From a virus: a DNA stretch of 64,000 nucleotides. The notes beneath the pieces were generated by a model. It was given only the letters and a program-made list of their open reading frames with translations. It searched no databases and was not told where the DNA came from. The translations under genes and the position numbers were made by a program. Where the stretch lies: the IMG/VR virus record IMGVR_UViG_3300032268_000986, positions 172,259 through 236,258 of that record. One strand, 5' to 3'. Below are positions 1 to 64,000 of this stretch, in pieces; position 1 is the first letter of the stretch, and every line of letters begins with the position of its first letter.

Positions 1-309
1 CATGCGGCTGGCGTAGACTCGGTTGGCAATCTTTTCTGGTTTGTTGGCATATTGTGCCGCCAGTTCAGCTGTGGGAAAATACCGGGGAAATGTCTTTTGC
101 AGGCTGGCAGCACGATAGTTGAGATTCTCTTTGATAAACACAAAGTTGCCCGACTCGTGTGCGCACTGTGCTACAAAATGTGCCACACGCAAGGGTGTGT
201 TGATGTCATAGTCAGGCAGCAGTTGACTCAGTGCGTCATACCAGTTGTTGATATAAGGGTTCTTGACCATCTGCTTCAGCTGCGGTAGTGTTAGAATACA
301 TTCACTCAT
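1..309 (-). CDS. GH19 chitinase-like endolysin, N-terminal part (runs off left edge)
   Basis: The frame is open from an ATG at 309 to the window edge, giving 103 residues; the C-terminal part is missing. The visible stretch VAHFVAQCAHESGNF, with its His-Glu pair, followed by NLNYRAASLQKTFP and KPEKIANRVYASRM, is the hallmark of phage lysozymes of the glycoside hydrolase 19 (chitinase-like) superfamily, which cleave peptidoglycan. A strong ribosome site (AAGGAG) lies just upstream of the start. It is downstream of the spanin pair on the same strand, so this end of the window looks like a lysis region. The function rests on family resemblance. Confidence 0.8.
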   Translation of the reverse strand, partial: MSECILTLPQLKQMVKNPYINNWYDALSQLLPDYDINTPLRVAHFVAQCAHESGNFVFIKENLNYRAASLQKTFPRYFPTAELAAQYANKPEKIANRVYASRM

Positions 310-339
310 GGTGGGCTCCTTGTTTGATTTATTTTGTTA

Positions 340-1455
340 TCAGCAGTTCCACTTGCGCAGTGCCAGAGCCTTGCGAGTGGGTTTACCATTGGGCTTTTTC
401 ATGGGGCCTTTGACGCCGCCCATTCTGGCACAAAATGATTTTCTGCGCTTGGCTGCTTTGGAACCTGGCTTGAGTTTTGAAGGCTTGGTGGTCACTGCCA
501 TTTGCAGTTTGCTACCGGGATTCTCTCTGCGATAGCTGGCCACACCCTTGGCATTGAGTCCGCCCTTTTTGCTCTTGCCTTCTTTTCTGCGCCAGGCAGC
601 AGTTTCATACAGCACGTTGTCTGGCAGGGCTTCAAACTGTTCCCATACTAGATCTTTACTCACACGATTTTTCACTGCCATTTCTTCGGCCAGTTGATCC
701 ATGGCTTCAAACATCTCATCCACTTCAGGATCCACTTCGTCCGACGCTTCTTCAGAGTACATGTAGTCCCACACTGCGACCAGCATGCTCTTGGCCACAG
801 CAATCTTTTCCTGGCACCATTCAGGCAAGTTGTCGCCTGAGTCAATCAAGTCGTCGATACCTCGAACAGCACGATCCAGGGTTTCTAGATTGTTGTCGGC
901 CATGCCGGCTTCGTCGTCATACTCGGGATTGTAGTTTTCTGGCATGGTTTGTTCACCAAAACGTTGACGATAGCTGTTGGGGTTCATTGACGATCTGGTC
1001 CCGACCACAGCATTGCCTTCGCCACTTAATAACAAATCATACATGAGTTTGATTACTTTTAAGGGGCTATTCATTCTTTCCAGGGCGTTTTTAAACCATT
1101 CAACTTTTTCTGGTTTCATTGGCTTGGAACTGGGCTTGCTGATCAGCGCCAGGGCCTGAGCCTTTAGCGTGGACAAGTCTCTGATTTGTTCAAGACGTTT
1201 TAAATCCTCAATATCAAAGTTGTAATCGGCTTTGCCTTCCGCCACACCTTCTGACTTGTTGCCATAGTTGCCAGCGCCTTTTTTGCGGCACTGAACCAGG
1301 CGTCCTGATGCATAGGCTGACGGCCATACTTTTGCACTAGACTTGACCTTGTAGTAACAGGCGTCTTTCTTTTCCATCATCAGCATTTCGCTGAACATGG
1401 GGCCACCACAGTGTGGGCATGACTGTTTGGATTCAACCAAGTCTTTGAATTTCAT
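340..1455 (-). CDS. Modular putative internal capsid protein, DUF6321-like C-terminus
   Basis: 371 residues from an ATG at 1455, preceded by AAGGA and overlapping the upstream stop as ATGA; a longer upstream reading frame is unlikely. The N-terminus MKFKDLVES resembles T4 capsid-targeting peptides, with a gp21-type site LVE|S. Next come a CPHCGG pair, a small basic module around VWPSAYASGRLVQCRKKG (about residues 43-60), and GVAEG at about 70-74, a second possible cleavage site. An acidic, helical middle follows, then a basic C-terminal cassette (GGLNAKGVASYRRENPG, SFCARMGGVKGP, ALRKWNC) that I recognise as the DUF6321-type module of T4-like phages. It is probably packaged with DNA in the head; the biochemical role is unknown. 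Confidence 0.6.
   Translation of the reverse strand: MKFKDLVESKQSCPHCGGPMFSEMLMMEKKDACYYKVKSSAKVWPSAYASGRLVQCRKKGAGNYGNKSEGVAEGKADYNFDIEDLKRLEQIRDLSTLKAQALALISKPSSKPMKPEKVEWFKNALERMNSPLKVIKLMYDLLLSGEGNAVVGTRSSMNPNSYRQRFGEQTMPENYNPEYDDEAGMADNNLETLDRAVRGIDDLIDSGDNLPEWCQEKIAVAKSMLVAVWDYMYSEEASDEVDPEVDEMFEAMDQLAEEMAVKNRVSKDLVWEQFEALPDNVLYETAAWRRKEGKSKKGGLNAKGVASYRRENPGSKLQMAVTTKPSKLKPGSKAAKRRKSFCARMGGVKGPMKKPNGKPTRKALALRKWNC
1234..1250 (-). repeat. 17-bp GVAEG element, copy 1
   Basis: gccttccgccacacctt. On the minus strand it reads in frame as GGT GTG GCG GAA GGC (GVAEG) inside the 371-aa protein. The identical 17 bases recur three times in the 633-aa gene near 7.4-9.3 kb. Confidence 0.9.
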
Positions 1456-2015
1456 TTGCGTTTTCCTTTGGTACTTACATTTATGGCTGCGCCTGATCGA
1501 TTGGCATTGGGATCTTCTCGGCGCTTTCTTGCGGCTGCACTGGCACGACCCTTTTTGCCCAGGGCATGTGCCTTGGCCTGTGGCAAACACTTGGGCTTGC
1601 CTTCTTTGCTACTGCCTCTGGCACAGTCTCCACGTATTTTGCCGTCGGGTCCAAAACGAACCCATTTTTGTTTGAACCAGTCACGTAGATTTTCTTCCAG
1701 CTCTTGTGTGGACATTTTCTTTTCATATCCCTGCACAGAGGTGGTCTTGTCGGGGTCAGGCGCACCTTGCAATTTGGCAGCTGGCAAAAACTTCCGTATA
1801 CTCTGCAGGGTCAGCGGACCCATCACGCCATCCACATCCAGGTTGGCACGGTACTGTTGATTCAGCATCTGTTGTATTCTGCGAACTTGATCTGACGTCA
1901 TGTCTTGTTCTTCACTCACAGGCACACAATTGGGTACCATTCGGGAACCTTTTTTCTTCATGCCTTGACGACGATATCCGGTCCAGCAGGCTTCCAATAT
2001 TTCTCTATATCTCAT
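1452..2015 (-). CDS. Putative internal capsid protein with peptidoglycan-binding-like and DUF5872-like modules
   Basis: 187 residues. The N-terminus MRYREILEA fits a capsid-targeting peptide ending in a gp21-type ILE|A site. Residues about 10-32 form a small Cys-containing cassette (CWTGYRRQG, VPNCVP). Residues about 43-75 look like a PG_binding_1 repeat (RRIQQMLN, DVDGVMGPLTLQSIRKF). The C-terminal 75 residues (WVRFGPDGKIRGDCARGS, KPKCLPQAKAHALGKKGRAS, then a Lys/Arg-rich tail) match the DUF5872-type basic module of large phages. It overlaps the next gene by four bases. It probably enters the head with the DNA, and a peptidoglycan-binding role at injection is possible; both are inference. 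Confidence 0.6.
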   Translation of the reverse strand: MRYREILEACWTGYRRQGMKKKGSRMVPNCVPVSEEQDMTSDQVRRIQQMLNQQYRANLDVDGVMGPLTLQSIRKFLPAAKLQGAPDPDKTTSVQGYEKKMSTQELEENLRDWFKQKWVRFGPDGKIRGDCARGSSKEGKPKCLPQAKAHALGKKGRASAAARKRREDPNANRSGAAINVSTKGKRK

Positions 2016-2044
2016 GGCTGCTGCCCTGTTGCCCGGTATTTCAT

Positions 2045-2653
2045 TTATTTCACACTTTCAAAAATCTTTTTCTGTTCACGATACCACTGCTGCCAGGCCT
2101 TTAGTTTTTCGGCGTTTTCGTGGCAGCTTCCGTAGTTGTCGACAACGGTTTCGAGGAGGGTAGAGGCTTTAACATCGCTGGGGGTTCCATCAGTTGACTC
2201 GGGACCTCGGGCCACTTCATTACGACTGGCGCTGTCGTGCAGGCTGACAGTAGACCTAGGCAGAGTACACTGATTATCCAGCTGTGCGCCGGCAACTTCG
2301 CGAATGATTTCTTTGTTGATGTAAACATTTTCTTTGACCACCTTTATCTTTTCAACCACACGGGTTTGTACGACTGTGTTGACCTGCTGTGATTTTTCTT
2401 CAGCCGTCTTGACCCGGGCTTCTAGTTCACGCACACGTTCGCGCCAGGTCATTTCGGTGCTGTAGCCACCATAGAAATACGCTGCCACGATCACTGCCAC
2501 GATGCCCACTAATTCAGCAGGCAGTCGATATTGCCGCATGATGGGAATCCACTGCACCAGCTTGGAAGCTGTGTACAGCGCCAGACCCAGTGCAAACAAC
2601 ACATAGGTAACAAACAAGATTATGCTGTCAGGCAGCCAATGCAGTATCCACAT
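2045..2653 (-). CDS. Inner-membrane spanin (Rz-like)
   Basis: 202 residues. Two hydrophobic segments at about 9-30 and 45-62 are followed by a charged coiled-coil stretch (RVRELEARVKTAEEK onward), and the C-terminal half is soluble. A lipoprotein gene is fully embedded in another frame, which is the classic Rz/Rz1 arrangement. Spanins join the inner and outer membranes and fuse them in the last step of lysis of Gram-negative hosts. There is no Shine-Dalgarno sequence before the ATG; a TAAATA box lies five bases upstream. Two membrane segments are unusual, since most i-spanins have one. Confidence 0.65.
   Translation of the reverse strand: MWILHWLPDSIILFVTYVLFALGLALYTASKLVQWIPIMRQYRLPAELVGIVAVIVAAYFYGGYSTEMTWRERVRELEARVKTAEEKSQQVNTVVQTRVVEKIKVVKENVYINKEIIREVAGAQLDNQCTLPRSTVSLHDSASRNEVARGPESTDGTPSDVKASTLLETVVDNYGSCHENAEKLKAWQQWYREQKKIFESVK
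2101..2328 (-). CDS. Outer-membrane spanin lipoprotein (Rz1-like), embedded
   Basis: 75 residues, entirely inside the inner-spanin gene in a different frame. It has a basic N-terminus (STKKSF), a hydrophobic stretch and the lipobox LLSAC at about 26-30, followed by a short Pro-rich mature peptide (KWPEVPSQLMEPPAMLKPLP). The nested frame, lipobox and Pro-rich tail are typical of Rz1 o-spanins, which sit in the outer membrane and bind the inner spanin through the periplasm. The start codon is uncertain because the ribosome site is weak. Confidence 0.75.
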   Translation of the reverse strand: MFTSTKKSFAKLPAHSWIISVLCLGLLSACTTAPVVMKWPEVPSQLMEPPAMLKPLPSSKPLSTTTEAATKTPKN

Positions 2654-2658
2654 ACTGC

Positions 2659-2664
2659 TATTTA
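2659..2664 (-). promoter_or_regulatory. Late-promoter-like TAAATA box
   Basis: Minus strand reads CTAAATAG, five bases before the spanin ATG at 2653. If used like a T4 late promoter, transcription would begin at about the start codon. Confidence 0.45.
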
Positions 2665-2680
2665 GTTGTCTATTATAGAA

Positions 2681-3478
2681 TTATTTCAGGCCCAGGCTTT
2701 TTCGTATGTTTGTGGCACTGATATTGTGAATACGATCATCAAATGTTTCCTGTTCTATTTTGTACCCAACATCCCTGCCGTAGGTGATGTTGACAATGTT
2801 GGGCACCACTTGGATTTCGTACTGTCCCTGATACACCATGTCTAGATCTCTGCGTATATAATTCTTTACTTGATCAATGGCAAATGGGTTTGATCCCTGC
2901 CAACCCTGACAGTCCCTGATTTGTATCACAACTTGTCCGGTTTTGGCAATGGCACGTTCAAACAGGGCACGATGTCCCTCATGCCAGGGCTGCCAACGTC
3001 CCAGCATTTGCACAGTTTCCTTCTGCCAGTCAAACACGGGTCTGCGGCGGTTGTCCAGTACATGTGCGGCAATGAATTCTCCCCATTTTTCTGCATGTTG
3101 TTCAGTGATACGGAAATCATATACTTCGGGTGCAACAAACGCTCGATTTGTGTCCTCGTAGCGGCCACGGTCAATGGTGTCAACCCATACAGTCCAGTCG
3201 GCCTTGAAGTTGTTGCGCATTTCCACCAAGGGTGCAACAAAATCACAGATGACATAATCCGCATCTGTCATTGCATCTGCTAGACTACGCATACGCAGAC
3301 TTTGACGAATACGACCTGCTTCGCTGAAGTCCCAGTCATTGTGCTCTTTGCGCACATCGTCGGCATTGAGCCAACGCACACGTTTCTTTTCGGCCTGCAA
3401 GTGCTCAAGAATGTGCTGTGCTAGATATGTTTTGCCTGCACCGGGCAGGCCCATGATTAGTATTCGTTGTGGGGTCAT
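2681..3478 (-). CDS. APS-kinase-like / NMN-adenylyltransferase-like fusion protein
   Basis: 265 residues with two domains. The N-terminal half is a P-loop kinase of the adenylylsulfate-kinase type: Walker A GLPGAGKT at 10-17, then NADDVRKEHNDWDFSEAGR as in CysC. The C-terminal half is a HIGH-family nucleotidyltransferase: GRWQPWHEGHRALF resembles the GRFQPFHxGH signature of NadM/NadR, and ISATNIRKSL near the end matches the ISATxIR motif. It could adenylylate a mononucleotide such as NMN or NaMN, but the substrate cannot be read from sequence, and the kinase half may have been repurposed. It has a good ribosome site (AAGGA) and is the last gene of a five-gene run. NadE is encoded at 38.1 kb. 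Confidence 0.7.
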   Translation of the reverse strand: MTPQRILIMGLPGAGKTYLAQHILEHLQAEKKRVRWLNADDVRKEHNDWDFSEAGRIRQSLRMRSLADAMTDADYVICDFVAPLVEMRNNFKADWTVWVDTIDRGRYEDTNRAFVAPEVYDFRITEQHAEKWGEFIAAHVLDNRRRPVFDWQKETVQMLGRWQPWHEGHRALFERAIAKTGQVVIQIRDCQGWQGSNPFAIDQVKNYIRRDLDMVYQGQYEIQVVPNIVNITYGRDVGYKIEQETFDDRIHNISATNIRKSLGLK

Positions 3479-3494
3479 TTACGTTTCCTTTGGG

Positions 3495-3719
3495 TTAATC
3501 TTTATCTGTGACTATGACAGCAGTTTGGTCAACCCAAACTATTCTGCCCTCACAGGCAATGTTCCATTTGGTTACACCGTGCTCGTGTGTGCATTCAGTG
3601 TAGGTTTCTCCAATGATGCGAACATCTGTGGCCAAGTGTTCCACACCATTTTCAAATATGCGCCACACCAAGTCACTGCCGTGGTGTTGTGTATTGAATC
3701 TAACGTGATACTTGTTCAT
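3495..3719 (-). CDS. Conserved 74-aa phage protein
   Basis: A small, probably beta-rich protein with no signal or membrane segment. Short stretches such as SDLVWRIFENGVEHL and KWNIACEGRIVW recall a hypothetical family in T4-like cyanophages, from memory only. Its start overlaps the upstream stop as ATGA. Function unknown. Confidence 0.7.
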   Translation of the reverse strand: MNKYHVRFNTQHHGSDLVWRIFENGVEHLATDVRIIGETYTECTHEHGVTKWNIACEGRIVWVDQTAVIVTDKD

Positions 3720-4366
3720 CTGGGCAAGTGAGCCAAAAAATCATTTGTTTTTTCAGTTCTGACTCCGGTAAGCTGTAGTGTGACTCGGGCATGGTGTCCT
3801 GCGTTGGCTGTTGAATGTGGAATGTTGGCCCAGTCAAACGTGGTCACAGATCCGGCCCGCCACTGATTCCAGTGATGGTTGCCGTATTCCCAGAACTGTC
3901 CCGGTTGCCAGGCCGTGAGCTGAACAAATATTCGCATCACACGGGCAGGATCTTCGGGTAGCCATTTCTGCAGTTTGTCAATGTGCAGGTTCCACACTTC
4001 GCCGAGCCGTTGCACGTGAATGCGAGCCATGCAGTCTGCCAGTCCAAATTGATCCACAATCTGTTTCAATGAATCGGGAATTTGCCAATTCATGTGAGTA
4101 ATGATCATTTGGGGATCAGCGCCCACCCGAGAGATATCATATTCTTCGGCTGCCAGGTCCTCGGACGGAACATGCACACCCTTGCCTTTGTAGCCACGTG
4201 TGGCCCAGGTAGCAGGTTGTGAATTGGCAATTATCAAGTCCAAATCTGCCAGCCACGTGGGTTCAATGTGTCCCAGTTGAATCAGTACATCTTCGGCACG
4301 GTCCTCACGAGTGGGGTCAAAATGATAGTTTGATTTTTGTTTTGTGGTGTCCCAACTGCTGTTCAT
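3716..4366 (-). CDS. 2-oxoglutarate/Fe(II)-type oxygenase (Asp/Asn hydroxylase-like)
   Basis: 216 residues. The double-stranded beta-helix metal triad is visible as HID at 128-130 and H184 in IPHSTANAGHHARVTLQLTG, with R194 placed to bind 2-oxoglutarate. The surroundings (RIFVQLTAWQPGQFWEYG, GSVTTFDWANIPHS) resemble aspartyl/asparaginyl beta-hydroxylase-like proteins of T4-like phages. These enzymes hydroxylate a substrate using O2, Fe(II) and 2-oxoglutarate; the substrate is unknown. It is coupled by ATGA overlaps on both sides. Confidence 0.7.
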   Translation of the reverse strand: MNSSWDTTKQKSNYHFDPTREDRAEDVLIQLGHIEPTWLADLDLIIANSQPATWATRGYKGKGVHVPSEDLAAEEYDISRVGADPQMIITHMNWQIPDSLKQIVDQFGLADCMARIHVQRLGEVWNLHIDKLQKWLPEDPARVMRIFVQLTAWQPGQFWEYGNHHWNQWRAGSVTTFDWANIPHSTANAGHHARVTLQLTGVRTEKTNDFLAHLPR

Positions 4367-4992
4367 ATCACTGTTACCTTGATGTCGTTGTTTGTGTAGT
4401 TTTGTCTATAATTGCTGTCGGGCCAGGCAATGTTCAATGCATCACATAATTCCAAATTGGTAGATACTGGTTTTGATCCGCGATGTTTGTAATCCCACAT
4501 GGCATCAGTGATGCCTGTGTTCTGTTGTTTAATTATGCCGGACATGGTCTTTAAATCTTTATAGTATGTATCATACAATGGATAGGTGATGTCAAAATGT
4601 CCACACTTGACCCACCAGCCCAGACAAGCATCATCTGAGCGATGTACCAACACAATAGGCGACTCAGGCCAGAGACTCTTTAGTGTGCCAATCTGTGTGG
4701 AAAAACAGTGACTTTTGATAATGCGAATACCCGAACCACAAAATGGTCTATCAAATTCAGCCTCCAGCATTTCTTTTTTATATTGTGCTAGATTGTCAAA
4801 TCCTGTGCCAAACTCCATGCCTGGATCCCAGTAAGCACCCAGATGCATCAGGTCCATTCGGCCCGCAGCGTCATGGTAGTAGGTACGTGCATCAGAGTAG
4901 TCGGTTTGATCAATGCTGGGCGAATAATAAATGTTTTTTACCACACTGCTCCATTTTGAGCCTGGGGCACCGGCCACAAAGATGTATTTCAT
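4363..4992 (-). CDS. Sulfotransferase-like P-loop protein
   Basis: 209 residues. It starts KYIFVAGAPGSKWSSVV, a PAPS-binding-like loop as in sulfotransferases. A second conserved block, SPIVLVHRSDDACLGWW, sits where the 3'-phosphate-binding Arg/Ser are in that family. Sulfotransferases move sulfate from PAPS to an acceptor, and the same operon encodes an APS-kinase-like domain, the enzyme type that makes PAPS. The link is suggestive; fold similarity is moderate. Confidence 0.55.
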   Translation of the reverse strand: MKYIFVAGAPGSKWSSVVKNIYYSPSIDQTDYSDARTYYHDAAGRMDLMHLGAYWDPGMEFGTGFDNLAQYKKEMLEAEFDRPFCGSGIRIIKSHCFSTQIGTLKSLWPESPIVLVHRSDDACLGWWVKCGHFDITYPLYDTYYKDLKTMSGIIKQQNTGITDAMWDYKHRGSKPVSTNLELCDALNIAWPDSNYRQNYTNNDIKVTVI

Positions 4993-5951
4993 TGGTTGGG
5001 ATCAATTCTACGTGCAATGGGTTGCCAGGTCTGTTGCAGGCGAGCCATGCTGGCTCTAACACCAGCTGGACTGTGTTCTTCGGGTGTGATATACATCATG
5101 TTTTCACGAAATTTAGCACCGGCTTCTGCTGACCGTATTGCCGGCACAAACTGGTCACGATACCATGCTTGTATTTCAGCAGGTGTACCTGGTGGCAACA
5201 CCATGTTCCAGCAGCCGTGTATGCTGAGTCCAGGGGCGGCTCGGCTCATTAAAGGAATGTGCTCAAGTCCTGGTAGAGTGCGTGTGTCAGCAATGCCGAT
5301 AAACTTGAGAAGCCCGGCCTGCGCATGTGGATAGCCCACGGCCACTGGAGTCACACCAAATTCCACATGTCCGCCCATGACATCTGTCAAGGCCTGTGCC
5401 GGTCCTTTGTACATCACAGTTTGCAAGTTGTCGCTGCCAGGCGCACTGACTCGGTCCACAAGATATTCCACTGCCAGCTTGTGTCCGCCGCCACCAATGG
5501 CCACCATTAGTCGCTGTCGATTACGAATGGCAGCCACAAACTCTTCTGGAGTGTTGATTCGACTGCTGGGGTGTGCCCAGAATGCCAAGGGGCTGCGGGC
5601 AATGTTGGCAATGGGTTCTAGATCCATGGGATTATATTTTATCATTTTTGGATACCATATCTCAGGTGTGACCCAGTTTGATTGGCAAGCAGGCACAGCA
5701 ATGGTGTGCCCATCTCGAGGCTGTGTGACAAAGTGATTGATGGCAATGTTGCCATCAGCACCGGGACGATGTTCTGGCTTGAACACTGCACCAGTTTTCT
5801 TCTCCACAATGTCGGCCACGATGCGGAACGAGATTTCGTTGCCGGCGCCGGGTCCATTGGGGAATATCACAGTCACAGGTTTTGAGGGCTGCCATGCAAA
5901 TGCTATGGCAGGCGCCAACAACAGCGCAGCAAATAATTTTTTGATCAACAT
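4989..5951 (-). CDS. TctC/Bug-family periplasmic solute-binding protein
   Basis: 320 residues, the usual family length, with a clear Sec signal peptide (MLIKKLFAALLLAPAIAFA). Family landmarks are visible: PSKPVTVIFPNGPGAGNE near the mature N-terminus, a HRPGADGNIAINHFV block, RDGHTIAV, the GPAQALTDVMGGHVEFG region, and LPPGTPAEIQAWYRD near the C-terminus. Bug proteins bind carboxylates in the periplasm for tripartite tricarboxylate transporters and are heavily expanded in Burkholderiales. A phage copy is unusual. It heads a translationally coupled operon and has AAGGA before the ATG, with an exact TATAAATA box about 75 bases upstream. Confidence 0.85.
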   Translation of the reverse strand: MLIKKLFAALLLAPAIAFAWQPSKPVTVIFPNGPGAGNEISFRIVADIVEKKTGAVFKPEHRPGADGNIAINHFVTQPRDGHTIAVPACQSNWVTPEIWYPKMIKYNPMDLEPIANIARSPLAFWAHPSSRINTPEEFVAAIRNRQRLMVAIGGGGHKLAVEYLVDRVSAPGSDNLQTVMYKGPAQALTDVMGGHVEFGVTPVAVGYPHAQAGLLKFIGIADTRTLPGLEHIPLMSRAAPGLSIHGCWNMVLPPGTPAEIQAWYRDQFVPAIRSAEAGAKFRENMMYITPEEHSPAGVRASMARLQQTWQPIARRIDPNQ

Positions 5952-6025
5952 GTTTTTCCTTAAATAATAGTGTTGATTTCAACAAGAGCCACAAATTTTT
6001 TGTGGTACTGTTTAAAATTCTACTC

Positions 6026-6033
6026 TATTTATA
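6026..6033 (-). promoter_or_regulatory. T4-type late promoter TATAAATA
   Basis: An exact TATAAATA on the minus strand, 75 bases before the TctC-like gene and pointing into it, in the short AT-rich intergenic region 5952-6042 between divergent genes. Confidence 0.6.
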
Positions 6034-6042
6034 AAATTTTCT

Positions 6043-6762
6043 ATGAACACCAAAATTTTTAACCTTTTGCAAAAAAATTTGCACACAGCATTTGCTCTGC
6101 CCAAGTATGCCAACATTGTGATTGATGCCAACACTCGGGTGCAAGACCTGCCCTGGACTCCGGCTCGATACCGCAAGTTCAAGGATGCAGTGGATGCTGA
6201 ATTGAGCCTGCCCTGTGACTACATGGGCACCTTGCGTGAGATCACGCATGACCTAAGTGAGCGATATATTCATCGCTTCTTTGCTGAAATATGGAAACCT
6301 CGAACCAATGACTATGATTACACTGGCTGGCAACTGGCTGAAGAAATTAACCAACTCAATCCGCGATCGGTACTGGACGTGGGTTGTGGATACCATCCGT
6401 TCAAAGGGAGAATTAATAATCTCACTGGGATCGATCCTTACAACAACTGTGCTGATTATATGGTTGACATCTTGGAATACGTGGGATCACATGACGTTGT
6501 CATCGCGTTGGGTTCAATAAACTTCAATGATCGCGAAGAAATTGAAGCACGATTTGCTCGCTGCGTGAGTGTGCTGGATGTGGGCGGCCGGTTCTATCTA
6601 CGTGCCAATCCTGGTATCACACATCGCACAGGACCTTATGTGGAAATATTCCCCTGGACGTTTGAAGTGGTCAAAGAATTTGAATCACGATACAACCTGC
6701 GCTTGGACACCTTCAAAAAGGATGCCAACGACCGACTGTACTTTGTTTATACTCGACTGTGA
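6043..6762 (+). CDS. Class I SAM-dependent methyltransferase
   Basis: 239 residues. Motif I is SVLDVGCGYHPFKG (about 111-124); GIDPYNNCADYMVDI is the acidic loop region, and DVVIALGSINF and VLDVGGRFYLRANPG are later Rossmann strands. The N-terminal 90 residues are helical. It transfers a methyl group from SAM to an unidentified substrate. It is one of few plus-strand genes and ends one base before the convergent 210-aa gene. No Shine-Dalgarno sequence precedes the ATG. Confidence 0.75.
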   Translation: MNTKIFNLLQKNLHTAFALPKYANIVIDANTRVQDLPWTPARYRKFKDAVDAELSLPCDYMGTLREITHDLSERYIHRFFAEIWKPRTNDYDYTGWQLAEEINQLNPRSVLDVGCGYHPFKGRINNLTGIDPYNNCADYMVDILEYVGSHDVVIALGSINFNDREEIEARFARCVSVLDVGGRFYLRANPGITHRTGPYVEIFPWTFEVVKEFESRYNLRLDTFKKDANDRLYFVYTRL

Positions 6763-7395
6763 TCAGCGCCCGGCCACTGCCAAGGCAGCACCGTTGTTGA
6801 AACTCTGACTGTGCGACTGCGCCTGACGCAGACCCTTGCGCTTTGACCACTCATATCCAGCACGATGGCCCGAGCAGTCCTTGGTACAGGGCGAGCCTAG
6901 GAACGACAGCTCTTGCAAGTGTTCGGCTGACTCGCCCAGTTCAATTTCCGGGGTCACGCTCTGAAACGTGCGATCCATCACAGCAGTCTTGAACTGAAAC
7001 TCTGAGGTTTGTTCGTTGTTGCGGCGTAGGCCAATGCTGAGTCCAGTATCGGGATCACGCACCCAGACCTTGCTGGCAGCTGGCATGCGCATGAGCTGAT
7101 CCTGGATGCTGGGCAGTCGGCGCAGAGCTTGATCCACAATGCCAGGATCTATTTCACGAAAATACACCTGTTCAATGGCATGGCTGTCTACGTCAATGGT
7201 CAAGTCGCCAATGTGTAAGTGTCCTTGTGATGTTTCTGCTATGTGTGATTTTGATTCACCGCCTCCATCACCGCCACCTTCGCCAGAATCTTCACTGCCG
7301 TAGTAGGCATACCCTGGGAAAAAATATCCACCATAACGACTGGATTTTTTCCCACGACGTTTTTTGCGCTCGGTGACAAACTCTTGGGCTCTCAT
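6763..7395 (-). CDS. Putative internal capsid protein with C-terminal Cys module
   Basis: 210 residues. The N-terminus MRAQEFVTE is strikingly like the T4 internal-protein targeting peptide (MKTYQEFIAE), with a possible cut after Glu. A basic and Tyr-rich stretch, then a Gly/acidic linker, leads to HIAE|T at about residue 52, a second gp21-type motif. The middle (EQVYFREIDPGIVDQALRRL onward) resembles a small toxin-like or RelE-like alpha/beta fold, but I cannot assign it. The C-terminus (CTKDCSGHRAGYEWSKRKG, FNNGAALA) is a small cassette recurring in large T4-like phages. It is coupled by ATGA to the upstream 633-aa gene. Confidence 0.55.
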   Translation of the reverse strand: MRAQEFVTERKKRRGKKSSRYGGYFFPGYAYYGSEDSGEGGGDGGGESKSHIAETSQGHLHIGDLTIDVDSHAIEQVYFREIDPGIVDQALRRLPSIQDQLMRMPAASKVWVRDPDTGLSIGLRRNNEQTSEFQFKTAVMDRTFQSVTPEIELGESAEHLQELSFLGSPCTKDCSGHRAGYEWSKRKGLRQAQSHSQSFNNGAALAVAGR

Positions 7396-9293
7396 TTTTT
7401 TGGTGGTTGCACTGCTGTGGGCACGTTACGGTACACACGTTTTTGTGGGTCGTACACTGTTTTAAGTGGGCCCATGCCTGCCAGTTTCTTTACTCTGGCC
7501 ACCATGTCTTGATAGTCGTCACCGTAGTCGGCTTCGGGTGGCTCAGACTTCCGGTTGCCTTCCGCCACACCTTGTGATACGCTTTCAAACTCTGGCTTTT
7601 TATTTGAAGAAAGTCTATCTAATTTTTCAATAGTGCTACCTGCATTTCTAAAAAACTGTGCTGATTCTTTTTGGTATAATTCTGGATTATTTTTTAATAC
7701 TTCTACACTTTGCTTTGCCTTAGGGTAGATGCTATTAACATAATCTTTAGCATTGTTTGCATCAATAAACCTCTTAATAGATGCGGCAACTGCTTTAAAT
7801 AAATCACTATTATCTAACTGTCTATCTTTACAAATTGCGTATACTATTAAAGCATCTATTAGGACATCAAATTCTTCTTTACCAAGATTGCCCATTGCAG
7901 ATTTTTGTTGTTGTTGAGATTGGAGTGCAGAATTATATTTTTGATACGCTTCGCTTATACCTGCTCTATACGCATTTAAAAAATCCTGATAACGATTTTT
8001 CATATTAGTTAGAAACGCTGACACTAACTTATTCTCTTTATCTAACCCGGATGCCTCATATGCTTGTTGATTGCAAGTATCAATCACATTTTTTGCATTA
8101 TATGAATTTGTTTGTCTACAATAGTCAGAGACCCAATTACCAACATTAGTGACTAACCAATTTCTTAAATCATATCCTGTGTCCTGGTGAATACGACCCA
8201 TTGTTCTTGTGGCCAAATCTGTAGCATATTTTGTCCATTGCGTAACTTCCTGAGCGTCTGCTTTTGTTGCAACACCACCGGCTGCACCTGTCACAGCCGC
8301 CGCACCCAAGCCCTTTAGGAATCCTCTACGGTCTATTTCTTCTAATGAGCCTTCCGCCACACCTTCTTGCATATTGTTTAACAATTCCTGCGCTTTTTCA
8401 ATGCTGATCATGTATCTACCAAAGCGGTTAGGGTCTGCAGCCTTTTGTAGATATTCTTTGCTAAAGCCCTGTGGTCCGCTTGGTGAATCTATTCTAGCAG
8501 GAGCTGTGACTTGTTGCTTGCCATTTGCTCTGGCCTGTAGTTCTGCCTTGGCATCAGCAACACTGACCATTGGGCGAGGGTGTTCACCTGAAGCAACTTG
8601 TTGTAGATATTGTGTATTATAATTACTCAAGTCTGCCGCCTGAGCATGACCCATACCACCACCCATTGCCATGGCACCTGCTAATGCAGCTGAGCCCAAT
8701 GCGCTTTTCCACCCTTCAGTTAAATCAGTTACACCAAAACCAATATAGCTGTCACCGTGTTCGTCGCCTGATCGAACAACAAATGCGCCGCCCTCTTCAC
8801 TTTCAATTTCACCAATTTCCCAACCTTGGCGAGCTAGAGCTTGTTCAACTTGTTGTTGTACAGCATCATCACCATTGTACCACATACGAGCGTACTTGTG
8901 TAGTGTATCTTCTTCACCACTGTCACCGCCATCACCTGGCGCAAATTCATTCAACGAGCCTTCCGCCACACCTTGGCTTTCACTGACTTCGGCAGCGGTC
9001 AGGTACACAGTCCAGGTCTTGCCCGAACTGGCGGATTTCCGTTCAGCCCACTGCTTCATGTTTTCAAGATTGCTGCGCTCTTCTGCACTGTCTGCTGTGC
9101 CACGGCCGGCAACCACTTTCCATGGTCTGCCATTGATGGCAATTTGTATATTGTTGCGCTCGTGTGCCAGTTCTTGACGTAGGCCACGATGGTCATCGCC
9201 ACGGCCCATGCCGCTCACACTGCTGTCGTAGTCACGCTGATAAGCATCACGACGGTCAAAGCGACTTTCTTGTGTTATTTGACTGACTTTCAT
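7392..9293 (-). CDS. 633-aa modular polyprotein with GVAEG linkers and buried signal peptides
   Basis: Begins MKVSQITQES and is built of modules separated by three GVAEG sequences (residues 108-112, 311-315, 575-579). Module 1 (43-106) holds INGRPWKVVAGRG and EERSNLENMKQWAERKSA. Module 2 (113-310) has an acidic domain, then LTEG at 191-194 and a Sec-like segment (WKSALGSAALAGAMAM, ending AQA). Module 3 (316-574) opens with a Tat-like signal, DRRGFLKGLGAAAVTGAAGG ending ADAQ, then a helical, Cys-containing domain with AT-rich DNA. Module 4 is a short charged tail. VAE|G and LTE|G fit the T4 prohead-protease consensus, so this may be a capsid polyprotein cut during maturation. Module functions are unknown. 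Confidence 0.65.
   Translation of the reverse strand: MKVSQITQESRFDRRDAYQRDYDSSVSGMGRGDDHRGLRQELAHERNNIQIAINGRPWKVVAGRGTADSAEERSNLENMKQWAERKSASSGKTWTVYLTAAEVSESQGVAEGSLNEFAPGDGGDSGEEDTLHKYARMWYNGDDAVQQQVEQALARQGWEIGEIESEEGGAFVVRSGDEHGDSYIGFGVTDLTEGWKSALGSAALAGAMAMGGGMGHAQAADLSNYNTQYLQQVASGEHPRPMVSVADAKAELQARANGKQQVTAPARIDSPSGPQGFSKEYLQKAADPNRFGRYMISIEKAQELLNNMQEGVAEGSLEEIDRRGFLKGLGAAAVTGAAGGVATKADAQEVTQWTKYATDLATRTMGRIHQDTGYDLRNWLVTNVGNWVSDYCRQTNSYNAKNVIDTCNQQAYEASGLDKENKLVSAFLTNMKNRYQDFLNAYRAGISEAYQKYNSALQSQQQQKSAMGNLGKEEFDVLIDALIVYAICKDRQLDNSDLFKAVAASIKRFIDANNAKDYVNSIYPKAKQSVEVLKNNPELYQKESAQFFRNAGSTIEKLDRLSSNKKPEFESVSQGVAEGNRKSEPPEADYGDDYQDMVARVKKLAGMGPLKTVYDPQKRVYRNVPTAVQPPKK
7557..7573 (-). 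repeat. 17-bp GVAEG element, copy 2
   Basis: Exact copy of gccttccgccacacctt, in frame as GVAEG at residues 575-579 of the 633-aa protein. Confidence 0.9.
8349..8365 (-). repeat. 17-bp GVAEG element, copy 3
   Basis: Exact copy, in frame as GVAEG at residues 311-315, immediately before the module with the Tat-like signal. Confidence 0.9.
8958..8974 (-). repeat. 17-bp GVAEG element, copy 4
   Basis: Exact copy, in frame as GVAEG at residues 108-112, after the first module of the 633-aa protein. Confidence 0.9.
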
Positions 9294-9859
9294 ATGATTC
9301 CTGCTGCGGCTTGTAACACACGAACATCAGCAGTGACTTCGTGTATGCGCCGGGTGGCCAGGCCAGCTGCGGCACGCATTTCATTTAGATCTTCCTCGTG
9401 GGTGCGACGATAGTCATCGGGTGTGCAGGGCACAGCTTTGGCAAATGTTTCTGGATTCCAAGGCCACTTTTTACCTTCGTAATGCACAGTCCAGTCTTCA
9501 GGGTCAAACTCGGTCAAGGTTGACAGGTCATCCAGGAGAGTCTGCACATGTTCAGGCGCTGACCTGCGTCGACGGATTTCCACATACACCAGGAATCTAC
9601 TGGGCTTGATTTCACCTGGCGAGCGGTCAGCATCCATGACAAAGTCATAGCCTTTTTCAAACCAGGCCACTAGATCCTTGGCCGCAGACAAGTCACGTAC
9701 AAAAAAGCTCAGCACAATGATGTCAGCATCATCGCCCATTTTGCTGGTGAATTCATCCACGTGAACCGTGGACTTCATTATGCCATCAAGGTCACGATAC
9801 TGTAGACCCTCAGATAGTCGCTGGCGCCGCGGGTTGGTTGAGTTGTTGTTGTGCTGCAT
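9290..9859 (-). CDS. Conserved T4-like phage protein
   Basis: 189 residues from an ATG at 9859 that has GGAG six bases upstream; an ATG at 9874 is possible. It contains VHVDEFTSKMGDDADIIVLSF, DLVAWFEKGYDFVMDAD and an RFLVYVEIRRR strand, an alpha/beta pattern I recall from structural-region proteins of marine T4-like phages, where the family is unnamed. The sequence RLSE|GL near the N-terminus also fits a prohead-protease site. It overlaps the neighbouring gene by 50 bases and the 633-aa gene by ATGA. Confidence 0.6.
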   Translation of the reverse strand: MQHNNNSTNPRRQRLSEGLQYRDLDGIMKSTVHVDEFTSKMGDDADIIVLSFFVRDLSAAKDLVAWFEKGYDFVMDADRSPGEIKPSRFLVYVEIRRRRSAPEHVQTLLDDLSTLTEFDPEDWTVHYEGKKWPWNPETFAKAVPCTPDDYRRTHEEDLNEMRAAAGLATRRIHEVTADVRVLQAAAGII

Positions 9860-10391
9860 CAGCTGCTCCGTCATTTTGATATTCTTCTTGGTCAAGATCA
9901 TTTTCATAGGCCTGATCCAATTCATCAAGTTCAATCTCTTCGTCTTCCATTTCAATGGAACCAGTGCGTATGTCCTGCATCAGGGCCTTGGGCATGGTGA
10001 TTTCCACCAGCCACACTTTCTGACGCATGAGCTTGGCTTTTTTGGTGCCGGCTCGATAATCACTGGGATCTTCGATCTTGATGGGAATTTGAATTTCTTT
10101 TTTCATGAACTCCACGTTGCAGTCAAACGACAACAACCGGCGTGCGCCTCTAGGGTCGGGCATGAGTTTCAGGGGCCACATAAACGTGCAGGTCACTCGA
10201 TAACGGCCAATTTCTGGGCCCGACACCAGCTCGCCAATTTCCCAGTTTTTGAAAGCATACAGGTCTACTTCGTCCAGCACACGCTCAAAATCCAAGAGTG
10301 TGACAAGACTGCCCTCGCTCATGTAGATGTCACGAATGTTGTCGGCTACTTGCCAGTAGTCGGTGTGATCGCGGAATATTTCTTTGTCCAT
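9810..10391 (-). CDS. Conserved T4-like phage protein (virion region)
   Basis: 193 residues from MDKEIFRDHTDYWQ at 10391. The block VADNIRDIYMSEGSLVTLLDFERVLDE and the strands GRYRVTCTFMWPLKLMPDPRGA are, from memory, strongly conserved in cyanophage and pelagiphage T4-like genomes near head genes. The C-terminus is acidic then Gln/Ala-rich. No Shine-Dalgarno sequence is visible; an ATAAATA box ends five bases upstream. Function unknown. Confidence 0.65.
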   Translation of the reverse strand: MDKEIFRDHTDYWQVADNIRDIYMSEGSLVTLLDFERVLDEVDLYAFKNWEIGELVSGPEIGRYRVTCTFMWPLKLMPDPRGARRLLSFDCNVEFMKKEIQIPIKIEDPSDYRAGTKKAKLMRQKVWLVEITMPKALMQDIRTGSIEMEDEEIELDELDQAYENDLDQEEYQNDGAADAAQQQLNQPAAPATI

Positions 10392-10396
10392 GTGGT

Positions 10397-10403
10397 TATT
10401 TAT
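10397..10403 (-). promoter_or_regulatory. Late-promoter-like ATAAATA box
   Basis: Minus strand CCATAAATAACCAC directly before the ATG at 10391; transcription from it would start close to the first codon. Confidence 0.45.
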
Positions 10404-10427
10404 GGGTATATTATCAGTAGCCAAATC

Positions 10428-11168
10428 TTAGAATGGTACAGTAGCAGTTTGTGTTACTGTGCCGTTGTTTGTGACAGTTTGTGTGCCCGATGTGTCTGTG
10501 GTCACAGCCGCACCCAACATCAGGTACTTGGTATTAGCCAGGCTAGTCAATGGTGCCGACGGTGCTGTCACCGTACTACTGGTGCTGTTATACACTGCTG
10601 AGCCCACAGTGATTCTAAGGTTGGTTATAAAGCCAGACCAATAGCCGCCATAGAATCTGCCGATCCAGTTACAGACACCTGTATAATCAAGATTGTTGAC
10701 CTGTGTTCCGCCGCTAGGGCTGGTTCCGCCTGCGGCACCGGTAGCACGACTGCAGGTCACATAAGCACTAGTATTGACAAAAGTACCCACCCACATGGTT
10801 TCTACCTGTGTGCTGGCATTGCGGTTTAGTATGATGTACTGCCATTTGTTGACCTGCAAGGTGTTGCTGGGGAAAGTATAAGTCCTAGCACCGCCACCGC
10901 CGTATTTGTCCAGGGTAAATGACTGTGCATCAGTATTGAATAGGCTGAGAGCACCCGATTGATCTGTGGCAACCAACGCCTTTTGACTAGCATAGCTACT
11001 GTTGTTATAACACCAACCTTCTATAGTGTAAGCACCGGTGCCTAATGCGGCGCCAGGTGACATTGAGAGATACTGACTGCTTCCGTTGAACTGTAGGCTG
11101 CCTGCCAATGGCGTGTAATTTACAGCACTGGGCACATTGCTGGCCAGTGACATCATGATGCCGCTCAT
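10428..11168 (-). CDS. LamG/concanavalin-A-like tail protein
   Basis: 246 residues from MSGIMMSLASNV; the start overlaps the upstream stop as TAATG. LQFNGSSQYLSMSPGAALGTG, YTIEGWCYN, NKWQYIILNRN and IGRFYGGYWSGFITNLRIT are the signature strands of the LamG-like jelly-roll fold (laminin G/pentraxin superfamily), often a carbohydrate-binding domain of phage tail fibres. It follows the 1,116-aa fibre gene and is probably an accessory tip or receptor-binding protein. Confidence 0.7.
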   Translation of the reverse strand: MSGIMMSLASNVPSAVNYTPLAGSLQFNGSSQYLSMSPGAALGTGAYTIEGWCYNNSSYASQKALVATDQSGALSLFNTDAQSFTLDKYGGGGARTYTFPSNTLQVNKWQYIILNRNASTQVETMWVGTFVNTSAYVTCSRATGAAGGTSPSGGTQVNNLDYTGVCNWIGRFYGGYWSGFITNLRITVGSAVYNSTSSTVTAPSAPLTSLANTKYLMLGAAVTTDTSGTQTVTNNGTVTQTATVPF

Positions 11169-14100
11169 TATGACAGTCCTGTTCCGTTGATGAACCAAGT
11201 ATTGGCTGCGGTGTTCATGATAGTGGCCATGCCAAATGTGGCCAACACTCGGTTGCCCGCGGTGGCATTACCTGCCTGGTACATGCTTACGCCTGTGCCC
11301 TGATTTATCAAGATGCTGGCTGTGCCGGCATTTACAATTGTGATAGCAGTGCCCACGGGCCATGCGACTGAAGTGTTGTTGGCAATGGTCAAACTCAAGT
11401 TTGATGCACTGACTGAGTAATAATGTCTACCAGCATCTGTAGCAGCAATGGTTGCGTTGGCAGAGAATGAGACCTGCGGTATATCTCGGTAGCCCACTGC
11501 TGTGGCACTACCATTGGGCGCATTGCCCAGGTCCATGTACAAGCCACGAGTGTTGCCTCCAGATTCAAAGAACCGCATGCCGTTTTGGAATACATCTTGA
11601 ACCAGGCTTGTGCTCAACACTGTGTTGGCTAGCGCCGGGAGAGCCCAAAAAAGTTCAGCACCCTCGTTGCCACCCGGAGCATTGTCGATAGTAATGTTGG
11701 CACCAGTAAAACGAATGTTACCAATCACATTGCCAGTGACACTTAAATTGCCACCTGTAATATTGGCAGTTGTTGTGATATTGGCAGCACTGGTCAACGC
11801 TGACACAACGTTGCCACTCAAACTCAATCCTGCGGCATTCAATGTATTGGCACTGGTGACATTGCCGGTGGCACTGACACTGCCCGGAGCACTTAAATTA
11901 CCAATGTTGCTAAATGACCATGTCTTGGCTGTGCCATTGACATCGGTCATAATAGTGGCACTGTTAGCATAGGCGGATACAATAGTGTCTGGGTTAGGTT
12001 GTGTAGTTCTCCATGACAGCAACTGTGCTGGATTGTCTGTGCCATTGTTCATGGCCGCAATAGCAATGGCACCATTGGCCACAGTTTTGATAAGCCCGCC
12101 CGAGGTACCAGGTATGACCAAGTTGCCTGTGGTATCAAAGGTCCAGGTATTGGTGCCGTTGCTGGTCACAGTCACGTTGCCATTGCTGGTTGCAACACTT
12201 ACATTACTATTACCATTGACAATGTTGCTACTTGGACTTGCAACTATGCCAGTGAGTTGGCTACCATTACCTAGAATAAAATTGCCGCTGACGTTGCCGG
12301 TGGCTGATATTAAGCCACCAGTCAAGATGTTGCCACCTGTAACGTTGCCAGCCACGCTCAAGGGAACGTTTTGTACCTGCACAAGCACGTTGCTTACCAC
12401 AAGATTGTTGTTGCCGCCAGCACCAATATTGATAGCATTGCCGGGATTTGGTGCAAGGATGTTTGTGACGGTTAGGTTTGTACTGTTGACATTGAGTATA
12501 TCTCCTATTGTTCCTTGGAGGTTGCCACCAGTGATGTTGCCTGTAGCAGATATCAGGCCACCTGTGAGTATGTTACCACCTGTGATATTAGCAGTTACAC
12601 TCACGGTAGTTCCTGTGTGTGTGGTGGCATTGACATTGGCGCCACCTAGTACGTTGCCACCAGTGATATTGCCTGTGGCTGATATCAATCCGCCTGTGAG
12701 GATGTTGCCACCGGTGACGTTGCCGGAACTTACCAGACTGTCCACATTGGCTGTTTGGAAATAAGCCACGCTGTTGAGGCTGTTGCTGAGTGTGCTGTTG
12801 GCCTTGTCGTAGACCAAGCTGATGATACTGTGATTTCCTGCTATGCTTACACGGGCCACATTGTCGGCTGCAGGAGTTACTATCTGATTGTTCATCAGTG
12901 TAACTACTGTGCCAGCACTGGCAGTGACAGCATTGGCTGTGTTGCTTGAAGCACGAATTATTGAATCAACAATGTTCAAACTACCTGCAGTGACCTGAGG
13001 CATCACGCAATCATTGGCTCCCTTGACCAACACAGCGGCTCCAGCATTGTTGACCACTAGATTGTCTATTTTGTTGCCAACAATGCTAATAGATCCTGAA
13101 CCAGATATCAACACATTGCCTGTGACCTGTAGCTCACAATCATCAACTTCTACATAGCCTGAACTGCTTTTGGTAAATTGTCCGGTCACAGTTGACATGC
13201 TGATATAAGCCTGTGAGTTGCCTGCGATGATCAGATTTGCCATTCTGAGTCCAGCAATCCTGCTAGTAACATTGGCCATGGTGACTGTGCCAATGACTAT
13301 AGTGCTGGCACCAGTGGCATCATAGGTTATTAGTTGTGTATTTGTACTGGTTATAGTGGGATTTTCTGTGTATTCACCTGGGTGTATCACAATGGTATCG
13401 CGACCACCAGCAACCTGTGTGAGTGCGTGAGTTATGGTCAGATATGGTCGTAGTATGGTTCCTGTGCCAGTGCTGTCATTGCCGTCTTTGCTGACATGCA
13501 TCTCATCAGCAAAACTAGTACTGATACCAGTCAGCTGTGATCCATTGCCAATAAAATAGTTGCCAGTGACGTTGCCTGCGGCTGAGATCAATCCACCTGT
13601 TAAGACGTTGCCACTTGTGACATTGCCCGACACTGAAACTGTGGTGCCTGTATGTGTTGTGGCATTGACATTGGCACCACCAAGTATGTTGCCACCAGTG
13701 ATATTGCCTGTGGCGGATATCAATCCGCCTGTTAGGATGTTGCCACCTGTGACGTTGCCCGAAGCTGACACAGTGGCACTTTGTACCAGAGTTGCTGCTA
13801 TGACGTTGCCGCCGCTGACGTTGCCAGTGGTCACTATCAGACCAGCTGTGGTAATATTACCACCAGTTACGTTTGCACTTACTGAAACAGTGGTACCTGT
13901 GTGTGTTGTGGCATTGACGTTGGCTCCACCCAAGATGTTGCCACCAGTGATGTTGCCTGTGGTTGATATTGGATTTGATCCCAACGCAGCCAAATTGGCC
14001 ACAACATTGGCGTTGCCATAACTGGCAGCAATACCAGACAGCAGTGAACCGTTGCCTAGAATAAATCCACCGGAAATGTTAGCAGTGGTTGTGATGTTGC

Positions 14101-14518
14101 CCGTGCCACTGATAGTGTTGGCTCCCAAACTGGCCAATAGAGTAGTCACATTTGAATTGCCATATGTACCGCCCGACGTAATGGTCATTGTGGCCACTGC
14201 GCCGTTGGCAGTGACAGCAACGCCTGATCCAGTGAAGTTGATTGCTGTGGCGTCTTTTACTATGATATTGCCATCCACCATGACTTCAATATAGTTGGGC
14301 ACTGTGGGCTTGACGTTGGTAACAGTGGTGCTGCCAGCAGGGTTAACAGCAACTTCCTGCACAGGCACAACTGCAGGAGTTGTGCTGGCAGTGATGCCCA
14401 GTCCTGGTCCAGGTTCCACTGGTGCCGGAGTTCGATCTAACGGGGCTATTGGTGTTGGTGGGGGTGTAGAAGTGTCTACTGCGGCTGGTGCATAGGTGTA
14501 ATTGTTATTTGTGGCCAT
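11168..14518 (-). CDS. Long tail fibre with TGN repeats and a beta-helix domain
   Basis: 1,116 residues. A Pro/Thr-rich N-terminus (PPPTPIAPLDRTPAPVEPG) is followed by many copies of a repeat of about 17 residues (consensus SATGNITGGNILTGGLI). These DNA repeats are shared with the fibres at 19.5 and 26-29 kb. At about residues 340-560 a right-handed beta-helix is suggested by HVSKDGNDSTGTGTILRPYL (the pectate-lyase-like entry motif) and repeated short strands. The C-terminus (VGYRDIPQVSFSANATIAAT onward) looks like a trimerising tip. Preceded by AAGGA and a GGTAAATA box. Structural role confident; receptor unknown. Confidence 0.75.
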   Translation of the reverse strand: MATNNNYTYAPAAVDTSTPPPTPIAPLDRTPAPVEPGPGLGITASTTPAVVPVQEVAVNPAGSTTVTNVKPTVPNYIEVMVDGNIIVKDATAINFTGSGVAVTANGAVATMTITSGGTYGNSNVTTLLASLGANTISGTGNITTTANISGGFILGNGSLLSGIAASYGNANVVANLAALGSNPISTTGNITGGNILGGANVNATTHTGTTVSVSANVTGGNITTAGLIVTTGNVSGGNVIAATLVQSATVSASGNVTGGNILTGGLISATGNITGGNILGGANVNATTHTGTTVSVSGNVTSGNVLTGGLISAAGNVTGNYFIGNGSQLTGISTSFADEMHVSKDGNDSTGTGTILRPYLTITHALTQVAGGRDTIVIHPGEYTENPTITSTNTQLITYDATGASTIVIGTVTMANVTSRIAGLRMANLIIAGNSQAYISMSTVTGQFTKSSSGYVEVDDCELQVTGNVLISGSGSISIVGNKIDNLVVNNAGAAVLVKGANDCVMPQVTAGSLNIVDSIIRASSNTANAVTASAGTVVTLMNNQIVTPAADNVARVSIAGNHSIISLVYDKANSTLSNSLNSVAYFQTANVDSLVSSGNVTGGNILTGGLISATGNITGGNVLGGANVNATTHTGTTVSVTANITGGNILTGGLISATGNITGGNLQGTIGDILNVNSTNLTVTNILAPNPGNAINIGAGGNNNLVVSNVLVQVQNVPLSVAGNVTGGNILTGGLISATGNVSGNFILGNGSQLTGIVASPSSNIVNGNSNVSVATSNGNVTVTSNGTNTWTFDTTGNLVIPGTSGGLIKTVANGAIAIAAMNNGTDNPAQLLSWRTTQPNPDTIVSAYANSATIMTDVNGTAKTWSFSNIGNLSAPGSVSATGNVTSANTLNAAGLSLSGNVVSALTSAANITTTANITGGNLSVTGNVIGNIRFTGANITIDNAPGGNEGAELFWALPALANTVLSTSLVQDVFQNGMRFFESGGNTRGLYMDLGNAPNGSATAVGYRDIPQVSFSANATIAATDAGRHYYSVSASNLSLTIANNTSVAWPVGTAITIVNAGTASILINQGTGVSMYQAGNATAGNRVLATFGMATIMNTAANTWFINGTGLS

Positions 14519-14537
14519 GGTGTTGGGATCCTTGCAA

Positions 14538-14543
14538 TATTTA
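14538..14543 (-). promoter_or_regulatory. Late-promoter-like GGTAAATA box
   Basis: Minus-strand GGTAAATATTG about 20 bases before the fibre start at 14518, with AAGGA between. The rest of the 190-base divergent region (14519-14709) holds only the box for phoH at 14664. Confidence 0.55.
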
Positions 14544-14663
14544 CCGCAGTATCAATTTTAATTCAATCTGCCTGGGTCAGCGCCAAACATGTTGTTTGGA
14601 GCCTAATACTTAGTCAAGCATGCCACTAAAATCTATCCACATAATATTCATTGCACAATGTCG

Positions 14664-14669
14664 TAAATA
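14664..14669 (+). promoter_or_regulatory. Late-promoter-like CGTAAATA box
   Basis: Plus-strand CGTAAATATTTC, 40 bases before the phoH start at 14710. Confidence 0.4.
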
Positions 14670-14709
14670 TTTCTGTCTCAGAACAGAGACTAACCTAGGA
14701 GATTTGCAC

Positions 14710-15447
14710 TTGAGCAGAAATCGCGCCGCTAAGGCACAGAAACGACAGAGTCCGGAAACAGTGGAAAATACCATTAAATTCAACACAGCATCTAAGGTGG
14801 CACAGCGCCGCATAGAATTGATCCCTCGAACACGAAATCAAGAACAGCTGGTCATGGCTCTGCAAGATCCCAATCAACACATTGTAGTCACCACAGGGCC
14901 TGCAGGTACTGGTAAAACATACCTGGCCATGCTGGCGGCTATACGAGCACTAAAAGAAGGAGAATGCGATCGAATCATAATGACACGCCCCGCTGTGGGT
15001 GTAGAAGGTGAACAACATGGGTTCTTGCCCGGCAATCTAGTTGCCAAAATGGAACCATGGACTCGCCCCTTGTTGGATGTCATGCGCGAATATTATCGCC
15101 CTCAGGACATCTTGGCCATGATAGAAGATCAGGTAGTTGAAATCGCGCCACTGGCTTACATGCGCGGACGCACCTTTAAAAACTCATGGATTATAGCCGA
15201 CGAAATGCAAAATGCAACTCCGGCCCAGGCCAAGATGCTGATGACCCGCATAGGAGTGAATTCACGTATTGTGATCACCGGTGACGTGGAACAGGCCGAT
15301 CGCCACTCAGGCGAAAACGGTTTGTTGGATTTGTGTGAACGGCTTTGTTCAACTCCGGTTCGGGGTATAGCCGTGTGTGAAATGACTGCTCGTGATGTAC
15401 AACGTCACGCCATCATTGGGTCAGTACTGGGACTTTATTCCAACTGA
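14710..15447 (+). CDS. phoH: PhoH-like ATPase
   Basis: 245 residues from a TTG at 14710, chosen because AGGAG lies eight bases upstream; the frame is open further upstream but without a ribosome site. Walker A GPAGTGKT at about 63-70, then IIMTRPAVGVEGEQHGFLPG, the Walker B WIIADEMQNATPAQAKMLMT and TGDVEQADRHSGENGL, all signatures of the PhoH family. PhoH is a P-loop ATPase, proposed to act in RNA metabolism, and is very common in T4-like marine phages. It lies on the plus strand and converges with the HAD gene, overlapping its end by 13 bases. Confidence 0.92.
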   Translation: MSRNRAAKAQKRQSPETVENTIKFNTASKVAQRRIELIPRTRNQEQLVMALQDPNQHIVVTTGPAGTGKTYLAMLAAIRALKEGECDRIIMTRPAVGVEGEQHGFLPGNLVAKMEPWTRPLLDVMREYYRPQDILAMIEDQVVEIAPLAYMRGRTFKNSWIIADEMQNATPAQAKMLMTRIGVNSRIVITGDVEQADRHSGENGLLDLCERLCSTPVRGIAVCEMTARDVQRHAIIGSVLGLYSN

Positions 15448-16034
15448 CCTGTTATCAGCTGGTAGATTTCACGCCAGTTTTTGACCACAGGATACGGGCA
15501 CTCATGATTCATGTTGTGCCCGTGTTCCATTAGTATGCTCCGTAAACCCAGTCTATATCCTAGATCAGCGTTTTCGGGTTTGTCTTCAATCCAGTACAGG
15601 CCCGACCCACGATAGGGTTCCAGGGCAGCGTCTTTGTCTCCGCCGGTTTCCAGACACACCACACTTTCAAATGCAGTTTTACCAAACAACTTTCTGAGAT
15701 TCATTTCTCGCAGTTTCTTGGCATTGGTGTCAGTGCTGAGACTGGTGATGCAATGAAATTGATATCCGTGTTCTTCATGCAGGCGCTTGACATAGAACAT
15801 GGCATCTCTCAGGGGCGGCAAAAAACCAATGGCCGCTGACTCGTTGAACATCTTGATCAGCTTTTTGCCTTGATCCAGAGAAATACCATAACGATCACCA
15901 ATGTCATAGGTGAGTTCACTGCCATGAGCCTTTTCAAATCCATGCTGTTCCATCCAGACCGAGAACGCATACTCCCAGTCTAACAGCACGCCATCGGCAT
16001 CAACCAGTAATGTTTTCTGCAGGGGTTTTTTCAT
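15435..16034 (-). CDS. HAD-superfamily phosphatase-like protein
   Basis: 199 residues from an ATG at 16034. HAD motif I is LLVDADGVLLDW (nucleophile Asp plus Asp at +2); FHCITSLSTDT carries the motif II Thr/Ser, and YWIEDKPENADLGYRLG is the motif III/IV acidic pair. Length and motifs fit 5'-nucleotidase or polynucleotide-phosphatase-type HAD enzymes of T4-like phages. The substrate is unknown. It overlaps the 103-aa gene by 35 bases. Confidence 0.75.
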   Translation of the reverse strand: MKKPLQKTLLVDADGVLLDWEYAFSVWMEQHGFEKAHGSELTYDIGDRYGISLDQGKKLIKMFNESAAIGFLPPLRDAMFYVKRLHEEHGYQFHCITSLSTDTNAKKLREMNLRKLFGKTAFESVVCLETGGDKDAALEPYRGSGLYWIEDKPENADLGYRLGLRSILMEHGHNMNHECPYPVVKNWREIYQLITGQLE

Positions 16035-16311
16035 CAGTTGCTTTCTCAGGTTTGACAATTTCCCAACCATTTTCGTGAAACAGTCGGGTCAGGATATTTT
16101 CGTAAAATTGCATGTAGTACTGCACAATACGATCAAAGTCTCGGGGCACACTGGTGCCATTCATGCTGCATTTTACTACTTCTAGTTTTTTAAAGTCCAG
16201 TATGACATTGGCACATTGCAGATCCCGAGTTTTGATACTGCGAGCAACTTGGTTTTGCTCGTCCATTTGCCCATTGGGTTTTTTGAGGTAGGTGATTAAA
16301 AAATATCTCAT
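16000..16311 (-). CDS. Conserved 103-aa phage protein next to clamp loader
   Basis: Begins MRYFLITYLKKPNGQMDEQ; NVILDFKKLEVVKCSMNG and the helical YYMQFYENILTRLFHENG are the main blocks. I recall similar small proteins near gp44 in T4-like metagenomic phages. It overlaps gp44 by ATGA. Its position after gp44 is where T4 has gp62, but I see no real similarity to that clamp-loader subunit. Confidence 0.65.
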   Translation of the reverse strand: MRYFLITYLKKPNGQMDEQNQVARSIKTRDLQCANVILDFKKLEVVKCSMNGTSVPRDFDRIVQYYMQFYENILTRLFHENGWEIVKPEKATDEKTPAENITG

Positions 16312-17231
16312 TGCAATTGGCTCAGCTCAATCAAGGTTGCACTCAAGTTGATTTCAACATCGGCTACACTGTTGTGGCTGACCAGGCCATTGCGTATGAT
16401 CACAATGGCTTGATCCTGTTGCTCGGGAGTTTTGCCCCAGAGTTCCAGATTGTCATACATCCAGCGAAAGATTTCTTCTGCATCTTCAGGAGACGAATTT
16501 TGACACATCATGGTTCGAGCCTGTCGTATCCGGCCAGTTTTAAACAGGTCCACAGCATCCAAGCGCCAGTCACGTGCGGCACGGTCTGATGCAGACGGTG
16601 CTGCCAGCACACCAGTCACTGAGTTTTGTTGCACCAGGTTCAAACACTTGCGCAGATCAGGGTAGGTGGCCTTGACATAGCTGTCCAGGGTATCAAGATC
16701 AAACTCCATGCCTTCAGACACCAACACTGTGGCCACTCGGGCTGTGAATTCTATATGATCAGATTTCACAATGTGAAAACCCTGCAGTCGGCTGTGCAAG
16801 GGGTCAATGATCTTGTGTGGGTAGTTACAGGTCATGATGAATCTCACAGTTTGACTGTAGTCTTCCATCAAGTTGCGCAGTGCAGGTTGCACTGACTCTT
16901 TGTTCATGTAGTCGGCTTCATCAATCAGCACCACCTTGAACCGGCCAAACGGCATGGTCTGACAGAATCCAATCAGTCGATCAATCCACTCAATCTTGCG
17001 ACCTTCCTTGGAACCGTTCACATACAACACATCGTATTCGTCCACGCCCAGTTCATTGATCAAGACCTTGGCCAAGGTGGTTTTGCCTGTGCCCGGAGCA
17101 CCACTCAACAGCAGGTGCGGAATAGTACCAGACTTGACCCAGCTGTCAACTTGATCACGTTGAGCCTGATCCACAAACACATAATCAGCCACTGTTTGTG
17201 GACGATATTTTTCAACCCATAACTGCTTCAT
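16308..17231 (-). CDS. 44: Sliding-clamp loader large subunit (T4 gp44-like AAA+ ATPase)
   Basis: 307 residues. WVEKYRPQTVADYV is the classical clamp-loader start, followed by Walker A GAPGTGKT at 44-51, Walker B KVVLIDEAD at about 99-107, sensor 1 FIMTCNYPHKI and the PLHSRLQ region that supplies the arginine finger. The C-terminal collar domain is helical. With its partner it opens the gp45 clamp with ATP and loads it on DNA for the replicative polymerase. No obvious gp62 or gp45 is in the window. It is in a tight operon with 80-aa and co-chaperonin genes. Confidence 0.92.
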   Translation of the reverse strand: MKQLWVEKYRPQTVADYVFVDQAQRDQVDSWVKSGTIPHLLLSGAPGTGKTTLAKVLINELGVDEYDVLYVNGSKEGRKIEWIDRLIGFCQTMPFGRFKVVLIDEADYMNKESVQPALRNLMEDYSQTVRFIMTCNYPHKIIDPLHSRLQGFHIVKSDHIEFTARVATVLVSEGMEFDLDTLDSYVKATYPDLRKCLNLVQQNSVTGVLAAPSASDRAARDWRLDAVDLFKTGRIRQARTMMCQNSSPEDAEEIFRWMYDNLELWGKTPEQQDQAIVIIRNGLVSHNSVADVEINLSATLIELSQLQ

Positions 17232-17232
17232 A

Positions 17233-17475
17233 CTAGATTCCTTTTCGCTGATTTAACACATTCCAAACTTGTTTCTTTTGTTGTTCGCGCAGCCACTCTT
17301 CTTCGCCACTGAATGTGGGTGCTGTGCGCAACATTTCATCTAGTATAAATTTTACTTGATATAGGTCTTGTTTGCAAGGCCATTGGACAAATCCAGTGAG
17401 ATAGGAATCAGTCACGGCGGCATTGCACCGCCGCAGTTGTTGAACTATGCTGTCAACATCCCAGTCCTGTTTCAT
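17233..17475 (-). CDS. Conserved 80-aa protein upstream of gp44
   Basis: A helical small protein (WDVDSIVQQLRRCN, WPCKQDLYQVKFILDEML, EEEWLREQQKKQVW) ending one base before gp44. I recall similar sequences in T4-like marine phages without a function. Its place and helical nature would allow a clamp-loader partner role, but nothing in the sequence shows it. Confidence 0.65.
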   Translation of the reverse strand: MKQDWDVDSIVQQLRRCNAAVTDSYLTGFVQWPCKQDLYQVKFILDEMLRTAPTFSGEEEWLREQQKKQVWNVLNQRKGI

Positions 17476-17870
17476 GTGTGCAGCATGTGATCGGGTTTTT
17501 TATCAATGTGAACAGCATCACTCCAGGTTTCGTCCTGCTGGGGTTCATCGCTTTGCAACAAGATGTCCTTGGGATCCACACGTCTCAGTGTTTGTTTGCC
17601 CAACTCGTCTTCAATGTCAATGCCGCGTGTCCAGCGGCCATGTGCTACTAAGACCCAGTCTCCAACTTGAACATCCTGTTGGTCTGGGCCCACAGCATAC
17701 ACCTGTGCCCAGCGTGGTCGAATTCCGGTACCTTTGCCGTTGTCGTTGAGAATGATGATACCACCTGTGGTGATACGTTGATCAAACACCATGTCCGACA
17801 CAATCACAGCATCGTTGAGTGGTCGTAGTTGCGCACGATTGATGCGATGTGGTTCAAAAGCCAGTTTCAT
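17472..17870 (-). CDS. GroES-like co-chaperonin (T4 gp31-like)
   Basis: 132 residues. LRPLNDAVIVSDMVFDQ at the N-terminus and TTGGIIILNDNGKGTGIRPR give the Cpn10 barrel, mobile loop and roof; ARGRWT-like HGRWTRGIDIE and a short acidic tail follow. T4 gp31 replaces host GroES on GroEL so that the large capsid protein folds, and this protein probably does the same. The mobile loop (about residues 33-45) contains the hydrophobic GGIIIL GroEL-binding patch. ATGA overlaps link it to both neighbours. Confidence 0.85.
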   Translation of the reverse strand: MKLAFEPHRINRAQLRPLNDAVIVSDMVFDQRITTGGIIILNDNGKGTGIRPRWAQVYAVGPDQQDVQVGDWVLVAHGRWTRGIDIEDELGKQTLRRVDPKDILLQSDEPQQDETWSDAVHIDKKPDHMLHT

Positions 17871-18106
17871 CCGTTGAGATCCAATCTTATTGCAGCGCCG
17901 GGGCTGGGTGGTCGAGTTTGTTTGTTGTAGGTCTGTTGATTGACCTGTTGTGGCTTGGTCTGTACAATTTGATTTTTGTCATCAATCATGTCACCACGAG
18001 CATTGACCTTCATGTTGCCAACTGCTCGAACATCTTCGTTTTGCAGCATGAGTTTGCCCATGTCCACTGCTTTGCCTTGTGCAGTTTTGTATACTTGTTT
18101 TGTCAT
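17867..18106 (-). CDS. Conserved 79-aa T4-like phage protein
   Basis: Starts MTKQVYKTAQGKAVDMGKL and contains NEDVRAVGNMKVNARGD, a pattern I recall as well conserved in T4-like myoviruses, where it is unnamed and structural-region associated. The tail is Gln/Pro rich and likely disordered. A strong AGGAG ribosome site precedes it. Function unknown. Confidence 0.7.
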   Translation of the reverse strand: MTKQVYKTAQGKAVDMGKLMLQNEDVRAVGNMKVNARGDMIDDKNQIVQTKPQQVNQQTYNKQTRPPSPGAAIRLDLNG

Positions 18107-18127
18107 TACGGTCTCCTAAATTGATAT

Positions 18128-18658
18128 TTAACGTAGAAATTCCTCGGGGTCTAAATCATAATACATTGAGTCAATGCGATGAACTCCCAGTAGATACAGC
18201 ACATAACTGGCAGTGCTACTGCCTCGACCCACACCCCAGATCAGCTGGTTTTCACGCATGATGTCCACAAGATACTTGAGATATCGCAATAGATCAAACA
18301 AGTCTCGTTGTTGAAACATCAATAGTTCAGTGCCCACACGCTGTAGTTCTTCTTGTGATGTGCAAAGACCTATCACATATTCAGCAATGTCCAGTTGTTT
18401 GTATTCGTTGGGCATGTGCCAGTTCTGTTGCTGTTGTTGATCCCATTTGGCCACTGGCAACACCGGCGCATCATATTTGAGCAAGTTGGGCATTGCGGTC
18501 AGTAGCTCTGCTGCCAACTCAAGGTCCACAGTTTCGTCTACCAAGACATCACGCAGGGCTTCTAGTTGACGCCCTTGCATCACAAGATCTATTAGATCTT
18601 GATCACTGTAGATGATTTGTCCGTATGAATCACGTTTCATTTTTGACAAAATTTGCAT
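18128..18658 (-). CDS. DnaE (Pol III alpha) palm-like fragment, catalytic Asp missing
   Basis: 176 residues. The C-terminal third reads YLVDIMRENQLIWGVGRGSS then YLLGVHRIDSMYYDL and ends EEFLR. This is the GRGSxxxSLVAYLLGITxxDPLxFDLxFERFL block of bacterial DNA polymerase III alpha. In DnaE the catalytic MPDFDVDF motif comes directly afterwards, but here the protein stops, so the two catalytic aspartates are absent. It cannot be a polymerase; it may bind nucleotide, DNA or host replisome parts. I recall similar truncated proteins in marine T4-like phages, so this is probably a stable family rather than decay. Confidence 0.7.
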   Translation of the reverse strand: MQILSKMKRDSYGQIIYSDQDLIDLVMQGRQLEALRDVLVDETVDLELAAELLTAMPNLLKYDAPVLPVAKWDQQQQQNWHMPNEYKQLDIAEYVIGLCTSQEELQRVGTELLMFQQRDLFDLLRYLKYLVDIMRENQLIWGVGRGSSTASYVLYLLGVHRIDSMYYDLDPEEFLR

Positions 18659-19226
18659 AGACTATGGTATTGTTGACTGGCCCAGTGGGCAAGTCCGCCC
18701 ACTCCAAGCCATATTCACGCCAGTGGTTGTTGGAAATTTTCACCACATTTCCCGCCTGAGGCTGGGGCAAGTCGTTGTGTCTGGGAGTGGGCTCGCTCCA
18801 CCAACCCTCAACCGAGAATGGTCCCAGTGGATCTTCGGCGTTGTGTTGATACCATACAGAGTCTCCCAGTGCAGAACATATATCCAAGGATGTCACAATC
18901 ATGCGGTCTTCCATCACAGCATTGTACTTGGTATACAGCATCATGCCAATGATTTGGTCCACCGGATCCTGTGGCAAAGTAGTGGTGGCAATTCCCACTA
19001 GGTCCATGAGTTCAGCACGTTCAATAAGATCGTGATTGATGAAAACTGAATGTGCCAACTTGGCTTGAGTAAAATATTTCACTCGATCCATGGCAACATT
19101 GGTACTGGCTGCATCAGCAGTTTGAGTCAATAGTTGTAAATTAACCGAATAGTGATTCATCTGCAGACGATCTTCGTAATAGATGCCTGCTGTGAACTCT
19201 AGATCATACTGTAGTCTTACGTTCAT
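18630..19226 (-). CDS. Conserved 198-aa T4-like phage protein
   Basis: No domain recognised. Notable blocks are RVKYFTQAKLAHSVFINH, DQIIGMMLYTKYNAVMEDR and a Trp/Pro-rich WSEPTPRHNDLP. It overlaps the DnaE-like gene by 29 bases and the 78-aa gene by ATGA, which suggests co-translation. From memory, relatives exist in cyanophages beside the same small gene. Confidence 0.65.
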   Translation of the reverse strand: MNVRLQYDLEFTAGIYYEDRLQMNHYSVNLQLLTQTADAASTNVAMDRVKYFTQAKLAHSVFINHDLIERAELMDLVGIATTTLPQDPVDQIIGMMLYTKYNAVMEDRMIVTSLDICSALGDSVWYQHNAEDPLGPFSVEGWWSEPTPRHNDLPQPQAGNVVKISNNHWREYGLEWADLPTGPVNNTIVYANFVKNET

Positions 19227-19459
19227 TGGATGTCAATCTTGTTGCCAAAATCAGTGTCTTGAATTTGTTTTCGATAGGTTTCTTGCAATCGAGCTTGGTA
19301 AGTGTTTTGATAACTTTCCAAGGCCATGCGGATTTGATTGCAAAGATGGCCGTTGCCACTGCGGGCAGCAATGCTCAATTTGTTTGAAAGCTCGCCAATT
19401 TTTTTGGAAAGCTCTTCCTCGGTCAGGGTTTCTAAACTGCCAATTAAAGGATGTTCCAT
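19223..19459 (-). CDS. Conserved 78-aa coiled-coil phage protein
   Basis: MEHPLIGSLETLTEEELSKK then a helical region GELSNKLSIAARSGNGHLCNQI; matches by memory a small conserved T4-like cyanophage family of unknown function. It heads a three-gene overlapping run toward the DnaE-like gene. Confidence 0.7.
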   Translation of the reverse strand: MEHPLIGSLETLTEEELSKKIGELSNKLSIAARSGNGHLCNQIRMALESYQNTYQARLQETYRKQIQDTDFGNKIDIQ

Positions 19460-19500
19460 GTGTTGATTATATACTAATCAGCGCCGGCAGTCAACCAGTA

Positions 19501-20985
19501 TTAACTCCAGTTGCCCACAGAAGTTACCGAACCAGATCCCACGGGAGTCAAACGGAAGAAGCTGTTGGTCAAAATAGTTGGTGCTCCGCCAGGTGCAGCT
19601 GAATATTGAATTTGGGGAGTAAATGTTCCCGCGGTATTGGTGCGTACAACGCCTCGCAAATGCACAGTGATGTTTTCATTTGCTGTGGTCGATGCGCCAG
19701 TTACCACAGTGGCTGTGGCCGCTGTGGCATAGATTCGATTATCTCCACTCAGTATATTACCAGCAGTGCTGGTGGTCTCCACAAGGTAGGTGATACTGGT
19801 CAGCGTACCACTCAGCGCAAACAGTGTGCTCAGAGTATGGCTTGTGGTACCAGCTGCTCGTGTGATATAGTACAGGCCTTCAATGAAATAAGTAGTATTG
19901 GCTTCCAGAGTCACCGCACCATTGGCAGGAGTGTTAAACACCTTTTGTGCCGACGCAGAGTTTGCGGCTGTGTAGTCGCTGGACAACACAACAAAATGTT
20001 CAGCTGGCAAAACACCGCGTTGGCTGGCAGTGGGTGATCCATAAAACACCACACCGTCGTATTCAAATGCGCCGGCCGCCGCAGTTGATGTGTTGGTACC
20101 CGAAGTAAACACAATTGGGGCTTGGCTGGCCGATCCTGATGCAGGGCGAACAAACCCAGTGACGTTGCCACCTGTGACATTGCCTGTTGCTGAAATCAAC
20201 CCTGCTGTGACAATGTTACCTCCAGCCACGTTGCCAGTTGCACTCACCGTACCGGCTGTGACAATATTTCCGCCCACCACATTGCCCGTGGAAACCACAC
20301 GACCACCAGTGACCAAGTTTCCACCGGTGACATTGCCTGTGGCGCTGATGTTTCCTGATGCTGTGACGTCATCCAGTGTGACATCACTACCGGTAAAGTT
20401 TGTCAAGGCACGATTCAAGTCAAAAATGGTAATAGTAGCGCCACCGTTATAGGTCCCAAACGCAAACTCATATGTGCCAGTTGCGCCAAATGTGATTGTG
20501 CCGGCACTGTAACCCTGTAGTCCTGAAGTGCCCAGGGTCACGTCAGCTGGCAGTGTCACTGTGTGTGCCACATTGGTAATGTTGATTTGCAACTTGATAT
20601 AGCCGTATTGTCCCACTGGAGGCCAAGTGGTAAAGCTCAGAGAAATACTGCCCGAGGTAGATATTGACTGATAGTGTCCAACACTGTAGTTCACAGCAAT
20701 TGCACCAGATGTTGTTGGAATAGTGTACTTGTAAGCTGAGAAATCCTTGATCTGGGCCGCATAGATCAAGACATCATTCATATTATTTTGCTCACTAGGT
20801 GGTAGTCCACCAGTTAGTTGTGCTGTTACAATCACCTTATTTTGAAGGTCCGTGATTTCATCAGCAGCTTCTTGGAAATTTACTTTGATATTGGTAAAGT
20901 TGTCCCGAAAGCCCTGGGAATTGTTGTCTTGACCGGCCACTGGATATGAGCCGTTAATGTTGTTTGGGTTGATTTGACTTGTCAT
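19501..20985 (-). CDS. Tail fibre with TGN repeats
   Basis: 494 residues. The N-terminus (NNSQGFRDNFTNIKVNFQEA, EITDLQNKV) is the coiled attachment region found in T4-like fibre proteins; then a beta domain, about five ATGNVTGGN repeats (residues about 205-275), and a C-terminal beta-rich tip (QKVFNTPANGAVTLEANTTY onward) resembling a C1q-like or receptor-binding domain. A GGATAAATA box lies about 47 bases upstream within the end of the neighbouring gene. It probably forms part of a fibre complex with the proteins from 21-35 kb. Confidence 0.75.
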   Translation of the reverse strand: MTSQINPNNINGSYPVAGQDNNSQGFRDNFTNIKVNFQEAADEITDLQNKVIVTAQLTGGLPPSEQNNMNDVLIYAAQIKDFSAYKYTIPTTSGAIAVNYSVGHYQSISTSGSISLSFTTWPPVGQYGYIKLQINITNVAHTVTLPADVTLGTSGLQGYSAGTITFGATGTYEFAFGTYNGGATITIFDLNRALTNFTGSDVTLDDVTASGNISATGNVTGGNLVTGGRVVSTGNVVGGNIVTAGTVSATGNVAGGNIVTAGLISATGNVTGGNVTGFVRPASGSASQAPIVFTSGTNTSTAAAGAFEYDGVVFYGSPTASQRGVLPAEHFVVLSSDYTAANSASAQKVFNTPANGAVTLEANTTYFIEGLYYITRAAGTTSHTLSTLFALSGTLTSITYLVETTSTAGNILSGDNRIYATAATATVVTGASTTANENITVHLRGVVRTNTAGTFTPQIQYSAAPGGAPTILTNSFFRLTPVGSGSVTSVGNWS

Positions 20986-20997
20986 TCTTTGTCCTAG

Positions 20998-23900
20998 TTA
21001 CACCAATATATTGGTACGGGGAAATACGAGATATTTATCCAGGCTATCGCTTGTATCGTACATATCAACTGGTTCCACAAACGCCAGGCTGGCATGGTCA
21101 AACACAGTTTCTGCTGTGGTCTCGGTAAGCAAGGGCAACCATGAAATACGTGTGAGTCCCGCGCCTGGGCTGGCAGGATAATAGAATTGCCCACTGATGT
21201 TTTCACTGCCACGAGTGATTTCCACCCAGTCAAATTCCTCCGGCTGTGTGGTCAAGGTCAAGGTCACCAGGGTGCTGACAGGATCCACGCTGATGGTGTA
21301 AATGGCCATGCGTTGATCCACAGTGCTGAAATCGCCTCCGGGCACTGTGGTGGCTTGATCAAATAGGTCATGATCAAACGAACCTGGAGCACCATCAATC
21401 AGTGCGTTGCTGTAGGGATAAGCATATCGTTGCCAGGCATCAGCAATACTGGGATAATCAGGATAAAATTCCTGATTGATGAAAATAATGGTATTGCCGT
21501 TCACGCCTAGAATTATTCCATCAAGTCCCCCTAGATTGTTGATGTACTCAAGGGTGCGCTGGTTGACATCGGCAAATGCCAAATTGGTAGCAATGTCAAC
21601 TTGGCCAATAAACACATACCCTGCTGTGTCAAATCGATCAAATGTGGTTAGATTGGCTGCAGGTGTCCACCGTTGTGTCACAGTGTCCCAATTGCGACTC
21701 AGCACTCGATCCAACACATACCGATCAACCTTGAAATCCACACTGTTGAGGTCTGGTGACGCTTGGCTGATGTAGTATGCAATCTGCGCACTCTTACCCG
21801 GGTTTGTGTAGCACAACACCCAGGCCGGTGTGAAACCCAGCACACGCCCATTGGTTTGTTTGCTGGTCATCCACAGCGGCAACTTGGTTGATATCTGTCC
21901 CACAACATCCACCACTTGATCACGCATGGTTACCAGGCTGTTGGGATACACAGATCGTATTTCTGTAGATCCATCCCGGGGATCTATAATGGCATAGGGC
22001 AGTGTTACAATTTTGTTCACGCTGTCACCTGCTGAATTTACCAGGTTGTCTATGATCTTGCTGTACACAACTTCATAAATGATGTTGCCGTCGGCATCCA
22101 GGGCTTGAGCAGTTTCAATTTGGCCCAACACAAGATTTTTCCAGTAGTGATTCTCGTAGAGACTTTCCACATACCGGTCCAAGGTGGCTGGAGCAAGGCC
22201 ATATGCATGCTCATAAATCACTCGAGTGGCCTTGCCAAAGTTTGGATCAGTTGGGCGGAAAATAAAGTCCGGCACAAATATCGTATCGTTATCCAAGAGC
22301 TCAGAAATAACCACACGATCTGCCAAGGGTGGCATGGCTTCAATCAAGAGATTTTGATAGGGTCTATTGTATGCACGAACCACTCGAATTGTAAATGTCT
22401 TGAATACTGAAACCACATCACGGGTGCCCGTGGCGGCCATTACAGCAGTTAGGTTGGCACCAGATCCGCCAAAACCTTGAACAATGCTAATGGCAGCTGG
22501 TGATGTGTAACCGGCACCTTGGTCGCTTAGAGCAACACTGGTGATGGCACCAGCTACCACAGTAACGCTGCCGGCCTGTGCCTGCACTGCTGACGCACCT
22601 ATGGGAGTGGAAAATTCTATGGTTGGTGGAGTTACATTGCTGTAGCCTGTACCGCCGCTTACAACATTGACCGAGTCAACTTTGTACAACACCTGCTCGG
22701 TGTCTTCAGCATAGGCATTGACTGTGAATGTAAACAAACTATCCCAGGTTGTGGTGTTGCTGTCAAATGTGGTAAGTCCAAGATCCACTGCAAAGGTATC
22801 AAAACTCACTCGCCCTGCAATTTCACCAGTGGGCAACAGCGTCAAGCCCTGAGGTAATTCATTGTAGGCCCCACTCTTGAGTCGATATGTCAGTGTACGG
22901 CCGCCTCGATTCACTGCTTGAATCTTGAACAGACTGGTTGCCCCATTTTCAATTATGCCAAGATTATGAGTGAATTCCGTAGTAGACACATATGAACCTG
23001 CCAGGGATTCAGTCGCAGTTGGGGCAGGAATCCATCGATCAATCACATCAAGATAATAGCCCGGGCCACCATTGAGCCATGTGACTTCGGCATCCAGTGT
23101 GCCAACAATGGTCACAGTGAATGGATACTGCGGGCTGACAATAATCAGTTCACAGGTCATTGATCCCGAAGCAGTAGTCAAGGGCAGTGAACTAGCAGAG
23201 TCTGCATTGGTCATTATCGTGAACGTGGTGCTGTTGATGACCGAATCCACATAGTAAATTTGAGTTGCAGCAGTACTGATACCGCCAAATCCTGTGCCGG
23301 TGAATCTAATGGGTGCGCCGGGACCCAGTTGTGCAGTACTTGCACAAGTGACACGATTGGTACTGTATGTGGTTGCAGTGCAGGTAATAGGAGTACCAAT
23401 TGCATCTGTTTGTTGCACTGTGATGTAAAAACTGTAGGTAACTTCAGTTACACCTTGATCCGGAATGTAACCATAATACCAGCCAGTGATGGGGTCAAGT
23501 TGCAGTCCAGGCGGTAATCCTATTCCTTGGTTGACCGAGATAGCATACTGTATCTGTGTGGTATCAAAGTCTTCGCCTAGAAATTGATAAGCATAGTAAT
23601 TGTCGCCACGCACACGACCAAGATCAGTCGGTGACTTGTTCAGTACAAACGGTGGACGAGTTGTAGTTTCGTCGGCTGTGACCTCAGTATCATCACTGTC
23701 AATTGTGGTGTCATCGGCAGTGAGTGTGGATCGATCATATACAAAAAATTCAAATGTACGCAGATTGCTAGTTTTACCATCTGTGACTTCTAGGGTAAAT
23801 TGATAGTTTTTGTTGATGGCCGACACCACAAAGTCATATGGTTCAACATAAATGGGAGTTAGATCATATCCTGGTGGTTCATCAACATTGGCTGCCGGAG

Positions 23901-24414
23901 TGATCTGTCCAGTGATCAATCCGCCAGGGGTCACAGTGACTCCCACTGGCAACTCGCCGCCAATCACCCGTACCACCGTGACATCGCCGGGATCATTGTC
24001 AGTGAATTCAATTTGAAAATTAATTGCATCACCGTCGTAGTAGGTGCCAATACTGCCAGCGGGAGTAACAAACTCGGGTATGTTGTTGCCGGTCACAGTG
24101 ATTTCAAATGTACGATCAGCAATACGTGCTGGATTGCCATTTATGTCAATGGTATAGGCACGAATCACAAACTTGCTGGTGACATCTCGATTGACCAGGG
24201 CTGGTACACCCTGCAGGTAGGCTGTGGCCAAGGGTATACCTATCAAGTTGCCATAGGTAGTACATTGCAATCCATCGGGCAAGCTGCCAGCTACCACTCG
24301 AAAGAACACATCTTCACTGTCGGGATCATATGCCGAAAGATCAAATTGATAGAAAATTGCTTCGGGAATAACACCCAGTTGTCCTGCCGATGTTGTCCAT
24401 ATTGGTTGTGCCAT
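20998..24414 (-). CDS. Large tail/baseplate protein with cadherin-like Ig domains
   Basis: 1,138 residues. Starts MAQPIWTTSAGQLGVIPEA. Several dystroglycan/cadherin-like putative Ig domains are visible by the pattern A-x-DPDSEDVFFRVVAGSLPDGL, FTDNDPGDVTVVRVIGGELP and QGLTLLPTGEIAGRVSFDT. A Gly-rich motif VNVVSGGTGYSNVTPPTIEFS is typical of phage fibre hinge proteins. The C-terminal 400 residues differ and may be the baseplate attachment or tip. Large proteins of this kind occur in T4-like marine phages next to fibre genes. Structural role likely, exact position unknown. Confidence 0.7.
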   Translation of the reverse strand: MAQPIWTTSAGQLGVIPEAIFYQFDLSAYDPDSEDVFFRVVAGSLPDGLQCTTYGNLIGIPLATAYLQGVPALVNRDVTSKFVIRAYTIDINGNPARIADRTFEITVTGNNIPEFVTPAGSIGTYYDGDAINFQIEFTDNDPGDVTVVRVIGGELPVGVTVTPGGLITGQITPAANVDEPPGYDLTPIYVEPYDFVVSAINKNYQFTLEVTDGKTSNLRTFEFFVYDRSTLTADDTTIDSDDTEVTADETTTRPPFVLNKSPTDLGRVRGDNYYAYQFLGEDFDTTQIQYAISVNQGIGLPPGLQLDPITGWYYGYIPDQGVTEVTYSFYITVQQTDAIGTPITCTATTYSTNRVTCASTAQLGPGAPIRFTGTGFGGISTAATQIYYVDSVINSTTFTIMTNADSASSLPLTTASGSMTCELIIVSPQYPFTVTIVGTLDAEVTWLNGGPGYYLDVIDRWIPAPTATESLAGSYVSTTEFTHNLGIIENGATSLFKIQAVNRGGRTLTYRLKSGAYNELPQGLTLLPTGEIAGRVSFDTFAVDLGLTTFDSNTTTWDSLFTFTVNAYAEDTEQVLYKVDSVNVVSGGTGYSNVTPPTIEFSTPIGASAVQAQAGSVTVVAGAITSVALSDQGAGYTSPAAISIVQGFGGSGANLTAVMAATGTRDVVSVFKTFTIRVVRAYNRPYQNLLIEAMPPLADRVVISELLDNDTIFVPDFIFRPTDPNFGKATRVIYEHAYGLAPATLDRYVESLYENHYWKNLVLGQIETAQALDADGNIIYEVVYSKIIDNLVNSAGDSVNKIVTLPYAIIDPRDGSTEIRSVYPNSLVTMRDQVVDVVGQISTKLPLWMTSKQTNGRVLGFTPAWVLCYTNPGKSAQIAYYISQASPDLNSVDFKVDRYVLDRVLSRNWDTVTQRWTPAANLTTFDRFDTAGYVFIGQVDIATNLAFADVNQRTLEYINNLGGLDGIILGVNGNTIIFINQEFYPDYPSIADAWQRYAYPYSNALIDGAPGSFDHDLFDQATTVPGGDFSTVDQRMAIYTISVDPVSTLVTLTLTTQPEEFDWVEITRGSENISGQFYYPASPGAGLTRISWLPLLTETTAETVFDHASLAFVEPVDMYDTSDSLDKYLVFPRTNILV
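21032..21037 (-). promoter_or_regulatory. Late-promoter-like GGATAAATA box
   Basis: Minus strand, inside the 3' end of the 1,138-aa gene and about 47 bases before the 494-aa fibre start at 20985. Confidence 0.35.
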
Positions 24415-24415
24415 G

Positions 24416-25978
24416 TCAGGTCCTCATTGTGATGTTGGTGATTCCCACTGAGCCAGCAATGCCAGCATTGACGCTGGTGCTAAGGGCTGCACCCGGGTAC
24501 ATCACACGATTTGGCCCAGCATGTATTTTGTACTGATTTGTATAGTCGGTTTGCGTGGTTGCTTGCATCTGGTTAGTGGCTGCAAGTTCTAGTAGTTTTG
24601 CCTTGAGTTGGTCTGTGGTTGCACTGGGCCACACCTGAGCCAGGCAAGCGGCCAGACCTGCCACTTGTGGTGCTGCCATGCTGGTTCCACTAAGGCGTGC
24701 TATCTTAAATGAGGGATTAGGTGGATACGAAAATGTTGATGATGTTGAGTTATTGGAGGTACTCATGGTACTCATGATATTTGTCCCAGGAGCCCAAACG
24801 TCAATACCAGGACCTGAATTACTGAAATAGACCTTGTCCGAAGCACCAAGTGTATTGTTGGTGTCCATTGCTCCAACAGTGATTTGTCGACTATCTCTAG
24901 GACTGGGGCCACGTTGATAATATCTTCTATTGTACTCTATGATATCAAAAAAAGTTTCTTCAAATATGTTGTTGTCCCAGTCTGGACCGCCAGGCACATC
25001 AAGTGTGTTGTTGTTGTTCCCAGCAGCCTTGACCACATTAATTCCAGCATCAATCATTTCACTCAAGTTGGTGTCAAAAGTGGGCTGGTTACTGCCAAAT
25101 GTGTTCTCCAATCCCACCATGCCCAGGGCGGGATTAACTGAACCACCATAGTCGTTTCCTCGGTATTCCACACCATCAAAATTGGTAAATGTGGTAAAAC
25201 TTCCCCAACTCATGTTTACTATGGTAGGGCGTTTGAATCCTGTAACAGGGTCCACGGGTTTGTTGAGGTGCCATCCAGTCATGCAGTCCATTGCTGTGTT
25301 AGAGTCAATACCATTCCCAGCGCCTGGATCTCCGTCAAGTATAATATGCATGGCATAGATTCTGGCGTTCTTGGCCCACCCATACAACAGTCCAGCTACG
25401 ATACCTGCTACATGTGTACCGTGTCCATCAAGGTCTGTGTAAAAATTAGCCGGCATTGTGCCGCTGACCCCAGACTCGGTAAACCAGTTGATCTGTTGCA
25501 CACGACTAACGCCACTGCTGTCATTGAAATCAGGGTGGTTGGCTTGGATACCAGTGTCCATGATGACAACATCAACTCCAGTGCCATCTAAGATGTAGTT
25601 GTAATATCCCGAAGATGCACTGCCAACATTGCTGTTGTCGGGGTACTGGCAACGAAAAAGTCCCCAATTTAATGCGTCGCTTCCAAAGTATGAAAAGTTT
25701 CCATATTGCCTGGCACAGTGACGTAGGTCTAGGTCTGTGCGATTTTCCGGGGGAATTTCAACAACAAACACTCTTGAGTCGTTGCAAAGTTGCCGAGCTT
25801 CGTCATCGGTTAGTGCATAATGACATTGTCTCAGGCTGACTGGTCTCTCATTGATTATATCCACAGCACGAGTTGGCACATAAGGAGTTGTACCGTTTCC
25901 AACAGTCTCCATTTCGTACCAGAATGCGTCATAATCGACGCCTTTATTTAAAATGACGTTGTATTCTTTTTGTTCCAT
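24416..25978 (-). CDS. Subtilisin-like serine protease (S8), virion-associated
   Basis: 520 residues with the full catalytic triad: D141 in VVIMDTGIQANHPDF, H186 in DGHGTHVAG, S433 in LSGTSMAAPQVAG, and the oxyanion Asn in KAAGNNNN. No signal peptide is seen; the first 120 residues are a non-catalytic domain with a possible pro-region role. It lies between fibre genes and one base before the 1,138-aa gene, so it is probably a virion component that trims tail proteins or degrades host surface protein. Subtilases are known in T4-like marine phages. Confidence 0.88.
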   Translation of the reverse strand: MEQKEYNVILNKGVDYDAFWYEMETVGNGTTPYVPTRAVDIINERPVSLRQCHYALTDDEARQLCNDSRVFVVEIPPENRTDLDLRHCARQYGNFSYFGSDALNWGLFRCQYPDNSNVGSASSGYYNYILDGTGVDVVIMDTGIQANHPDFNDSSGVSRVQQINWFTESGVSGTMPANFYTDLDGHGTHVAGIVAGLLYGWAKNARIYAMHIILDGDPGAGNGIDSNTAMDCMTGWHLNKPVDPVTGFKRPTIVNMSWGSFTTFTNFDGVEYRGNDYGGSVNPALGMVGLENTFGSNQPTFDTNLSEMIDAGINVVKAAGNNNNTLDVPGGPDWDNNIFEETFFDIIEYNRRYYQRGPSPRDSRQITVGAMDTNNTLGASDKVYFSNSGPGIDVWAPGTNIMSTMSTSNNSTSSTFSYPPNPSFKIARLSGTSMAAPQVAGLAACLAQVWPSATTDQLKAKLLELAATNQMQATTQTDYTNQYKIHAGPNRVMYPGAALSTSVNAGIAGSVGITNITMRT

Positions 25979-25984
25979 GGGCGG

Positions 25985-28900
25985 TTAAATCAGGTTGCCC
26001 CAAGCACCATTTTCATAGCCTTGGAATTTGTTCAGTGTTGAATTGTAAATCATGTCACCGTTGACAGCAATCAGTGCATTTCGTTGTGTTGTGGTCAAGC
26101 TGGGTAGTCTAAACGAGCCGCCACCTACCACACGCACTGCGGTAGCTGCCGATAGATCCAGGTTCGTAGCCGAACTCAGTGTTGGTGTACCTGCGCCGCC
26201 ACCTTGAAAATTTCCAGCAATCACATTGCCAGCTGTGGAAATAATTCCAGTGGCAAGGATATTGCCGGCTGTGATGTTGCCTGTGGTTGATATTGGGTTA
26301 GACCCCAGTGCAGCCAAGTTGGCCACAACGTTGGCGTTGCCATACGTGACTGGAAGCCCACTTAACTGTGAACCGTTGCCAAAGATATAACCGCCTGTGA
26401 TGTTGCCTGTGGCTGATACAATGCCCCCGGTTATAACATTGCCCCCAGTGATGTTGCCTGTGGCTGTGATCAAACCAGCTGTGCTGACATTGCCCCCAGT
26501 GATGTTGCCTGTGGCTGTGATCAAACCAGCTGTGCTGACATTGCCCCCAGTGATGTTGCCCAATGCACTGATTGTTCCTGTGCTGCCAATTATTGTGGCA
26601 TTGGCAGTTACAATGTTACCGCCTGTGACGTTGCCACTGAGCGATGCAGTGGTACCTGACAGTAATGTGGCGTTGACACTGGCACCACCCAGGATATTGC
26701 CAGCAGTGACGTTGCCTGTGGCACTGATAGTGGCAGCAAGCACCTGCGTGGCTGCAACATTGCTACTTGTGGCGATATCTTGTGTGGTAACAATGGAACT
26801 TAGTACATTGCCACTGATGCTCAATGATGATCCAGTGATGTTTGCACCAGTGATGTTGCCCAGAGCAAACAAGATGCCACTAGTGATTAAGTTGCCACCA
26901 GATACATTAGCAGTGGTTGAAATTATATTTTCACTAATGATATCACTCAACACATTACCAGTTAGTGCAAATCTACCAGTTGACACATTCCCACTGACTA
27001 TATTGCCAGTCACACTTAGAGAAGCAAGTGTACCAACATTGGATGACACAACTCCACTTAGCTGTGAACCGTTGCCAATAAAAAAGTTGCCAGTGATGTT
27101 GGCTGTGGTGGTTACATTGCCAGTCAGGGCCACAAGATTACCTGTGTATGTGGGCAGGTACGCAGCCACATCAGCATTGCCATACGTGGCAGGGAGACCA
27201 GTCAGTTGTGATCCGTTGCCAATGAAATAGTTGCCAGTGACATTGGCTGTGGTGGTTACATTGCCAGTCAGGGCCACAAGATTACCTGTGTATGTGGGCA
27301 GGTACGCAGCCACATCAGCATTGCCATACGTGGCAGGGAGTCCAGTCAGTTGTGATCCATTGCCAAGAATATATGAACCAGAAATGTTTCCAGCGGCTGA
27401 TATTTCTCCATTGACAATTAATCCATCTTGAATAGTGACAAAACTAGAATCATCACTAGAGATATTGTTAACCACAAGATTAACAGCTGATAAATTGCCA
27501 CCTGTGACGTTGCCGGTTGCAGATATTGATCCGCCAGTTATCAAATTGCCGTTGTTAATATTGCCGGTCACGCTCAGACTAGCCAGTGTACCAATATCTG
27601 TGGCAACTACACCAGTTAACAATGCGCCATTGCCTAAAAAGTATCCACCGCTGATGTTGGCAGTGGTTGTGATATTTGCCGCGCTGGTCAATGTACTTAC
27701 AACATTACCACTTAAACTCAATCCAGTAGCATTCAAATTGCCGCTGGTGATGTTGCCAGTAGCTGAAATTAGCCCAGCAGTCAAGATGTTGCCACCCGTG
27801 ATATTGCCTGTGACAGTGGCCAGGCCACCTGTGACAACATTGCCACCTGTGACATTGCCAGTTGCTGAAATGATACCATCTGTCAACAAGTTACCACCGG
27901 TGACATTGCCTGTCAGTGATGCTGTTGCGCCTGTGTGTGTGGTGGCATTGACGTTGGCGCCACCCATGATGTTACCACCTGTGATGTTGCCCGAGGCGCT
28001 GATTACCACAGCAGCAATGTTGCCAACTGTTGAAATATTTCCACCAGTGATGTTGCCTGTGGCACTGACAACTCCAGCAGTTAAAATGTTGCCACCTGTG
28101 ACATTGCCCGCTGCACTTACTCGGTCCCCGGTGACCAAGGATGTGGCATTGACGTTGTTGCCACCAATGTTGCCACCTGTGGCATTGGCACTGATGTTCT
28201 GAGCAGTGATATCGTTGGTGGCAGTGATTGTGGCAGTGTAAACAACCCCAGTGGTGATAAAATTGGCTGCTGTGACGTTGCCAGTGGCGCTGACTGTTTG
28301 GTCTGCATTGATGTTGTTGGCTGACACATTACCCGATCCGCCCAGGGCATTGCTAACTGTTAGGTTGTTCAAATTGCCCACAGTTTGTAAACTGCTGTTT
28401 GTTACGTTTGCACTCAGTGTGGTGCCAGTGATCAAGGCTGCATTGGCGCTGACTGACACCCCGGTCAGCAGCGCACCATTACCAACAAAATAATTGCCAG
28501 TGATGTTGCCCGAAGTAGTAATATTGCCCACTGAAGTAATTGCACCTGCCGTGGTCAAATTACCTGCTGAAACATTCCCTGTGGCACTGACAACACCCCC
28601 GGTGTTGATGTTGAGTCCGCCCACGTTGCCTGAGGCGCTGATTGTGCCAGTTGCAATGAAATTTCCACCTGTGGTATTGCCTGTGACTGCTAGATTTACG
28701 AGATTTCCCACCGTGGTCAAACTGGAAAACAACACATTTGAGCTCAGTGTATTTCCTGTGATCAATGCCGCGGCCGGACTTGAAACCACCCCAGTGATCA
28801 AACTGCCGTTGCCCAGCAAGAAGCCGCCGGCAATGATGTTGCCTGTGGCAGAAATTACTGAATTTGCCAGCAATGTACCAGTAACTGTGGCCCCTGTGCC

Positions 28901-29116
28901 TGACACCACCAGCACATTTGCCACGCCTGTGGAACTCACACTGACAGTGGAATCATCAACAATGCTGATATTGGAATTACCATTGGCAATACCCGAAACA
29001 CCGCCAATGTTGTATAATTCAGTAAAGTTTTGATTGGTCTTGGTAAATGCTGTGCGCAGCGGATCTCCCAGCCCGTCATTTGGGGATGATCCTACGTCGA
29101 TTATTTGTTGTGTCAT
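25985..29116 (-). CDS. Long tail fibre with TGN repeats
   Basis: 1,043 residues. The N-terminal SSPNDGLGDPLRTAFTKTNQ followed by NFTELYN is a recurrent fibre attachment motif. Almost all the rest is a 17-residue repeat (ATGNITGGNxxTxGxxS), interrupted by FLGNGSLITGV-type 24-48-residue units. The C-terminus (RLPSLTTTQRNALIAVNGDM, NKFQGYENGAWG) is the common short tip of phage fibres. It contains exact internal DNA duplications at 26437-26538 and 27101-27340. The repeats suggest a long beta-helical trimer whose length can change by recombination. Confidence 0.75.
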   Translation of the reverse strand: MTQQIIDVGSSPNDGLGDPLRTAFTKTNQNFTELYNIGGVSGIANGNSNISIVDDSTVSVSSTGVANVLVVSGTGATVTGTLLANSVISATGNIIAGGFLLGNGSLITGVVSSPAAALITGNTLSSNVLFSSLTTVGNLVNLAVTGNTTGGNFIATGTISASGNVGGLNINTGGVVSATGNVSAGNLTTAGAITSVGNITTSGNITGNYFVGNGALLTGVSVSANAALITGTTLSANVTNSSLQTVGNLNNLTVSNALGGSGNVSANNINADQTVSATGNVTAANFITTGVVYTATITATNDITAQNISANATGGNIGGNNVNATSLVTGDRVSAAGNVTGGNILTAGVVSATGNITGGNISTVGNIAAVVISASGNITGGNIMGGANVNATTHTGATASLTGNVTGGNLLTDGIISATGNVTGGNVVTGGLATVTGNITGGNILTAGLISATGNITSGNLNATGLSLSGNVVSTLTSAANITTTANISGGYFLGNGALLTGVVATDIGTLASLSVTGNINNGNLITGGSISATGNVTGGNLSAVNLVVNNISSDDSSFVTIQDGLIVNGEISAAGNISGSYILGNGSQLTGLPATYGNADVAAYLPTYTGNLVALTGNVTTTANVTGNYFIGNGSQLTGLPATYGNADVAAYLPTYTGNLVALTGNVTTTANITGNFFIGNGSQLSGVVSSNVGTLASLSVTGNIVSGNVSTGRFALTGNVLSDIISENIISTTANVSGGNLITSGILFALGNITGANITGSSLSISGNVLSSIVTTQDIATSSNVAATQVLAATISATGNVTAGNILGGASVNATLLSGTTASLSGNVTGGNIVTANATIIGSTGTISALGNITGGNVSTAGLITATGNITGGNVSTAGLITATGNITGGNVITGGIVSATGNITGGYIFGNGSQLSGLPVTYGNANVVANLAALGSNPISTTGNITAGNILATGIISTAGNVIAGNFQGGGAGTPTLSSATNLDLSAATAVRVVGGGSFRLPSLTTTQRNALIAVNGDMIYNSTLNKFQGYENGAWGNLI
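26437..26538 (-). repeat. Exact 51-bp tandem duplication in fibre gene
   Basis: Two identical 51-bp units (26437-26487 and 26488-26538) encode one 17-residue fibre repeat each; a third partial unit follows at 26539. Identity at third codon positions means recent duplication. Confidence 0.85.
27101..27340 (-). repeat. 144-bp-period direct repeat in fibre gene
   Basis: About 96 bases at 27101-27196 recur exactly at 27245-27340. The unit encodes 48 residues containing YGNADVAAYLPTYTGNL. Confidence 0.85.
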
Positions 29117-29138
29117 GAGTGTGGGGTCCTAGTGATTG

Positions 29139-29144
29139 TATTTA
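29139..29144 (-). promoter_or_regulatory. Late-promoter-like GGTAAATAC box
   Basis: Minus-strand box 23 bases before the 1,043-aa fibre ATG at 29116, followed by CTAGGACCCC. Confidence 0.5.
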
Positions 29145-29183
29145 CCAGAAGCGACATATGGCGCACAACACTATAAGTTGCGC

Positions 29184-29189
29184 TAAATA
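29184..29189 (+). promoter_or_regulatory. Late-promoter-like GCTAAATA box
   Basis: Plus-strand box 18 bases before the ATG at 29208, with GGAG between. It is back to back with the box at 29139. Confidence 0.6.
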
Positions 29190-29207
29190 ATCAAAACTGG
29201 AGATGCA

Positions 29208-31784
29208 ATGAGTTATATTATCAACAACAGCCGGGGACAATTGGTGGCTGTCATACCTGATGGCACTGTAAACACCACAGCAACCAATCTGGCCTTGGTG
29301 GGACGTGCGCTGACTGATTATGGCACCTACGAAAACGAAAATTATTTGTTTTTATTGGAAAATTTTGCCAACTCCACTGCACCCACTCAACCCATTCTAG
29401 GTCAGCTGTGGTACGATTCCAGCACAGACATTATCTACGCATATAATTCAACCAACAACTGGACACCACTGGCCAGTCAAGATTATGTGCAGGCGCAGAA
29501 AAACAGCCCGGCTTTTACTGGCATTCCCACTGCACCCACTGCTGCCGCAGGCACTGCCACCACACAGCTGGCCACCACGGCATTTGTCACTAACTCCCCA
29601 CAGTTTTCCGGAGTGCCCACTGCACCCACTGCTGCCGCAGGCTCAGCCACCACACAGCTGGCCACCACGGCATTTGTCACCAATTCACCACAGTTTCTGG
29701 GCATTCCCACAGCACCCACTGCCAGTCAAGGTACATCCAGCACACAGCTTGCCACCACTGCATTTGTGACCGCTGGTCCGCAATTTGCCGGCAGTCCCAC
29801 TGCACCCACTGCTGATGTTGCAGATAACACCACACGCATGGCCACCACGGCATTTGTGCAGTTGCAAAAGGCCAGTCCAGTGTTTACTGGTGTTCCCACT
29901 GCGCCCACTGCGGATCCAGGAACATCTACCACACAGCTGGCTACCACGGCATTTGTGCAAGCTGAAAAAGTCAACACTGTGTTGCTGGGAGTGCCCGTGG
30001 CGGCCACAGCACCTGCAGGCACTGTCAACACACAGCTGGCCACCACTGCATTTGTCAACACTGCCATTGCCACTAGTAATTTGCTGGGCAGCATGGCCTA
30101 TCAAAATTCCAATGCAGTTGGTATCACTGGCGGGTCAATCAGTGGAATCTCTGCTCTAGAATTGCCATTTGGTGGTACTGGTGCAACATCTGCCGAGGGT
30201 GCAAGAACCAATTTTGGCCTGGGCAGCATGGCTGTTCAAAACGCCAATGCTGTGGCCATTACTGGCGGGTCAGTTACTGGCATCACAGCCTTGGCCATTG
30301 CCGACGGTGGAACCGGTGCCAGCAACATCAGCGGTGCAAGAACCAATCTTGGTCTGGGCAGCATGGCTGTTCAAAACGCAGCTGATGTTCTCATAACCGG
30401 AGGTGTGGTCACTGGAATTTCTCCCTTGGCCATAGGTGACGGTGGTACTGGTTCCAGCACTGCTGCCAGTGCTAGAGACAATCTTGGACTGAGCAGCATG
30501 GCCATTCAAAACGCCAATTCTGTGAGCATTAACGGGGGTTCCATTACTGGCATCAATCCCATTGCAATTGTCAGTGGCGGCACCGGTGCCAACACTGCCG
30601 GCAATGCTAGAACAAATCTAGGGCTTGGCACAGTGGCCACACAAGACAGCAACAACATCAACATCACTGGCGGGGTCATCACTGGTATCCTGGCACTGCC
30701 AATTGCCAGCGGTGGAACTGGTGCCAACACTGTGGTCGGTGCCAGGGACAATCTTGGAATTGGTACCCTTGGACTACAGCCTGCCGGCAATGTTGAAATC
30801 ACAGGTGGCAATGTTTCTGGACTGACCAATCCCTTGGCCATAGTCAGCGGTGGAACTGGTGCAAATTCTGCAGTTGACGCTAGAGCAACTCTGGGACTTG
30901 GTACCATGGCCACTCAAAACGCCAACAACGTAAGTATCACAAATGGTATAATATCAAATGTCAGTATTGTCACTGTGTCGGGATTGACCGTGGCCAATGC
31001 TGCTGTGGCCACAAGTCTACGAAGCAATATTGGTCTGGGCAACATGTCTTTGCAGGCTCCCGGCAATGTGACCATCACTGGCGGCTCAATTACTGGCATC
31101 ACTGACTTGGCCATTGCTGATGGAGGCACAGGAGCATCTGATGCTGCCAATGCCAGAATCAACCTGGGGTTGGGCAATATAAATCCAGATTTTGTTGCAG
31201 GTACCATAGCCACTCAAAACGCCAACAGTGTGAATATCACAGGTGGCACAATATCAAATGTTGGTATTGTCACTGTGACTGGATTGACCGTGGCCAATGC
31301 TGCTGTGGCCACAAATTTCCGAGCCAACATTGGACTGGGCAACATAGCCACTCAAAACGTCAATAACGTGAGTATCACTGGCGGCTCGATCACCGGCATC
31401 AATGACCTGCCCATTGCTGATGGAGGTACAGGAGCATCCGATGCTGCCACTGCCAGAACAAACCTGGGACTGGGCACCATGGCCACACAAAATGCCAATG
31501 CTGCGGCCATCACTGGCGGATCAGTTATTGGCATCACTGACCTGGCCATTGCTGATGGGGGTACAGGAGCATCCGATGCTGCCACTGCCAGAACCAACCT
31601 TGGTGTGGTAGCAGCCACAACCAACATCATAGCCGGCGGAGGCCTAAGCGGTGGTGGTGATCTCACTGCCAACCGAACACTGAGCATTGCTGCCAACAGC
31701 AATGGATTTGGCACACGCTATATCAGTACATCACCTCCCACCGCGGGTGTGGGAGTCAACGGCGACATTTGGTATCAAATCTAA
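29208..31784 (+). CDS. Tail fibre (APTA / GGT repeats)
   Basis: 858 residues. The N-terminal 85 residues (SYIINNSRGQLVAVIPDGTV, FANSTAPTQPILGQLWYDSS) are a conserved attachment domain of T4-like phage fibres. Then come seven repeats of the form GIPTAPTAAxGTxTTQLATTAFV, followed by about ten of the form LAIADGGTGASDAANARTNLGLGxMAxQNAN, both widespread in phage tail fibres. The C-terminus ends GVGVNGDIWYQI. It is on the plus strand, divergent from the 1,043-aa fibre and coupled to the Gly-rich adhesin (TAA, then ATG one base later). Confidence 0.82.
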   Translation: MSYIINNSRGQLVAVIPDGTVNTTATNLALVGRALTDYGTYENENYLFLLENFANSTAPTQPILGQLWYDSSTDIIYAYNSTNNWTPLASQDYVQAQKNSPAFTGIPTAPTAAAGTATTQLATTAFVTNSPQFSGVPTAPTAAAGSATTQLATTAFVTNSPQFLGIPTAPTASQGTSSTQLATTAFVTAGPQFAGSPTAPTADVADNTTRMATTAFVQLQKASPVFTGVPTAPTADPGTSTTQLATTAFVQAEKVNTVLLGVPVAATAPAGTVNTQLATTAFVNTAIATSNLLGSMAYQNSNAVGITGGSISGISALELPFGGTGATSAEGARTNFGLGSMAVQNANAVAITGGSVTGITALAIADGGTGASNISGARTNLGLGSMAVQNAADVLITGGVVTGISPLAIGDGGTGSSTAASARDNLGLSSMAIQNANSVSINGGSITGINPIAIVSGGTGANTAGNARTNLGLGTVATQDSNNINITGGVITGILALPIASGGTGANTVVGARDNLGIGTLGLQPAGNVEITGGNVSGLTNPLAIVSGGTGANSAVDARATLGLGTMATQNANNVSITNGIISNVSIVTVSGLTVANAAVATSLRSNIGLGNMSLQAPGNVTITGGSITGITDLAIADGGTGASDAANARINLGLGNINPDFVAGTIATQNANSVNITGGTISNVGIVTVTGLTVANAAVATNFRANIGLGNIATQNVNNVSITGGSITGINDLPIADGGTGASDAATARTNLGLGTMATQNANAAAITGGSVIGITDLAIADGGTGASDAATARTNLGVVAATTNIIAGGGLSGGGDLTANRTLSIAANSNGFGTRYISTSPPTAGVGVNGDIWYQI

Positions 31785-31785
31785 T

Positions 31786-34700
31786 ATGACAGCACCTAGC
31801 ATTATACGCCCTGTGGGGTTTTCTGGATCTGTAGAACAGTTGGTGGTCAACAGCAGCGTGGCCGGCGAAGTCACTGCTTATCTCTGGGGCGGTGGTGGCG
31901 GCGGCGGAGGTGGGCCGAGTAGTGGCAACTCATTGCTCGGTCGAACAATTCAGGGATCAACGGCCACAGACCCATTTCATGGTGTGTTTGCACCAGGCAA
32001 GTCGGGGTACTATCAATCAGTGGTACTGGTATACAACGACGTGGGAAACTTGATTGATCGCAATAACATTGGTTATTGCGTGGTAGTCAACGATGTTGTT
32101 GTATATCTAAATCAAACAGGACCCGGACAACCAGATGCGTTGCGGCCGCCAGATGATCTGGCCATTAGAAGAGAGTATGTGGGATACAGTTATTATAATG
32201 GTACTCCTGGACCCTATGCCACAGTTGACGTTGTTGAATGTTACAATTTTACATACACCGCGGTGGAGCCGGGTGCAGGAGGCAATGGCCAGGCCGGCAG
32301 CTACAGTCGAATAACATTCAACGTAGAGCCCGGTGACATCATTGATGTCGCAGTTGGCCAAGGTGGCGGGGCTGGCAAGATTAGAACCGCTCCCACCAAT
32401 GGTGACTCTGGCGGCCCATACTACCAAGGATCACTAGCAACGAATCCGTTTGCCGGGGGTGTGATTGCTCCCGGAACATCTGGGTATTATGTGTTTGGAT
32501 TTGGCCGCGCCTACGAGGTGGTCCAAGGTTTTGGTGACCTGCGTGTGAGCTTTCAGCCGTACCAATGGTGTGTGGTCGTAGACGGAGTCATTGTTTATGG
32601 CCCGTCGACAGCGGCTCCTCCAGAATCTTTTGCCAAACCAACAGCATTTGTAGGAAACAGTTATTATGTTGAGTCTGGCAATCAATATTATGGTGAGTAT
32701 GACGCAGTTCAGTGTTACACTTTTCAATACACTGCCGCAGGGCCAGGTGGCAACATCTCCGCTGGTGGTCAGCCCGGCCTGGGATACAGCCCCAAAGAAA
32801 TTTTCAGCAGCAGAAATCCAGGTCCGGGAAATCCAGTAATCCCAGTCAAAAATGTTGCCTACAATGAATTCATGAATGCCTATGGAGTCTGGGATCCAGA
32901 CACAGGGCTTCCAAATTTTACTCGAACATACGAGGTGTATTTTCCCAGTTCTTCAAAATACGTTTTTGCCATGGGCTGTGACACTTATGGCCGTGTGTAT
33001 CTTGATGATGTACTTTTCATGGAAGGACAGGGATATGCCAACACAGGACATCCAGTTGAGTACGTTTTGTATGTAGAGCAAGGATTTCACACAGTCAAGA
33101 TGCAAGGCCAAGGTGCGTCACTGCTCCCAATCTGGACCACTAGATCCGGCGGGCAAGCAAATCCCGCCGGTGCCCCGGTGTATGTGGGGTACTACTGGGG
33201 GCCAGTACCACAGAATCCAGCATATGGATTTATGAACGAATACGGAATATGGAGTGTGCCGGCTTCATTCATGCCAAACGGGCAAGGCACCGAGTTGGTA
33301 CCTATTTGGAACTCAGTGTCCTTTCCCATCTCTGGTTACTATACCATTCAAGCAGCTATTTTTGGAACAGGATACAGGCAAGACACCGCAGGCACACCCG
33401 GACAAGTGGCCATAGATGGAACCCCGGTGTGGAACTTGCCGGCAACTTGGGGAGAACTACTCACACAAACAGTATATATCACTGCCGGGACTCATAGCAT
33501 TGGTGTTTTTGCCACCTCAGCCTACCCTAGTTCAGGCGATGAACAGGGAATAATATCAACAATGGCAGTTTCAATACAACTAAATGCCGGAGTGCCTGGA
33601 GCCAACAGCATGGGCCTGGCCATAGCCTTGCCCGGCAGTCTCAATGCATACTCAGGTGGTGTAGGAGGAAACTCGGGACAACAAGGCATTTCAGGATCTG
33701 GTGGCGGTGGCGGTGGCGCCACCACGTTGTTCAAGAATGGTGTGCCCATTGCCGTGGCTGGCGGAGGTGGCGGAGGTGGCGGCGCTGGACGTCTTAATAG
33801 AATTCTTCAATGTGATGCCCCGGGCCTAGGTGGGTTTAACACAGCGTATGATGGTGTTCCCACAGGCACAGCTGGCCAAACCTATCTAGGCGAAGGTGGT
33901 GGCGGTGGTGGCGGTGGCGGTGGTAGCACCGGCCCCGGTGGTGGCGGTGGCGGCACGGCTTTGGTGTTTGACATACTCACAATTGGCGGTGGCGGCGGCG
34001 GTGGCGGCGGATCATCACGGGCATTTCTATGGAGCGGTGCAGGTGGCGGTGCAGGTGATATAAGATATGCGTCTGTCAGTGTCAGCCCAGGTGACAGTTT
34101 AGGTATAGACGTGGCCGCTGGTGGGGCCGCTGGTAGTGCTAGAGATGGACCTTTTTCTAGTGGTACACCCGGAACTGCTGGCGGCACAAGTCAATTTCGA
34201 GTCAATGGGGCTGTTGTATCAACAGCACCGGGTGGCGGTGGCGGGCAACAAGCTCAACCAAGCCCGCCAACACCTGGTGCAGGAGGCTCGGGCGGAACAG
34301 GCACCCAAGTTTTGACTCCTACAGCAGGAACAAATAACGATACTCCTGAGTTTTTTTGTACCGGAGGCACAGGAGGAAAAGGATATCTAGCACCCACTGA
34401 TGCAAGTGGCCCATATTCTTATGGCAACACCGGTGCTGGTGGCATTGGCCAAACCGAGACTTCTGGACAAACTGGCACAGTATATGGCGGTGGTGGTGGT
34501 GGTGGTGGTAACAATGCCTCACGCGACCAAGCCGGCTATAATCCAGCACCCGGTGGCTCAGGAGCGGTGGTGATATCTTATACCAGTCCAGATGGCGTTC
34601 CTGTGTTGTCAGGCGGAGCTATCACAATTGTGGGGTTGAGAGTAACACATGTTTACTCTGTTCCTGGTACTAGAACTGTGTACAGTGGCAGTGGCTCAGG

Positions 34701-35238
34701 GGTTGTAGGTGGCGGCCTTGGCGGCGGCACTCGTGGAACCGGAGCCACTGGGTTTGGCGGCGCCAATGGTGCCAGCTATGGCGACTACATCGAGGCGGCC
34801 ACTAACTTGGACACACCTGGACAGGAATCGCCATACTGGGACAGGCGCAGGGGCAACGGCGGCACTGGTGGTTCTGCTATTGTATTAGCTAGGTCTCTTG
34901 CTCAGCCCGGTGGCGCTGGCTATGCTGTAGTGGTTTTCAAGCAGTCTGGCGTACGGGTCAAGGATGAAGATGAATGGAAATCGCCCAGAGTCATATGGAT
35001 CAAACAAAACAATGTTTGGACTCAGGTGGACACAGTCTGGGTCAAGGACAGCACTGGTGAGTGGAGCAAGGTTCTAGGCAGCAATTCAAGCGCACCAGAT
35101 TTTGAACCCTTGTACAATCAAATGGGCTGGACTTACTATCCTTATCCCCTGGGCGATGCGCCTGCGCCACCGCCGCCACCACCTGATCCCCCAGTGGGCT
35201 ATGTTGCCGACACTGGTACAAGTTGGGCAATGTTTTAA
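31786..35238 (+). CDS. Gly-rich tail adhesin
   Basis: 1,150 residues from MTAPSIIRPVGFSG at 31786, directly after the fibre stop. It carries many poly-Gly runs (around 31896, 33700-33785, 33895-34010 and 34490) and two homologous domains of about 110 residues (APGKSGYYQSVVLVYND and APGTSGYYVFGFGRAY regions). The poly-Gly sandwich recalls the distal gp38-type adhesins of T-even phages and related Gly-rich fibre tips. The C-terminal KSPRVIWIKQNNVWTQVDTV and poly-Pro segment are seen in other phage tail proteins. It probably contacts the receptor at the fibre tip. Confidence 0.75.
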   Translation: MTAPSIIRPVGFSGSVEQLVVNSSVAGEVTAYLWGGGGGGGGGPSSGNSLLGRTIQGSTATDPFHGVFAPGKSGYYQSVVLVYNDVGNLIDRNNIGYCVVVNDVVVYLNQTGPGQPDALRPPDDLAIRREYVGYSYYNGTPGPYATVDVVECYNFTYTAVEPGAGGNGQAGSYSRITFNVEPGDIIDVAVGQGGGAGKIRTAPTNGDSGGPYYQGSLATNPFAGGVIAPGTSGYYVFGFGRAYEVVQGFGDLRVSFQPYQWCVVVDGVIVYGPSTAAPPESFAKPTAFVGNSYYVESGNQYYGEYDAVQCYTFQYTAAGPGGNISAGGQPGLGYSPKEIFSSRNPGPGNPVIPVKNVAYNEFMNAYGVWDPDTGLPNFTRTYEVYFPSSSKYVFAMGCDTYGRVYLDDVLFMEGQGYANTGHPVEYVLYVEQGFHTVKMQGQGASLLPIWTTRSGGQANPAGAPVYVGYYWGPVPQNPAYGFMNEYGIWSVPASFMPNGQGTELVPIWNSVSFPISGYYTIQAAIFGTGYRQDTAGTPGQVAIDGTPVWNLPATWGELLTQTVYITAGTHSIGVFATSAYPSSGDEQGIISTMAVSIQLNAGVPGANSMGLAIALPGSLNAYSGGVGGNSGQQGISGSGGGGGGATTLFKNGVPIAVAGGGGGGGGAGRLNRILQCDAPGLGGFNTAYDGVPTGTAGQTYLGEGGGGGGGGGGSTGPGGGGGGTALVFDILTIGGGGGGGGGSSRAFLWSGAGGGAGDIRYASVSVSPGDSLGIDVAAGGAAGSARDGPFSSGTPGTAGGTSQFRVNGAVVSTAPGGGGGQQAQPSPPTPGAGGSGGTGTQVLTPTAGTNNDTPEFFCTGGTGGKGYLAPTDASGPYSYGNTGAGGIGQTETSGQTGTVYGGGGGGGGNNASRDQAGYNPAPGGSGAVVISYTSPDGVPVLSGGAITIVGLRVTHVYSVPGTRTVYSGSGSGVVGGGLGGGTRGTGATGFGGANGASYGDYIEAATNLDTPGQESPYWDRRRGNGGTGGSAIVLARSLAQPGGAGYAVVVFKQSGVRVKDEDEWKSPRVIWIKQNNVWTQVDTVWVKDSTGEWSKVLGSNSSAPDFEPLYNQMGWTYYPYPLGDAPAPPPPPPDPPVGYVADTGTSWAMF

Positions 35239-35787
35239 TTACAAGCGTTCATTGCAGACATCCCAGTCAATGATCCGCCAGATATTGTCTAGGTATGCTT
35301 CTTTGTCCCACTGATAGTCAGTGGCCCACACATGTTCCCACCAGTCCACCAGTACGCATATATCTGTGCGTACTGCGTGGTTGGCAATGGTCTTGATGTC
35401 ACCTGAAGTGCTCAAGTAAACCCAACCCGAACCCTGAATCTTCATGGCAGTTTCTTTAAACTGCTCTCGGAAATCTTCGTAAGTCTTGAACTTTTCTTCA
35501 ATCAAGGCCAGTACTGCACCACGGGGTCGATTGGCACCTTTGGGGGGTCGAAGCTGGGGGAAAAACTTATTATGTAGAAAACTACCAGCACGATTAAAAT
35601 CCGCATTGCCTTCTCCTGCATTGTAGCGTTTGGCATAACCTTTGGCCAAATGCCCGTAGTGATAGTTGATACTGTCTGCACTCAGTACAGGTGCCAGTTC
35701 TTTTTCGCCATAGGGCAATGGGGTGGTTTCCAGCTTGGCTGGTCTGGTGCTGGCTTCCACCAGGTCAATGTGTTCTCTAATTTGCAT
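35239..35787 (-). CDS. Fe/Mn superoxide dismutase with capsid-targeting-like N-terminus
   Basis: 182 residues from MQIREHIDLVEAS at 35787 (an ATG two codons earlier is possible). The SOD fold is clear: SADSINYHYGHLAKGY with ligand H43, SFLHNKFF with H72, GSGWVYL, and DWWEHVWATDYQWDKEAYLD with D148 and H152. These four residues hold the metal; the enzyme turns superoxide into peroxide and O2. The N-terminal dozen residues are absent from cellular SODs and read like a T4 capsid-targeting peptide with an LVE|A site. The gene follows infA by two bases. Confidence 0.82.
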   Translation of the reverse strand: MQIREHIDLVEASTRPAKLETTPLPYGEKELAPVLSADSINYHYGHLAKGYAKRYNAGEGNADFNRAGSFLHNKFFPQLRPPKGANRPRGAVLALIEEKFKTYEDFREQFKETAMKIQGSGWVYLSTSGDIKTIANHAVRTDICVLVDWWEHVWATDYQWDKEAYLDNIWRIIDWDVCNERL

Positions 35788-35795
35788 AGACATAT

Positions 35796-36014
35796 TTATT
35801 TTCTGCGGGTAACACGACCCTTGGTGAGATCGTAAGGTGAGAATTCAAGTTCTACTCGATCGCCCAGCAACACCTTGATGTTGTTTTTTCTCATGCGTCC
35901 TGACAGGTGTGCCAGTACCATATTTTCCAAATTGTCCAATTTTACTCTAAACATAGTGTTGGGTAAAACTTCTTCAACTCGCCCCTCCATGTTGATAATG
36001 TCTTCTTTTGCCAT
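35796..36014 (-). CDS. infA: Translation initiation factor IF-1
   Basis: 72 residues, the same length as bacterial IF-1. [20 protein letters not shown] and MFRVKLDN match the first strands of the S1-like OB fold; [20 protein letters not shown] and [13 protein letters not shown] are the conserved RNA-binding part. IF-1 binds the ribosomal A site on the 30S subunit with IF-2 and IF-3. A phage copy is unusual and could bias initiation on viral mRNA. The gene lies between the SH3-fold gene and SOD. The Shine-Dalgarno sequence is weak. Confidence 0.93.
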
Positions 36015-36020
36015 AGGCTA

Positions 36021-36407
36021 TTACTTAGCAGTGAATCCAATCTCGGCTGTGATCTTTTGCAGTCGATCAAATCGGAAACTGCGCCATTCTTGCTTTTCTA
36101 GGTCAAACACTCGCAGGCTGTGTTCATCAGGTTGCTTGCGCTTCTTGGTTTCCAAGAGCTTTTCAACCGGCACATCTTGAGGCTGTTTGTCTGCAGGAAT
36201 CTGTTCCCAATCCAATGTGCAATTCATGTCCCTAACAGCACCGTCGGCCTTGACAAAGGTCACTGTGATTGTGCCTTTTTGCAACAAACTGCGCACCCAG
36301 TCGCGCATGATGGCTTTGTTGGCGTCATCGGCTTCTTGGTAATGTGTGCCAGGTGCTCCTTGGAGCAGGCGAAACATTTCCATTTTTTCCCACATGTCTG
36401 TAGTCAT
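36021..36407 (-). CDS. DUF2693/SH3-fold-like protein
   Basis: 128 residues from an ATG at 36407 with AGAGGTG upstream (an earlier ATG at 36449 is also open). The block KGTITVTFVKADGAVRDMNC followed by TLDWEQIP matches the small SH3-barrel phage family DUF2693, and the C-terminus VFDLEKQEWRSFRFDRLQKI is a second conserved strand set. Such proteins are common in T4-like and other phages and may bind nucleic acid; function unproven. Confidence 0.65.
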   Translation of the reverse strand: MTTDMWEKMEMFRLLQGAPGTHYQEADDANKAIMRDWVRSLLQKGTITVTFVKADGAVRDMNCTLDWEQIPADKQPQDVPVEKLLETKKRKQPDEHSLRVFDLEKQEWRSFRFDRLQKITAEIGFTAK

Positions 36408-36466
36408 CTCAAATTCACCTCTATCGGTTAATAAACGTTTCTTTTTCATTCCCGTACACTGGCCAA

Positions 36467-36862
36467 TCAGCCTCGTCGCATGCGTGAAATTTCCACGGCT
36501 TCTTCGTCTGAGAACACCGGCACTGCATTTGACTTGTGCATGGTGGCAATGCCCTTGACCTTGGTACCGGTGTAGACCTTGGGTGCGGCCAGGGTGGCAT
36601 TGCCCCCGGTGTCACGACTGGGAATGTGATGAGTACTGCGGCCCTCGGGTATGGCCAAACTGTAGTGGCCTTTCAAGGGCGGTGCTAACATAGCACGTTG
36701 ATGTCGACGAGAGTCGGTATCAACTTCCCACTTTTTTTGCAGTTCTTTCCAGGATGCATCCAGCTCACGTGCCTTGCGAGCTTCTTCGGCGTTGCGGAAC
36801 TTGGGCTTGCCTTTTTTCTTACCGTTGAGACTGAGGCTGGGGTGGTGTAGGTGCATGCTCAT
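36467..36862 (-). CDS. Conserved basic 131-aa phage protein
   Basis: Contains KKKGKPKFRNAEEARKAREL, SRDTGGNATLAAPKVYTGTK and the closing VKGIATMHKSNAVPVFSDEE. I recall this closing motif from many large metagenomic phages, always unnamed. It is basic and probably partly disordered. ATGA overlap with the 76-aa gene. Confidence 0.7.
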   Translation of the reverse strand: MSMHLHHPSLSLNGKKKGKPKFRNAEEARKARELDASWKELQKKWEVDTDSRRHQRAMLAPPLKGHYSLAIPEGRSTHHIPSRDTGGNATLAAPKVYTGTKVKGIATMHKSNAVPVFSDEEAVEISRMRRG

Positions 36863-37089
36863 TTGCGCAGTAACTCCATGGTGTATTCAGTGTCCCGCAT
36901 GTGTGCCACGGGGTTCAACCAGCCACGGCCAATACATTCTGCTATGATTAGCTTGTATTCGCGTGGACATTCATTGCTGAGTTCAAAACTGGCCCGGGGC
37001 ACTATGGTAAGGCCATCGGGCGAGAATTTGAAGTCAGCATCTTTGTGACGCAGTGTTTTGTGGGGTCGACCCGCTGTAATCTTAATCAT
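36859..37089 (-). CDS. Conserved 76-aa phage protein, predicted leaderless
   Basis: MIKITAGRPHKTLRHKDADF, then FELSNECPREYKLIIAECIG and HMRDTEYTMELL. No function recognised. The sigma70 -10 box (TACAAT, 37095-37100) is followed by AAAGC and the ATG, so the transcript should begin at about the start codon; no Shine-Dalgarno sequence exists. Confidence 0.65.
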   Translation of the reverse strand: MIKITAGRPHKTLRHKDADFKFSPDGLTIVPRASFELSNECPREYKLIIAECIGRGWLNPVAHMRDTEYTMELLRK

Positions 37090-37094
37090 GCTTT

Positions 37095-37123
37095 ATTGTA
37101 GCAGATCATGATTTATTGGTCAA
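37095..37123 (-). promoter_or_regulatory. Sigma70 promoter TTGACC-17-TACAAT
   Basis: -35 at 37118-37123 and -10 at 37095-37100. Predicted start at about 37088, on the ATG of the 76-aa gene. Confidence 0.75.
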
Positions 37124-37127
37124 CCGC

Positions 37128-37436
37128 TTATCTGAACAAGATCAAGGCCATGAGCACAGCCTGCACTATAAAACCCACACCAATTGTGACAATGTTCAGC
37201 ACATCTCGGAGCACCACTGCTCGCAAGAACATCAGCACCAGGCCTGCCCAGGCAAACAGCACAATATCCAAGTTGGGTGTGCGGTCACTCAAGCCAGTCA
37301 TCAGGGCCAACAAGGTGGGCACTGTGGCTGCATGTATCACAATGGCTGCCAGCCAGCCCAGAGTTTCTGCTGAAATCTTGCTGAGATGTTCGGTAAAAAA
37401 GTTTCGAACTGCGGGTGCAAGGTCATTGATGTTCAT
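37128..37436 (-). CDS. Small integral membrane protein
   Basis: 102 residues with a short N-terminal amphipathic part (NDLAPAVRNFFTEHL) and about three hydrophobic segments (26-46, 53-72 and 78-100). No signal peptide or enzyme motif. It overlaps the SleB-like gene by ATGA, so a holin-like role for this membrane protein next to a cell-wall hydrolase is conceivable but unproven. Confidence 0.6.
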   Translation of the reverse strand: MNINDLAPAVRNFFTEHLSKISAETLGWLAAIVIHAATVPTLLALMTGLSDRTPNLDIVLFAWAGLVLMFLRAVVLRDVLNIVTIGVGFIVQAVLMALILFR

Positions 37437-37990
37437 AAGCGTTCTCCATAAAAAATGTGTCGTCCAATTTTTTCAATTCGGGGTTTGTTCCAGCCAGGGT
37501 TGACATAGTCAGCATGGTAGTAGATGGCATGTTTGAGACCGGGCAGTCTAAAGCCTTCCAGCAGGACCTTTTTGGCCACTGTTTCGCTTTCTTCCCACAT
37601 GGGTGAGTTCACGGGTCGCACACGACTCTTGTTTTCGCAGTACCAGCTGAACTGACATACCACACGTTCGTAGAACACGTTCTTTTGATAAACCACACCA
37701 CAGACCGAGTTGGCAAAGCGACCGCTTTCCAGTCGGTTCAGTGTGACCTGTGCCACACCAACTTTGCCTTCAAATGGCTCACCGGCAGCTTCGTGATAGA
37801 TGTTGCGAGTCAGACATTCCAGTTGTTGGGTGCGTTCGGCTGCTGTGACATAATTGTCTGGCATGCCAGTTTTTTGGTTACGCAGAGCATCAAGATGATT
37901 TTTGCATACCATGATTAGAACCACACTCACCAGCAATAAAGCCAGTGCTTGCATGATCCGTGAACTCCATTTGGCTAGTTCATTGGTCAT
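37433..37990 (-). CDS. SleB/CwlJ-like cell-wall hydrolase
   Basis: 185 residues from MTNELAKWSS at 37990 (GGAG upstream). A membrane anchor (about 13-30) precedes the Hydrolase_2 domain: LTRNIYHEAAGEPFEGKVGV carries the catalytic Glu, followed by AQVTLNRLESGRF, VVCQFSWYCE and KHAIYYHADYVNPGWN. SleB-type enzymes cut the glycan strand of peptidoglycan. The anchor makes it a signal-arrest or membrane-tethered lysin, second to the GH19 endolysin at the left edge. A perfect sigma70 promoter and a 5' hairpin lie upstream. Confidence 0.82.
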   Translation of the reverse strand: MTNELAKWSSRIMQALALLLVSVVLIMVCKNHLDALRNQKTGMPDNYVTAAERTQQLECLTRNIYHEAAGEPFEGKVGVAQVTLNRLESGRFANSVCGVVYQKNVFYERVVCQFSWYCENKSRVRPVNSPMWEESETVAKKVLLEGFRLPGLKHAIYYHADYVNPGWNKPRIEKIGRHIFYGERL

Positions 37991-38083
37991 ATTTTCTCCT
38001 TTGTTTTGAGTGGTAGTTTTACTTAACCATCGGCTAATCAAACCACCCCAAAAGTGGGCCAAAAAGGCAAGTTTTTGCCATTA

Positions 38084-38105
38084 TATAGGGAGATAACTCC
38101 CTATA
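38084..38105 (-). promoter_or_regulatory. 9-bp inverted repeat at transcript start (operator or 5' hairpin)
   Basis: tatagggag and ctccctata are separated by four bases. It begins at the predicted +1 (about 38104) of the SleB-like gene, so it is either an operator or a hairpin at the very 5' end of the mRNA. Confidence 0.6.
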
Positions 38106-38110
38106 CTACA

Positions 38111-38139
38111 ATTATACTACAAACAAGATTATTTGTCAA
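38111..38139 (-). promoter_or_regulatory. Consensus sigma70 promoter TTGACA-17-TATAAT
   Basis: -35 at 38134-38139, overlapping the nadE stop region; -10 at 38111-38116. Both hexamers match consensus exactly. Drives the SleB-like gene. Confidence 0.85.
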
Positions 38140-38947
38140 ACTTGCACACCGGAATTGGGGTCATCTTGTGCATGTTTCTAGCACGAAGTTCTTGATAGCG
38201 TTGAAGCTTTTTTCTATCATCTGCTGACAGTTTGGCACTGCCCGGCATCGCCGAATCCACGGCCTGGGCCCGTTTTAAAAAGTCCAAGGCCATCATGCGC
38301 TCTAGATCTGGATAGCTCATGCCCAGTTGATCTTCATCATTGCGGCCATCGGGCCACAGGCCATCGGTGGGTGCAGCGTCAATGATTTCTTGCTCAAGAC
38401 CCAGCTCGCGTCCCATGTCCCAGACTTGAGTTTTGAGACAGTCACCAATGGGCGAAATATCCACCCCACCGTCACCATATTTGGTAAAGAAGCCCACGCC
38501 AAAGTCTTCTACTCGATTGCCGGTGCCCACCACAATTGCCCCATGGCATTGTGCAATTTGGTACAGGGTCATCATTCTCAGTCTAGCACGTGAGTTGGCA
38601 AAAGCCAGCTCAACTTGTGATGCATTTTCTGCATCACAAAACGGCGCAGTTTTCTTTTCAAATGCCAAAAACACCGGAGTCAAGTCCATGCTCATGTGTG
38701 TGACAGTATCTGGGTAACGTTCCAGCAACCAAGTGGCCTGCATGCTACTGCGGCGGTCCAGTTTTCGATGCTGACGTATGGGCATCTGCACCACAATGGT
38801 TTTCAAGCCAGTTTGGGCGCACAAAGCACTCACAACTGATGAGTCAATTCCGCCTGAAATTCCCACCACAAAAGTATCAATTTTGGCACTCCGGGCATAC
38901 TGCTTTAACCACCGCACAATGTGGTTGATACGTTGTCGAGGTGTCAT
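38129..38947 (-). CDS. nadE: NAD+ synthetase
   Basis: 272 residues from MTPRQRINHI at 38947, which overlaps the upstream stop as ATGA (an ATG at 38983 is also possible); the length is like bacterial NadE. ATP-pyrophosphatase loop SGGIDSS at 31-37, then VVGTGNRVEDFGVGFFTKYG and DGGVDISPIGDCLKTQVWDM (the deamido-NAD site), DAAPTDGLWPDGRNDEDQLG. It amidates nicotinate adenine dinucleotide to NAD+, using ammonia since no glutaminase domain is present. Together with the nucleotidyltransferase at 2.7 kb it could give two steps of NAD+ synthesis. Confidence 0.92.
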   Translation of the reverse strand: MTPRQRINHIVRWLKQYARSAKIDTFVVGISGGIDSSVVSALCAQTGLKTIVVQMPIRQHRKLDRRSSMQATWLLERYPDTVTHMSMDLTPVFLAFEKKTAPFCDAENASQVELAFANSRARLRMMTLYQIAQCHGAIVVGTGNRVEDFGVGFFTKYGDGGVDISPIGDCLKTQVWDMGRELGLEQEIIDAAPTDGLWPDGRNDEDQLGMSYPDLERMMALDFLKRAQAVDSAMPGSAKLSADDRKKLQRYQELRARNMHKMTPIPVCKFDK

Positions 38948-39477
38948 AGCTTTGGTGGGGGCATTTGTTTGAGTTTTTTCCATACATCTGCTTTCTCTTT
39001 GCATTTCTTTTCCAGTTTACGATAACGCTCGCCCAGTCGGCGCAGATCATCCCAGTCTTTTTCCAGTTCCACATTGGGTTGCATCCAGTTCAACCTCTCT
39101 TCCATGGCTGCCATCCATTTGACCAAGCTCTTGCCATTGATGTCAAGATCAGCGTTGTCGCCTTGCAGGCTCATCTTGCCACCTTGCTCAACATGAGCCG
39201 ATGACGACCCCCAGGTGATATTGCCATTGACAAACGGGTTGGTGGTGGAAGTGGTCCAAACTGTGTTTGGCATGGTGTTGGAAAATGTGTAATTGCCAGT
39301 GGCCCCAGTGGCACCACCAATGGTATATCCCCCATTGGACACAGTTGACATATCCCCGTAATTGACATCTGAATATTGCAAAGATGACAAGTCAATTGTG
39401 TCAGCCGCTGATGTAAGTGTTATTGTGTCTGTGTCCCAGGCGCTGTAAATGTCGCCTGAATTTTTGTTAGGGTCCAA
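38944..39477 (-). CDS. Conserved T4-like phage protein with C-terminal coiled coil
   Basis: 177 residues from a TTG at 39477 with GGAG seven bases upstream. The N-terminal half is Thr/Ser/Asp rich (SAWDTDTITLTSAADTIDL). The C-terminal half, LDINGKSLVKWMAAMEERLN followed by KDWDDLRRLGERYRKLEKKC, is a block I recall as common in T4-like phages. Function unknown. It overlaps the AbrB-like gene by 58 bases. Confidence 0.6.
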   Translation of the reverse strand: MDPNKNSGDIYSAWDTDTITLTSAADTIDLSSLQYSDVNYGDMSTVSNGGYTIGGATGATGNYTFSNTMPNTVWTTSTTNPFVNGNITWGSSSAHVEQGGKMSLQGDNADLDINGKSLVKWMAAMEERLNWMQPNVELEKDWDDLRRLGERYRKLEKKCKEKADVWKKLKQMPPPKL

Positions 39478-39617
39478 GATCCGTCTCCGTTGTCTTTCCA
39501 GTCAATTGTGTCGCCGACGTTCCAACCCAGCTGTTCACACAATTCATTTCCCAGATCCAACGCTAAATCTCCATCGTCAGTTTCAACAATGCTGAGTGTC
39601 TTTGTCAAGTGTTCCAT
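39420..39617 (-). CDS. AbrB/MazE-like small protein
   Basis: 65 residues. DGDLALDLGNELCEQLGWNV followed by GDTIDWKDNGDGSW is the swapped-hairpin AbrB/SpoVT pattern (polar start, L-P/N-x-LxxxLGWxxGDxI). Such proteins bind DNA as dimers or act as antitoxins. No toxin partner is evident. It lies in a chain of overlapping small genes. Confidence 0.55.
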   Translation of the reverse strand: MEHLTKTLSIVETDDGDLALDLGNELCEQLGWNVGDTIDWKDNGDGSWTLTKIQATFTAPGTQTQ

Positions 39618-39780
39618 TTGCTATATTGGGTATATCGAACTCCACTACCTTGCCATGCAGTCGTTGCTGATACAGCCGGGCTCGGTGCATCTTTTGCCGC
39701 AAGAGTTCGGCCCGTTGCTCTGGTGTGAGTGTAATGGGCCAGTCTGTTTCCGGAAAAAGATCATTTAAATCTAGATTCAT
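39583..39780 (-). CDS. Small hypothetical protein
   Basis: 65 residues; NDLFPETDWPITLTPEQRAE then a basic helix RQKMHRARLYQQRLHGK. Overlaps both neighbours (35 bases and ATGA). No family recognised. Confidence 0.55.
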   Translation of the reverse strand: MNLDLNDLFPETDWPITLTPEQRAELLRQKMHRARLYQQRLHGKVVEFDIPNIANGTLDKDTQHC

Positions 39781-39965
39781 TTAGCCACAGTCAACGCTTC
39801 TTTTTCAGCGGTGATTTCTTTACGGCGTTCCTTGATGGCCTTGGTCATGTCTTGCAGGGCTTTGCGAGCTCGTGCAGCCGCGGCCTTGACGCCCTTGGCC
39901 GTGAACTTTTCGTTTTCGGCAATGTATGTCTCGTAAGCAGAGACGATGGTTTCGTGTTGTGTCAT
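39777..39965 (-). CDS. Small basic helical (histone-like) protein
   Basis: 62 residues, Lys/Ala rich: YIAENEKFTAKGVKAAAARA then RKALQDMTKAIKERRKEI. The composition recalls small histone-H1-like phage proteins, possibly DNA binding. Its start overlaps the next gene's stop as TAATG. Function inferred from composition only. Confidence 0.55.
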   Translation of the reverse strand: MTQHETIVSAYETYIAENEKFTAKGVKAAAARARKALQDMTKAIKERRKEITAEKEALTVAK

Positions 39966-40186
39966 TATGAATTCTCCTTGTATATAATGATCTCATAACC
40001 TTGGGCTACCAATGCAGGTATGCTAACAAGGTCTTGACTGGCTAGAACAATAAATCGTTGTCCATGCAGCCAATCAGTCAAGCACTGGTCTTGATGTAGA
40101 ACAGGATCGTCAGTCGAGGATCCAGCTGCCAACAAGGCCTGTGTCCAAGCATAAAGTCTAACTTCGGGAATGTCAGCAGTGTTCAT
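39965..40186 (-). CDS. Small hypothetical protein, predicted leaderless
   Basis: 73 residues from MNTADIPEVRLYAWTQ at 40186. The -10 box TATAAT ends exactly six bases before the A of the ATG, so +1 coincides with the start codon. The mixed alpha/beta sequence (HGQRFIVLASQDLVSIPALV) gives no function. Confidence 0.6.
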   Translation of the reverse strand: MNTADIPEVRLYAWTQALLAAGSSTDDPVLHQDQCLTDWLHGQRFIVLASQDLVSIPALVAQGYEIIIYKENS

Positions 40187-40192
40187 ACAGTA

Positions 40193-40221
40193 ATTATACT
40201 GTACTGCGCCTGCAATGTCAA
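40193..40221 (-). promoter_or_regulatory. Consensus sigma70 promoter TTGACA-17-TATAAT
   Basis: -35 at 40216-40221, -10 at 40193-40198, both perfect. Predicted +1 at 40186, the A of the ATG. Confidence 0.85.
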
Positions 40222-40239
40222 ATCCTGGCACTCCAGAAT

Positions 40240-40485
40240 CTAGTCAAAATAGATGTGTCTGCGGTGCCATGTGTCCCAAACAGCAATGTCGTCAAATCCG
40301 TGTGCCCAGGTCACACGAAAACATTCAAACGCAGGCTGGGCATGCAACATCATTCTGTTGCCATTGACCACGGCGTGTTCAATTCGATTTTGTTTGATCC
40401 AGGCTCGGAAGTTTTGCTCAGCAGGGCCATGGCGCATGATTATCACGTACAGTGGTTCCACTGCGCGAAATGTAGTTAAGCTCAT
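40240..40485 (-). CDS. Small hypothetical protein
   Basis: 81 residues, His/Trp/Arg rich, with FRAWIKQNRIEHAVVNGNRM then FECFRVTWAHGFDDIAVWDT. No domain recognised and no Shine-Dalgarno sequence; a GGTAAATA box lies 19 bases upstream. Confidence 0.55.
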   Translation of the reverse strand: MSLTTFRAVEPLYVIIMRHGPAEQNFRAWIKQNRIEHAVVNGNRMMLHAQPAFECFRVTWAHGFDDIAVWDTWHRRHIYFD

Positions 40486-40504
40486 GAGTTGGTGGGGGTT
40501 GTTT

Positions 40505-40510
40505 TATTTA
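40505..40510 (-). promoter_or_regulatory. Late-promoter-like GGTAAATA box
   Basis: Minus strand, 19 bases before the ATG at 40485. Confidence 0.4.
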
Positions 40511-40534
40511 CCGAACATCCCAAAACGGCCATGG

Positions 40535-40556
40535 AAAAGCGGCCCGGGGGCCGCTT
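40535..40556 (-). terminator. Rho-independent terminator
   Basis: Minus strand AAGCGGCC loop GGCCGCTT followed by TT, 18 bases after the stop of the 119-aa gene. Confidence 0.75.
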
Positions 40557-40573
40557 GCGCCACACTCACAATG

Positions 40574-40933
40574 TTATTGGGCAACAGCAGCCAACACTTG
40601 TTCGGCAGTGACTGCCTTGGTGGCCTTCTTGGCCGGAGCCTTGACAGCCTTGACCTTGACTTCGCCTTTCTTGGCAACCTTGGCTTTTTCTGCCAACTTG
40701 TTGCTGACAGCAAAGCCTGCGTCACCTTCGGTGATGCCTTGCTCAGTGAGATACTGAAGAGCTTGCAGTTTGGTCATGGACTGGGGCAGTTCCACCAAGT
40801 TGATGTCAGTGCAACCTGCCTTGTTGAGGATCTTGATGCGAGCCACCAAGTCGTTTGCAAAACGGACCTTGACGGTGCCATCGGGGTTTTTAGCGGTACC
40901 AGCTACGGAAAAGAGTTTGTCAGTTGCGTTCAT
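40574..40933 (-). CDS. Conserved protein with histone-like Lys/Ala tail
   Basis: 119 residues. The N-terminal domain (DGTVKVRFANDLVARIKILN then KAGCTDINLVELPQSMTKLQ) is a compact alpha/beta unit. The C-terminal 40 residues are Lys/Ala/Val rich (KKGEVKVKAVKAPAKKATKA), as in histone-H1-like tails, and suggest DNA or RNA binding. It has its own sigma70 promoter and terminator, so it is a monocistronic, probably well expressed early gene. Confidence 0.6.
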   Translation of the reverse strand: MNATDKLFSVAGTAKNPDGTVKVRFANDLVARIKILNKAGCTDINLVELPQSMTKLQALQYLTEQGITEGDAGFAVSNKLAEKAKVAKKGEVKVKAVKAPAKKATKAVTAEQVLAAVAQ

Positions 40934-40998
40934 ATAAAATGCCTTTTTTAAGTTGCCTTACAAGTTACAAAAAATGCTGTGTTTCTCAGCATGTCCTT

Positions 40999-41027
40999 AT
41001 TGTAGCAGATCATGTCATTATGGTCAA
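40999..41027 (-). promoter_or_regulatory. Sigma70 promoter TTGACC-17-TACAAT
   Basis: -35 at 41022-41027, -10 at 40999-41004; drives the 119-aa gene. Confidence 0.75.
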
Positions 41028-41054
41028 CCACAATCTAGACTCAGTTTGCCCAAA

Positions 41055-41183
41055 TTACTGGGCCAATTCTTTGCTTTGGTGTTTGATGGTCTCAATACCG
41101 TTGTCCAGGATTCGGGCAATGCCCCCAAAACCCACAGTGGCCACCACCAAGCCTGCTACAAATCCAATGATCAAATTGCGCAT
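41055..41183 (-). CDS. 42-aa membrane micropeptide
   Basis: ATG at 41183 overlapping the upstream stop as ATGA, TAA at 41055. It starts MRNLIIGFVAGLVVATVGFG, a single membrane segment, and ends with a charged amphipathic tail containing ARILDNGIETIK. I recall similar micropeptides in large metagenomic phages. It may be a small membrane regulator; function unknown. Confidence 0.6.
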   Translation of the reverse strand: MRNLIIGFVAGLVVATVGFGGIARILDNGIETIKHQSKELAQ

Positions 41184-41947
41184 CACAGCACCTTTACATA
41201 GTTGAGTTGAGTAACCCCATCTCGGTGTGCCTTGACAGCACCCTTGATGGTAAGAGTTGCACCGGGTTCAAACCTTGCCCGGTTGCTGAACATCACAGGT
41301 TGATCCGCCTGGGTCACACCACGAATCCACCAAATGTTGTATTGTTGACTGTAGGTGGCACTGACCACTTCCACAGTGGTTGTGATCTTGTCGCCAGGTT
41401 GGCCAATCAAGCCACCACGAGCAACACGCAGGCGTTGTTGCTGTTCTTGACGTGCCACTGCACGTTGATGGCTTTGTGGCAGGCATGCTATCACTGCCAG
41501 TTCATAACGATTGCGCACAGTGTCAAACACATCGGTCACAGCCAAGACCTTGCTCACACTTTGATCAAAGTCATTGAGTCGACCCTTGAGAGCTCGGAAT
41601 GTAAGATCGTTCTGCAAAAACTTGCGAGCATCTTCGCCGGCCACTACATCTTGTGGCAACAGCTGATCAGGGTTGTGCAAAAACTCTACCATGATGTCGC
41701 GATTACGGCGTGTGGTACTGAGCACTTCACCTTTGTCACCGTATTCATTGCGACCTTCTTTGACATACTCGCCGTTCACACGTTGGGCGGCACTGGCCGC
41801 GGCCCACACAATGTTAACTGGGAATTGTTTTGACACCGGCTGAGCCGCACGGCGTTGGCGAGGTTGATACTCATCATGGTCATCTGCTTGACCCAGACGC
41901 TTGATTTCAAGATCACTCATGTGTGTTACATCTACAAATCCAGGCAT
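41183..41947 (-). CDS. Conserved 254-aa phage protein with OB-like C-terminus
   Basis: Starts MPGFVDVTHMSDLEIKRLGQ with GGAG six bases upstream. The middle (NIVWAAASAAQRVNGEYVKE) is helical. The C-terminal 90 residues (GGLIGQPGDKITTTVEVVSA, FEPGATLTIKGAVKAHRDGV) look like a small OB or beta-barrel domain; I recall this combination in T4-like metagenomic phages. It might bind RNA or DNA. Co-transcribed with the micropeptide. Confidence 0.6.
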   Translation of the reverse strand: MPGFVDVTHMSDLEIKRLGQADDHDEYQPRQRRAAQPVSKQFPVNIVWAAASAAQRVNGEYVKEGRNEYGDKGEVLSTTRRNRDIMVEFLHNPDQLLPQDVVAGEDARKFLQNDLTFRALKGRLNDFDQSVSKVLAVTDVFDTVRNRYELAVIACLPQSHQRAVARQEQQQRLRVARGGLIGQPGDKITTTVEVVSATYSQQYNIWWIRGVTQADQPVMFSNRARFEPGATLTIKGAVKAHRDGVTQLNYVKVL

Positions 41948-41957
41948 CATGTTCTCC

Positions 41958-42212
41958 TTAAACCCAAAAAGATTCGTTGCGTTTGTTGGCACCAATTCGG
42001 CTGTACACAATCTCACGAACCATGGTGTCAGTGGCTTCGCCAAACATTTTTTCTTCGCTGAGCACCATCAGGGCTCGATAAGTCTGTTTCCAAGTCAGGT
42101 TGTTTTCACAGGCAGCCACCACAATGGCATGCACTGCGGCATTGCCAAGTTCGGTAAACATGCCATAATCTTGCACAGTACCAGTTAGATTGTATTCAAT
42201 TTCAATGCTCAT
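41958..42212 (-). CDS. Small hypothetical protein
   Basis: 84 residues from MSIEIEYNLTGTVQDYG with AGGAG upstream. A helical central part (GNAAVHAIVVAACENN) is followed by TWKQTYRALMVLSEEKMFGE. Function unknown; early expression is likely from its own sigma70 promoter. Confidence 0.6.
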   Translation of the reverse strand: MSIEIEYNLTGTVQDYGMFTELGNAAVHAIVVAACENNLTWKQTYRALMVLSEEKMFGEATDTMVREIVYSRIGANKRNESFWV

Positions 42213-42242
42213 TCCTGACTCCTTGTTGCTCACTATACCCAT

Positions 42243-42271
42243 ATTATAACAAATTGGCCTTTATTGGTCAA
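42243..42271 (-). promoter_or_regulatory. Sigma70 promoter TTGACC-17-TATAAT
   Basis: -35 at 42266-42271, -10 at 42243-42248; before the 84-aa gene. Confidence 0.85.
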
Positions 42272-42534
42272 CCAAATTCATACATGTGCTGAGCCATGCT
42301 GGGATCCAATTTCACCAGGGCTGTTGCAGCCGCTGTGAGTTCGCGGTAGCGTCGGTTAGTTTCTGTGCGGCTCAGTTCACCATCACAGGAAAGATTTTCT
42401 GGGCTAAGAGCACAGTCAATCATTTTGGCCACACGCAGGCGGCCTGCCGCGGTTGCAACCTCGTAAGGTGTGTGCTTGCCAAAACAGGCGTTCCACTTGT
42501 TTTGACGATCAATATAGGCTTGCAGTGCTTTCAT
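42268..42534 (-). CDS. Small helical hypothetical protein
   Basis: 88 residues: KALQAYIDRQNKWNACFGKH, then VATAAGRLRVAKMIDCALSP. All-helical prediction, no family recognised. It has its own promoter, whose partner gene's -35 box overlaps the last codons of this gene. Confidence 0.6.
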   Translation of the reverse strand: MKALQAYIDRQNKWNACFGKHTPYEVATAAGRLRVAKMIDCALSPENLSCDGELSRTETNRRYRELTAAATALVKLDPSMAQHMYEFG

Positions 42535-42563
42535 CTTGGCTCCTTTTGCGTTAACATGTTCAA

Positions 42564-42592
42564 ATTATAGCAGATTGGGAATTATTGGTCAA
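42564..42592 (-). promoter_or_regulatory. Sigma70 promoter TTGACC-17-TATAAT
   Basis: -35 at 42587-42592, overlapping the stop of the 61-aa gene; -10 at 42564-42569. Confidence 0.85.
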
Positions 42593-42774
42593 CCAAAATA
42601 GTTGTCAACTGCACCTTCAATACCTTCTTCAAAGGTGTCGCTGTAAAATCCCTCAATGTCCTGCTCAAAGAACTTGGCCAGCTCTTCTTTGGAAGGAGCC
42701 TTGCCAGTGAGTTCTTTGGCATACTCTTTGACTGACTTGATAGCATGTTTTGGAACAGTGATCGTGATCTTCAT
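42589..42774 (-). CDS. Small hypothetical protein
   Basis: 61 residues: KITITVPKHAIKSVKEYAKE, then an acidic half ending GIEGAVDNYFG. No family recognised; the first strand-helix could be a ribbon-helix-helix but is not diagnostic. Own promoter and ribosome site (AAGGAG). Confidence 0.6.
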   Translation of the reverse strand: MKITITVPKHAIKSVKEYAKELTGKAPSKEELAKFFEQDIEGFYSDTFEEGIEGAVDNYFG

Positions 42775-42804
42775 TTAGCACTCCTTTTGTTACAATATGT
42801 CCAT

Positions 42805-42833
42805 ATTATAGCATTTGGGCAATTATTGGTCAA
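42805..42833 (-). promoter_or_regulatory. Sigma70 promoter TTGACC-17-TATAAT
   Basis: -35 at 42828-42833, -10 at 42805-42810; just after the terminator at 42841 in transcription order. Confidence 0.85.
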
Positions 42834-42840
42834 CCATGAA

Positions 42841-42867
42841 AAAAGCCCTAGTACCAGTAGGGCTTTT
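42841..42867 (-). terminator. Rho-independent terminator
   Basis: Perfect hairpin AAAAGCCCTA / TAGGGCTTTT with a seven-base loop, 15 bases after the stop of the gene ending at 42882. Confidence 0.85.
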
Positions 42868-42881
42868 GTAGTACTTGAGTA

Positions 42882-43136
42882 TTAGTTGTTTTTTCGCAAC
42901 ACTTTTTCACTTTTTATGCGCCGTTGTTTTTTTGCAAACTCTTGTTCAATATAGTACTTGACCAGAGTTCGTTGCATCATGGTTATTAAATCGCCGTGAT
43001 CTTCGGGCACCACAAATCGCACAGGGCATCGACCCCAGGTATTGGATTTCACAAACTCATGATACCATTCGCGATGTTGTTTACTGGCAGGATTGAACAC
43101 TGTCCAGGGACGACCACACAAAGCAAGTTGACTCAT
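42882..43136 (-). CDS. Small hypothetical protein
   Basis: 84 residues from MSQLALCGRPWTVFNPASKQ, then HREWYHEFVKSNTWGRCPVR and a basic C-terminus (KKQRRIKSEKVLRKNN). GRCPVRF-type sequence is reminiscent of small conserved phage proteins but no domain is known. Last gene of the 44.9-42.9 kb operon, ended by a strong terminator. Confidence 0.6.
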   Translation of the reverse strand: MSQLALCGRPWTVFNPASKQHREWYHEFVKSNTWGRCPVRFVVPEDHGDLITMMQRTLVKYYIEQEFAKKQRRIKSEKVLRKNN

Positions 43137-43138
43137 TA

Positions 43139-43696
43139 TTACACCTTGAAGTAAGTTACATGGGTACCGAGATTCCACTGAGCAGGATCCACCGCGGTAC
43201 CATCGTGTGTTTCCAACTGAATACCCAACATAGAGTATCTTTGCCAAAACCACCAAACATCCGGGGTTTTGTTGGCCAGTCCCTGCTTGTGCAACAGGGA
43301 ATGGTTCTTTTTCTTCAGCAAGCATGTGGGCGGATTCATGGCCAGTTCAACTGAGATCCTGCCCTGTATCAGCAAGGCCGCCAAGGTAGATGCCGGGATC
43401 ACATGCTCAAAGTCAGTTTTGTCTGTGGGCTTGAGATCCAATTCTCGATAGTGAGCACGAATGCGCTCTTTGATGGCATAACCATGATATCGACGCAACA
43501 AGAAATCAATTGCATCACGCAACAATCGAGCAGTCTGATCCAGGCGTTCCATCTTGCGATATGCTGCCAAACACAGTCGAAGACCACGACGCACAAACCG
43601 TTCGGTGGCCACGTATGCCGCACCATCCCGCACCACCCGACCGTAGTCGGGTGATGTGAAACCATGGACTTGTTGTTCCAGTAGTTTCAAGTCCAT
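43139..43696 (-). CDS. Putative HNH-like protein
   Basis: 185 residues from MDLKLLEQQVHGFTSPDYGR at 43696, a base after the upstream stop. The stretch FEHVIPASTLAALLIQGRIS, NPPTCLLKKKNHSLL resembles an HNH core (EH...N...H), then WWFWQRYSMLGIQLETHDG. The metal-binding pattern is incomplete by eye, so nuclease activity is uncertain. It sits directly after a ParB-like gene, in the same operon. Confidence 0.45.
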   Translation of the reverse strand: MDLKLLEQQVHGFTSPDYGRVVRDGAAYVATERFVRRGLRLCLAAYRKMERLDQTARLLRDAIDFLLRRYHGYAIKERIRAHYRELDLKPTDKTDFEHVIPASTLAALLIQGRISVELAMNPPTCLLKKKNHSLLHKQGLANKTPDVWWFWQRYSMLGIQLETHDGTAVDPAQWNLGTHVTYFKV

Positions 43697-43697
43697 G

Positions 43698-44897
43698 TTA
43701 GAACAAGTCCTTTGCATCAGGATAAAACTGCGTTTGAATGTTGAGTCGGGGCATGTGCATGGGCAGGCCTGCGGCATCCTTCCAACGCTTCTTGAGTAGG
43801 TGCCAGAAAAATGTGCCACCTTGTGTCCAGTCCTTGTTCATTCTTGGACGTTCTGGGCGCATGCTAACATCATGATTGGCATAGTAGCCTTCCCACCAGT
43901 TCAGGTAGGCAGTTTCCAACTGCGCCCAGAATGCACCAGCTTCATCAAAGTCGGCACTGAACAATTGGTGACACAGTTGTGCTAGACTGCGAACTTCGTC
44001 GTCGGTGTAGGTGACATTGTCGCCTTGAGCCATTTTAAGAAACCCCAGGATAATGGGTGCTTCTTTTGTGTTTATGGCACGTGGTGTAAAGCCCAACACT
44101 GTCTGTGCATACACACAGAACTGTCGCACAATTTCTGGTGACACCTTGCGATCCACAATGTCTTGAACTCGACTTATGGCGCCGGGCTGATCAGTGTCCC
44201 CAAACTTTTTGTCAGTAAGGAACAAATCTGCGGCTTCAAGATATTGTTGCTTCTTTTCCACTTCCAACCACTCGGGGTAGGTGGCACCGTCAACACGAAC
44301 ACCATACACCTGTTGTTGGAAGATGTCAATCTTGTCAAGAAGCTTTTTGCCGCCTTCGGTGTTGCTCTCAATGAAGTTGTTGCGAATTTCGGCCTTGGTC
44401 TTGACGTCGTATACCACTACAGGGATATCTACGTCCCGGGGATCCAGGCCCAGGATAAACACAGCAATCACGTAAAATGCCACCGCAGTGTGTTGTCCAT
44501 CCCAGCTGGCATACAGGCCTTTGCCCAGGTACACCAACTCAGTATCCGCATCGGGTGCCACAGTGTACACCTGCACTGGCATGGCCTGCCAGCTACGCCA
44601 CTTCTCAATGATCTCCAGGACCCAGGAGATGTTGAGTTGACGTTGCATTGTGGTGTCAATGATGATGTCACTGAGTCGAACCGTTTCGGCTCGACAGATG
44701 GGCATGTCTGAAAATAGTTTGACGTTGGGATGTCGCACAATCCAACCTTGAATGTTTCGCTTGAGCGTGGAGCGAATGGTGGCCTGTGTGTTGAGGGGAT
44801 ACAGACTCATGGTCTGGTTCCAGCGTTCCTTGAGGTCCACAAAGTGGCTCTGGGTGCTATGATATTTTGCGTTGACTTGGCTTGCATACGTTGCCAT
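43698..44897 (-). CDS. ParB/DGQHR-like domain protein
   Basis: 399 residues. MPICRAETVRLSDIIIDTTM, QRQLNISWVLEIIEKWRSWQ, AMPVQVYTV and LYASWDGQHTAVAFY follow the ParB/Srx-fold plan, with DGQHT matching the DGQHR of DndB/ParB-like proteins. The remaining 250 residues are helical and unassigned. It could bind DNA or nucleotide and act with the HNH-like gene downstream. Expressed from a sigma70 promoter at 44983-45011. Confidence 0.55.
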   Translation of the reverse strand: MATYASQVNAKYHSTQSHFVDLKERWNQTMSLYPLNTQATIRSTLKRNIQGWIVRHPNVKLFSDMPICRAETVRLSDIIIDTTMQRQLNISWVLEIIEKWRSWQAMPVQVYTVAPDADTELVYLGKGLYASWDGQHTAVAFYVIAVFILGLDPRDVDIPVVVYDVKTKAEIRNNFIESNTEGGKKLLDKIDIFQQQVYGVRVDGATYPEWLEVEKKQQYLEAADLFLTDKKFGDTDQPGAISRVQDIVDRKVSPEIVRQFCVYAQTVLGFTPRAINTKEAPIILGFLKMAQGDNVTYTDDEVRSLAQLCHQLFSADFDEAGAFWAQLETAYLNWWEGYYANHDVSMRPERPRMNKDWTQGGTFFWHLLKKRWKDAAGLPMHMPRLNIQTQFYPDAKDLF

Positions 44898-44982
44898 GGT
44901 ACTTCCTTTAGATTGTGAGTTGCAACAATTTTACCTTTGTTGCCTACTGTTTTGTACTGACACTATTGTCAGCACAGTTTCT

Positions 44983-45011
44983 AGTATAACACTAGAAATC
45001 TTTTATGTCAA
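44983..45011 (-). promoter_or_regulatory. Sigma70 promoter TTGACA-17-TATACT
   Basis: -35 at 45006-45011, within the stop region of the TylF-like gene; -10 at 44983-44988. Confidence 0.75.
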
Positions 45012-45746
45012 GACCCTGACTGCCACTTGTTGATGGCGCCCCACTCGACCAATGTATTCATAACTGCGACCATACGCAGCCACATGCTCAATCCAGGCGC
45101 GGTATTCATCCATGTACCAGCCCGGATAGTTGAGATACTCATCAAACACAATCACTGTGCCGGGCACAATGTTGTCTTTCAAACTGTTTAATATGGTAAC
45201 TGTGCTGGAATACAAATCACAGTCAATGTGCAACAATGCAATGGGTCTAGTCAATTGTATTTTGGTCTTGAAACCTGGCAGTGTTTGATCAAACCAACCA
45301 ACATGTAATTCACAGTTGCCACGAACTCGAGGCAGTGAACTTCTTGCAAAGAAGCCCTTGCGCATGCGACTGGTCCAGTCTTCGGGCAAGCCCACAAATC
45401 CATCAAATCCATGCACAGGTTTGTCAGGCAACCAGTGTGCAAATTGATTCAGTGTGCGGCCTGTGGCCACACCAAACTCCAGCACAGTACCTCTAGACAA
45501 CAGGTCAGGGTCAAGTTGTGTGTTTGCAATCCACTCATGAAGGTCATAGTCGGTATTAAAGTTGGGCACAGCTCGCATGTGTTCTAGCACATAGCGGGCC
45601 GACTCTTCAGACGCCAAGCGATTGGCTGTGAAGTCTGTGTCTATCACATCAGTGTGCAGGCCCAACAGTTGTTGTTGTGCTCGCGTGGGCTGTGGGTATC
45701 TCCACCACTCGCCCAGCCTATCTCGAATTCTGTGTAAGTTTATCAT
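45003..45746 (-). CDS. TylF/MycF-like SAM methyltransferase
   Basis: 247 residues. GTVLEFGVATGRTLNQFAHW is the SAM-binding motif I, KPVHGFDGFVGLPEDW the acidic loop, and ALLHIDCDLYSSTVTILNSL with IVPGTVIVFDEY the metal-binding part typical of the TylF family, which methylate sugars in macrolide and O-antigen pathways. Substrate unknown; it might modify a surface sugar or a small molecule. ATGA overlap with the 110-aa gene upstream. Confidence 0.75.
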   Translation of the reverse strand: MINLHRIRDRLGEWWRYPQPTRAQQQLLGLHTDVIDTDFTANRLASEESARYVLEHMRAVPNFNTDYDLHEWIANTQLDPDLLSRGTVLEFGVATGRTLNQFAHWLPDKPVHGFDGFVGLPEDWTSRMRKGFFARSSLPRVRGNCELHVGWFDQTLPGFKTKIQLTRPIALLHIDCDLYSSTVTILNSLKDNIVPGTVIVFDEYLNYPGWYMDEYRAWIEHVAAYGRSYEYIGRVGRHQQVAVRVLT

Positions 45747-46075
45747 GTGATTAATATTTCATCTCTATTTGCACGGTCACTGTATATGCGTTGACCCAAT
45801 CGGCGTATGGTGTCAGCAGACACTTGTGGGTTGGCTTCAAACATGTCTCGTATGTCATCCACAGTGATACCATCAGTGGCGCTGACAACATAGATCTCAT
45901 AGTGCCGTTGCATATTATAACGTGCGCGAAGCATGAGATGGTGTAGATTGGGAATAGTGTATTTTAGTTCTTCGCCCTTGAGAGCGGCCCAGGTGCGTTG
46001 CTGTTCATCCAGTGTGATGTTGCCAACGTATTCCAGTCCGGTGTTGTCCCAGACCACAATGAACTGGTGATTCAC
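45743..46075 (-). CDS. Small protein with TWAALKG motif
   Basis: 110 residues from a GTG at 46075 (GTGA overlap with the upstream stop, AAGAGG upstream). The block TWAALKGEELKYTIPNLHHL, then MLRARYNMQRHYEIYVVSAT, shares TWxALKG and the Arg-rich helix with the 94- and 240-aa proteins at 46.8-47.8 kb. Function unknown. Confidence 0.6.
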   Translation of the reverse strand: MNHQFIVVWDNTGLEYVGNITLDEQQRTWAALKGEELKYTIPNLHHLMLRARYNMQRHYEIYVVSATDGITVDDIRDMFEANPQVSADTIRRLGQRIYSDRANRDEILIT

Positions 46076-46311
46076 AGCATGAACCTCTTGAGATAATCTC
46101 GAGCCTGGCTGCATTCTTCCAGTTGCTTGAACTGTTCTCGCTCGATCACTTCCATGATCACCAGTTGTTGCAGATCATCGGCTGTTTTTTGTTCTTCAGC
46201 ATCCAACAGCTCGTACCACTCTAGGTATTCCTCAGCGGAATCAATGGTCCACATAGCATCCAGCATGTCTACCTGATGGGACGTCAGATTGGTCAGGGTA
46301 ATTTTGTCCAT
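46072..46311 (-). CDS. Small acidic hypothetical protein
   Basis: 79 residues from MDKITLTNLTSHQVDMLDAM with GGAG upstream. Helical, acidic (EEYLEWYELLDAEEQKTADD). I recall short phage proteins starting TLTNLTxxQVDMLDxMW as common but unnamed. Own sigma70 promoter. Confidence 0.65.
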   Translation of the reverse strand: MDKITLTNLTSHQVDMLDAMWTIDSAEEYLEWYELLDAEEQKTADDLQQLVIMEVIEREQFKQLEECSQARDYLKRFML

Positions 46312-46330
46312 GTTTGCTCTCCTTTGTGTT

Positions 46331-46359
46331 ATTGTACAAGATCTGCAATTTTGTGTCAA
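46331..46359 (-). promoter_or_regulatory. Sigma70 promoter TTGACA-17-TACAAT
   Basis: -35 at 46354-46359, -10 at 46331-46336; drives the 79-aa, 110-aa and TylF-like genes. Confidence 0.8.
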
Positions 46360-46379
46360 GTACTAATAAAGTACTAAGA

Positions 46380-46610
46380 TTATTTCCAGCACAGCGTGAA
46401 CGCAAAGTAGTCGCGCTCGTTGTCAAAGTAAAAGTGGTATCTTCCCGGACCAATGGCAGTGCTGACGTCAATGAGTTCCCAACGCCATTCGTCACGGAGT
46501 TCGTGCTTGCACCATGCCAAGATGTGATCAAGTTTGCCAGATGGTTTGGAGATCTCACAACTGAATCGAAATGAGTCTTTGGTGCGGTAATCGGCAACTT
46601 GCATCACCAT
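46380..46610 (-). CDS. Small FYFxxxRDYxAF-type phage protein
   Basis: 76 residues ending GPGRYHFYFDNERDYFAFTL. I recall a widespread small phage family ending in this way (often FYFExxxDAxxFxLxW), of unknown function. The next gene upstream ends NFYFRDPALATFYQLKWAQ, so the two are likely paralogues. Confidence 0.6.
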   Translation of the reverse strand: MVMQVADYRTKDSFRFSCEISKPSGKLDHILAWCKHELRDEWRWELIDVSTAIGPGRYHFYFDNERDYFAFTLCWK

Positions 46611-46617
46611 GTAATTA

Positions 46618-46857
46618 TCACTGTGCCCATTTCAGCTGATAAAAGGTTGCCAGAGCAGGATCACGGAAATAGAAGTTCACATGTCTGGGCGTTGTAAGGC
46701 CCGAAAATCCATCATCCTGGTAAGGCATAAACTGCCAGGCAAAATCAACTCCCATGACCAAGCCCGATTGTTCCAGGCCTTGTTTGAGATCAATGGCCTG
46801 TGATGGACCTACGTCTGCCAGTGTTACACAGGTATTCTTTTCGTATGATTCGATCAC
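46618..46857 (-). CDS. Small FYF-type phage protein, paralogue
   Basis: 79 residues from a GTG at 46857. The C-terminus RHVNFYFRDPALATFYQLKW mirrors the neighbour. It overlaps the 94-aa gene by 68 bases, which is long, so the start could be further downstream. Confidence 0.55.
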   Translation of the reverse strand: MIESYEKNTCVTLADVGPSQAIDLKQGLEQSGLVMGVDFAWQFMPYQDDGFSGLTTPRHVNFYFRDPALATFYQLKWAQ

Positions 46858-47071
46858 AAATTTTTGGATCCCGGGTAAATTTCAATCTAAGGTCTCGAAC
46901 AGCAAAGTGGTTGCAAAAACTTTCACCGTATGGGATGCCTTTGAGAGCGTCCCAGGTGGCAATCTTTTGCCACTTTGCCAATTTGGGTGCAGTTACTTCA
47001 AGTGGTTCAGTGTCTTGAGTTTCCAATAGTTGGGAAAACATGTTATCAAACAAACAGATTGGCCTTTTCAT
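46790..47071 (-). CDS. Small protein with TWDALKG motif
   Basis: 93 residues from an ATG at 47071 overlapping the upstream stop as ATGA. KWQKIATWDALKGIPYGESF, then HFAVRDLRLKFTRDPKICDR; same TWxALKG plus basic helix as two neighbours. Function unknown. Confidence 0.55.
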   Translation of the reverse strand: MKRPICLFDNMFSQLLETQDTEPLEVTAPKLAKWQKIATWDALKGIPYGESFCNHFAVRDLRLKFTRDPKICDRIIRKEYLCNTGRRRSITGH

Positions 47072-47790
47072 TGAGACAGTCGCAACCGAGTTATGGACCA
47101 AAAGCCACGATTGCGATGATAACCCCGGTGTGGTTTGGGGTAGAGTAAAGCAGTCAACTGTGTTGGCCGTGCCAGCACACTTTCAAGCAGTGACGCCATG
47201 TTATTTTTTGTGTCAACTGCTATCATGAATGGCGCAGAATCAAAATCTGATGCCAACCAGTAGTGGTGGTACTCACAGGCTCGACGACTGTACAACACCT
47301 GCTGTAACAACCTGAACTGTGTGGTTATTTCCAGTGGTGTAGTAAGACCATGAATCTTGGACACCATGTTGCTGTCATCGGTCACAGCAATGACTTCATC
47401 TACCGCAGTGTCTTCTGCATAAAAGTATGGCAAGCGATACAGTATGCCCAGTTCATCCTTGGTAATGTCAAGATTACCAGTGACCAAGGCATGTAGCTTC
47501 TTTCGAAACTGGCTGACCGTGTTCTGTCCTTTGAGAGCTGACCAAGTCAGTCTACCTCGATAGTATGAACGAATATCATTGGCTTGCACACGATCATCTG
47601 CGGTTGGTTTCATTTGCTCAAGTTCAAGCCAACGAGCTCCGGATTCTTTCCACAAGCGATAACTTGCACAGGACATGGCAATGGGATCGTCGGTCAGAGC
47701 CACTTGTTTTTTGACAGCTTGATTCCTGTCCCAGGTAACCCAGGGTTCTTCATCTTCAATCAAGTTAACACCTCTCAGCATGGTTCTCAT
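47068..47790 (-). CDS. Protein with TWSALKG motif
   Basis: 240 residues from MRTMLRGVNLIEDEEPWVTW at 47790. SYYRGRLTWSALKGQNTVSQ is followed by FRKKLHALVTG; the second half (VDEVIAVTDDSNMVSKIHGL, LLQQVLYSRRACEYHHYWLA) is alpha/beta. It is the longest member of the local TWxALKG set. No family recognised. Confidence 0.55.
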   Translation of the reverse strand: MRTMLRGVNLIEDEEPWVTWDRNQAVKKQVALTDDPIAMSCASYRLWKESGARWLELEQMKPTADDRVQANDIRSYYRGRLTWSALKGQNTVSQFRKKLHALVTGNLDITKDELGILYRLPYFYAEDTAVDEVIAVTDDSNMVSKIHGLTTPLEITTQFRLLQQVLYSRRACEYHHYWLASDFDSAPFMIAVDTKNNMASLLESVLARPTQLTALLYPKPHRGYHRNRGFWSITRLRLSQ

Positions 47791-47791
47791 G

Positions 47792-48508
47792 TCAGTCCCA
47801 CAATCCCTGGTAGTACTTGCCAAACAGTCTAAAGCCGTTTTGAACACGAGCTTCCACCACTTTCATGCCATCGTAATCGCACTGGTAAGTGTCGTTGGGA
47901 CCACGCCGCATCTCGGTGAACTTGTGATCACCTTTGGCAACTTCGTTACCGTCTGCATCCACAGGAACCCACAAGATATCATGCTCACCGGAACGAAAAG
48001 CATCTTGCCAGGAATCATCCACTTTGCACTCAAATGCAAAGATCATTTCGTTCATGGCCCAGTCCCAACGTGCAAAGTGATTGGCATCTGTGTCCCACTC
48101 GTTTTCTTTGGCCGGTGCGGCTGTGCTACGCAGGTGTTCGGGCACATCCTCGTCGTCTACAAAGGGTGCGCCGTGCTTGGTTGCTTTGAGCTGTTTCAGC
48201 ATGGGCAACACAATGTGAGCCAGGGTATGATCCATGCTCCAGGTATCCCAGCGATCAATTTTCACATACTCAATTTTTGGATGCACAAGATCCCATGCCC
48301 ATTGAATAGCTTTGCTGACTGGCACCAATCGATCACTCCACCGTTCTACCCACTCTGGTCGGTCAATGTATTTGCGATCTCGATCCAGTGCCGAAGCAAG
48401 ACTGTTGTCTCTGTTGCACTTTGACCAGTCAGTCCAGAAGAATGCATAGTCCAACATGGTGTAGGGACTAATCCAGTGATCACGATAGTTGCTGAGATAT
48501 ATTTTCAT
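47792..48508 (-). CDS. Conserved 238-aa T4-like phage protein
   Basis: From MKIYLSNYRDHWISPYTML at 48508 (TAATG overlap). Conserved blocks KIDRWDTWSMDHTLAHIVLP, MLKQLKATKHGAPFVDDEDV and PEHLRSTAAP are, from memory, extremely conserved in T4-like phages and metagenomic phages, where the protein is unnamed. The many His, Asp and Trp suggest an enzyme, but no known motif is visible. Confidence 0.75.
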   Translation of the reverse strand: MKIYLSNYRDHWISPYTMLDYAFFWTDWSKCNRDNSLASALDRDRKYIDRPEWVERWSDRLVPVSKAIQWAWDLVHPKIEYVKIDRWDTWSMDHTLAHIVLPMLKQLKATKHGAPFVDDEDVPEHLRSTAAPAKENEWDTDANHFARWDWAMNEMIFAFECKVDDSWQDAFRSGEHDILWVPVDADGNEVAKGDHKFTEMRRGPNDTYQCDYDGMKVVEARVQNGFRLFGKYYQGLWD

Positions 48509-48696
48509 TACCAATTTCCTACGTCAGTTATGTCTTCCACAAGATCATCATGTCCGTGATACACAGCACGATGATTGGCACCAATGCCAGATACATACTT
48601 CTCTTCTATTGTAACACAATCTATGTTTTCCTGCAAGGCCAAAAACACCGCAAGACGCTCGATTTGATGTCGAGTCAGTGTTATTTTACTTGACAA
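48508..48696 (-). CDS. Small hypothetical protein (TTG start)
   Basis: 62 residues from a TTG at 48696 with AGAGAG about eight bases upstream. KITLTRHQIERLAVFLALQE then NIDCVTIEEKYVSGIGANHR. Overlaps the upstream gene by 11 bases. Function unknown. Confidence 0.5.
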   Translation of the reverse strand: MSSKITLTRHQIERLAVFLALQENIDCVTIEEKYVSGIGANHRAVYHGHDDLVEDITDVGNW

Positions 48697-48949
48697 TGGT
48701 CATGCTCTCTGAAGTGTAGTCCAGGAAGTCGCCGGCAGCATTTCGAATCAACGCAGCCGAAGGATCAATTATGACAACTTCACAGTCATGATTGGTGATT
48801 TCATAATCAACAAATGCATGCGTTTCATCCCCAGTGGCATAGACTCTAAACCAAATTTGATTTTCAAATCCGCGGATCAGGAATCCACGTTCACCAATAG
48901 CCCTGGTCTCACTTGGCTCGATTAAATCTCCACTGTTTTCAATTTCCAT
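48686..48949 (-). CDS. Conserved 87-aa phage protein
   Basis: MEIENSGDLIEPSETRAIGE, then FLIRGFENQIWFRVYATGD and SAALIRNAAGDFLDY. Beta-rich; I recall relatives in T4-like phages. It overlaps the phosphoesterase gene by 28 bases, suggesting coupled expression. Confidence 0.6.
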   Translation of the reverse strand: MEIENSGDLIEPSETRAIGERGFLIRGFENQIWFRVYATGDETHAFVDYEITNHDCEVVIIDPSAALIRNAAGDFLDYTSESMTIVK

Positions 48950-49845
48950 TCGCTGGCCTTTGGTTCATAGTTGATATATCCGCGTGGGTTGCACACTACA
49001 CGAGTTTCGCCAATCATGTAGTCAAAGTCATCATGAGTGTGACCGTGTGTCCACAATCGAATTTGTGGATGGTCAACAATAAAATCATCCATGTTTGAAC
49101 TGTAACCACCATTCATAATAGTGTCATGTGCATAGCGAGGATGTGTGCTCTTACGGCTGGGCGCATGATGCCCCACCACCACAAACTTGTGATCAAATCG
49201 TCCTTCAACGATCTGTTGTATATAACCTCGAGTCAGTGCATGTTCCTCGGCTGCATCTTCGGGCGAGAAACGACCCGGTTCTTGTTTCTTCTTTGTGGCA
49301 ATCTGTGACTTGTTGCCCTGCTCGTCTTCCACATACTGCCCTTGCTCGTCCTTTTGGTACAGCGGCACAGTGCGGTACACTGGCCGCAGACTGTTTTTCA
49401 CACAGATAAAATCGTTCATCATCTTGCGCATGTGAAACAAAGTAAGAGCATCACCATTGTTCATGTCAGTCCACAAGGTGCCACCAATGAAAGTAACATC
49501 GTCAATGACCTTGATCTCGCGTTCCAGCACATGGAGGTTCTTGATGTAGGCCAACTTGGCCTTGATGTCCGACACCGTGGTACCAACGTCACCGTGATAG
49601 TGTTCATGGTTGCCTGCCACATAGATCACATGTGGAAAACGTTCTGCACAACGCCTAAAGAATTCATGGAACATTTCCGAGCGCCAACGTGCAAACCCCA
49701 TTTCGGTTTGACGACGATCCCACATGTCCAAGTCAGCGGCCACACAGATATCACCTGACAGAATCAAAACATCAGCGTTCTGATCGTTTTGTATGTCTAG
49801 GTCACCAAACTCTAGGTGTACATCTGATGTCACAGCAATTTTCAT
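48922..49845 (-). CDS. Calcineurin-like metallophosphoesterase
   Basis: 307 residues with all core metal motifs: VTSDVHLEF (DxH), VLILSGDICVA (GDxC), VIYVAGNHEHY (GNHE), VVVGHHAPS (GHH) and IRLWTHGHTHDDFDY (GHTH). A two-metal phosphoesterase; the substrate could be a nucleotide, cyclic nucleotide, or nucleic acid. The family includes both nucleases and signalling phosphodiesterases. Overlaps its upstream neighbour by ATGA. Confidence 0.85.
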   Translation of the reverse strand: MKIAVTSDVHLEFGDLDIQNDQNADVLILSGDICVAADLDMWDRRQTEMGFARWRSEMFHEFFRRCAERFPHVIYVAGNHEHYHGDVGTTVSDIKAKLAYIKNLHVLEREIKVIDDVTFIGGTLWTDMNNGDALTLFHMRKMMNDFICVKNSLRPVYRTVPLYQKDEQGQYVEDEQGNKSQIATKKKQEPGRFSPEDAAEEHALTRGYIQQIVEGRFDHKFVVVGHHAPSRKSTHPRYAHDTIMNGGYSSNMDDFIVDHPQIRLWTHGHTHDDFDYMIGETRVVCNPRGYINYEPKASEWKLKTVEI

Positions 49846-50195
49846 ATTTTTACCTTTTTTCTAGACAACTGCACACGCAGGGTTTCTACAGCCTGGGTAT
49901 CACCGTTGTATATGGAAGCACTTTTGTCAGGATACCGAGCCTGGAAATGCTGTACAATCTCATCAAGGTCACTGCCTTGACAGACAAATTCCTTGTTGAT
50001 TGAATTATAACACAAATAGGTATTGCCAGCAACCTCAACCGTGAGTGGAATTAGGTCACCTCTTTCCAGTTCGCTGGCTATTTTGGCAGTGTCATGAGTC
50101 TGGGTCTCTAGGCCTAACCAACCAACAATGAACCGAGCCAACCAAAACGTCAGCACCGATATCAAGAACAGATCCAACAATTGAAACCAATCCAT
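49842..50195 (-). CDS. Membrane-anchored small protein
   Basis: 117 residues: one N-terminal membrane segment (LLDLFLISVLTFWLARFIVG) and a soluble C-terminal domain (GDLIPLTVEVAGNTYLCYN) that may be a small beta fold. The N-terminus faces either side; no lipobox. Overlaps the phosphoesterase by ATGA. Function unknown. Confidence 0.6.
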   Translation of the reverse strand: MDWFQLLDLFLISVLTFWLARFIVGWLGLETQTHDTAKIASELERGDLIPLTVEVAGNTYLCYNSINKEFVCQGSDLDEIVQHFQARYPDKSASIYNGDTQAVETLRVQLSRKKVKI

Positions 50196-50196
50196 G

Positions 50197-50502
50197 TCAG
50201 CCTCGCATGCTTTCCAAGGTGATCATCTTGCCCAGTTCTCTTTCAAAATCTAATTCGTCGGGAATGATGTATAGCTTGTGACTGTTGCGATCTGTTTTGT
50301 GATCATAGTGTCGAAATGTCACAATTTTACCACCAATGGCTCGTCGAACAGTGATATTTAATCCGTTTTCACCGTCAACATCGTCACTGGCTCGAATCAG
50401 TCGAGACGCTTTGGTCTGCACAACTTCGTTTCTACTGTCACGGAGCTCGCGATTGAAATCCCAGCCCCACTTCATCATCATTGACCATAACCATCTAATC
50501 AT
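50197..50502 (-). CDS. Small hypothetical protein
   Basis: 101 residues from MIRWLWSMMMKWGWDFNREL; short hydrophobic Trp/Met start, then GLNITVRRAIGGKIVTFRHY and a charged C-terminus. Coupled by ATGA to the cupin gene. Function unknown. Confidence 0.6.
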   Translation of the reverse strand: MIRWLWSMMMKWGWDFNRELRDSRNEVVQTKASRLIRASDDVDGENGLNITVRRAIGGKIVTFRHYDHKTDRNSHKLYIIPDELDFERELGKMITLESMRG

Positions 50503-50954
50503 ACATCGGCCTTTCTGTTTATCAAATACTGTTCCCACTGCACCCACTGATTCCGCACCAGGAAACCCCAGTCTCGGCACTTGCGCCCGGGCATGAACAA
50601 GGTCCAACAAGTCACTTCAGGATCCAATTCAATGCGATGATAGGTGTTGGCACTGGCCCAGCGAACACTACCGGCACCGCACCATCGGGCAATCTCACCT
50701 GTCTTTTGGCCTGCACTGTCAAACTGTGGGCGCCACTCGTAGTAACCGCCCCGAAGGATTATGGTAAGAAAGGGCCAGGGATGATCATGCACATCATCGG
50801 GATCACTCTTGAGAAACTTGTGCAAGAACACATTGAATGGAAAACGTTCACGATCCTTTAGAAAAAGATAATATCTTTCCAGGTATGGCTCATTGTCCAC
50901 TCGGTCATACACAATGCGTTTGCGGCCCAGGCGTTCTAGAATTTTAAGTAGCAT
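50499..50954 (-). CDS. Cupin-fold protein
   Basis: 151 residues from MLLKILERLGRKRIVYD at 50954 (AAGGA upstream). FLKSDPDDVHDHPWPFLTII carries the HxH-type metal site of a cupin, LRGGYYEW the following strand, and SANTYHRIELDPEV the second motif with its His. Such phage cupins may bind Fe/Mn or a sugar nucleotide; the enzymatic role is open. Driven by a consensus sigma70 promoter. Confidence 0.7.
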   Translation of the reverse strand: MLLKILERLGRKRIVYDRVDNEPYLERYYLFLKDRERFPFNVFLHKFLKSDPDDVHDHPWPFLTIILRGGYYEWRPQFDSAGQKTGEIARWCGAGSVRWASANTYHRIELDPEVTCWTLFMPGRKCRDWGFLVRNQWVQWEQYLINRKADV

Positions 50955-50974
50955 GTGGTTTCCTTTGTGTGACA

Positions 50975-51003
50975 ATTATACATGGCGTAGTCATTTATGT
51001 CAA
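50975..51003 (-). promoter_or_regulatory. Consensus sigma70 promoter TTGACA-17-TATAAT
   Basis: -35 at 50998-51003, -10 at 50975-50980; just after the terminator at 51004. Confidence 0.85.
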
Positions 51004-51028
51004 GAAAAAGCCGGCATTGCACCGGCTT
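51004..51028 (-). terminator. Rho-independent terminator
   Basis: Minus strand AAGCCGG / CCGGCTT stem, seven-base loop, followed by TTT; 26 bases after the stop of the 88-aa gene. Confidence 0.8.
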
Positions 51029-51053
51029 GTGGTTAACACTACCGAATGGAGTA

Positions 51054-51320
51054 TTAAGCGAGGCCCATGGCCATGGCCTTGTAACCAGCGGCAATCAATT
51101 TGCGGCTGGGTTTGCCCATGACGTATTCAGTCACTTGCACGCCATTGCCGGCTTTACGGCTGTTGGCATAAACTGCAAATCCTGCCTGACGGATACGGCT
51201 GGCTTCAGCAGAAATGTTCTTGATGCCAAAACGCTTTTCAGCGACCGAGGCAGAAACAGCTTCGCCATTGCGCAGTGCTGTGAACAGTTTGAAAGTTTTG
51301 GTGTCTTCGTTAAAACGCAT
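51054..51320 (-). CDS. Small winged-helix-like protein
   Basis: 88 residues from MRFNEDTKTFKLFTALRNGE with AGGAG upstream. SASVAEKRFGIKNISAEASR then IRQAGFAVYANS gives a helix-turn-helix/winged-helix outline, followed by VTEYVMGKPSRKLIAAGYKA. I recall relatives in many phages. Possible DNA-binding regulator. Confidence 0.6.
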   Translation of the reverse strand: MRFNEDTKTFKLFTALRNGEAVSASVAEKRFGIKNISAEASRIRQAGFAVYANSRKAGNGVQVTEYVMGKPSRKLIAAGYKAMAMGLA

Positions 51321-51362
51321 TTTTAAATCTCCTATAAAGATGCTGTGCGTCAGCATGTATGT

Positions 51363-51392
51363 ATTGTAACGCAAAAGTAATGCAACATGCAA
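51363..51392 (-). promoter_or_regulatory. Putative sigma70 promoter TTGCAT-18-TACAAT
   Basis: -10 at 51363-51368 is good; the -35 at 51387-51392 is weaker than in the other promoters. Before the winged-helix gene. Confidence 0.5.
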
Positions 51393-51431
51393 CAAAATTG
51401 AACAACATTGTTTGGGCAGTTGCACCAAAAA

Positions 51432-51779
51432 TCATGCCACTTCTTTGATGTGTCGGCAGCTGCCACGGAATCGAAAGCCTGAGCATGTGCAGGAGAGATT
51501 ACCATTTACCTCTGACACCTTGTATTCGTCGCCCTTGCTGCCTTTCACTGTCCAGGTACGGCCTTCTGGCACTTCAGCTTGTACCTGGGTCACAAACTGT
51601 TCAGGATTGACCATAAACTTGCGACCACGGGTGTCAATGCGAATGGGATTGCGGAACACCTTGATGTCGCCGGTGCCCCGAGGTCGGAACGCATACATCT
51701 TGGTCTTGCCATCATCCAACAGGTAGATGCCGTTGGGGGTGGAATCTTTCCAATCAGTTGTTTCAGCAAACCATTTCAT
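51432..51779 (-). CDS. SWIM zinc-finger-like protein
   Basis: 115 residues. The C-terminal NLSCTCSGFRFRGSCRHI is a SWIM-type CxCx(n)CxH zinc site. The N-terminal part (DDGKTKMYAFRPRGTGDIKV) is a beta domain. SWIM fingers bind DNA or protein partners. It is coupled by ATGA to the 179-aa gene. Confidence 0.7.
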   Translation of the reverse strand: MKWFAETTDWKDSTPNGIYLLDDGKTKMYAFRPRGTGDIKVFRNPIRIDTRGRKFMVNPEQFVTQVQAEVPEGRTWTVKGSKGDEYKVSEVNGNLSCTCSGFRFRGSCRHIKEVA

Positions 51780-52315
51780 TTTAACTGCTCCAGTTTTGCA
51801 AATTCTTTTTTGGTGATTGGGAAATGGAATCGCCGAGTTTCATTGTAGCAAAACACATAGCCTTGAACCCAATATTCGTAGTTGGCCAAATTCACAACAC
51901 GGTCATCCACCAATTCCTTAGCAGCCAGCAAAGGGTATGAATACTCTTTGCCTAGATATGTGACCGTGATGTGGCAGGGGATATTTTCTGTATCACCATC
52001 TTGTGCATGTACAAATCCCAACGCCAACATCTCGCGCTCTTCGGAATAGGTACAGTGAGGACGGAAAACAAACAGTCGGCAAGTGAGATTATCCCGACTG
52101 TAGTAGATCCTATACCGAACTGATTCCTCACCCAAAGTGTCTGCCAGTTCCTGCAAGGTGAATGCATCTGGCCACGCTTCGTCTACACTAGTTCGAGTCT
52201 TTTCAAAGTAGAAATCCTGCATACGCTGTATGGCCGAACCTTGACCCCAGAATGCATTTTGCTTGCACCATGCAATCTTACGGTCCAGCATTTCTGTTGT
52301 AATTTCATTAGCCAT
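51776..52315 (-). CDS. Conserved 179-aa hypothetical protein
   Basis: LDRKIAWCKQNAFWGQGSAI then YRIYYSRDNLTCRLFVFRPH and ITVTYLGKEYSYPLLAAKEL. An alpha plus beta protein with no known motif. Overlaps the SWIM-finger gene by ATGA. Confidence 0.6.
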   Translation of the reverse strand: MANEITTEMLDRKIAWCKQNAFWGQGSAIQRMQDFYFEKTRTSVDEAWPDAFTLQELADTLGEESVRYRIYYSRDNLTCRLFVFRPHCTYSEEREMLALGFVHAQDGDTENIPCHITVTYLGKEYSYPLLAAKELVDDRVVNLANYEYWVQGYVFCYNETRRFHFPITKKEFAKLEQLK

Positions 52316-52318
52316 TGT

Positions 52319-52510
52319 TCAACTTTCTACGTCTATGTGACGTCCTTTGTCTAGGCCCAAACGAATATTCCGTGCAACACGTTCTGCAATGATTCTATCA
52401 AAGTTGCGTTTTTCAACTATCTTGCGATAGTCTTCATCGCGCCGGTCTTGCAGTTGAATCCGTTCTTGTCGATCCAAACGTAAGTTATAGTCAACTCTTG
52501 AAACGTTCAT
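52319..52510 (-). CDS. Small charged helical protein
   Basis: 63 residues from MNVSRVDYNLRLDRQERIQL, then RDEDYRKIVEKRNFDRIIAE. Almost wholly charged helix, possibly nucleic-acid binding. ATGA overlap with a 38-aa gene upstream. Confidence 0.55.
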   Translation of the reverse strand: MNVSRVDYNLRLDRQERIQLQDRRDEDYRKIVEKRNFDRIIAERVARNIRLGLDKGRHIDVES

Positions 52511-52623
52511 TTTGACATGATCCTTGCTAGTACTTCGCGGACCCGGGAGAGATCTCGAATGGGAAACTCTAAGGGTTCCCACATGGTATAAGGCTGGGTC
52601 CAGCGGATGGTGTAAAGAGTCAT
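52507..52623 (-). CDS. 38-aa micropeptide
   Basis: ATG at 52623, TGA at 52507, overlapping the next start as ATGA. It contains LYTIRWTQPYTMWEPLEFPI and ends VLARIMSK. I recall micropeptides with TIRW...EF.IR...VREVLxR in large phages. Function unknown. Confidence 0.55.
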   Translation of the reverse strand: MTLYTIRWTQPYTMWEPLEFPIRDLSRVREVLARIMSK

Positions 52624-52626
52624 TAC

Positions 52627-52770
52627 TTAGAGTCCGGTGTGGAAAGGGTTGCGTTTGCGAAGATGGGCCAGTGCGGCTTCTTTGGTTTCAAATCTACCAC
52701 TGATGGGTGTTTGATGTGCGCCGCGCACAATGAACCAACCTGACAATAAACTGTTATAAACGACTTTCAT
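52627..52770 (-). CDS. 47-aa hypothetical protein
   Basis: MKVVYNSLLSGWFIVRGAHQ then TPISGRFETKEAALAHLRKR; a beta-beta-beta-alpha outline like other tiny phage proteins. GGAG eight bases upstream fixes the start. Confidence 0.55.
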   Translation of the reverse strand: MKVVYNSLLSGWFIVRGAHQTPISGRFETKEAALAHLRKRNPFHTGL

Positions 52771-52771
52771 C

Positions 52772-53056
52772 TTACATGCTCCAATAAGTTTCGCTGGCAG
52801 GATTGCACGACCAAGGAGTGTCACGATCAATTTGAATGTCCTTGCCGGTCATCAAGTTTTTCACTGTCTTCATTGTGGCATGGTATTCAAACCTCCAGCC
52901 CCGAGTAGCAGGGTAGAGATCATAGAGCTCGTTGCATTCACGACGCATGCCAGCTTCATCACGATCACGCCACACTGTGGTGGAAAACAGTCGCTCGCCC
53001 GACTTGGTGCGACGATCTGTTTTGTAAATGTACACGGTGTAATCTTGCTTGCTCAT
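52772..53056 (-). CDS. 94-aa hypothetical protein
   Basis: MSKQDYTVYIYKTDRRTKSG, then WRDRDEAGMRRECNELYDLY and GWRFEYHATMKTVKNLMTG. Strong AAGGAG ribosome site. I recall relatives in metagenomic phages; function unknown. Confidence 0.6.
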   Translation of the reverse strand: MSKQDYTVYIYKTDRRTKSGERLFSTTVWRDRDEAGMRRECNELYDLYPATRGWRFEYHATMKTVKNLMTGKDIQIDRDTPWSCNPASETYWSM

Positions 53057-53086
53057 TTGGGGCTCCTTGTTGCTGTCTATGTGTAT

Positions 53087-53115
53087 ATTATAGCAAATTG
53101 GGAATATTTGGTCAA
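53087..53115 (-). promoter_or_regulatory. Sigma70 promoter TTGACC-17-TATAAT
   Basis: -35 at 53110-53115, overlapping the last codons of the membrane-protein gene; -10 at 53087-53092. Confidence 0.85.
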
Positions 53116-53339
53116 CCAAAATAGCGCCAGGCCAGTCCGGCCAGGCCCGTGGCCAACATCACACCATTGGTGACAATGAGACTGGGTTCACGCCAGTGTA
53201 TACTGACCCCCAGCCAAATGGCACCACCTGCTGCCAGAATCAACGGGCCCTCGGGATAGAATCCCATGCTGTTCACCGCAGTGCCCACGATCAAGGTAGC
53301 TGTTGCCACCCACTTTGCATACCAATCAAGTTTTTTCAT
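53112..53339 (-). CDS. Small membrane protein, predicted leaderless
   Basis: 75 residues, three hydrophobic segments (YAKWVATATLIVGTAVNSMG, EGPLILAAGGAIWLGVSIHW, VTNGVMLATGLAGLAWRY). The -10 box lies eight bases before ATATG, so the mRNA leader is about two bases long. Function unknown; the size suits an inner-membrane modulator. Confidence 0.65.
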   Translation of the reverse strand: MKKLDWYAKWVATATLIVGTAVNSMGFYPEGPLILAAGGAIWLGVSIHWREPSLIVTNGVMLATGLAGLAWRYFG

Positions 53340-53347
53340 ATGTGTAT

Positions 53348-53376
53348 ATTATAGCAAATTAGGCCATTTCAGTCAA
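53348..53376 (-). promoter_or_regulatory. Sigma70 promoter TTGACT-17-TATAAT
   Basis: -35 at 53371-53376, -10 at 53348-53353; predicted +1 at about 53341. Confidence 0.8.
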
Positions 53377-53453
53377 CCGGATAAAATTAGTGATTTAGTA
53401 CTAATCTCAGTAGAAACCATGAGTTTTTGTGCAGTGCAACATCATCTCATGGT

Positions 53454-53459
53454 AAATAC
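53454..53459 (+). promoter_or_regulatory. Late-promoter-like GGTAAATA box
   Basis: Plus strand, 19 bases before the ATG at 53479, with AAGGAG between. Confidence 0.55.
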
Positions 53460-53478
53460 TAGCACAAGGAGAAAAACT

Positions 53479-53652
53479 ATGTCACAATTTATGATGCAAT
53501 TACTGGAAAGATTGGCCGAAATGTTTCCCCGGCAAAATTACCAAAGTCGCCTGGATCAATATTTGACCTCAAAGCACGTACAAAACGTTGCTGATGTTGA
53601 ATACTGGACACGTCAGTACGAACAAAATTCTGAATGGAGCAGATCACTATGA
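53479..53652 (+). CDS. DUF3563-like small protein
   Basis: 57 residues. MSQFMMQLLERLAEMFPRQN followed by YQSRLDQYLTSKHVQNVADV and EYWTRQYE resembles the DUF3563 family, short proteins common in Burkholderiales. Possibly taken from a host of that kind. Starts after a strong AAGGAG. Confidence 0.55.
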   Translation: MSQFMMQLLERLAEMFPRQNYQSRLDQYLTSKHVQNVADVEYWTRQYEQNSEWSRSL

Positions 53653-53771
53653 AAAATACAGTGCAATACATCTGGAACTTTTTTCAAGGATTTTTCACTG
53701 CCATCATTGAAGCCCGTCAACTGCAAGCAGATGCCATGATCAAACGTGGTGGATTCTGCGATTACTCGTAA
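53649..53771 (+). CDS. 40-aa micropeptide
   Basis: ATG overlaps the DUF3563-like stop as ATGA. It starts MKNTVQYIWNFFQGFFTAII, then EARQLQADAMIKRGG. One amphipathic or membrane helix. Resembles the tiny second gene often paired with DUF1127/3563 proteins in host genomes. Function unknown. Confidence 0.5.
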   Translation: MKNTVQYIWNFFQGFFTAIIEARQLQADAMIKRGGFCDYS

Positions 53772-53784
53772 ATCCCGTGTGGCA

Positions 53785-54036
53785 TCAACGATGCGGGGTC
53801 AACAACCAACCTTGGCCCGACGCTCGATGATACCAGTTGTAGAATGGTTCAGAGATGGTCAATGTTCCGTGCGTGGACAAATGCCAATATTTAGGCAATA
53901 CCTCAATGTTGTCAATGATGACAGAGTCATCTGCATTGAAAATCAAATTGTCATGTAGATTGGCCATGGTGGCAACTCCATTCACCACAACATTTAATTC
54001 TAACTCAGTAGCCAGCAGTTCTGAAAAGTTCTTCAT
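53785..54036 (-). CDS. Conserved 83-aa protein after radical SAM gene
   Basis: [20 protein letters not shown], then NLIFNADDSVIIDNIEVLPK and EPFYNWYHRASGQGWLL. It overlaps the radical SAM gene by 32 bases. I recall relatives in T4-like phages. It may be a partner or substrate of the enzyme, but the sequence has no leader-core layout. Confidence 0.6.
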   Translation of the reverse strand: MKNFSELLATELELNVVVNGVATMANLHDNLIFNADDSVIIDNIEVLPKYWHLSTHGTLTISEPFYNWYHRASGQGWLLTPHR

Positions 54037-55279
54037 ATTGGGGCAGGTATGTTAGTATGCTGTTGCCGCGGCTGGTTTCAATACGCTTCAAGTATGTCAC
54101 CAACTCGGGCAATCTAAAACTTTCATCACCTTCACTTTTTAAATAGTTTACATAACTTTGCAAGTCTTGTATTATGTGTTGTCGGGACACATTTGGATTT
54201 CGACTGTTCACAATGGTTGGGACAACCGTGCCATGCTGAGCAATCCAGGACTCCATGCGATCAATAATGGGCTGGCGATAAATCATGGGCAACACTGACG
54301 GGCGCATGCACTCGGGATGATCCAAAAAATTGCAACTTTCAATTGCTATCGATCGTTCCCAGGCATACTGGTACACACTAAGCAACGAGTCAATGGTCAA
54401 TATTGTAGGAGTGGTACGGAACTGCATCAACCAATCATGCTGTTGTGCAATGGCCAACCACTTGTTCAGTGTTTCATGTATCTTGGGCACAGTGGCAGGC
54501 CAACGCACATAGTCATTTACAGTTTCAAATGTTTCAATACTCATTCCAAGATTGACGCCGGCAAATTGCGTCAGCAGATCAACTGTTTGCTGATCCCATG
54601 TAATGAGATTTGTGGTAAATCCAATGGTGGCCGTGCGGTGTATACCTGTTTGGATCAGTGCTTCCAGCATGGTTTTAAAAGCTGGTGTGATCAAGGTTTC
54701 GCCACCAATAAAATGTAGATATTGAATGTGAGGGCTTGCCCGAAGCATGGCAACAAATCGATCCACCAGCACTGGGTCATCGGTCCAATTTGCTCTTGGC
54801 AGTTGATCAATAAAACCTATGCGTTTCCACTCACTGGCCAATCTTGAGCTGGCCACAGGAGTACAAAAAATACAGGCACTGTTGCAATAGTTCCCAAGAT
54901 CTATCTGCCAATCTTGTGGAAACTGCACAAATTCTTGAGAGGTAAATGTATCAAACCAAGGACTTGATGCCATGGTTTTTTCAAACTGATCAACACGCAC
55001 ACCGGTCTTGAGTAATTGTCGTTGTCGGCCACTGATCTTGTTGTGACCTTCCATTTGATAGCACTTTTTGCATGCCTCTACTGGTTGGCCTTGTAGCATA
55101 CGTGCCCGGATGTCTGACATGTGTTGCTGAAAAAACTCCACAGGATCGCTGTCACGTATATTGATCTTGGCAACTATATTCTTGTCTGCCCAACGGCAAT
55201 AGGTCATGTCACCATTGTTTGTGATCCGCATGTGAAACCATGGGCTGGGACAAAAATATTGTTTTAAATCGTTAGGCAC
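54005..55279 (-). CDS. Radical SAM enzyme with extra N-terminal Cys cluster (twitch type)
   Basis: 424 residues. CNSACIFC (C132, C136, C139) is the CX3CX2C that holds the SAM-cleaving 4Fe-4S cluster, and [14 protein letters not shown] is the GGE motif. The N-terminal part has C10, C28, C70 and C73 (AxCKKCY), a likely auxiliary Fe-S cluster as in twitch/SPASM enzymes. Such phage proteins may modify a peptide, protein or RNA; the substrate is unknown. It overlaps ClpP by eight bases. Confidence 0.82.
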
Positions 55280-55865
55280 GTTGTGAAATTACTTTGTCAG
55301 CAAGACCGTAGGCCACAGCTTCATCGGCACTCATGAAAAAGTCTCGCTCCATGTCAATACTTAGTTGTTCGTAGGTTTTGCCCGCAGTATTGTGTTTGAC
55401 ATAGATCTCGGTCAAGTACTCTTTCATTTTCTGAATTTCACGAGCTTGAATCTGAATATCAGTTGCTTGACCACGAGCACCACCTGATGGTTGGTGAATC
55501 ATGTGTCGTGCATTGGGCAGTATCATGCGCTTGCCCGCGGCGCCGGCTGTACCCAGCAAGCTACCCATGGAACAGGCCTGTCCCATGACAATGGTTTGAA
55601 CATCGCATTTGATAAACTGCATGGTGTCATAGATGGCCATGCCTGCTGTGACTGACCCACCAGGTGAGTTGATGTATAACGAGATATCTTTGTCAGGATT
55701 CTCACTTTCCAAAAACAACATTTGTGCTATTAACAAACTGGCTGTGTGTTCTGAAACTTCTGTGTCCAGCATGATCACACGGTCTCTCAATAGTCGGCTG
55801 TAGATGTCATAACTGCGTTCGCCTTTGGCGGTGTGTTCAAGCACAATTGGTACTAGATTTGGCAT
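55272..55865 (-). CDS. clpP: ClpP protease
   Basis: 197 residues, close to bacterial ClpP length. Catalytic S99 in GQACSMGS, H124 in [12 protein letters not shown]175 in [25 protein letters not shown] is the strand-turn motif. The N-terminus ([20 protein letters not shown]) is the axial pore segment. It needs an AAA+ unfoldase, which would be the host ClpX/ClpA, or it may act on head proteins. It has AGGAGA before the start. A possible sigma70 promoter TTGTTT-17-TATACT sits upstream at about 55886-55914. Confidence 0.93.
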
Positions 55866-55915
55866 GGGTTCTCCTGTTTATTAGATAAGTATAACACTAT
55901 TCTTGGAATAAAACA

Positions 55916-57499
55916 ATGCGTGACCTACTCAATTTACTCGACAATGTACTAACTGAAGAAAATCTAGGGGCCAAAGAAATACCCGCTAGAAAAATGTCTA
56001 CATTTACAGATCCCAAAACCAAAAAACAATTAAATCGAGCTGAGTTGTTTTTGTGGAAAGTCAAAAACAGATCACCTTTTGAACTGGTTGCAGGCGGATC
56101 AGTTGTGATTGACCCCAAGGAAGCACAAAATGTTGCCACTTGGATTATGACTGGTCCCACGGGTGTCATATCAATGCGCACCGCAGATGGTGGCACAGTA
56201 AAAAATACACAACTACAAAAGACTGGAGAATTTGGTAGTAAAGAAGCCGAACTTCTCAAAGTCAAGCCCAGTGACATTTTTCAAACAGACGAAAAAACTG
56301 AAGTGGCTGACCTAGGTAACAATATTAACGCACTGCTACAAGCCGGCGGTTTCCCTGCGTCTGAAATGTATAATGCGATTGCTGATAACCCGGCCCTGAA
56401 GTCCATGGGAAAACTGGGCGATGCAATAATTTACATGGCCAATCAAGCCAACAACGGACAGGTCCCACAATTCCCAGACAACCTCACCAAGGATCAAACC
56501 AAGGCAATTGAACTATACGCCAGCGAGTATATTGGTGTGTTGGGCCTGGTCAGCGGAGCAGTGCCGTTCATGCGCGGTTCTCGAGAAGAATTTGAAGGAT
56601 TTGTTGGTGGCGATCTCAAGAACATGATTATGTTTTTTCCCAAGGCATCCAACAATCCCTTGGCCGACAGTTTTAGTGTGGTGAATGATGAAACTGGACA
56701 TGCTGTCAAGATCTCCAGCAAGGCCGGGGGTACTGGTGCTCCGCCCAGTCTGGGCAGTATGAAATTTCCTGCCGACGTGCAGAAAAAATATCCCGAAGCC
56801 ACCAAGTTCCTGGCCCAGGCGCAGGACTCGTCGTTGAGTGCATTTACTCAACCATTTGTCTTGATGAACTACCTGTACGAAATCAATCCCAACAAGGTGC
56901 CCAAGGCATATCGCAATCTAATGCCATTTACCCCGGCCTTGGTCAGCCAACTTGAAAGCAATATGAAATCTGACCAACCCGTTCCACGAGCCATCATGCG
57001 ACAGTTTGAAAAACAGTTGAGTGAAAAGGTTCTTTACGGTGATGCCACAGATGGTGGCAAAGCATGGTATGCTGTGATTCAAGACGTGATGCGAGCTGTC
57101 AACACTGACCGTGCTGTGCCCGAACTACGTGCTGCCTTGATTGAAAGTCTGGGCTACAACTTTGTTCAGCTGTATACCAAAGTCAAGGGCGGAAAACTAA
57201 TAACTGAAGCATTTTGGCCTGCAAAGATTTCCGGACAGGTCAAACTCAAAAGCAAGGGATCAGCTGGCGAACTCAAGGGCAAAATGAGTGTGGAAATATC
57301 ACCAGGTGGCGAGGACTTGTACGATCCTTACAATCTTGACGACAAACGTGGTGACCTTGGCAGTATGGACAACACTGACGACACTGAAAAACTAGACCAA
57401 GTTACCAACAGCCCACGTCTGACTGGTCCCGGAGCGCAGGCCAGTAAAAAGTCTGATCCAGACTACAGTGAAAAAACTCTGGGCAGACGAAAAAAGTAA
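55916..57499 (+). CDS. Putative internal capsid protein, 527 aa
   Basis: The N-terminus MRDLLNLLDNVLTEENLG reads like a capsid-targeting peptide ending LTE|E. Then comes a domain with FLWKVKNRSPFELVAGGSVV, IMTGPTGVISMRTADGGTVK, a helical middle and a C-terminal segment (GKMSVEISPGGEDLYDPYNL). No domain recognised. It is a plus-strand gene flanked by the two ClpP-like genes. Head association is inferred from the N-terminus only. Confidence 0.5.
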   Translation: MRDLLNLLDNVLTEENLGAKEIPARKMSTFTDPKTKKQLNRAELFLWKVKNRSPFELVAGGSVVIDPKEAQNVATWIMTGPTGVISMRTADGGTVKNTQLQKTGEFGSKEAELLKVKPSDIFQTDEKTEVADLGNNINALLQAGGFPASEMYNAIADNPALKSMGKLGDAIIYMANQANNGQVPQFPDNLTKDQTKAIELYASEYIGVLGLVSGAVPFMRGSREEFEGFVGGDLKNMIMFFPKASNNPLADSFSVVNDETGHAVKISSKAGGTGAPPSLGSMKFPADVQKKYPEATKFLAQAQDSSLSAFTQPFVLMNYLYEINPNKVPKAYRNLMPFTPALVSQLESNMKSDQPVPRAIMRQFEKQLSEKVLYGDATDGGKAWYAVIQDVMRAVNTDRAVPELRAALIESLGYNFVQLYTKVKGGKLITEAFWPAKISGQVKLKSKGSAGELKGKMSVEISPGGEDLYDPYNLDDKRGDLGSMDNTDDTEKLDQVTNSPRLTGPGAQASKKSDPDYSEKTLGRRKK

Positions 57500-57501
57500 A
57501 A

Positions 57502-58074
57502 TCATCGACGACTTATTTCGCTGATGGAGTCACACACATTTAGCGCCAGGGCTTCTTCGGCACTGAGCCACACATCATGTGGTGGCAACAGAGTTTTGCG
57601 TATTTCTTCTTGGCCAAGTCCAGTGCAGGCCTCGTAGTGTGCCAGCATGCGTTTGTGTGTGAGTTCAAACTCTTTCATGGTGGCAAACAGTTCATGTGCT
57701 TTGCCGTCTGACCCCCAGCTAAATTGATGACTCAAGATAGATGTGTTGGGTGTCAGCACACGTCGGCCAGCGGTGCCTGCTAGAAAAATCAACAGGCCAG
57801 CTGATGCAATAGTGCCCAATCCCACGGTCTTGATTGGTATGTTGCTACTGTGCATGACGTCAATCAAGGCAAAGGCCGCGGACACATCTCCGCCTTCACT
57901 ACAGATCATCAACAGCAATTCTTTGCGTTTTTTCTTGTTGATGAAATTTTCATGCAAAACCCACTCGATTATGGGACGAATGCTTTCAGTGTCTACTGCG
58001 CCCATGAACACATACATGCCTGCATCCGCAAGCTGTTGACTGTGTGAATTTGTGGTTTCTGTTTCTGCTGTCAT
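57502..58074 (-). CDS. Second ClpP-like protease
   Basis: 190 residues from MTAETETTNSHSQQ at 58074, downstream of a GCTAAATA box. S91 in GLGTIASAG, H116 in SILSHQFSWG, D167 in LLPPHDVWLS keep the serine-protease triad; SEGGDVSAAFALID is the strand-turn motif. It is more diverged than the ClpP at 55.3 kb and closer to phage head-maturation-type ClpP-like proteins. Having two suggests two cutting jobs, perhaps host protein turnover and capsid processing. Confidence 0.82.
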   Translation of the reverse strand: MTAETETTNSHSQQLADAGMYVFMGAVDTESIRPIIEWVLHENFINKKKRKELLLMICSEGGDVSAAFALIDVMHSSNIPIKTVGLGTIASAGLLIFLAGTAGRRVLTPNTSILSHQFSWGSDGKAHELFATMKEFELTHKRMLAHYEACTGLGQEEIRKTLLPPHDVWLSAEEALALNVCDSISEISRR

Positions 58075-58091
58075 TGCATGCCCGTTTTTGG

Positions 58092-58097
58092 TATTTA
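58092..58097 (-). promoter_or_regulatory. Late-promoter-like GCTAAATA box
   Basis: Minus strand, 17 bases before the ATG at 58074 and overlapping the stop region of the FlgT-like gene. Confidence 0.5.
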
Positions 58098-59129
58098 GCG
58101 ACACTGGGATCTCCTGACTACATTAACTTCTGCTGAAGTGACCTGTTCAATTTGATCAATTCCTATTTTTAATACTACATTTAATGTTTCTTTGCCTTGA
58201 ATCTGGATGCGTCGGCTGCCAATCTCATTGAGATAACGGCTGCGATATTCACTCTGATCCAGCTCGGCTGCTGAGAAGCAGTACACCCGATCTCGACCCG
58301 TGGTGGTCTGCAGGGTCAAGCGATACATGGGTTCAGAATGCACCATGTGACGGCGCATGATGTGCCAGGCCTGATCATCGTTGAACCAAGCACCGGGATT
58401 GTCGGCCACTAGATTTATATCCAGCACAATGCTGGCCGGCGCTGAGGCACAAGAATTTAGACCCGGATTGCATCGTGGGTACTGATTGATTGTATGCAGG
58501 GTATCTTGCATGGCTTGAATAAACTTCTTGTTCCAGGAAATGCGAAACGGAACCAAAAGATGTGCTTGTCGATTGCTGTCAAAATCCACCTTGACCGGTT
58601 GCAATCGCAGATCAAACGCTCGAGCAGGATAATCCTGCATCACAGTGTTCAGCACCTGGTCGGCGCCCTGGCGTTGTTGCACAAGGGATCCGATTTGCAC
58701 AGCCACACGATCACCGTTGATCTGTCCTGCTGTGGCACTGTTGTTGAGCAATCGGTTGGCAATGGCATTGTGAGCCACCCAGACTTCCATGACCACTCGC
58801 ACGGATCTGCCCTGGTCCACACGCTCAACAATGTTGTAACGATCAACCACACCTGAACTGTAGTTGATGATGTCTTCGCGCCCAATGCGATTGTTGCGCA
58901 TCTCAGTTTCATTCAGCACCACAGTGCCCACAGCCTGCTCAACTGCTAGCCTAAACGCCTGTTGCCGAGCCTGCTCAAAGTTGGGTGCTGTGGCTTCGAC
59001 CTTGATGTAGTACACTGGCACTCGATCCAAGACCAAGTACTGTGCCGCAGTCAGCACCAGCCCTGCCACCTGAGCCTGAGCAGTGGCTGTTGCTGTGGCC
59101 AGCAACAGAGCCGCAAAATAGCGTTTCAT
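58095..59129 (-). CDS. FlgT-like secreted protein
   Basis: 344 residues with a Sec signal (MKRYFAALLLATATATAQAQ). The domain YYIKVEATAPNFEQARQQAF, RLAVEQAVGTVVLNETEMRN, REDIINYSSGVVDRYNIVER and VRVVMEVWVAH follows the FlgT N-terminal pattern (periplasmic flagellar collar protein). It is coupled as TAATG to an LPP20-type lipoprotein, and FlgP-type LPP20 proteins accompany FlgT in flagellar gene clusters. A periplasmic location is clear; a flagellar role is inference. Confidence 0.6.
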   Translation of the reverse strand: MKRYFAALLLATATATAQAQVAGLVLTAAQYLVLDRVPVYYIKVEATAPNFEQARQQAFRLAVEQAVGTVVLNETEMRNNRIGREDIINYSSGVVDRYNIVERVDQGRSVRVVMEVWVAHNAIANRLLNNSATAGQINGDRVAVQIGSLVQQRQGADQVLNTVMQDYPARAFDLRLQPVKVDFDSNRQAHLLVPFRISWNKKFIQAMQDTLHTINQYPRCNPGLNSCASAPASIVLDINLVADNPGAWFNDDQAWHIMRRHMVHSEPMYRLTLQTTTGRDRVYCFSAAELDQSEYRSRYLNEIGSRRIQIQGKETLNVVLKIGIDQIEQVTSAEVNVVRRSQCR

Positions 59130-59746
59130 TATCGGCCGAACCGGCTGCGAAAGTAATCGGCTGCTTGCTCGCTGTCACGATCCCAGCGAATGGTCACGGA
59201 CACTTCTTGTATGCCAGTGATATCTTCACGAGTCTTGCGGAAACCACGCAAGATGGTCTGTGCATTGCTACGCACATTTTCAGTGAGTTCGACCACGGTG
59301 TCGTTGTTGTTCTCACGCAAGGAGACCTTGTTGGCTTCCTGGTCAGTCATGGCCACTGTTTGGCCATTGTCATTGCCCGAACGCACTCGGTCCTGTGCTT
59401 TTTCAAGATTCTTGGCAATCACATTCTTGACCTGTGTGGTAGTGATCTGTTCATTCAAGAATCGTGCCACCTGTGCCTTGGCCCTGAGTTCAGCGCGAGT
59501 CAGCGCAGACTTGCGGTTGGTAGCAGTACCACCAAAGCTGGAATCAGTGCCCACTACTTCCAAGGCAACAATTTCACAGTTGGTCTTGGACCAACTGAAC
59601 CATGCGCACTTGGTTTCAATCTTGATGTTCTCGCCAACAAAACTAGTGGCTAGTTTTTGTTCGCTGATGGGTCCAGTTTGTTTGCCAGTAGAACTACAGC
59701 CGGCCAAGATGGCCACAGCAACTAGGGAAAGAGCAAGGTGTTTCAT
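59129..59746 (-). CDS. LPP20/FlgP-like lipoprotein
   Basis: 205 residues. Lipobox ILAGCSS at about 13-18. ALTRAELRAKAQVARFLNEQ, a later Asn/Val-rich helix (VRSNAQTILRGFRKTRED) and VSVTIRWDRDSEQAADYF are the LPP20-type pattern of alternating helix and strand. FlgP proteins of this type form an outer-membrane ring around the flagellum. Preceded by AAGGA and a sigma70 promoter. Confidence 0.65.
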   Translation of the reverse strand: MKHLALSLVAVAILAGCSSTGKQTGPISEQKLATSFVGENIKIETKCAWFSWSKTNCEIVALEVVGTDSSFGGTATNRKSALTRAELRAKAQVARFLNEQITTTQVKNVIAKNLEKAQDRVRSGNDNGQTVAMTDQEANKVSLRENNNDTVVELTENVRSNAQTILRGFRKTREDITGIQEVSVTIRWDRDSEQAADYFRSRFGR

Positions 59747-59775
59747 AACTGTCCTTTTGAGTTTAACATGTTAGT

Positions 59776-59804
59776 ATTGTAAGTGAATTTGAATTATTGG
59801 TCAA
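59776..59804 (-). promoter_or_regulatory. Sigma70 promoter TTGACC-17-TACAAT
   Basis: -35 at 59799-59804, overlapping the stop of the 51-aa gene; -10 at 59776-59781. Drives the lipoprotein and FlgT-like genes. Confidence 0.8.
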
Positions 59805-59956
59805 CCAGAATCTGCATCGCGATTCTGATGTTTGGGTTTGCGCCGGTACTCGGTCTTGCTCTTTTCCACACGACCGCGAAACGGCAAGTCTCGATCAAAC
59901 AAGGCTCGATGAGCACGTTGCTTTACAGGCGGCAGTGTGAATTGGATTGGCTTCAT
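59801..59956 (-). CDS. 51-aa basic micropeptide, predicted leaderless
   Basis: ATG at 59956, TGA at 59801. KPIQFTLPPVKQRAHRALFD then RDLPFRGRVEKSKTEYRRKP. Basic and Pro-rich; I recall relatives in large metagenomic phages. The -10 box ends ten bases before the A of ATG, giving a leader of about three bases and no Shine-Dalgarno sequence. Confidence 0.55.
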   Translation of the reverse strand: MKPIQFTLPPVKQRAHRALFDRDLPFRGRVEKSKTEYRRKPKHQNRDADSG

Positions 59957-59965
59957 AATGCAGTA

Positions 59966-59994
59966 ATTATAGCAAATTGGGAATTATTGGTCAA
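59966..59994 (-). promoter_or_regulatory. Sigma70 promoter TTGACC-17-TATAAT
   Basis: -35 at 59989-59994, -10 at 59966-59971; predicted +1 at about 59959. Confidence 0.85.
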
Positions 59995-60013
59995 TCAGAC
60001 CAGTGTTGTGTTT

Positions 60014-60241
60014 TTACAACCCCACATGTTTTTTGATCACATAACGAGCAATTTTCTCGTCAAAGTACATGCGAACACCGTCACGCTCAGGCTCGTTGGC
60101 TACCATTTCGCCCAACTCTGTGGCCAAGGCATGTGTGAATCGAGTCAGAATGGCCTGGGTATCTTCCATCTGATCCAAGGGATCTCGATCTAGGATTTCT
60201 GCAAATTTGCCGATAAGTTCTTGTACGTTTGAGTGCATCAT
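60014..60241 (-). CDS. Small acidic hypothetical protein
   Basis: 75 residues starting MMHSNVQELIGKFAEILDRD (the second Met is an equally good start; AAGGAG upstream), then ILTRFTHALATELGEMVANE. Helical, no family recognised. Own promoter. Confidence 0.6.
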   Translation of the reverse strand: MMHSNVQELIGKFAEILDRDPLDQMEDTQAILTRFTHALATELGEMVANEPERDGVRMYFDEKIARYVIKKHVGL

Positions 60242-60271
60242 GTTGGGCTCCTTTTTGTCAATCTATGCTAT

Positions 60272-60300
60272 ATTATAGCAAATTAGGAATATTTGGTCAA
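60272..60300 (-). promoter_or_regulatory. Sigma70 promoter TTGACC-17-TATAAT
   Basis: -35 at 60295-60300, -10 at 60272-60277. Confidence 0.85.
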
Positions 60301-60301
60301 G

Positions 60302-60328
60302 AAAAACCCTGCTTTAAGCAGGGTTTTT
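60302..60328 (-). terminator. Rho-independent terminator
   Basis: Perfect hairpin AAAAACCCTGC / GCAGGGTTTTT with a five-base loop, 20 bases after the stop of the phasin-like gene. Confidence 0.85.
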
Positions 60329-60347
60329 GCAAGGTAGTACTTGAGTA

Positions 60348-60623
60348 TTACTTTTTAGCTGTTTGTGCTGTGTAGGCTTTCATGATACCTTCGCCAAACT
60401 TGACATAGTCAAACTTGGTGGCTTCTTGCATGGCTTTCACAGTTTCACTGGCCACTGTGGCGGCAGCATCTGTGGTGGCCTTGACGGCTTTTTTGGTGTA
60501 GTCAGCTTGAGAGTCAATGAACTTGATCATGGCTTCTTTGGCTGCTTCGTTTGTGACAAAGGTGTTGACAAAAGTCTTTTTACCGGTTTGAACGGTGTCG
60601 ATGAATGCGTCTGCTGTAAACAT
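60348..60623 (-). CDS. Phasin-like helical protein
   Basis: 91 residues: MFTADAFIDTVQTGKKTFVN, TFVTNEAAKEAMIKFIDSQA, DYTKKAVKATTDAAATVASE, and a tail FGEGIMKAYTAQTAKK. The amphipathic Ala/Thr helices resemble small phasins, which coat polyhydroxyalkanoate granules. It stands alone between a terminator and its own promoter, suggesting strong early expression. Similarity is compositional, so this is tentative. Confidence 0.5.
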   Translation of the reverse strand: MFTADAFIDTVQTGKKTFVNTFVTNEAAKEAMIKFIDSQADYTKKAVKATTDAAATVASETVKAMQEATKFDYVKFGEGIMKAYTAQTAKK

Positions 60624-60685
60624 AGTGTTCTCCTTAATTAAGCAAGTTTACTATAGGACCCGGCCTATCCAGCGCCCTATGTATT

Positions 60686-60714
60686 ATTGTAACATTATTT
60701 ATGCTGCTCTGCAA
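60686..60714 (-). promoter_or_regulatory. Putative sigma70 promoter TTGCAG-17-TACAAT
   Basis: -10 at 60686-60691, weaker -35 at 60709-60714; before the phasin-like gene. Confidence 0.5.
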
Positions 60715-60747
60715 CATTTTTTAAAAAATAAATTAGTAGCCGATCAC

Positions 60748-60753
60748 TAAATA
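60748..60753 (+). promoter_or_regulatory. Late-promoter-like ACTAAATA box
   Basis: Plus strand, 20 bases before the ATG at 60774, with AAGGAG between. Confidence 0.6.
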
Positions 60754-60773
60754 CTTGTGCAAGGAGACAAACA

Positions 60774-61127
60774 ATGTTTGCAAAAATCAAAGAGTTATTT
60801 TTTGGAAAGCCAGCACCGATCAGTGCAGAAGCCCCGTACAAAGTCGAAGCGCCTGAGCCGTTACCCGAAGTCAAAACCGAAATCAAGAGTGATGGTGGTA
60901 CATGGCCATTCCCTACCATGGCGCCAGTTGCGGAAAGCACAACCTACAAAGTGCCCGAGCCAGCGGCTACCACACCAATCCCATTGGTACCAGAAAAGTC
61001 TGTGGCTTCCACTAAACCTGCCAAAAAAGCACCTGCCAAAAAAGCACCTGCCAAAAAAGCACCTGCCAAAAAGTCCAGTGCAGCCAAAGCAGCCGCCAAG
61101 CCCCGCGCTAAAAAATCTCCCAAATAA
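60774..61127 (+). CDS. Histone-H1-like protein with Lys/Ala/Pro repeats
   Basis: 117 residues. The first 80 are Pro/Glu rich (EAPEPLPEVKTEIKSDGGTW). The C-terminal 45 consist of AKKAP repeats, three encoded by exact 15-base tandem copies at 61020-61064. Such tails bind DNA like histone H1 or bacterial HC1. It has a late-type box upstream and a strong terminator downstream, so it is probably an abundant late DNA-binding protein. Confidence 0.65.
   Translation: MFAKIKELFFGKPAPISAEAPYKVEAPEPLPEVKTEIKSDGGTWPFPTMAPVAESTTYKVPEPAATTPIPLVPEKSVASTKPAKKAPAKKAPAKKAPAKKSSAAKAAAKPRAKKSPK
61020..61064 (+). repeat. Three exact 15-bp tandem repeats
   Basis: gccaaaaaagcacct three times, encoding AKKAP in the histone-like tail. 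Confidence 0.9.
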
Positions 61128-61151
61128 AAAGGAGCCCGGGGCTCCTTTTTT
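61126..61151 (+). terminator. Rho-independent terminator (bidirectional)
   Basis: AAAAAGGAGCCC / GGGGCTCCTTTTTT hairpin, overlapping the stop of the histone-like gene and reaching the stop of the opposing membrane-protein gene. Confidence 0.85.
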
Positions 61152-61437
61152 ACATCATCATTCTAACCAGGCCAACTGTGTCTATTGTGGTCAGCAATAG
61201 ATAGTTAGCCAGCATGCCAAAAGATTTCCTAGTCCAACTAGCCCAAGCATACATGGCACAGCCAAGAATCCAAACAGGATAAAGAGCAAGAAGCGGAGGC
61301 GTGGGGACTGTGAGTGCCATAGTAACACTGCAACCAATGCTAGCAGCCCAAGCAAGCAACTCAATAACAAAGCGAACTCGGTTAGATCTAAAATCATCTC
61401 GTATCCAATCAAAGGTGGGTTTTAAAAGTGTGTTCAT
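61150..61437 (-). CDS. Small integral membrane protein
   Basis: 95 residues. Segments VRFVIELLAWAASIGCSVTM, LLALYPVWILGCAMYAWASW and FGMLANYLLLTTIDTVGLVR span the membrane about three times. I recall relatives in T4-like phages. The length and pattern are like half of a small transporter, but no family is clear. ATGA overlap with the amidinotransferase gene. Confidence 0.65.
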   Translation of the reverse strand: MNTLLKPTFDWIRDDFRSNRVRFVIELLAWAASIGCSVTMALTVPTPPLLALYPVWILGCAMYAWASWTRKSFGMLANYLLLTTIDTVGLVRMMM

Positions 61438-62594
61438 GATCTACTGGGAAAATAATCTTGTTGTTGCCCTGGTCGGTTCAGGTCCAATGTCATGCAATGA
61501 ACTCCCCCGTCCCAAAAATAAGAGTGCGGAATGTCTAGCACATGCACAGCGATTCCGTGCTTCTCCAGTCTAGAAATTAGTTTGGTGTTTTGCACACTGG
61601 AGATGACATTTTTTTCATTGACCACTAGCATGTTCACATCAAATATGCTTTCTCCTGATGATCCAATCCAGGAATTGAAACTAGCTTCCACAGTTGCTAT
61701 CAGCTCTTGGTCTTGTTCATGTCCGGGAATCCACCAACGTGATTTTGTTTTTTTAAAAAACTCTTTGTACTTGCTGTATTGAGCAGCCATTGCATTTGTG
61801 TTTTTGACATATATCACTTCCCAGTCTGGAAAATACGTGTCATAGTCGATTACACAGTTGGGATCATCATGTGCCACAATCAGCCCCGGACACACAATAC
61901 AAAATATGCCATCGGTGTGCCCAACCGAGTCAATTATGTGATTGCGATAATTTGGAAATTCTGCATCGTACATGTTTTTTAATTGACCCATGTCCCGATC
62001 CTGGATTGATGTTCCAAAATACAAATCCTGTCCTGCCCTGGTTAGTGCGCCGCCATCAGACCGGTCCCAGTCAATTGTTTGATTTCCTTGCTGTTTGACA
62101 AATTGCAAGATATCACCGTGGGTGTCGTTGAAATGAGTGAAAAAACACATTTCTTGCGCCAGGCCAAATTGATCATATGCTTCAGTTATGTGCGATTCAG
62201 GGGCATGGGCTAAGAAATCATAAACGTTGTTGTACCTCTCCCAGGCCGGATCTGCTATGTTGTTGTAGTATTTTTTCCAGTATTGTGCGCTCCAGTCTTG
62301 ATAATAAAATTTATCACCAATCATCATCATGTGATTACGCGGTTGTAGTGGTGGTACAAACACATTTTTTTCATGTGCAGGATACTGCAAATTCACGTTT
62401 GGCCTGAGTACTTGTACCCCAAGCTCGTGCAGTTTGTTTGCCAACAACTGTGAGCCATGTTCGGTCTCAATAGCCATTCTTTCAAACAAATCTCTCACAC
62501 GGGGCACAGTGATCCAAGCATAGTATTCAGGAGGCAGTGTGCGGCCAACAATGCATGTTTTCAGTGGATCCCAGTCTTGATTCACACTAAGCAT
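61434..62594 (-). CDS. Amidinotransferase-like (pentein) enzyme
   Basis: 386 residues. Pentein-fold marks: SDGGALTRAGQDLYFG, H226 in SVGHTDGIFCIVCPG (HxD), and the catalytic Cys C367 in WDGGVHCMTLDLNR. It looks most like glycine/inosamine amidinotransferases, which move an amidino group from arginine to an amine, though a deiminase activity is also possible for this fold. It lies in an operon with UV endonuclease and a membrane protein. Confidence 0.8.
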   Translation of the reverse strand: MLSVNQDWDPLKTCIVGRTLPPEYYAWITVPRVRDLFERMAIETEHGSQLLANKLHELGVQVLRPNVNLQYPAHEKNVFVPPLQPRNHMMMIGDKFYYQDWSAQYWKKYYNNIADPAWERYNNVYDFLAHAPESHITEAYDQFGLAQEMCFFTHFNDTHGDILQFVKQQGNQTIDWDRSDGGALTRAGQDLYFGTSIQDRDMGQLKNMYDAEFPNYRNHIIDSVGHTDGIFCIVCPGLIVAHDDPNCVIDYDTYFPDWEVIYVKNTNAMAAQYSKYKEFFKKTKSRWWIPGHEQDQELIATVEASFNSWIGSSGESIFDVNMLVVNEKNVISSVQNTKLISRLEKHGIAVHVLDIPHSYFWDGGVHCMTLDLNRPGQQQDYFPSRS

Positions 62595-63618
62595 GTTGTT
62601 GGTATCGTTGATAAACTTGTTCGCTGGCTAGATTCTTGCCCTTGGCCTCGCACTGGATATCAAAGTCTTCAGCAAACTCCAAGGCCCAATCTGTCACAGC
62701 GTCATTCCAGTAAAAGTCGCTGTGTGCTCGTAACTTTTGCTTCTTATAACCTGCATCAAGAAGGGCAGCAAGGTCTGGGAGAACTCGTTGATCATGATTG
62801 ACCAAAATATCTTCGCGACTAACTGAGTAGTGAAGAGCAGGACGAACACCACGCCAAGAGTCAATAACCCTTGCCACACGATGATCTTGAGGGGAGATGT
62901 ATTCGCCGGAATTGATCCAATGATGGTGTATGTCCAGTACGAGAGCCACATGCTCAGCCACAAGTAAAGTAGTATCAAGTCCATTGCTTATTTCATCATT
63001 TTCAATAGTTATGAGGTTGCGAGCCTCGGGTGTTAATTTACCCAGTGTGCGCAAGAACTTGGCCGGGCCACCTTTGCCCGAAAGATGCACATTGATTTTA
63101 AAACCATGATCATGCCAGGTAGCGCCATAGCCCATCCAACGTGCCATGTCTGCATGATACTCAAATTCTGCAATGCTACGTTCTACAATTTCGTCACTTT
63201 CCGACGCCAGCACACAGAACTGCCCGGGATGGAACGATATGCGCACACCCAGGCGACGAGCAGTCTCGCCAACAGGTGCAAAGATCTGGGCACAGTGCTC
63301 TTGTATTTCTGTGCGTTGCCACCAGCTGATCCAGTCTTTCTCAGTGTAGCCCTGCAACATTTCTGAGCCCAATCGAACCATACGCCGTTCGGGCGGCAGT
63401 GTGCCCACACGCTCGATCATGCGAACGGCTGCGGCAGCATTGTGATTCATGATATCCCATTGGCGTTGTTCAGCTTCGCTTTTGTGCTCGCGAAGCCAGC
63501 GCATAGTGGTTGAACGCCCGTTAAGGTCCCGGTCCTTTGCATTGACCTTCATGCCGCCGCATTCGGACGGGTCATTGAGCCATTTGCAACAGAAGCCAAT
63601 TCGAGTATATGTATTCAT
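62587..63618 (-). CDS. uvsE: UV-damage endonuclease (UvdE/UVDE)
   Basis: 343 residues from MNTYTRIGFCCKWLND at 63618. The TIM barrel motifs RRLGVRISFHPGQFCVLASE, ERSIAEFEYHADMARWMGYG, NLITIENDEISNG, LVLDIHHHWINSGEY, PALHYSVSRE and RAHSDFY hold the three-metal site of UVDE. The enzyme nicks DNA 5' of UV photoproducts. T4 uses DenV for this role. The sigma70 -10 is directly upstream of the ATG. Confidence 0.9.
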   Translation of the reverse strand: MNTYTRIGFCCKWLNDPSECGGMKVNAKDRDLNGRSTTMRWLREHKSEAEQRQWDIMNHNAAAAVRMIERVGTLPPERRMVRLGSEMLQGYTEKDWISWWQRTEIQEHCAQIFAPVGETARRLGVRISFHPGQFCVLASESDEIVERSIAEFEYHADMARWMGYGATWHDHGFKINVHLSGKGGPAKFLRTLGKLTPEARNLITIENDEISNGLDTTLLVAEHVALVLDIHHHWINSGEYISPQDHRVARVIDSWRGVRPALHYSVSREDILVNHDQRVLPDLAALLDAGYKKQKLRAHSDFYWNDAVTDWALEFAEDFDIQCEAKGKNLASEQVYQRYQQHA

Positions 63619-63623
63619 GCTGT

Positions 63624-63653
63624 ATTGTAGCACAGATTTGCAATTATTGTCAA
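63624..63653 (-). promoter_or_regulatory. Sigma70 promoter TTGACA-18-TACAAT
   Basis: -35 at 63648-63653, -10 at 63624-63629. Predicted +1 at about 63617, on the uvsE start codon. Confidence 0.7.
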
Positions 63654-63662
63654 GCCTTGACA

Positions 63663-63668
63663 TAAATA
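63663..63668 (+). promoter_or_regulatory. Late-promoter-like CATAAATA box
   Basis: Plus strand, 21 bases before the ATG at 63690. Confidence 0.55.
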
Positions 63669-63689
63669 CTTCATTATAGGACCCCAAGC

Positions 63690-64000
63690 ATGTACGTTAC
63701 TATCAACACCTACAACAACGAAATTGACACTCCAATTTTGGCCAATGACATTGAAACTACATACCTACAAATTTTTGAAAAAAGATTTGAACTTGGTCTA
63801 GTAGACGGCCAAGGTTTTACTTTCATGCAAAAGGATACCGTTGATGATAGTTGGTATTCCCGTGCGGCATGGGCTGCTAGTATAACATCTAACGAAGCAA
63901 TACATGGCAAGAGTCAGATCGGTGACACGGCAAAAGAGTTTGCGGAATCAAGAGTTTATTACTCACAGCGCCGTGCATGGAATACCCAGGAATCAGCTCA
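63690..64000 (+). CDS. Hypothetical protein, runs off right edge
   Basis: Open from an ATG at 63690 to the window end (103 codons plus two bases). It starts MYVTINTYNNEIDTPILAND and continues LQIFEKRFELGLVDGQGFTF. No family recognised; a late-type box precedes it. The C-terminus is beyond the window. Confidence 0.6.
   Translation, partial: MYVTINTYNNEIDTPILANDIETTYLQIFEKRFELGLVDGQGFTFMQKDTVDDSWYSRAAWAASITSNEAIHGKSQIGDTAKEFAESRVYYSQRRAWNTQESA

Follow-up and report, generated by a model that had tools for sequence, protein, structure and literature searches.

An 18-nt in-frame element encoding a predicted prohead-protease site joins exchangeable modules of a candidate head-packaged polyprotein in large T4-like phages

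In T4, the internal proteins IPI-III and Alt are packaged and lose their targeting peptide when gp21, which cleaves after L/I-X-E, cuts them (PMC9026906, PMC3012670). The proteins described here resemble these in carrying variable cargo behind a constant tag, with similar N-termini across the clade (MRAxEF[IVL]xE); each T4 internal protein, in contrast, is a single cargo, with no internal run of sites, no junction element in its DNA, and no masked export signal. In phiKZ and SPN3US, many head and ejection proteins are cut after Glu, with several sites per protein (PMC10052503), but there the extra sites break up long N-terminal propeptides and are not boundaries between shuffled cargo modules. 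Polyvalent proteins (Iyer et al., 2017, PMC5512222) are multidomain proteins that combine unrelated activities and are predicted to be injected with the DNA; in the parts of that account drawn on here, any processing is due to peptidase domains of their own, and there is no description of a junction DNA element or of protease sites placed systematically between the domains. Several different catalytic domains in one chain, the mark of that group, are not found in the 633-aa protein considered below, and some of its relatives carry GNAT, deaminase, or nucleotidyltransferase domains.

On the DNA side, integron cassettes, shufflons, and homing-endonuclease islands all exchange modules at short conserved DNA sequences, as do the modules described here, and nuclease genes are known to bound exchanged regions in phages (PMC10448857). 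Unlike those shuffling systems, the present element lies inside open reading frames (ORFs), keeps the frame, and encodes a peptide that is selected in its own right. Among openly licensed articles, the element sequence occurs in no paper and no arrangement of this kind is described, whether an in-frame mobile cassette with a junction that encodes a protease site or signal peptides exposed through prohead proteolysis. To us the combination is of a new kind, while each component alone has a known relative.

The window is a stretch of 64,000 nucleotides (positions 172,259-236,258) from a viral record of 342,865 bases, IMGVR_UViG_3300032268_000986, which is T4-like by its clamp loader. Its large terminase and UvsX-type protein, which we identified from their sequences and searched with, are likewise taken by us to point to T4-like phages. 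The record is incomplete: the block of portal, protease, scaffold, and major capsid protein (MCP) genes is absent, which is why PF03420 and PF07068 have no match in it and relatives were used instead. The features of the window are given in Table 1.

Table 1. Features of the modular polyprotein gene and its surroundings in window coordinates; a slash in a peptide marks a predicted cleavage.
Feature	Position	Strand	Details
Second modular gene	340..1590	minus	Likely start at residue 46, MKFKDLVE/S; C-terminal DUF6321
Element copy 4, in the second modular gene	1234..1251	minus	GAAGGTGTGGCGGAAGGC
Downstream gene, 210 aa	6763..7395	minus	Starts MRAQEFVTE/RKK, T4-like capsid-targeting sequence
633-aa modular polyprotein gene	7392..9293	minus	Predicted fragments 1-111, 112-193, 194-314, 315-578, 579-633
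Element copy 3	7557..7574	minus	CAAGGTGTGGCGGAAGGC = QGVAE/G (E578/G579)
AT-rich Tat cassette	7560..8351	minus	264 aa; GC 0.36; helical cargo
Tat-like signal	8253..8351	minus	GSLEEIDRRGFLKGLGAAAVTGAAGGVATKADA/Q; residues 315-347, after VAE/G
Element copy 2	8349..8366	minus	GAAGGTGTGGCGGAAGGC = EGVAE/G (E314/G315)
Sec-like segment	8637..8714	minus	GWKSALGSAALAGAMAMGGGMGHAQA; residues 194-219, directly after LTE/G (E193/G194)
Element copy 1	8958..8975	minus	CAAGGTGTGGCGGAAGGC = QGVAE/G (E111/G112)
Upstream gene, virion structural protein	9290..9955	minus	PHROG 13138, head and packaging, E 2.5e-14
Virion structural protein gene	9810..10424	minus	PHROG 12928, head and packaging, E 3e-27

The frame and start of the 633-aa ORF are solid, because its ATG overlaps the stop codon of the upstream gene and its own stop codon in turn overlaps the downstream ATG. 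GC content along the five predicted fragments runs 0.53/0.46/0.48/0.36/0.53 and shifts at the element junctions. The N-terminus, MKVSQITQE, has T at P3 and makes an imperfect capsid-targeting sequence. No Pfam domain is found in the protein except a sub-threshold TAT_signal, and the whole protein has no tblastn match in isolate phages. The AlphaFold model of the single 633-aa sequence is of low confidence (mean pLDDT 40), with a confident part in the Tat cassette only around residues 470-563, and was not used. A sequence-only reading had called the gene a capsid polyprotein with three VAE/G sites, one LTE/G site, and Sec-like and Tat-like segments behind them. The ORF is real, although that reading left its minus strand unremarked, and "capsid" was a surmise, which now draws support from neighbors that match PHROG head-and-packaging proteins. 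The sites also stand (V109-A110-E111/G112, V312-A313-E314/G315, V576-A577-E578/G579, and L191-T192-E193/G194), the residue numbers first quoted being off by at most 1, but their identity as DNA and the fourth copy in a second gene had been missed. Both signal-like segments are as it described them (G194-A219, and DRRGFLKGLG with its sub-threshold Pfam match).

All VAEG sites of the record are one DNA sequence, [C/G]AAGGTGTGGCGGAAGGC, which occurs four times in 342,865 bases, on one strand only, with no match to the reversed control; this recurrence is far beyond chance. The 15-mer core was found in at least 119 IMG/VR stretches, mostly within long ORFs and in the frame that reads GVAEG, up to six times per gene, and the element has hundreds of copies across contigs of uncultured T4-like phages. 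Sites were also gathered with the pattern CARGGNGTNGCNGARGGNTC, left free at synonymous positions to avoid selection by exact sequence; a single coding, GGTGTGGCGGAAGGC, is used at 97 of 133 QGVAEGS sites, against 0.4 expected from codon usage, and a further 19 are one base away from it. Conservation drops to background just beyond 18-19 nt. With up to one mismatch allowed, 33 of 34 large records carry the element, nearly all with every copy on one strand, and the reversed control again had no match in the 34. One near-match in a 424-kb contig (L038/G033; terminase 53%) was set aside as probably a chance match in a cousin phage. No copy of the element turned up among 50,697 isolate phage records, where the best matches span 17 bases (E=7) apart from one of 24 bases at 92% identity, and the nearest isolates by terminase, PA5oct-like Pseudomonas phages, are only about 52% identical. 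Prokaryote genomes (257 Gb) yielded 26 single matches in scattered taxa and various frames, and these are treated as background.

The element also marks where unrelated sequences meet. Among 362 sites compared, 239 pairs match on one side (at least 65% identity over 60 nt, often 100%) and are unrelated on the other, and the step falls exactly at the element; of 355 alignment ends, 122 coincide with an element in each of the two sequences (about 0.1% expected by chance). Twenty near-identical segments (88-100%) occur in different contigs with elements bounding both ends, for example L164:5962-6168 = L209:329-535 and L183:6536-7042 = L196:1831-2337. As such segments start and stop exactly at elements, the protein modules, judged by these comparisons, evidently move as in-frame cassettes. 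Relatives also combine modules of the window itself: in L184, the N-terminal module of the window's 416-aa protein is fused to two stretches of the 633-aa protein, residues 102-258 and 557-632. In G001, the nearest relative (terminase 87% identical), the matching slot with matching neighbors is occupied by a 378-aa protein with two elements that has only the C-terminal module in common with the 633-aa protein. The same relative has an HNH-type homing-endonuclease-like gene directly after its MCP gene (L274:9670-10440). The encoded recombinase expected of an integron or other site-specific system is not seen in 15 records, none of which matches Phage_integrase (no tyrosine integrase) or has a serine Resolvase above cut-off; a UvsX-like recombinase is present in 12 of the 15. 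On these grounds, general recombination at short homology seems the likelier exchange route.

Selection on the encoded peptide was assessed in mutated copies of the element, 277 distinct ones that differ from it at 1-3 positions, Glu not being used as a filter. The P1 Glu codon had changed 35 times, 31 of them silently (p = 1.3e-11 even at a generous neutral rate of 0.33), and 26 of 27 non-silent changes of the P3 Val are to L, M, or I. The P2 Ala also changes to E, S, V, and T, the flanking Gly residues (P4, P1') drift, and all 305 of 305 near-copies lie in frame 0. The comparison shows sites following an [aliphatic]-x-E rule, under purifying selection at the protein level ([LIVM]xE). The proposed fit to the T4 gp21 consensus thus holds in the form V/L-x-E, decayed copies keeping the aliphatic P3 and the Glu at P1. 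A candidate enzyme, the gp21-type Peptidase_S77, is found in 13 of 34 element contigs, the nearest relative included, and MCPs of the clade carry L[KASLM]E/[NS] at what we take to be the position of the T4 gp23 cut. N-termini resembling capsid-targeting sequences open 37% of element ORFs and 13% of other ORFs (Fisher 3.6e-9); the T4 IPII/IPIII N-terminus, for comparison, is MKTYQEFIAE.

Behind some of these sites lie putative export signals. Homologues of the Sec-like segment, of a WK type, are preceded by VAE, VEE, LEE, LTE, or MEE, and none without a preceding Glu was found among homologues in relatives. The Tat-like segment has R322-R323-G-F-L-K, an h-region, and ADA/Q at 345-347. It matches Pfam TAT_signal over residues 319-339 (E 4.7e-4) at 20.4 bits, just under the cut-off of 22.7, with the whole protein as query, and at E 1.6e-4, again just under the cut-off, with the module alone, whereas homologous segments of relatives score above it. 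The segment would be N-terminal only if the precursor were cut at E314 or E319. Tat-like segments were gathered by their own sequence, together with those already seen in element loci, giving 35 distinct segments, 30 of which belong to this kind of protein (the clade). In all 30, a Glu stands 2-5 residues before RR, with L, V, or I at P3 in 26 and P2 free; P1' is often D, I, or V, unlike the small residue usual in T4. Among internal Tat segments, 18 of 23 have [LIVMF]xE within 8 residues upstream against 3.65 expected (0 of 200,000 simulations), a test that overstates independence in that clade members share ancestry. When hydrophobic segments in general were tested for a position behind elements, 4 were counted against 2.8 expected, not a significant excess; the pattern is found in the Tat and WK classes only.

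Some relatives have the Tat segment directly after an N-terminal tag (L023, MRATEFVTE/MDRRGFLRG; L049, MRASEIIAE/DLTRRGFLG). Cargoes behind relatives' Tat segments include GH19, SLT plus LysM, M48, and TonB C-terminal domains, all of them envelope-type; for the cargo of the Tat module in the window, no relatives were found in IMG/VR. Tat-GH19 muramidase-like proteins were noted at L023:3858-4493, L049:6261-6890, and L169:5172-6263 and in L299 and L322. The phage itself has a second internal Tat gene outside the window (L132:2359-3918, minus, record positions 162,359-163,918), whose 519-aa product has a cytidylyltransferase-like domain followed by GELDE/DLSRRGFLRGLGAAAVAGAAGSAIAQ at about residue 200. 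In L031, L096, and L105 (cluster c18), a cassette begins (S)EQKYLWHGSRQKIPML, reminiscent of an ADP-ribosyltransferase motif.

The reading that we favor, with a probability of roughly 0.6, is that several head-packaged proteins derive from the one precursor encoded by the gene, which is built from in-frame cassettes and cut by a gp21-type protease that thereby unmasks signals. The precursor would have been assembled in evolution from DNA cassettes, each junction being one 18-nt element that serves as short homology for exchange between phages, probably by UvsX-type recombination, and, once translated as Q/E-GVAE/G, as a cutting site for the prohead protease. It would enter the prohead core and be cut into about five pieces during head maturation, two of which would gain a new N-terminal signal, one Sec-like and one Tat-like; the pieces might then be ejected with the DNA into the next cell and sent to its membrane or periplasm. 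In a weaker variant, the exposed signals would already work in the cell that makes the phage, for instance on pieces leaving the prohead during maturation. Unmasking by cleavage, as the sequence-only reading proposed, is well supported by comparison, because [LIVM]xE is selected, relatives have a gp21-type protease and matching MCP sites, and Tat segments are placed after Glu; the recombination-junction side had escaped that reading. That the pieces are packaged, injected, and then exported by the next host is our inference. The broader proposal, that a large T4-like lineage delivers changing effectors as head-packaged polyproteins, with the element as both exchange and protease site and with Tat and Sec signals unmasked for export in the next host, is tentative, and we put it somewhat short of even odds.

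Alternatively, the element could be a recombination junction and nothing else, the modules being uncut domains, VAEG incidental, and the hydrophobic stretches anchors or linkers. Identity at synonymous positions and the sharp cassette ends show that the DNA matters, but such a junction does not predict a kept Glu and an aliphatic P3 amid the drift of other codons, nor the replacement of VAE by LTE, VEE, LEE, LDE, or IDE before homologous signal segments, and we regard it as unlikely. Slightly less probable still is that the protease does cut but the pieces stay in the head as scaffold or core filler, with signals that are inert or bind the membrane during prohead assembly. The T4 core proteins gp22 and gp67 are indeed likewise cut up by gp21 (PMC9026906); the envelope enzymes and domains carried as Tat cargo in relatives argue against it.

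The signals might instead be exposed by internal translation starts, and a possible start codon does lie a few residues upstream of some internal Tat segments. L290, L322, L299, and L099, however, have no ATG, GTG, or TTG within 30 codons upstream, whereas all 30 clade segments have the Glu; an internal start was rejected for Tat segments with no start codon nearby and is very improbable overall. Hardly credible at all is an assembly artefact in which short repeats join unrelated metagenomic reads: every contig is metagenomic, but independent contigs show matching architectures (L174/L211/L221, L115/L176), and misjoining cannot yield codon-level selection or a single frame. Moreover, 18 nt is shorter than the k-mers usual in final assembly.

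If the favored reading is true, prohead proteolysis would be at once capsid maturation and the programmed release of a combinable cargo library, part of it addressed for export in the next host. This would amount to a polyprotein strategy in phages, with in-frame shuffling of modules whose joint always becomes a cleavable linker. A long-standing question, that of what large phages deliver to cells alongside their DNA and how such cargo diversifies, becomes testable, and the element together with MRAxEFxxE starts would provide a marker for finding many candidate injected proteins.

The likely start of the second modular gene agrees with a PHROG 727 match that begins at that residue of its product. 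Near the tail sheath genes, three small proteins (L139:6974-7354, L139:7354-7719, and L139:10295-10903) start MRAREFVTE, MRAREFITE, or MRPFAQYLAE and are candidate packaged proteins without elements. Several proteins that begin with a signal peptide and resemble tripartite-tricarboxylate (TctC/Bug) binding proteins, unusual for a phage, are encoded at 4989-5951 (minus) of the window and at L124:11726-12712. Large repetitive GNVTGGNILTGGLISATGN proteins, tail- or fibre-like, are encoded at 11168-14518 (minus) and 25985-29116 (minus) of the window.
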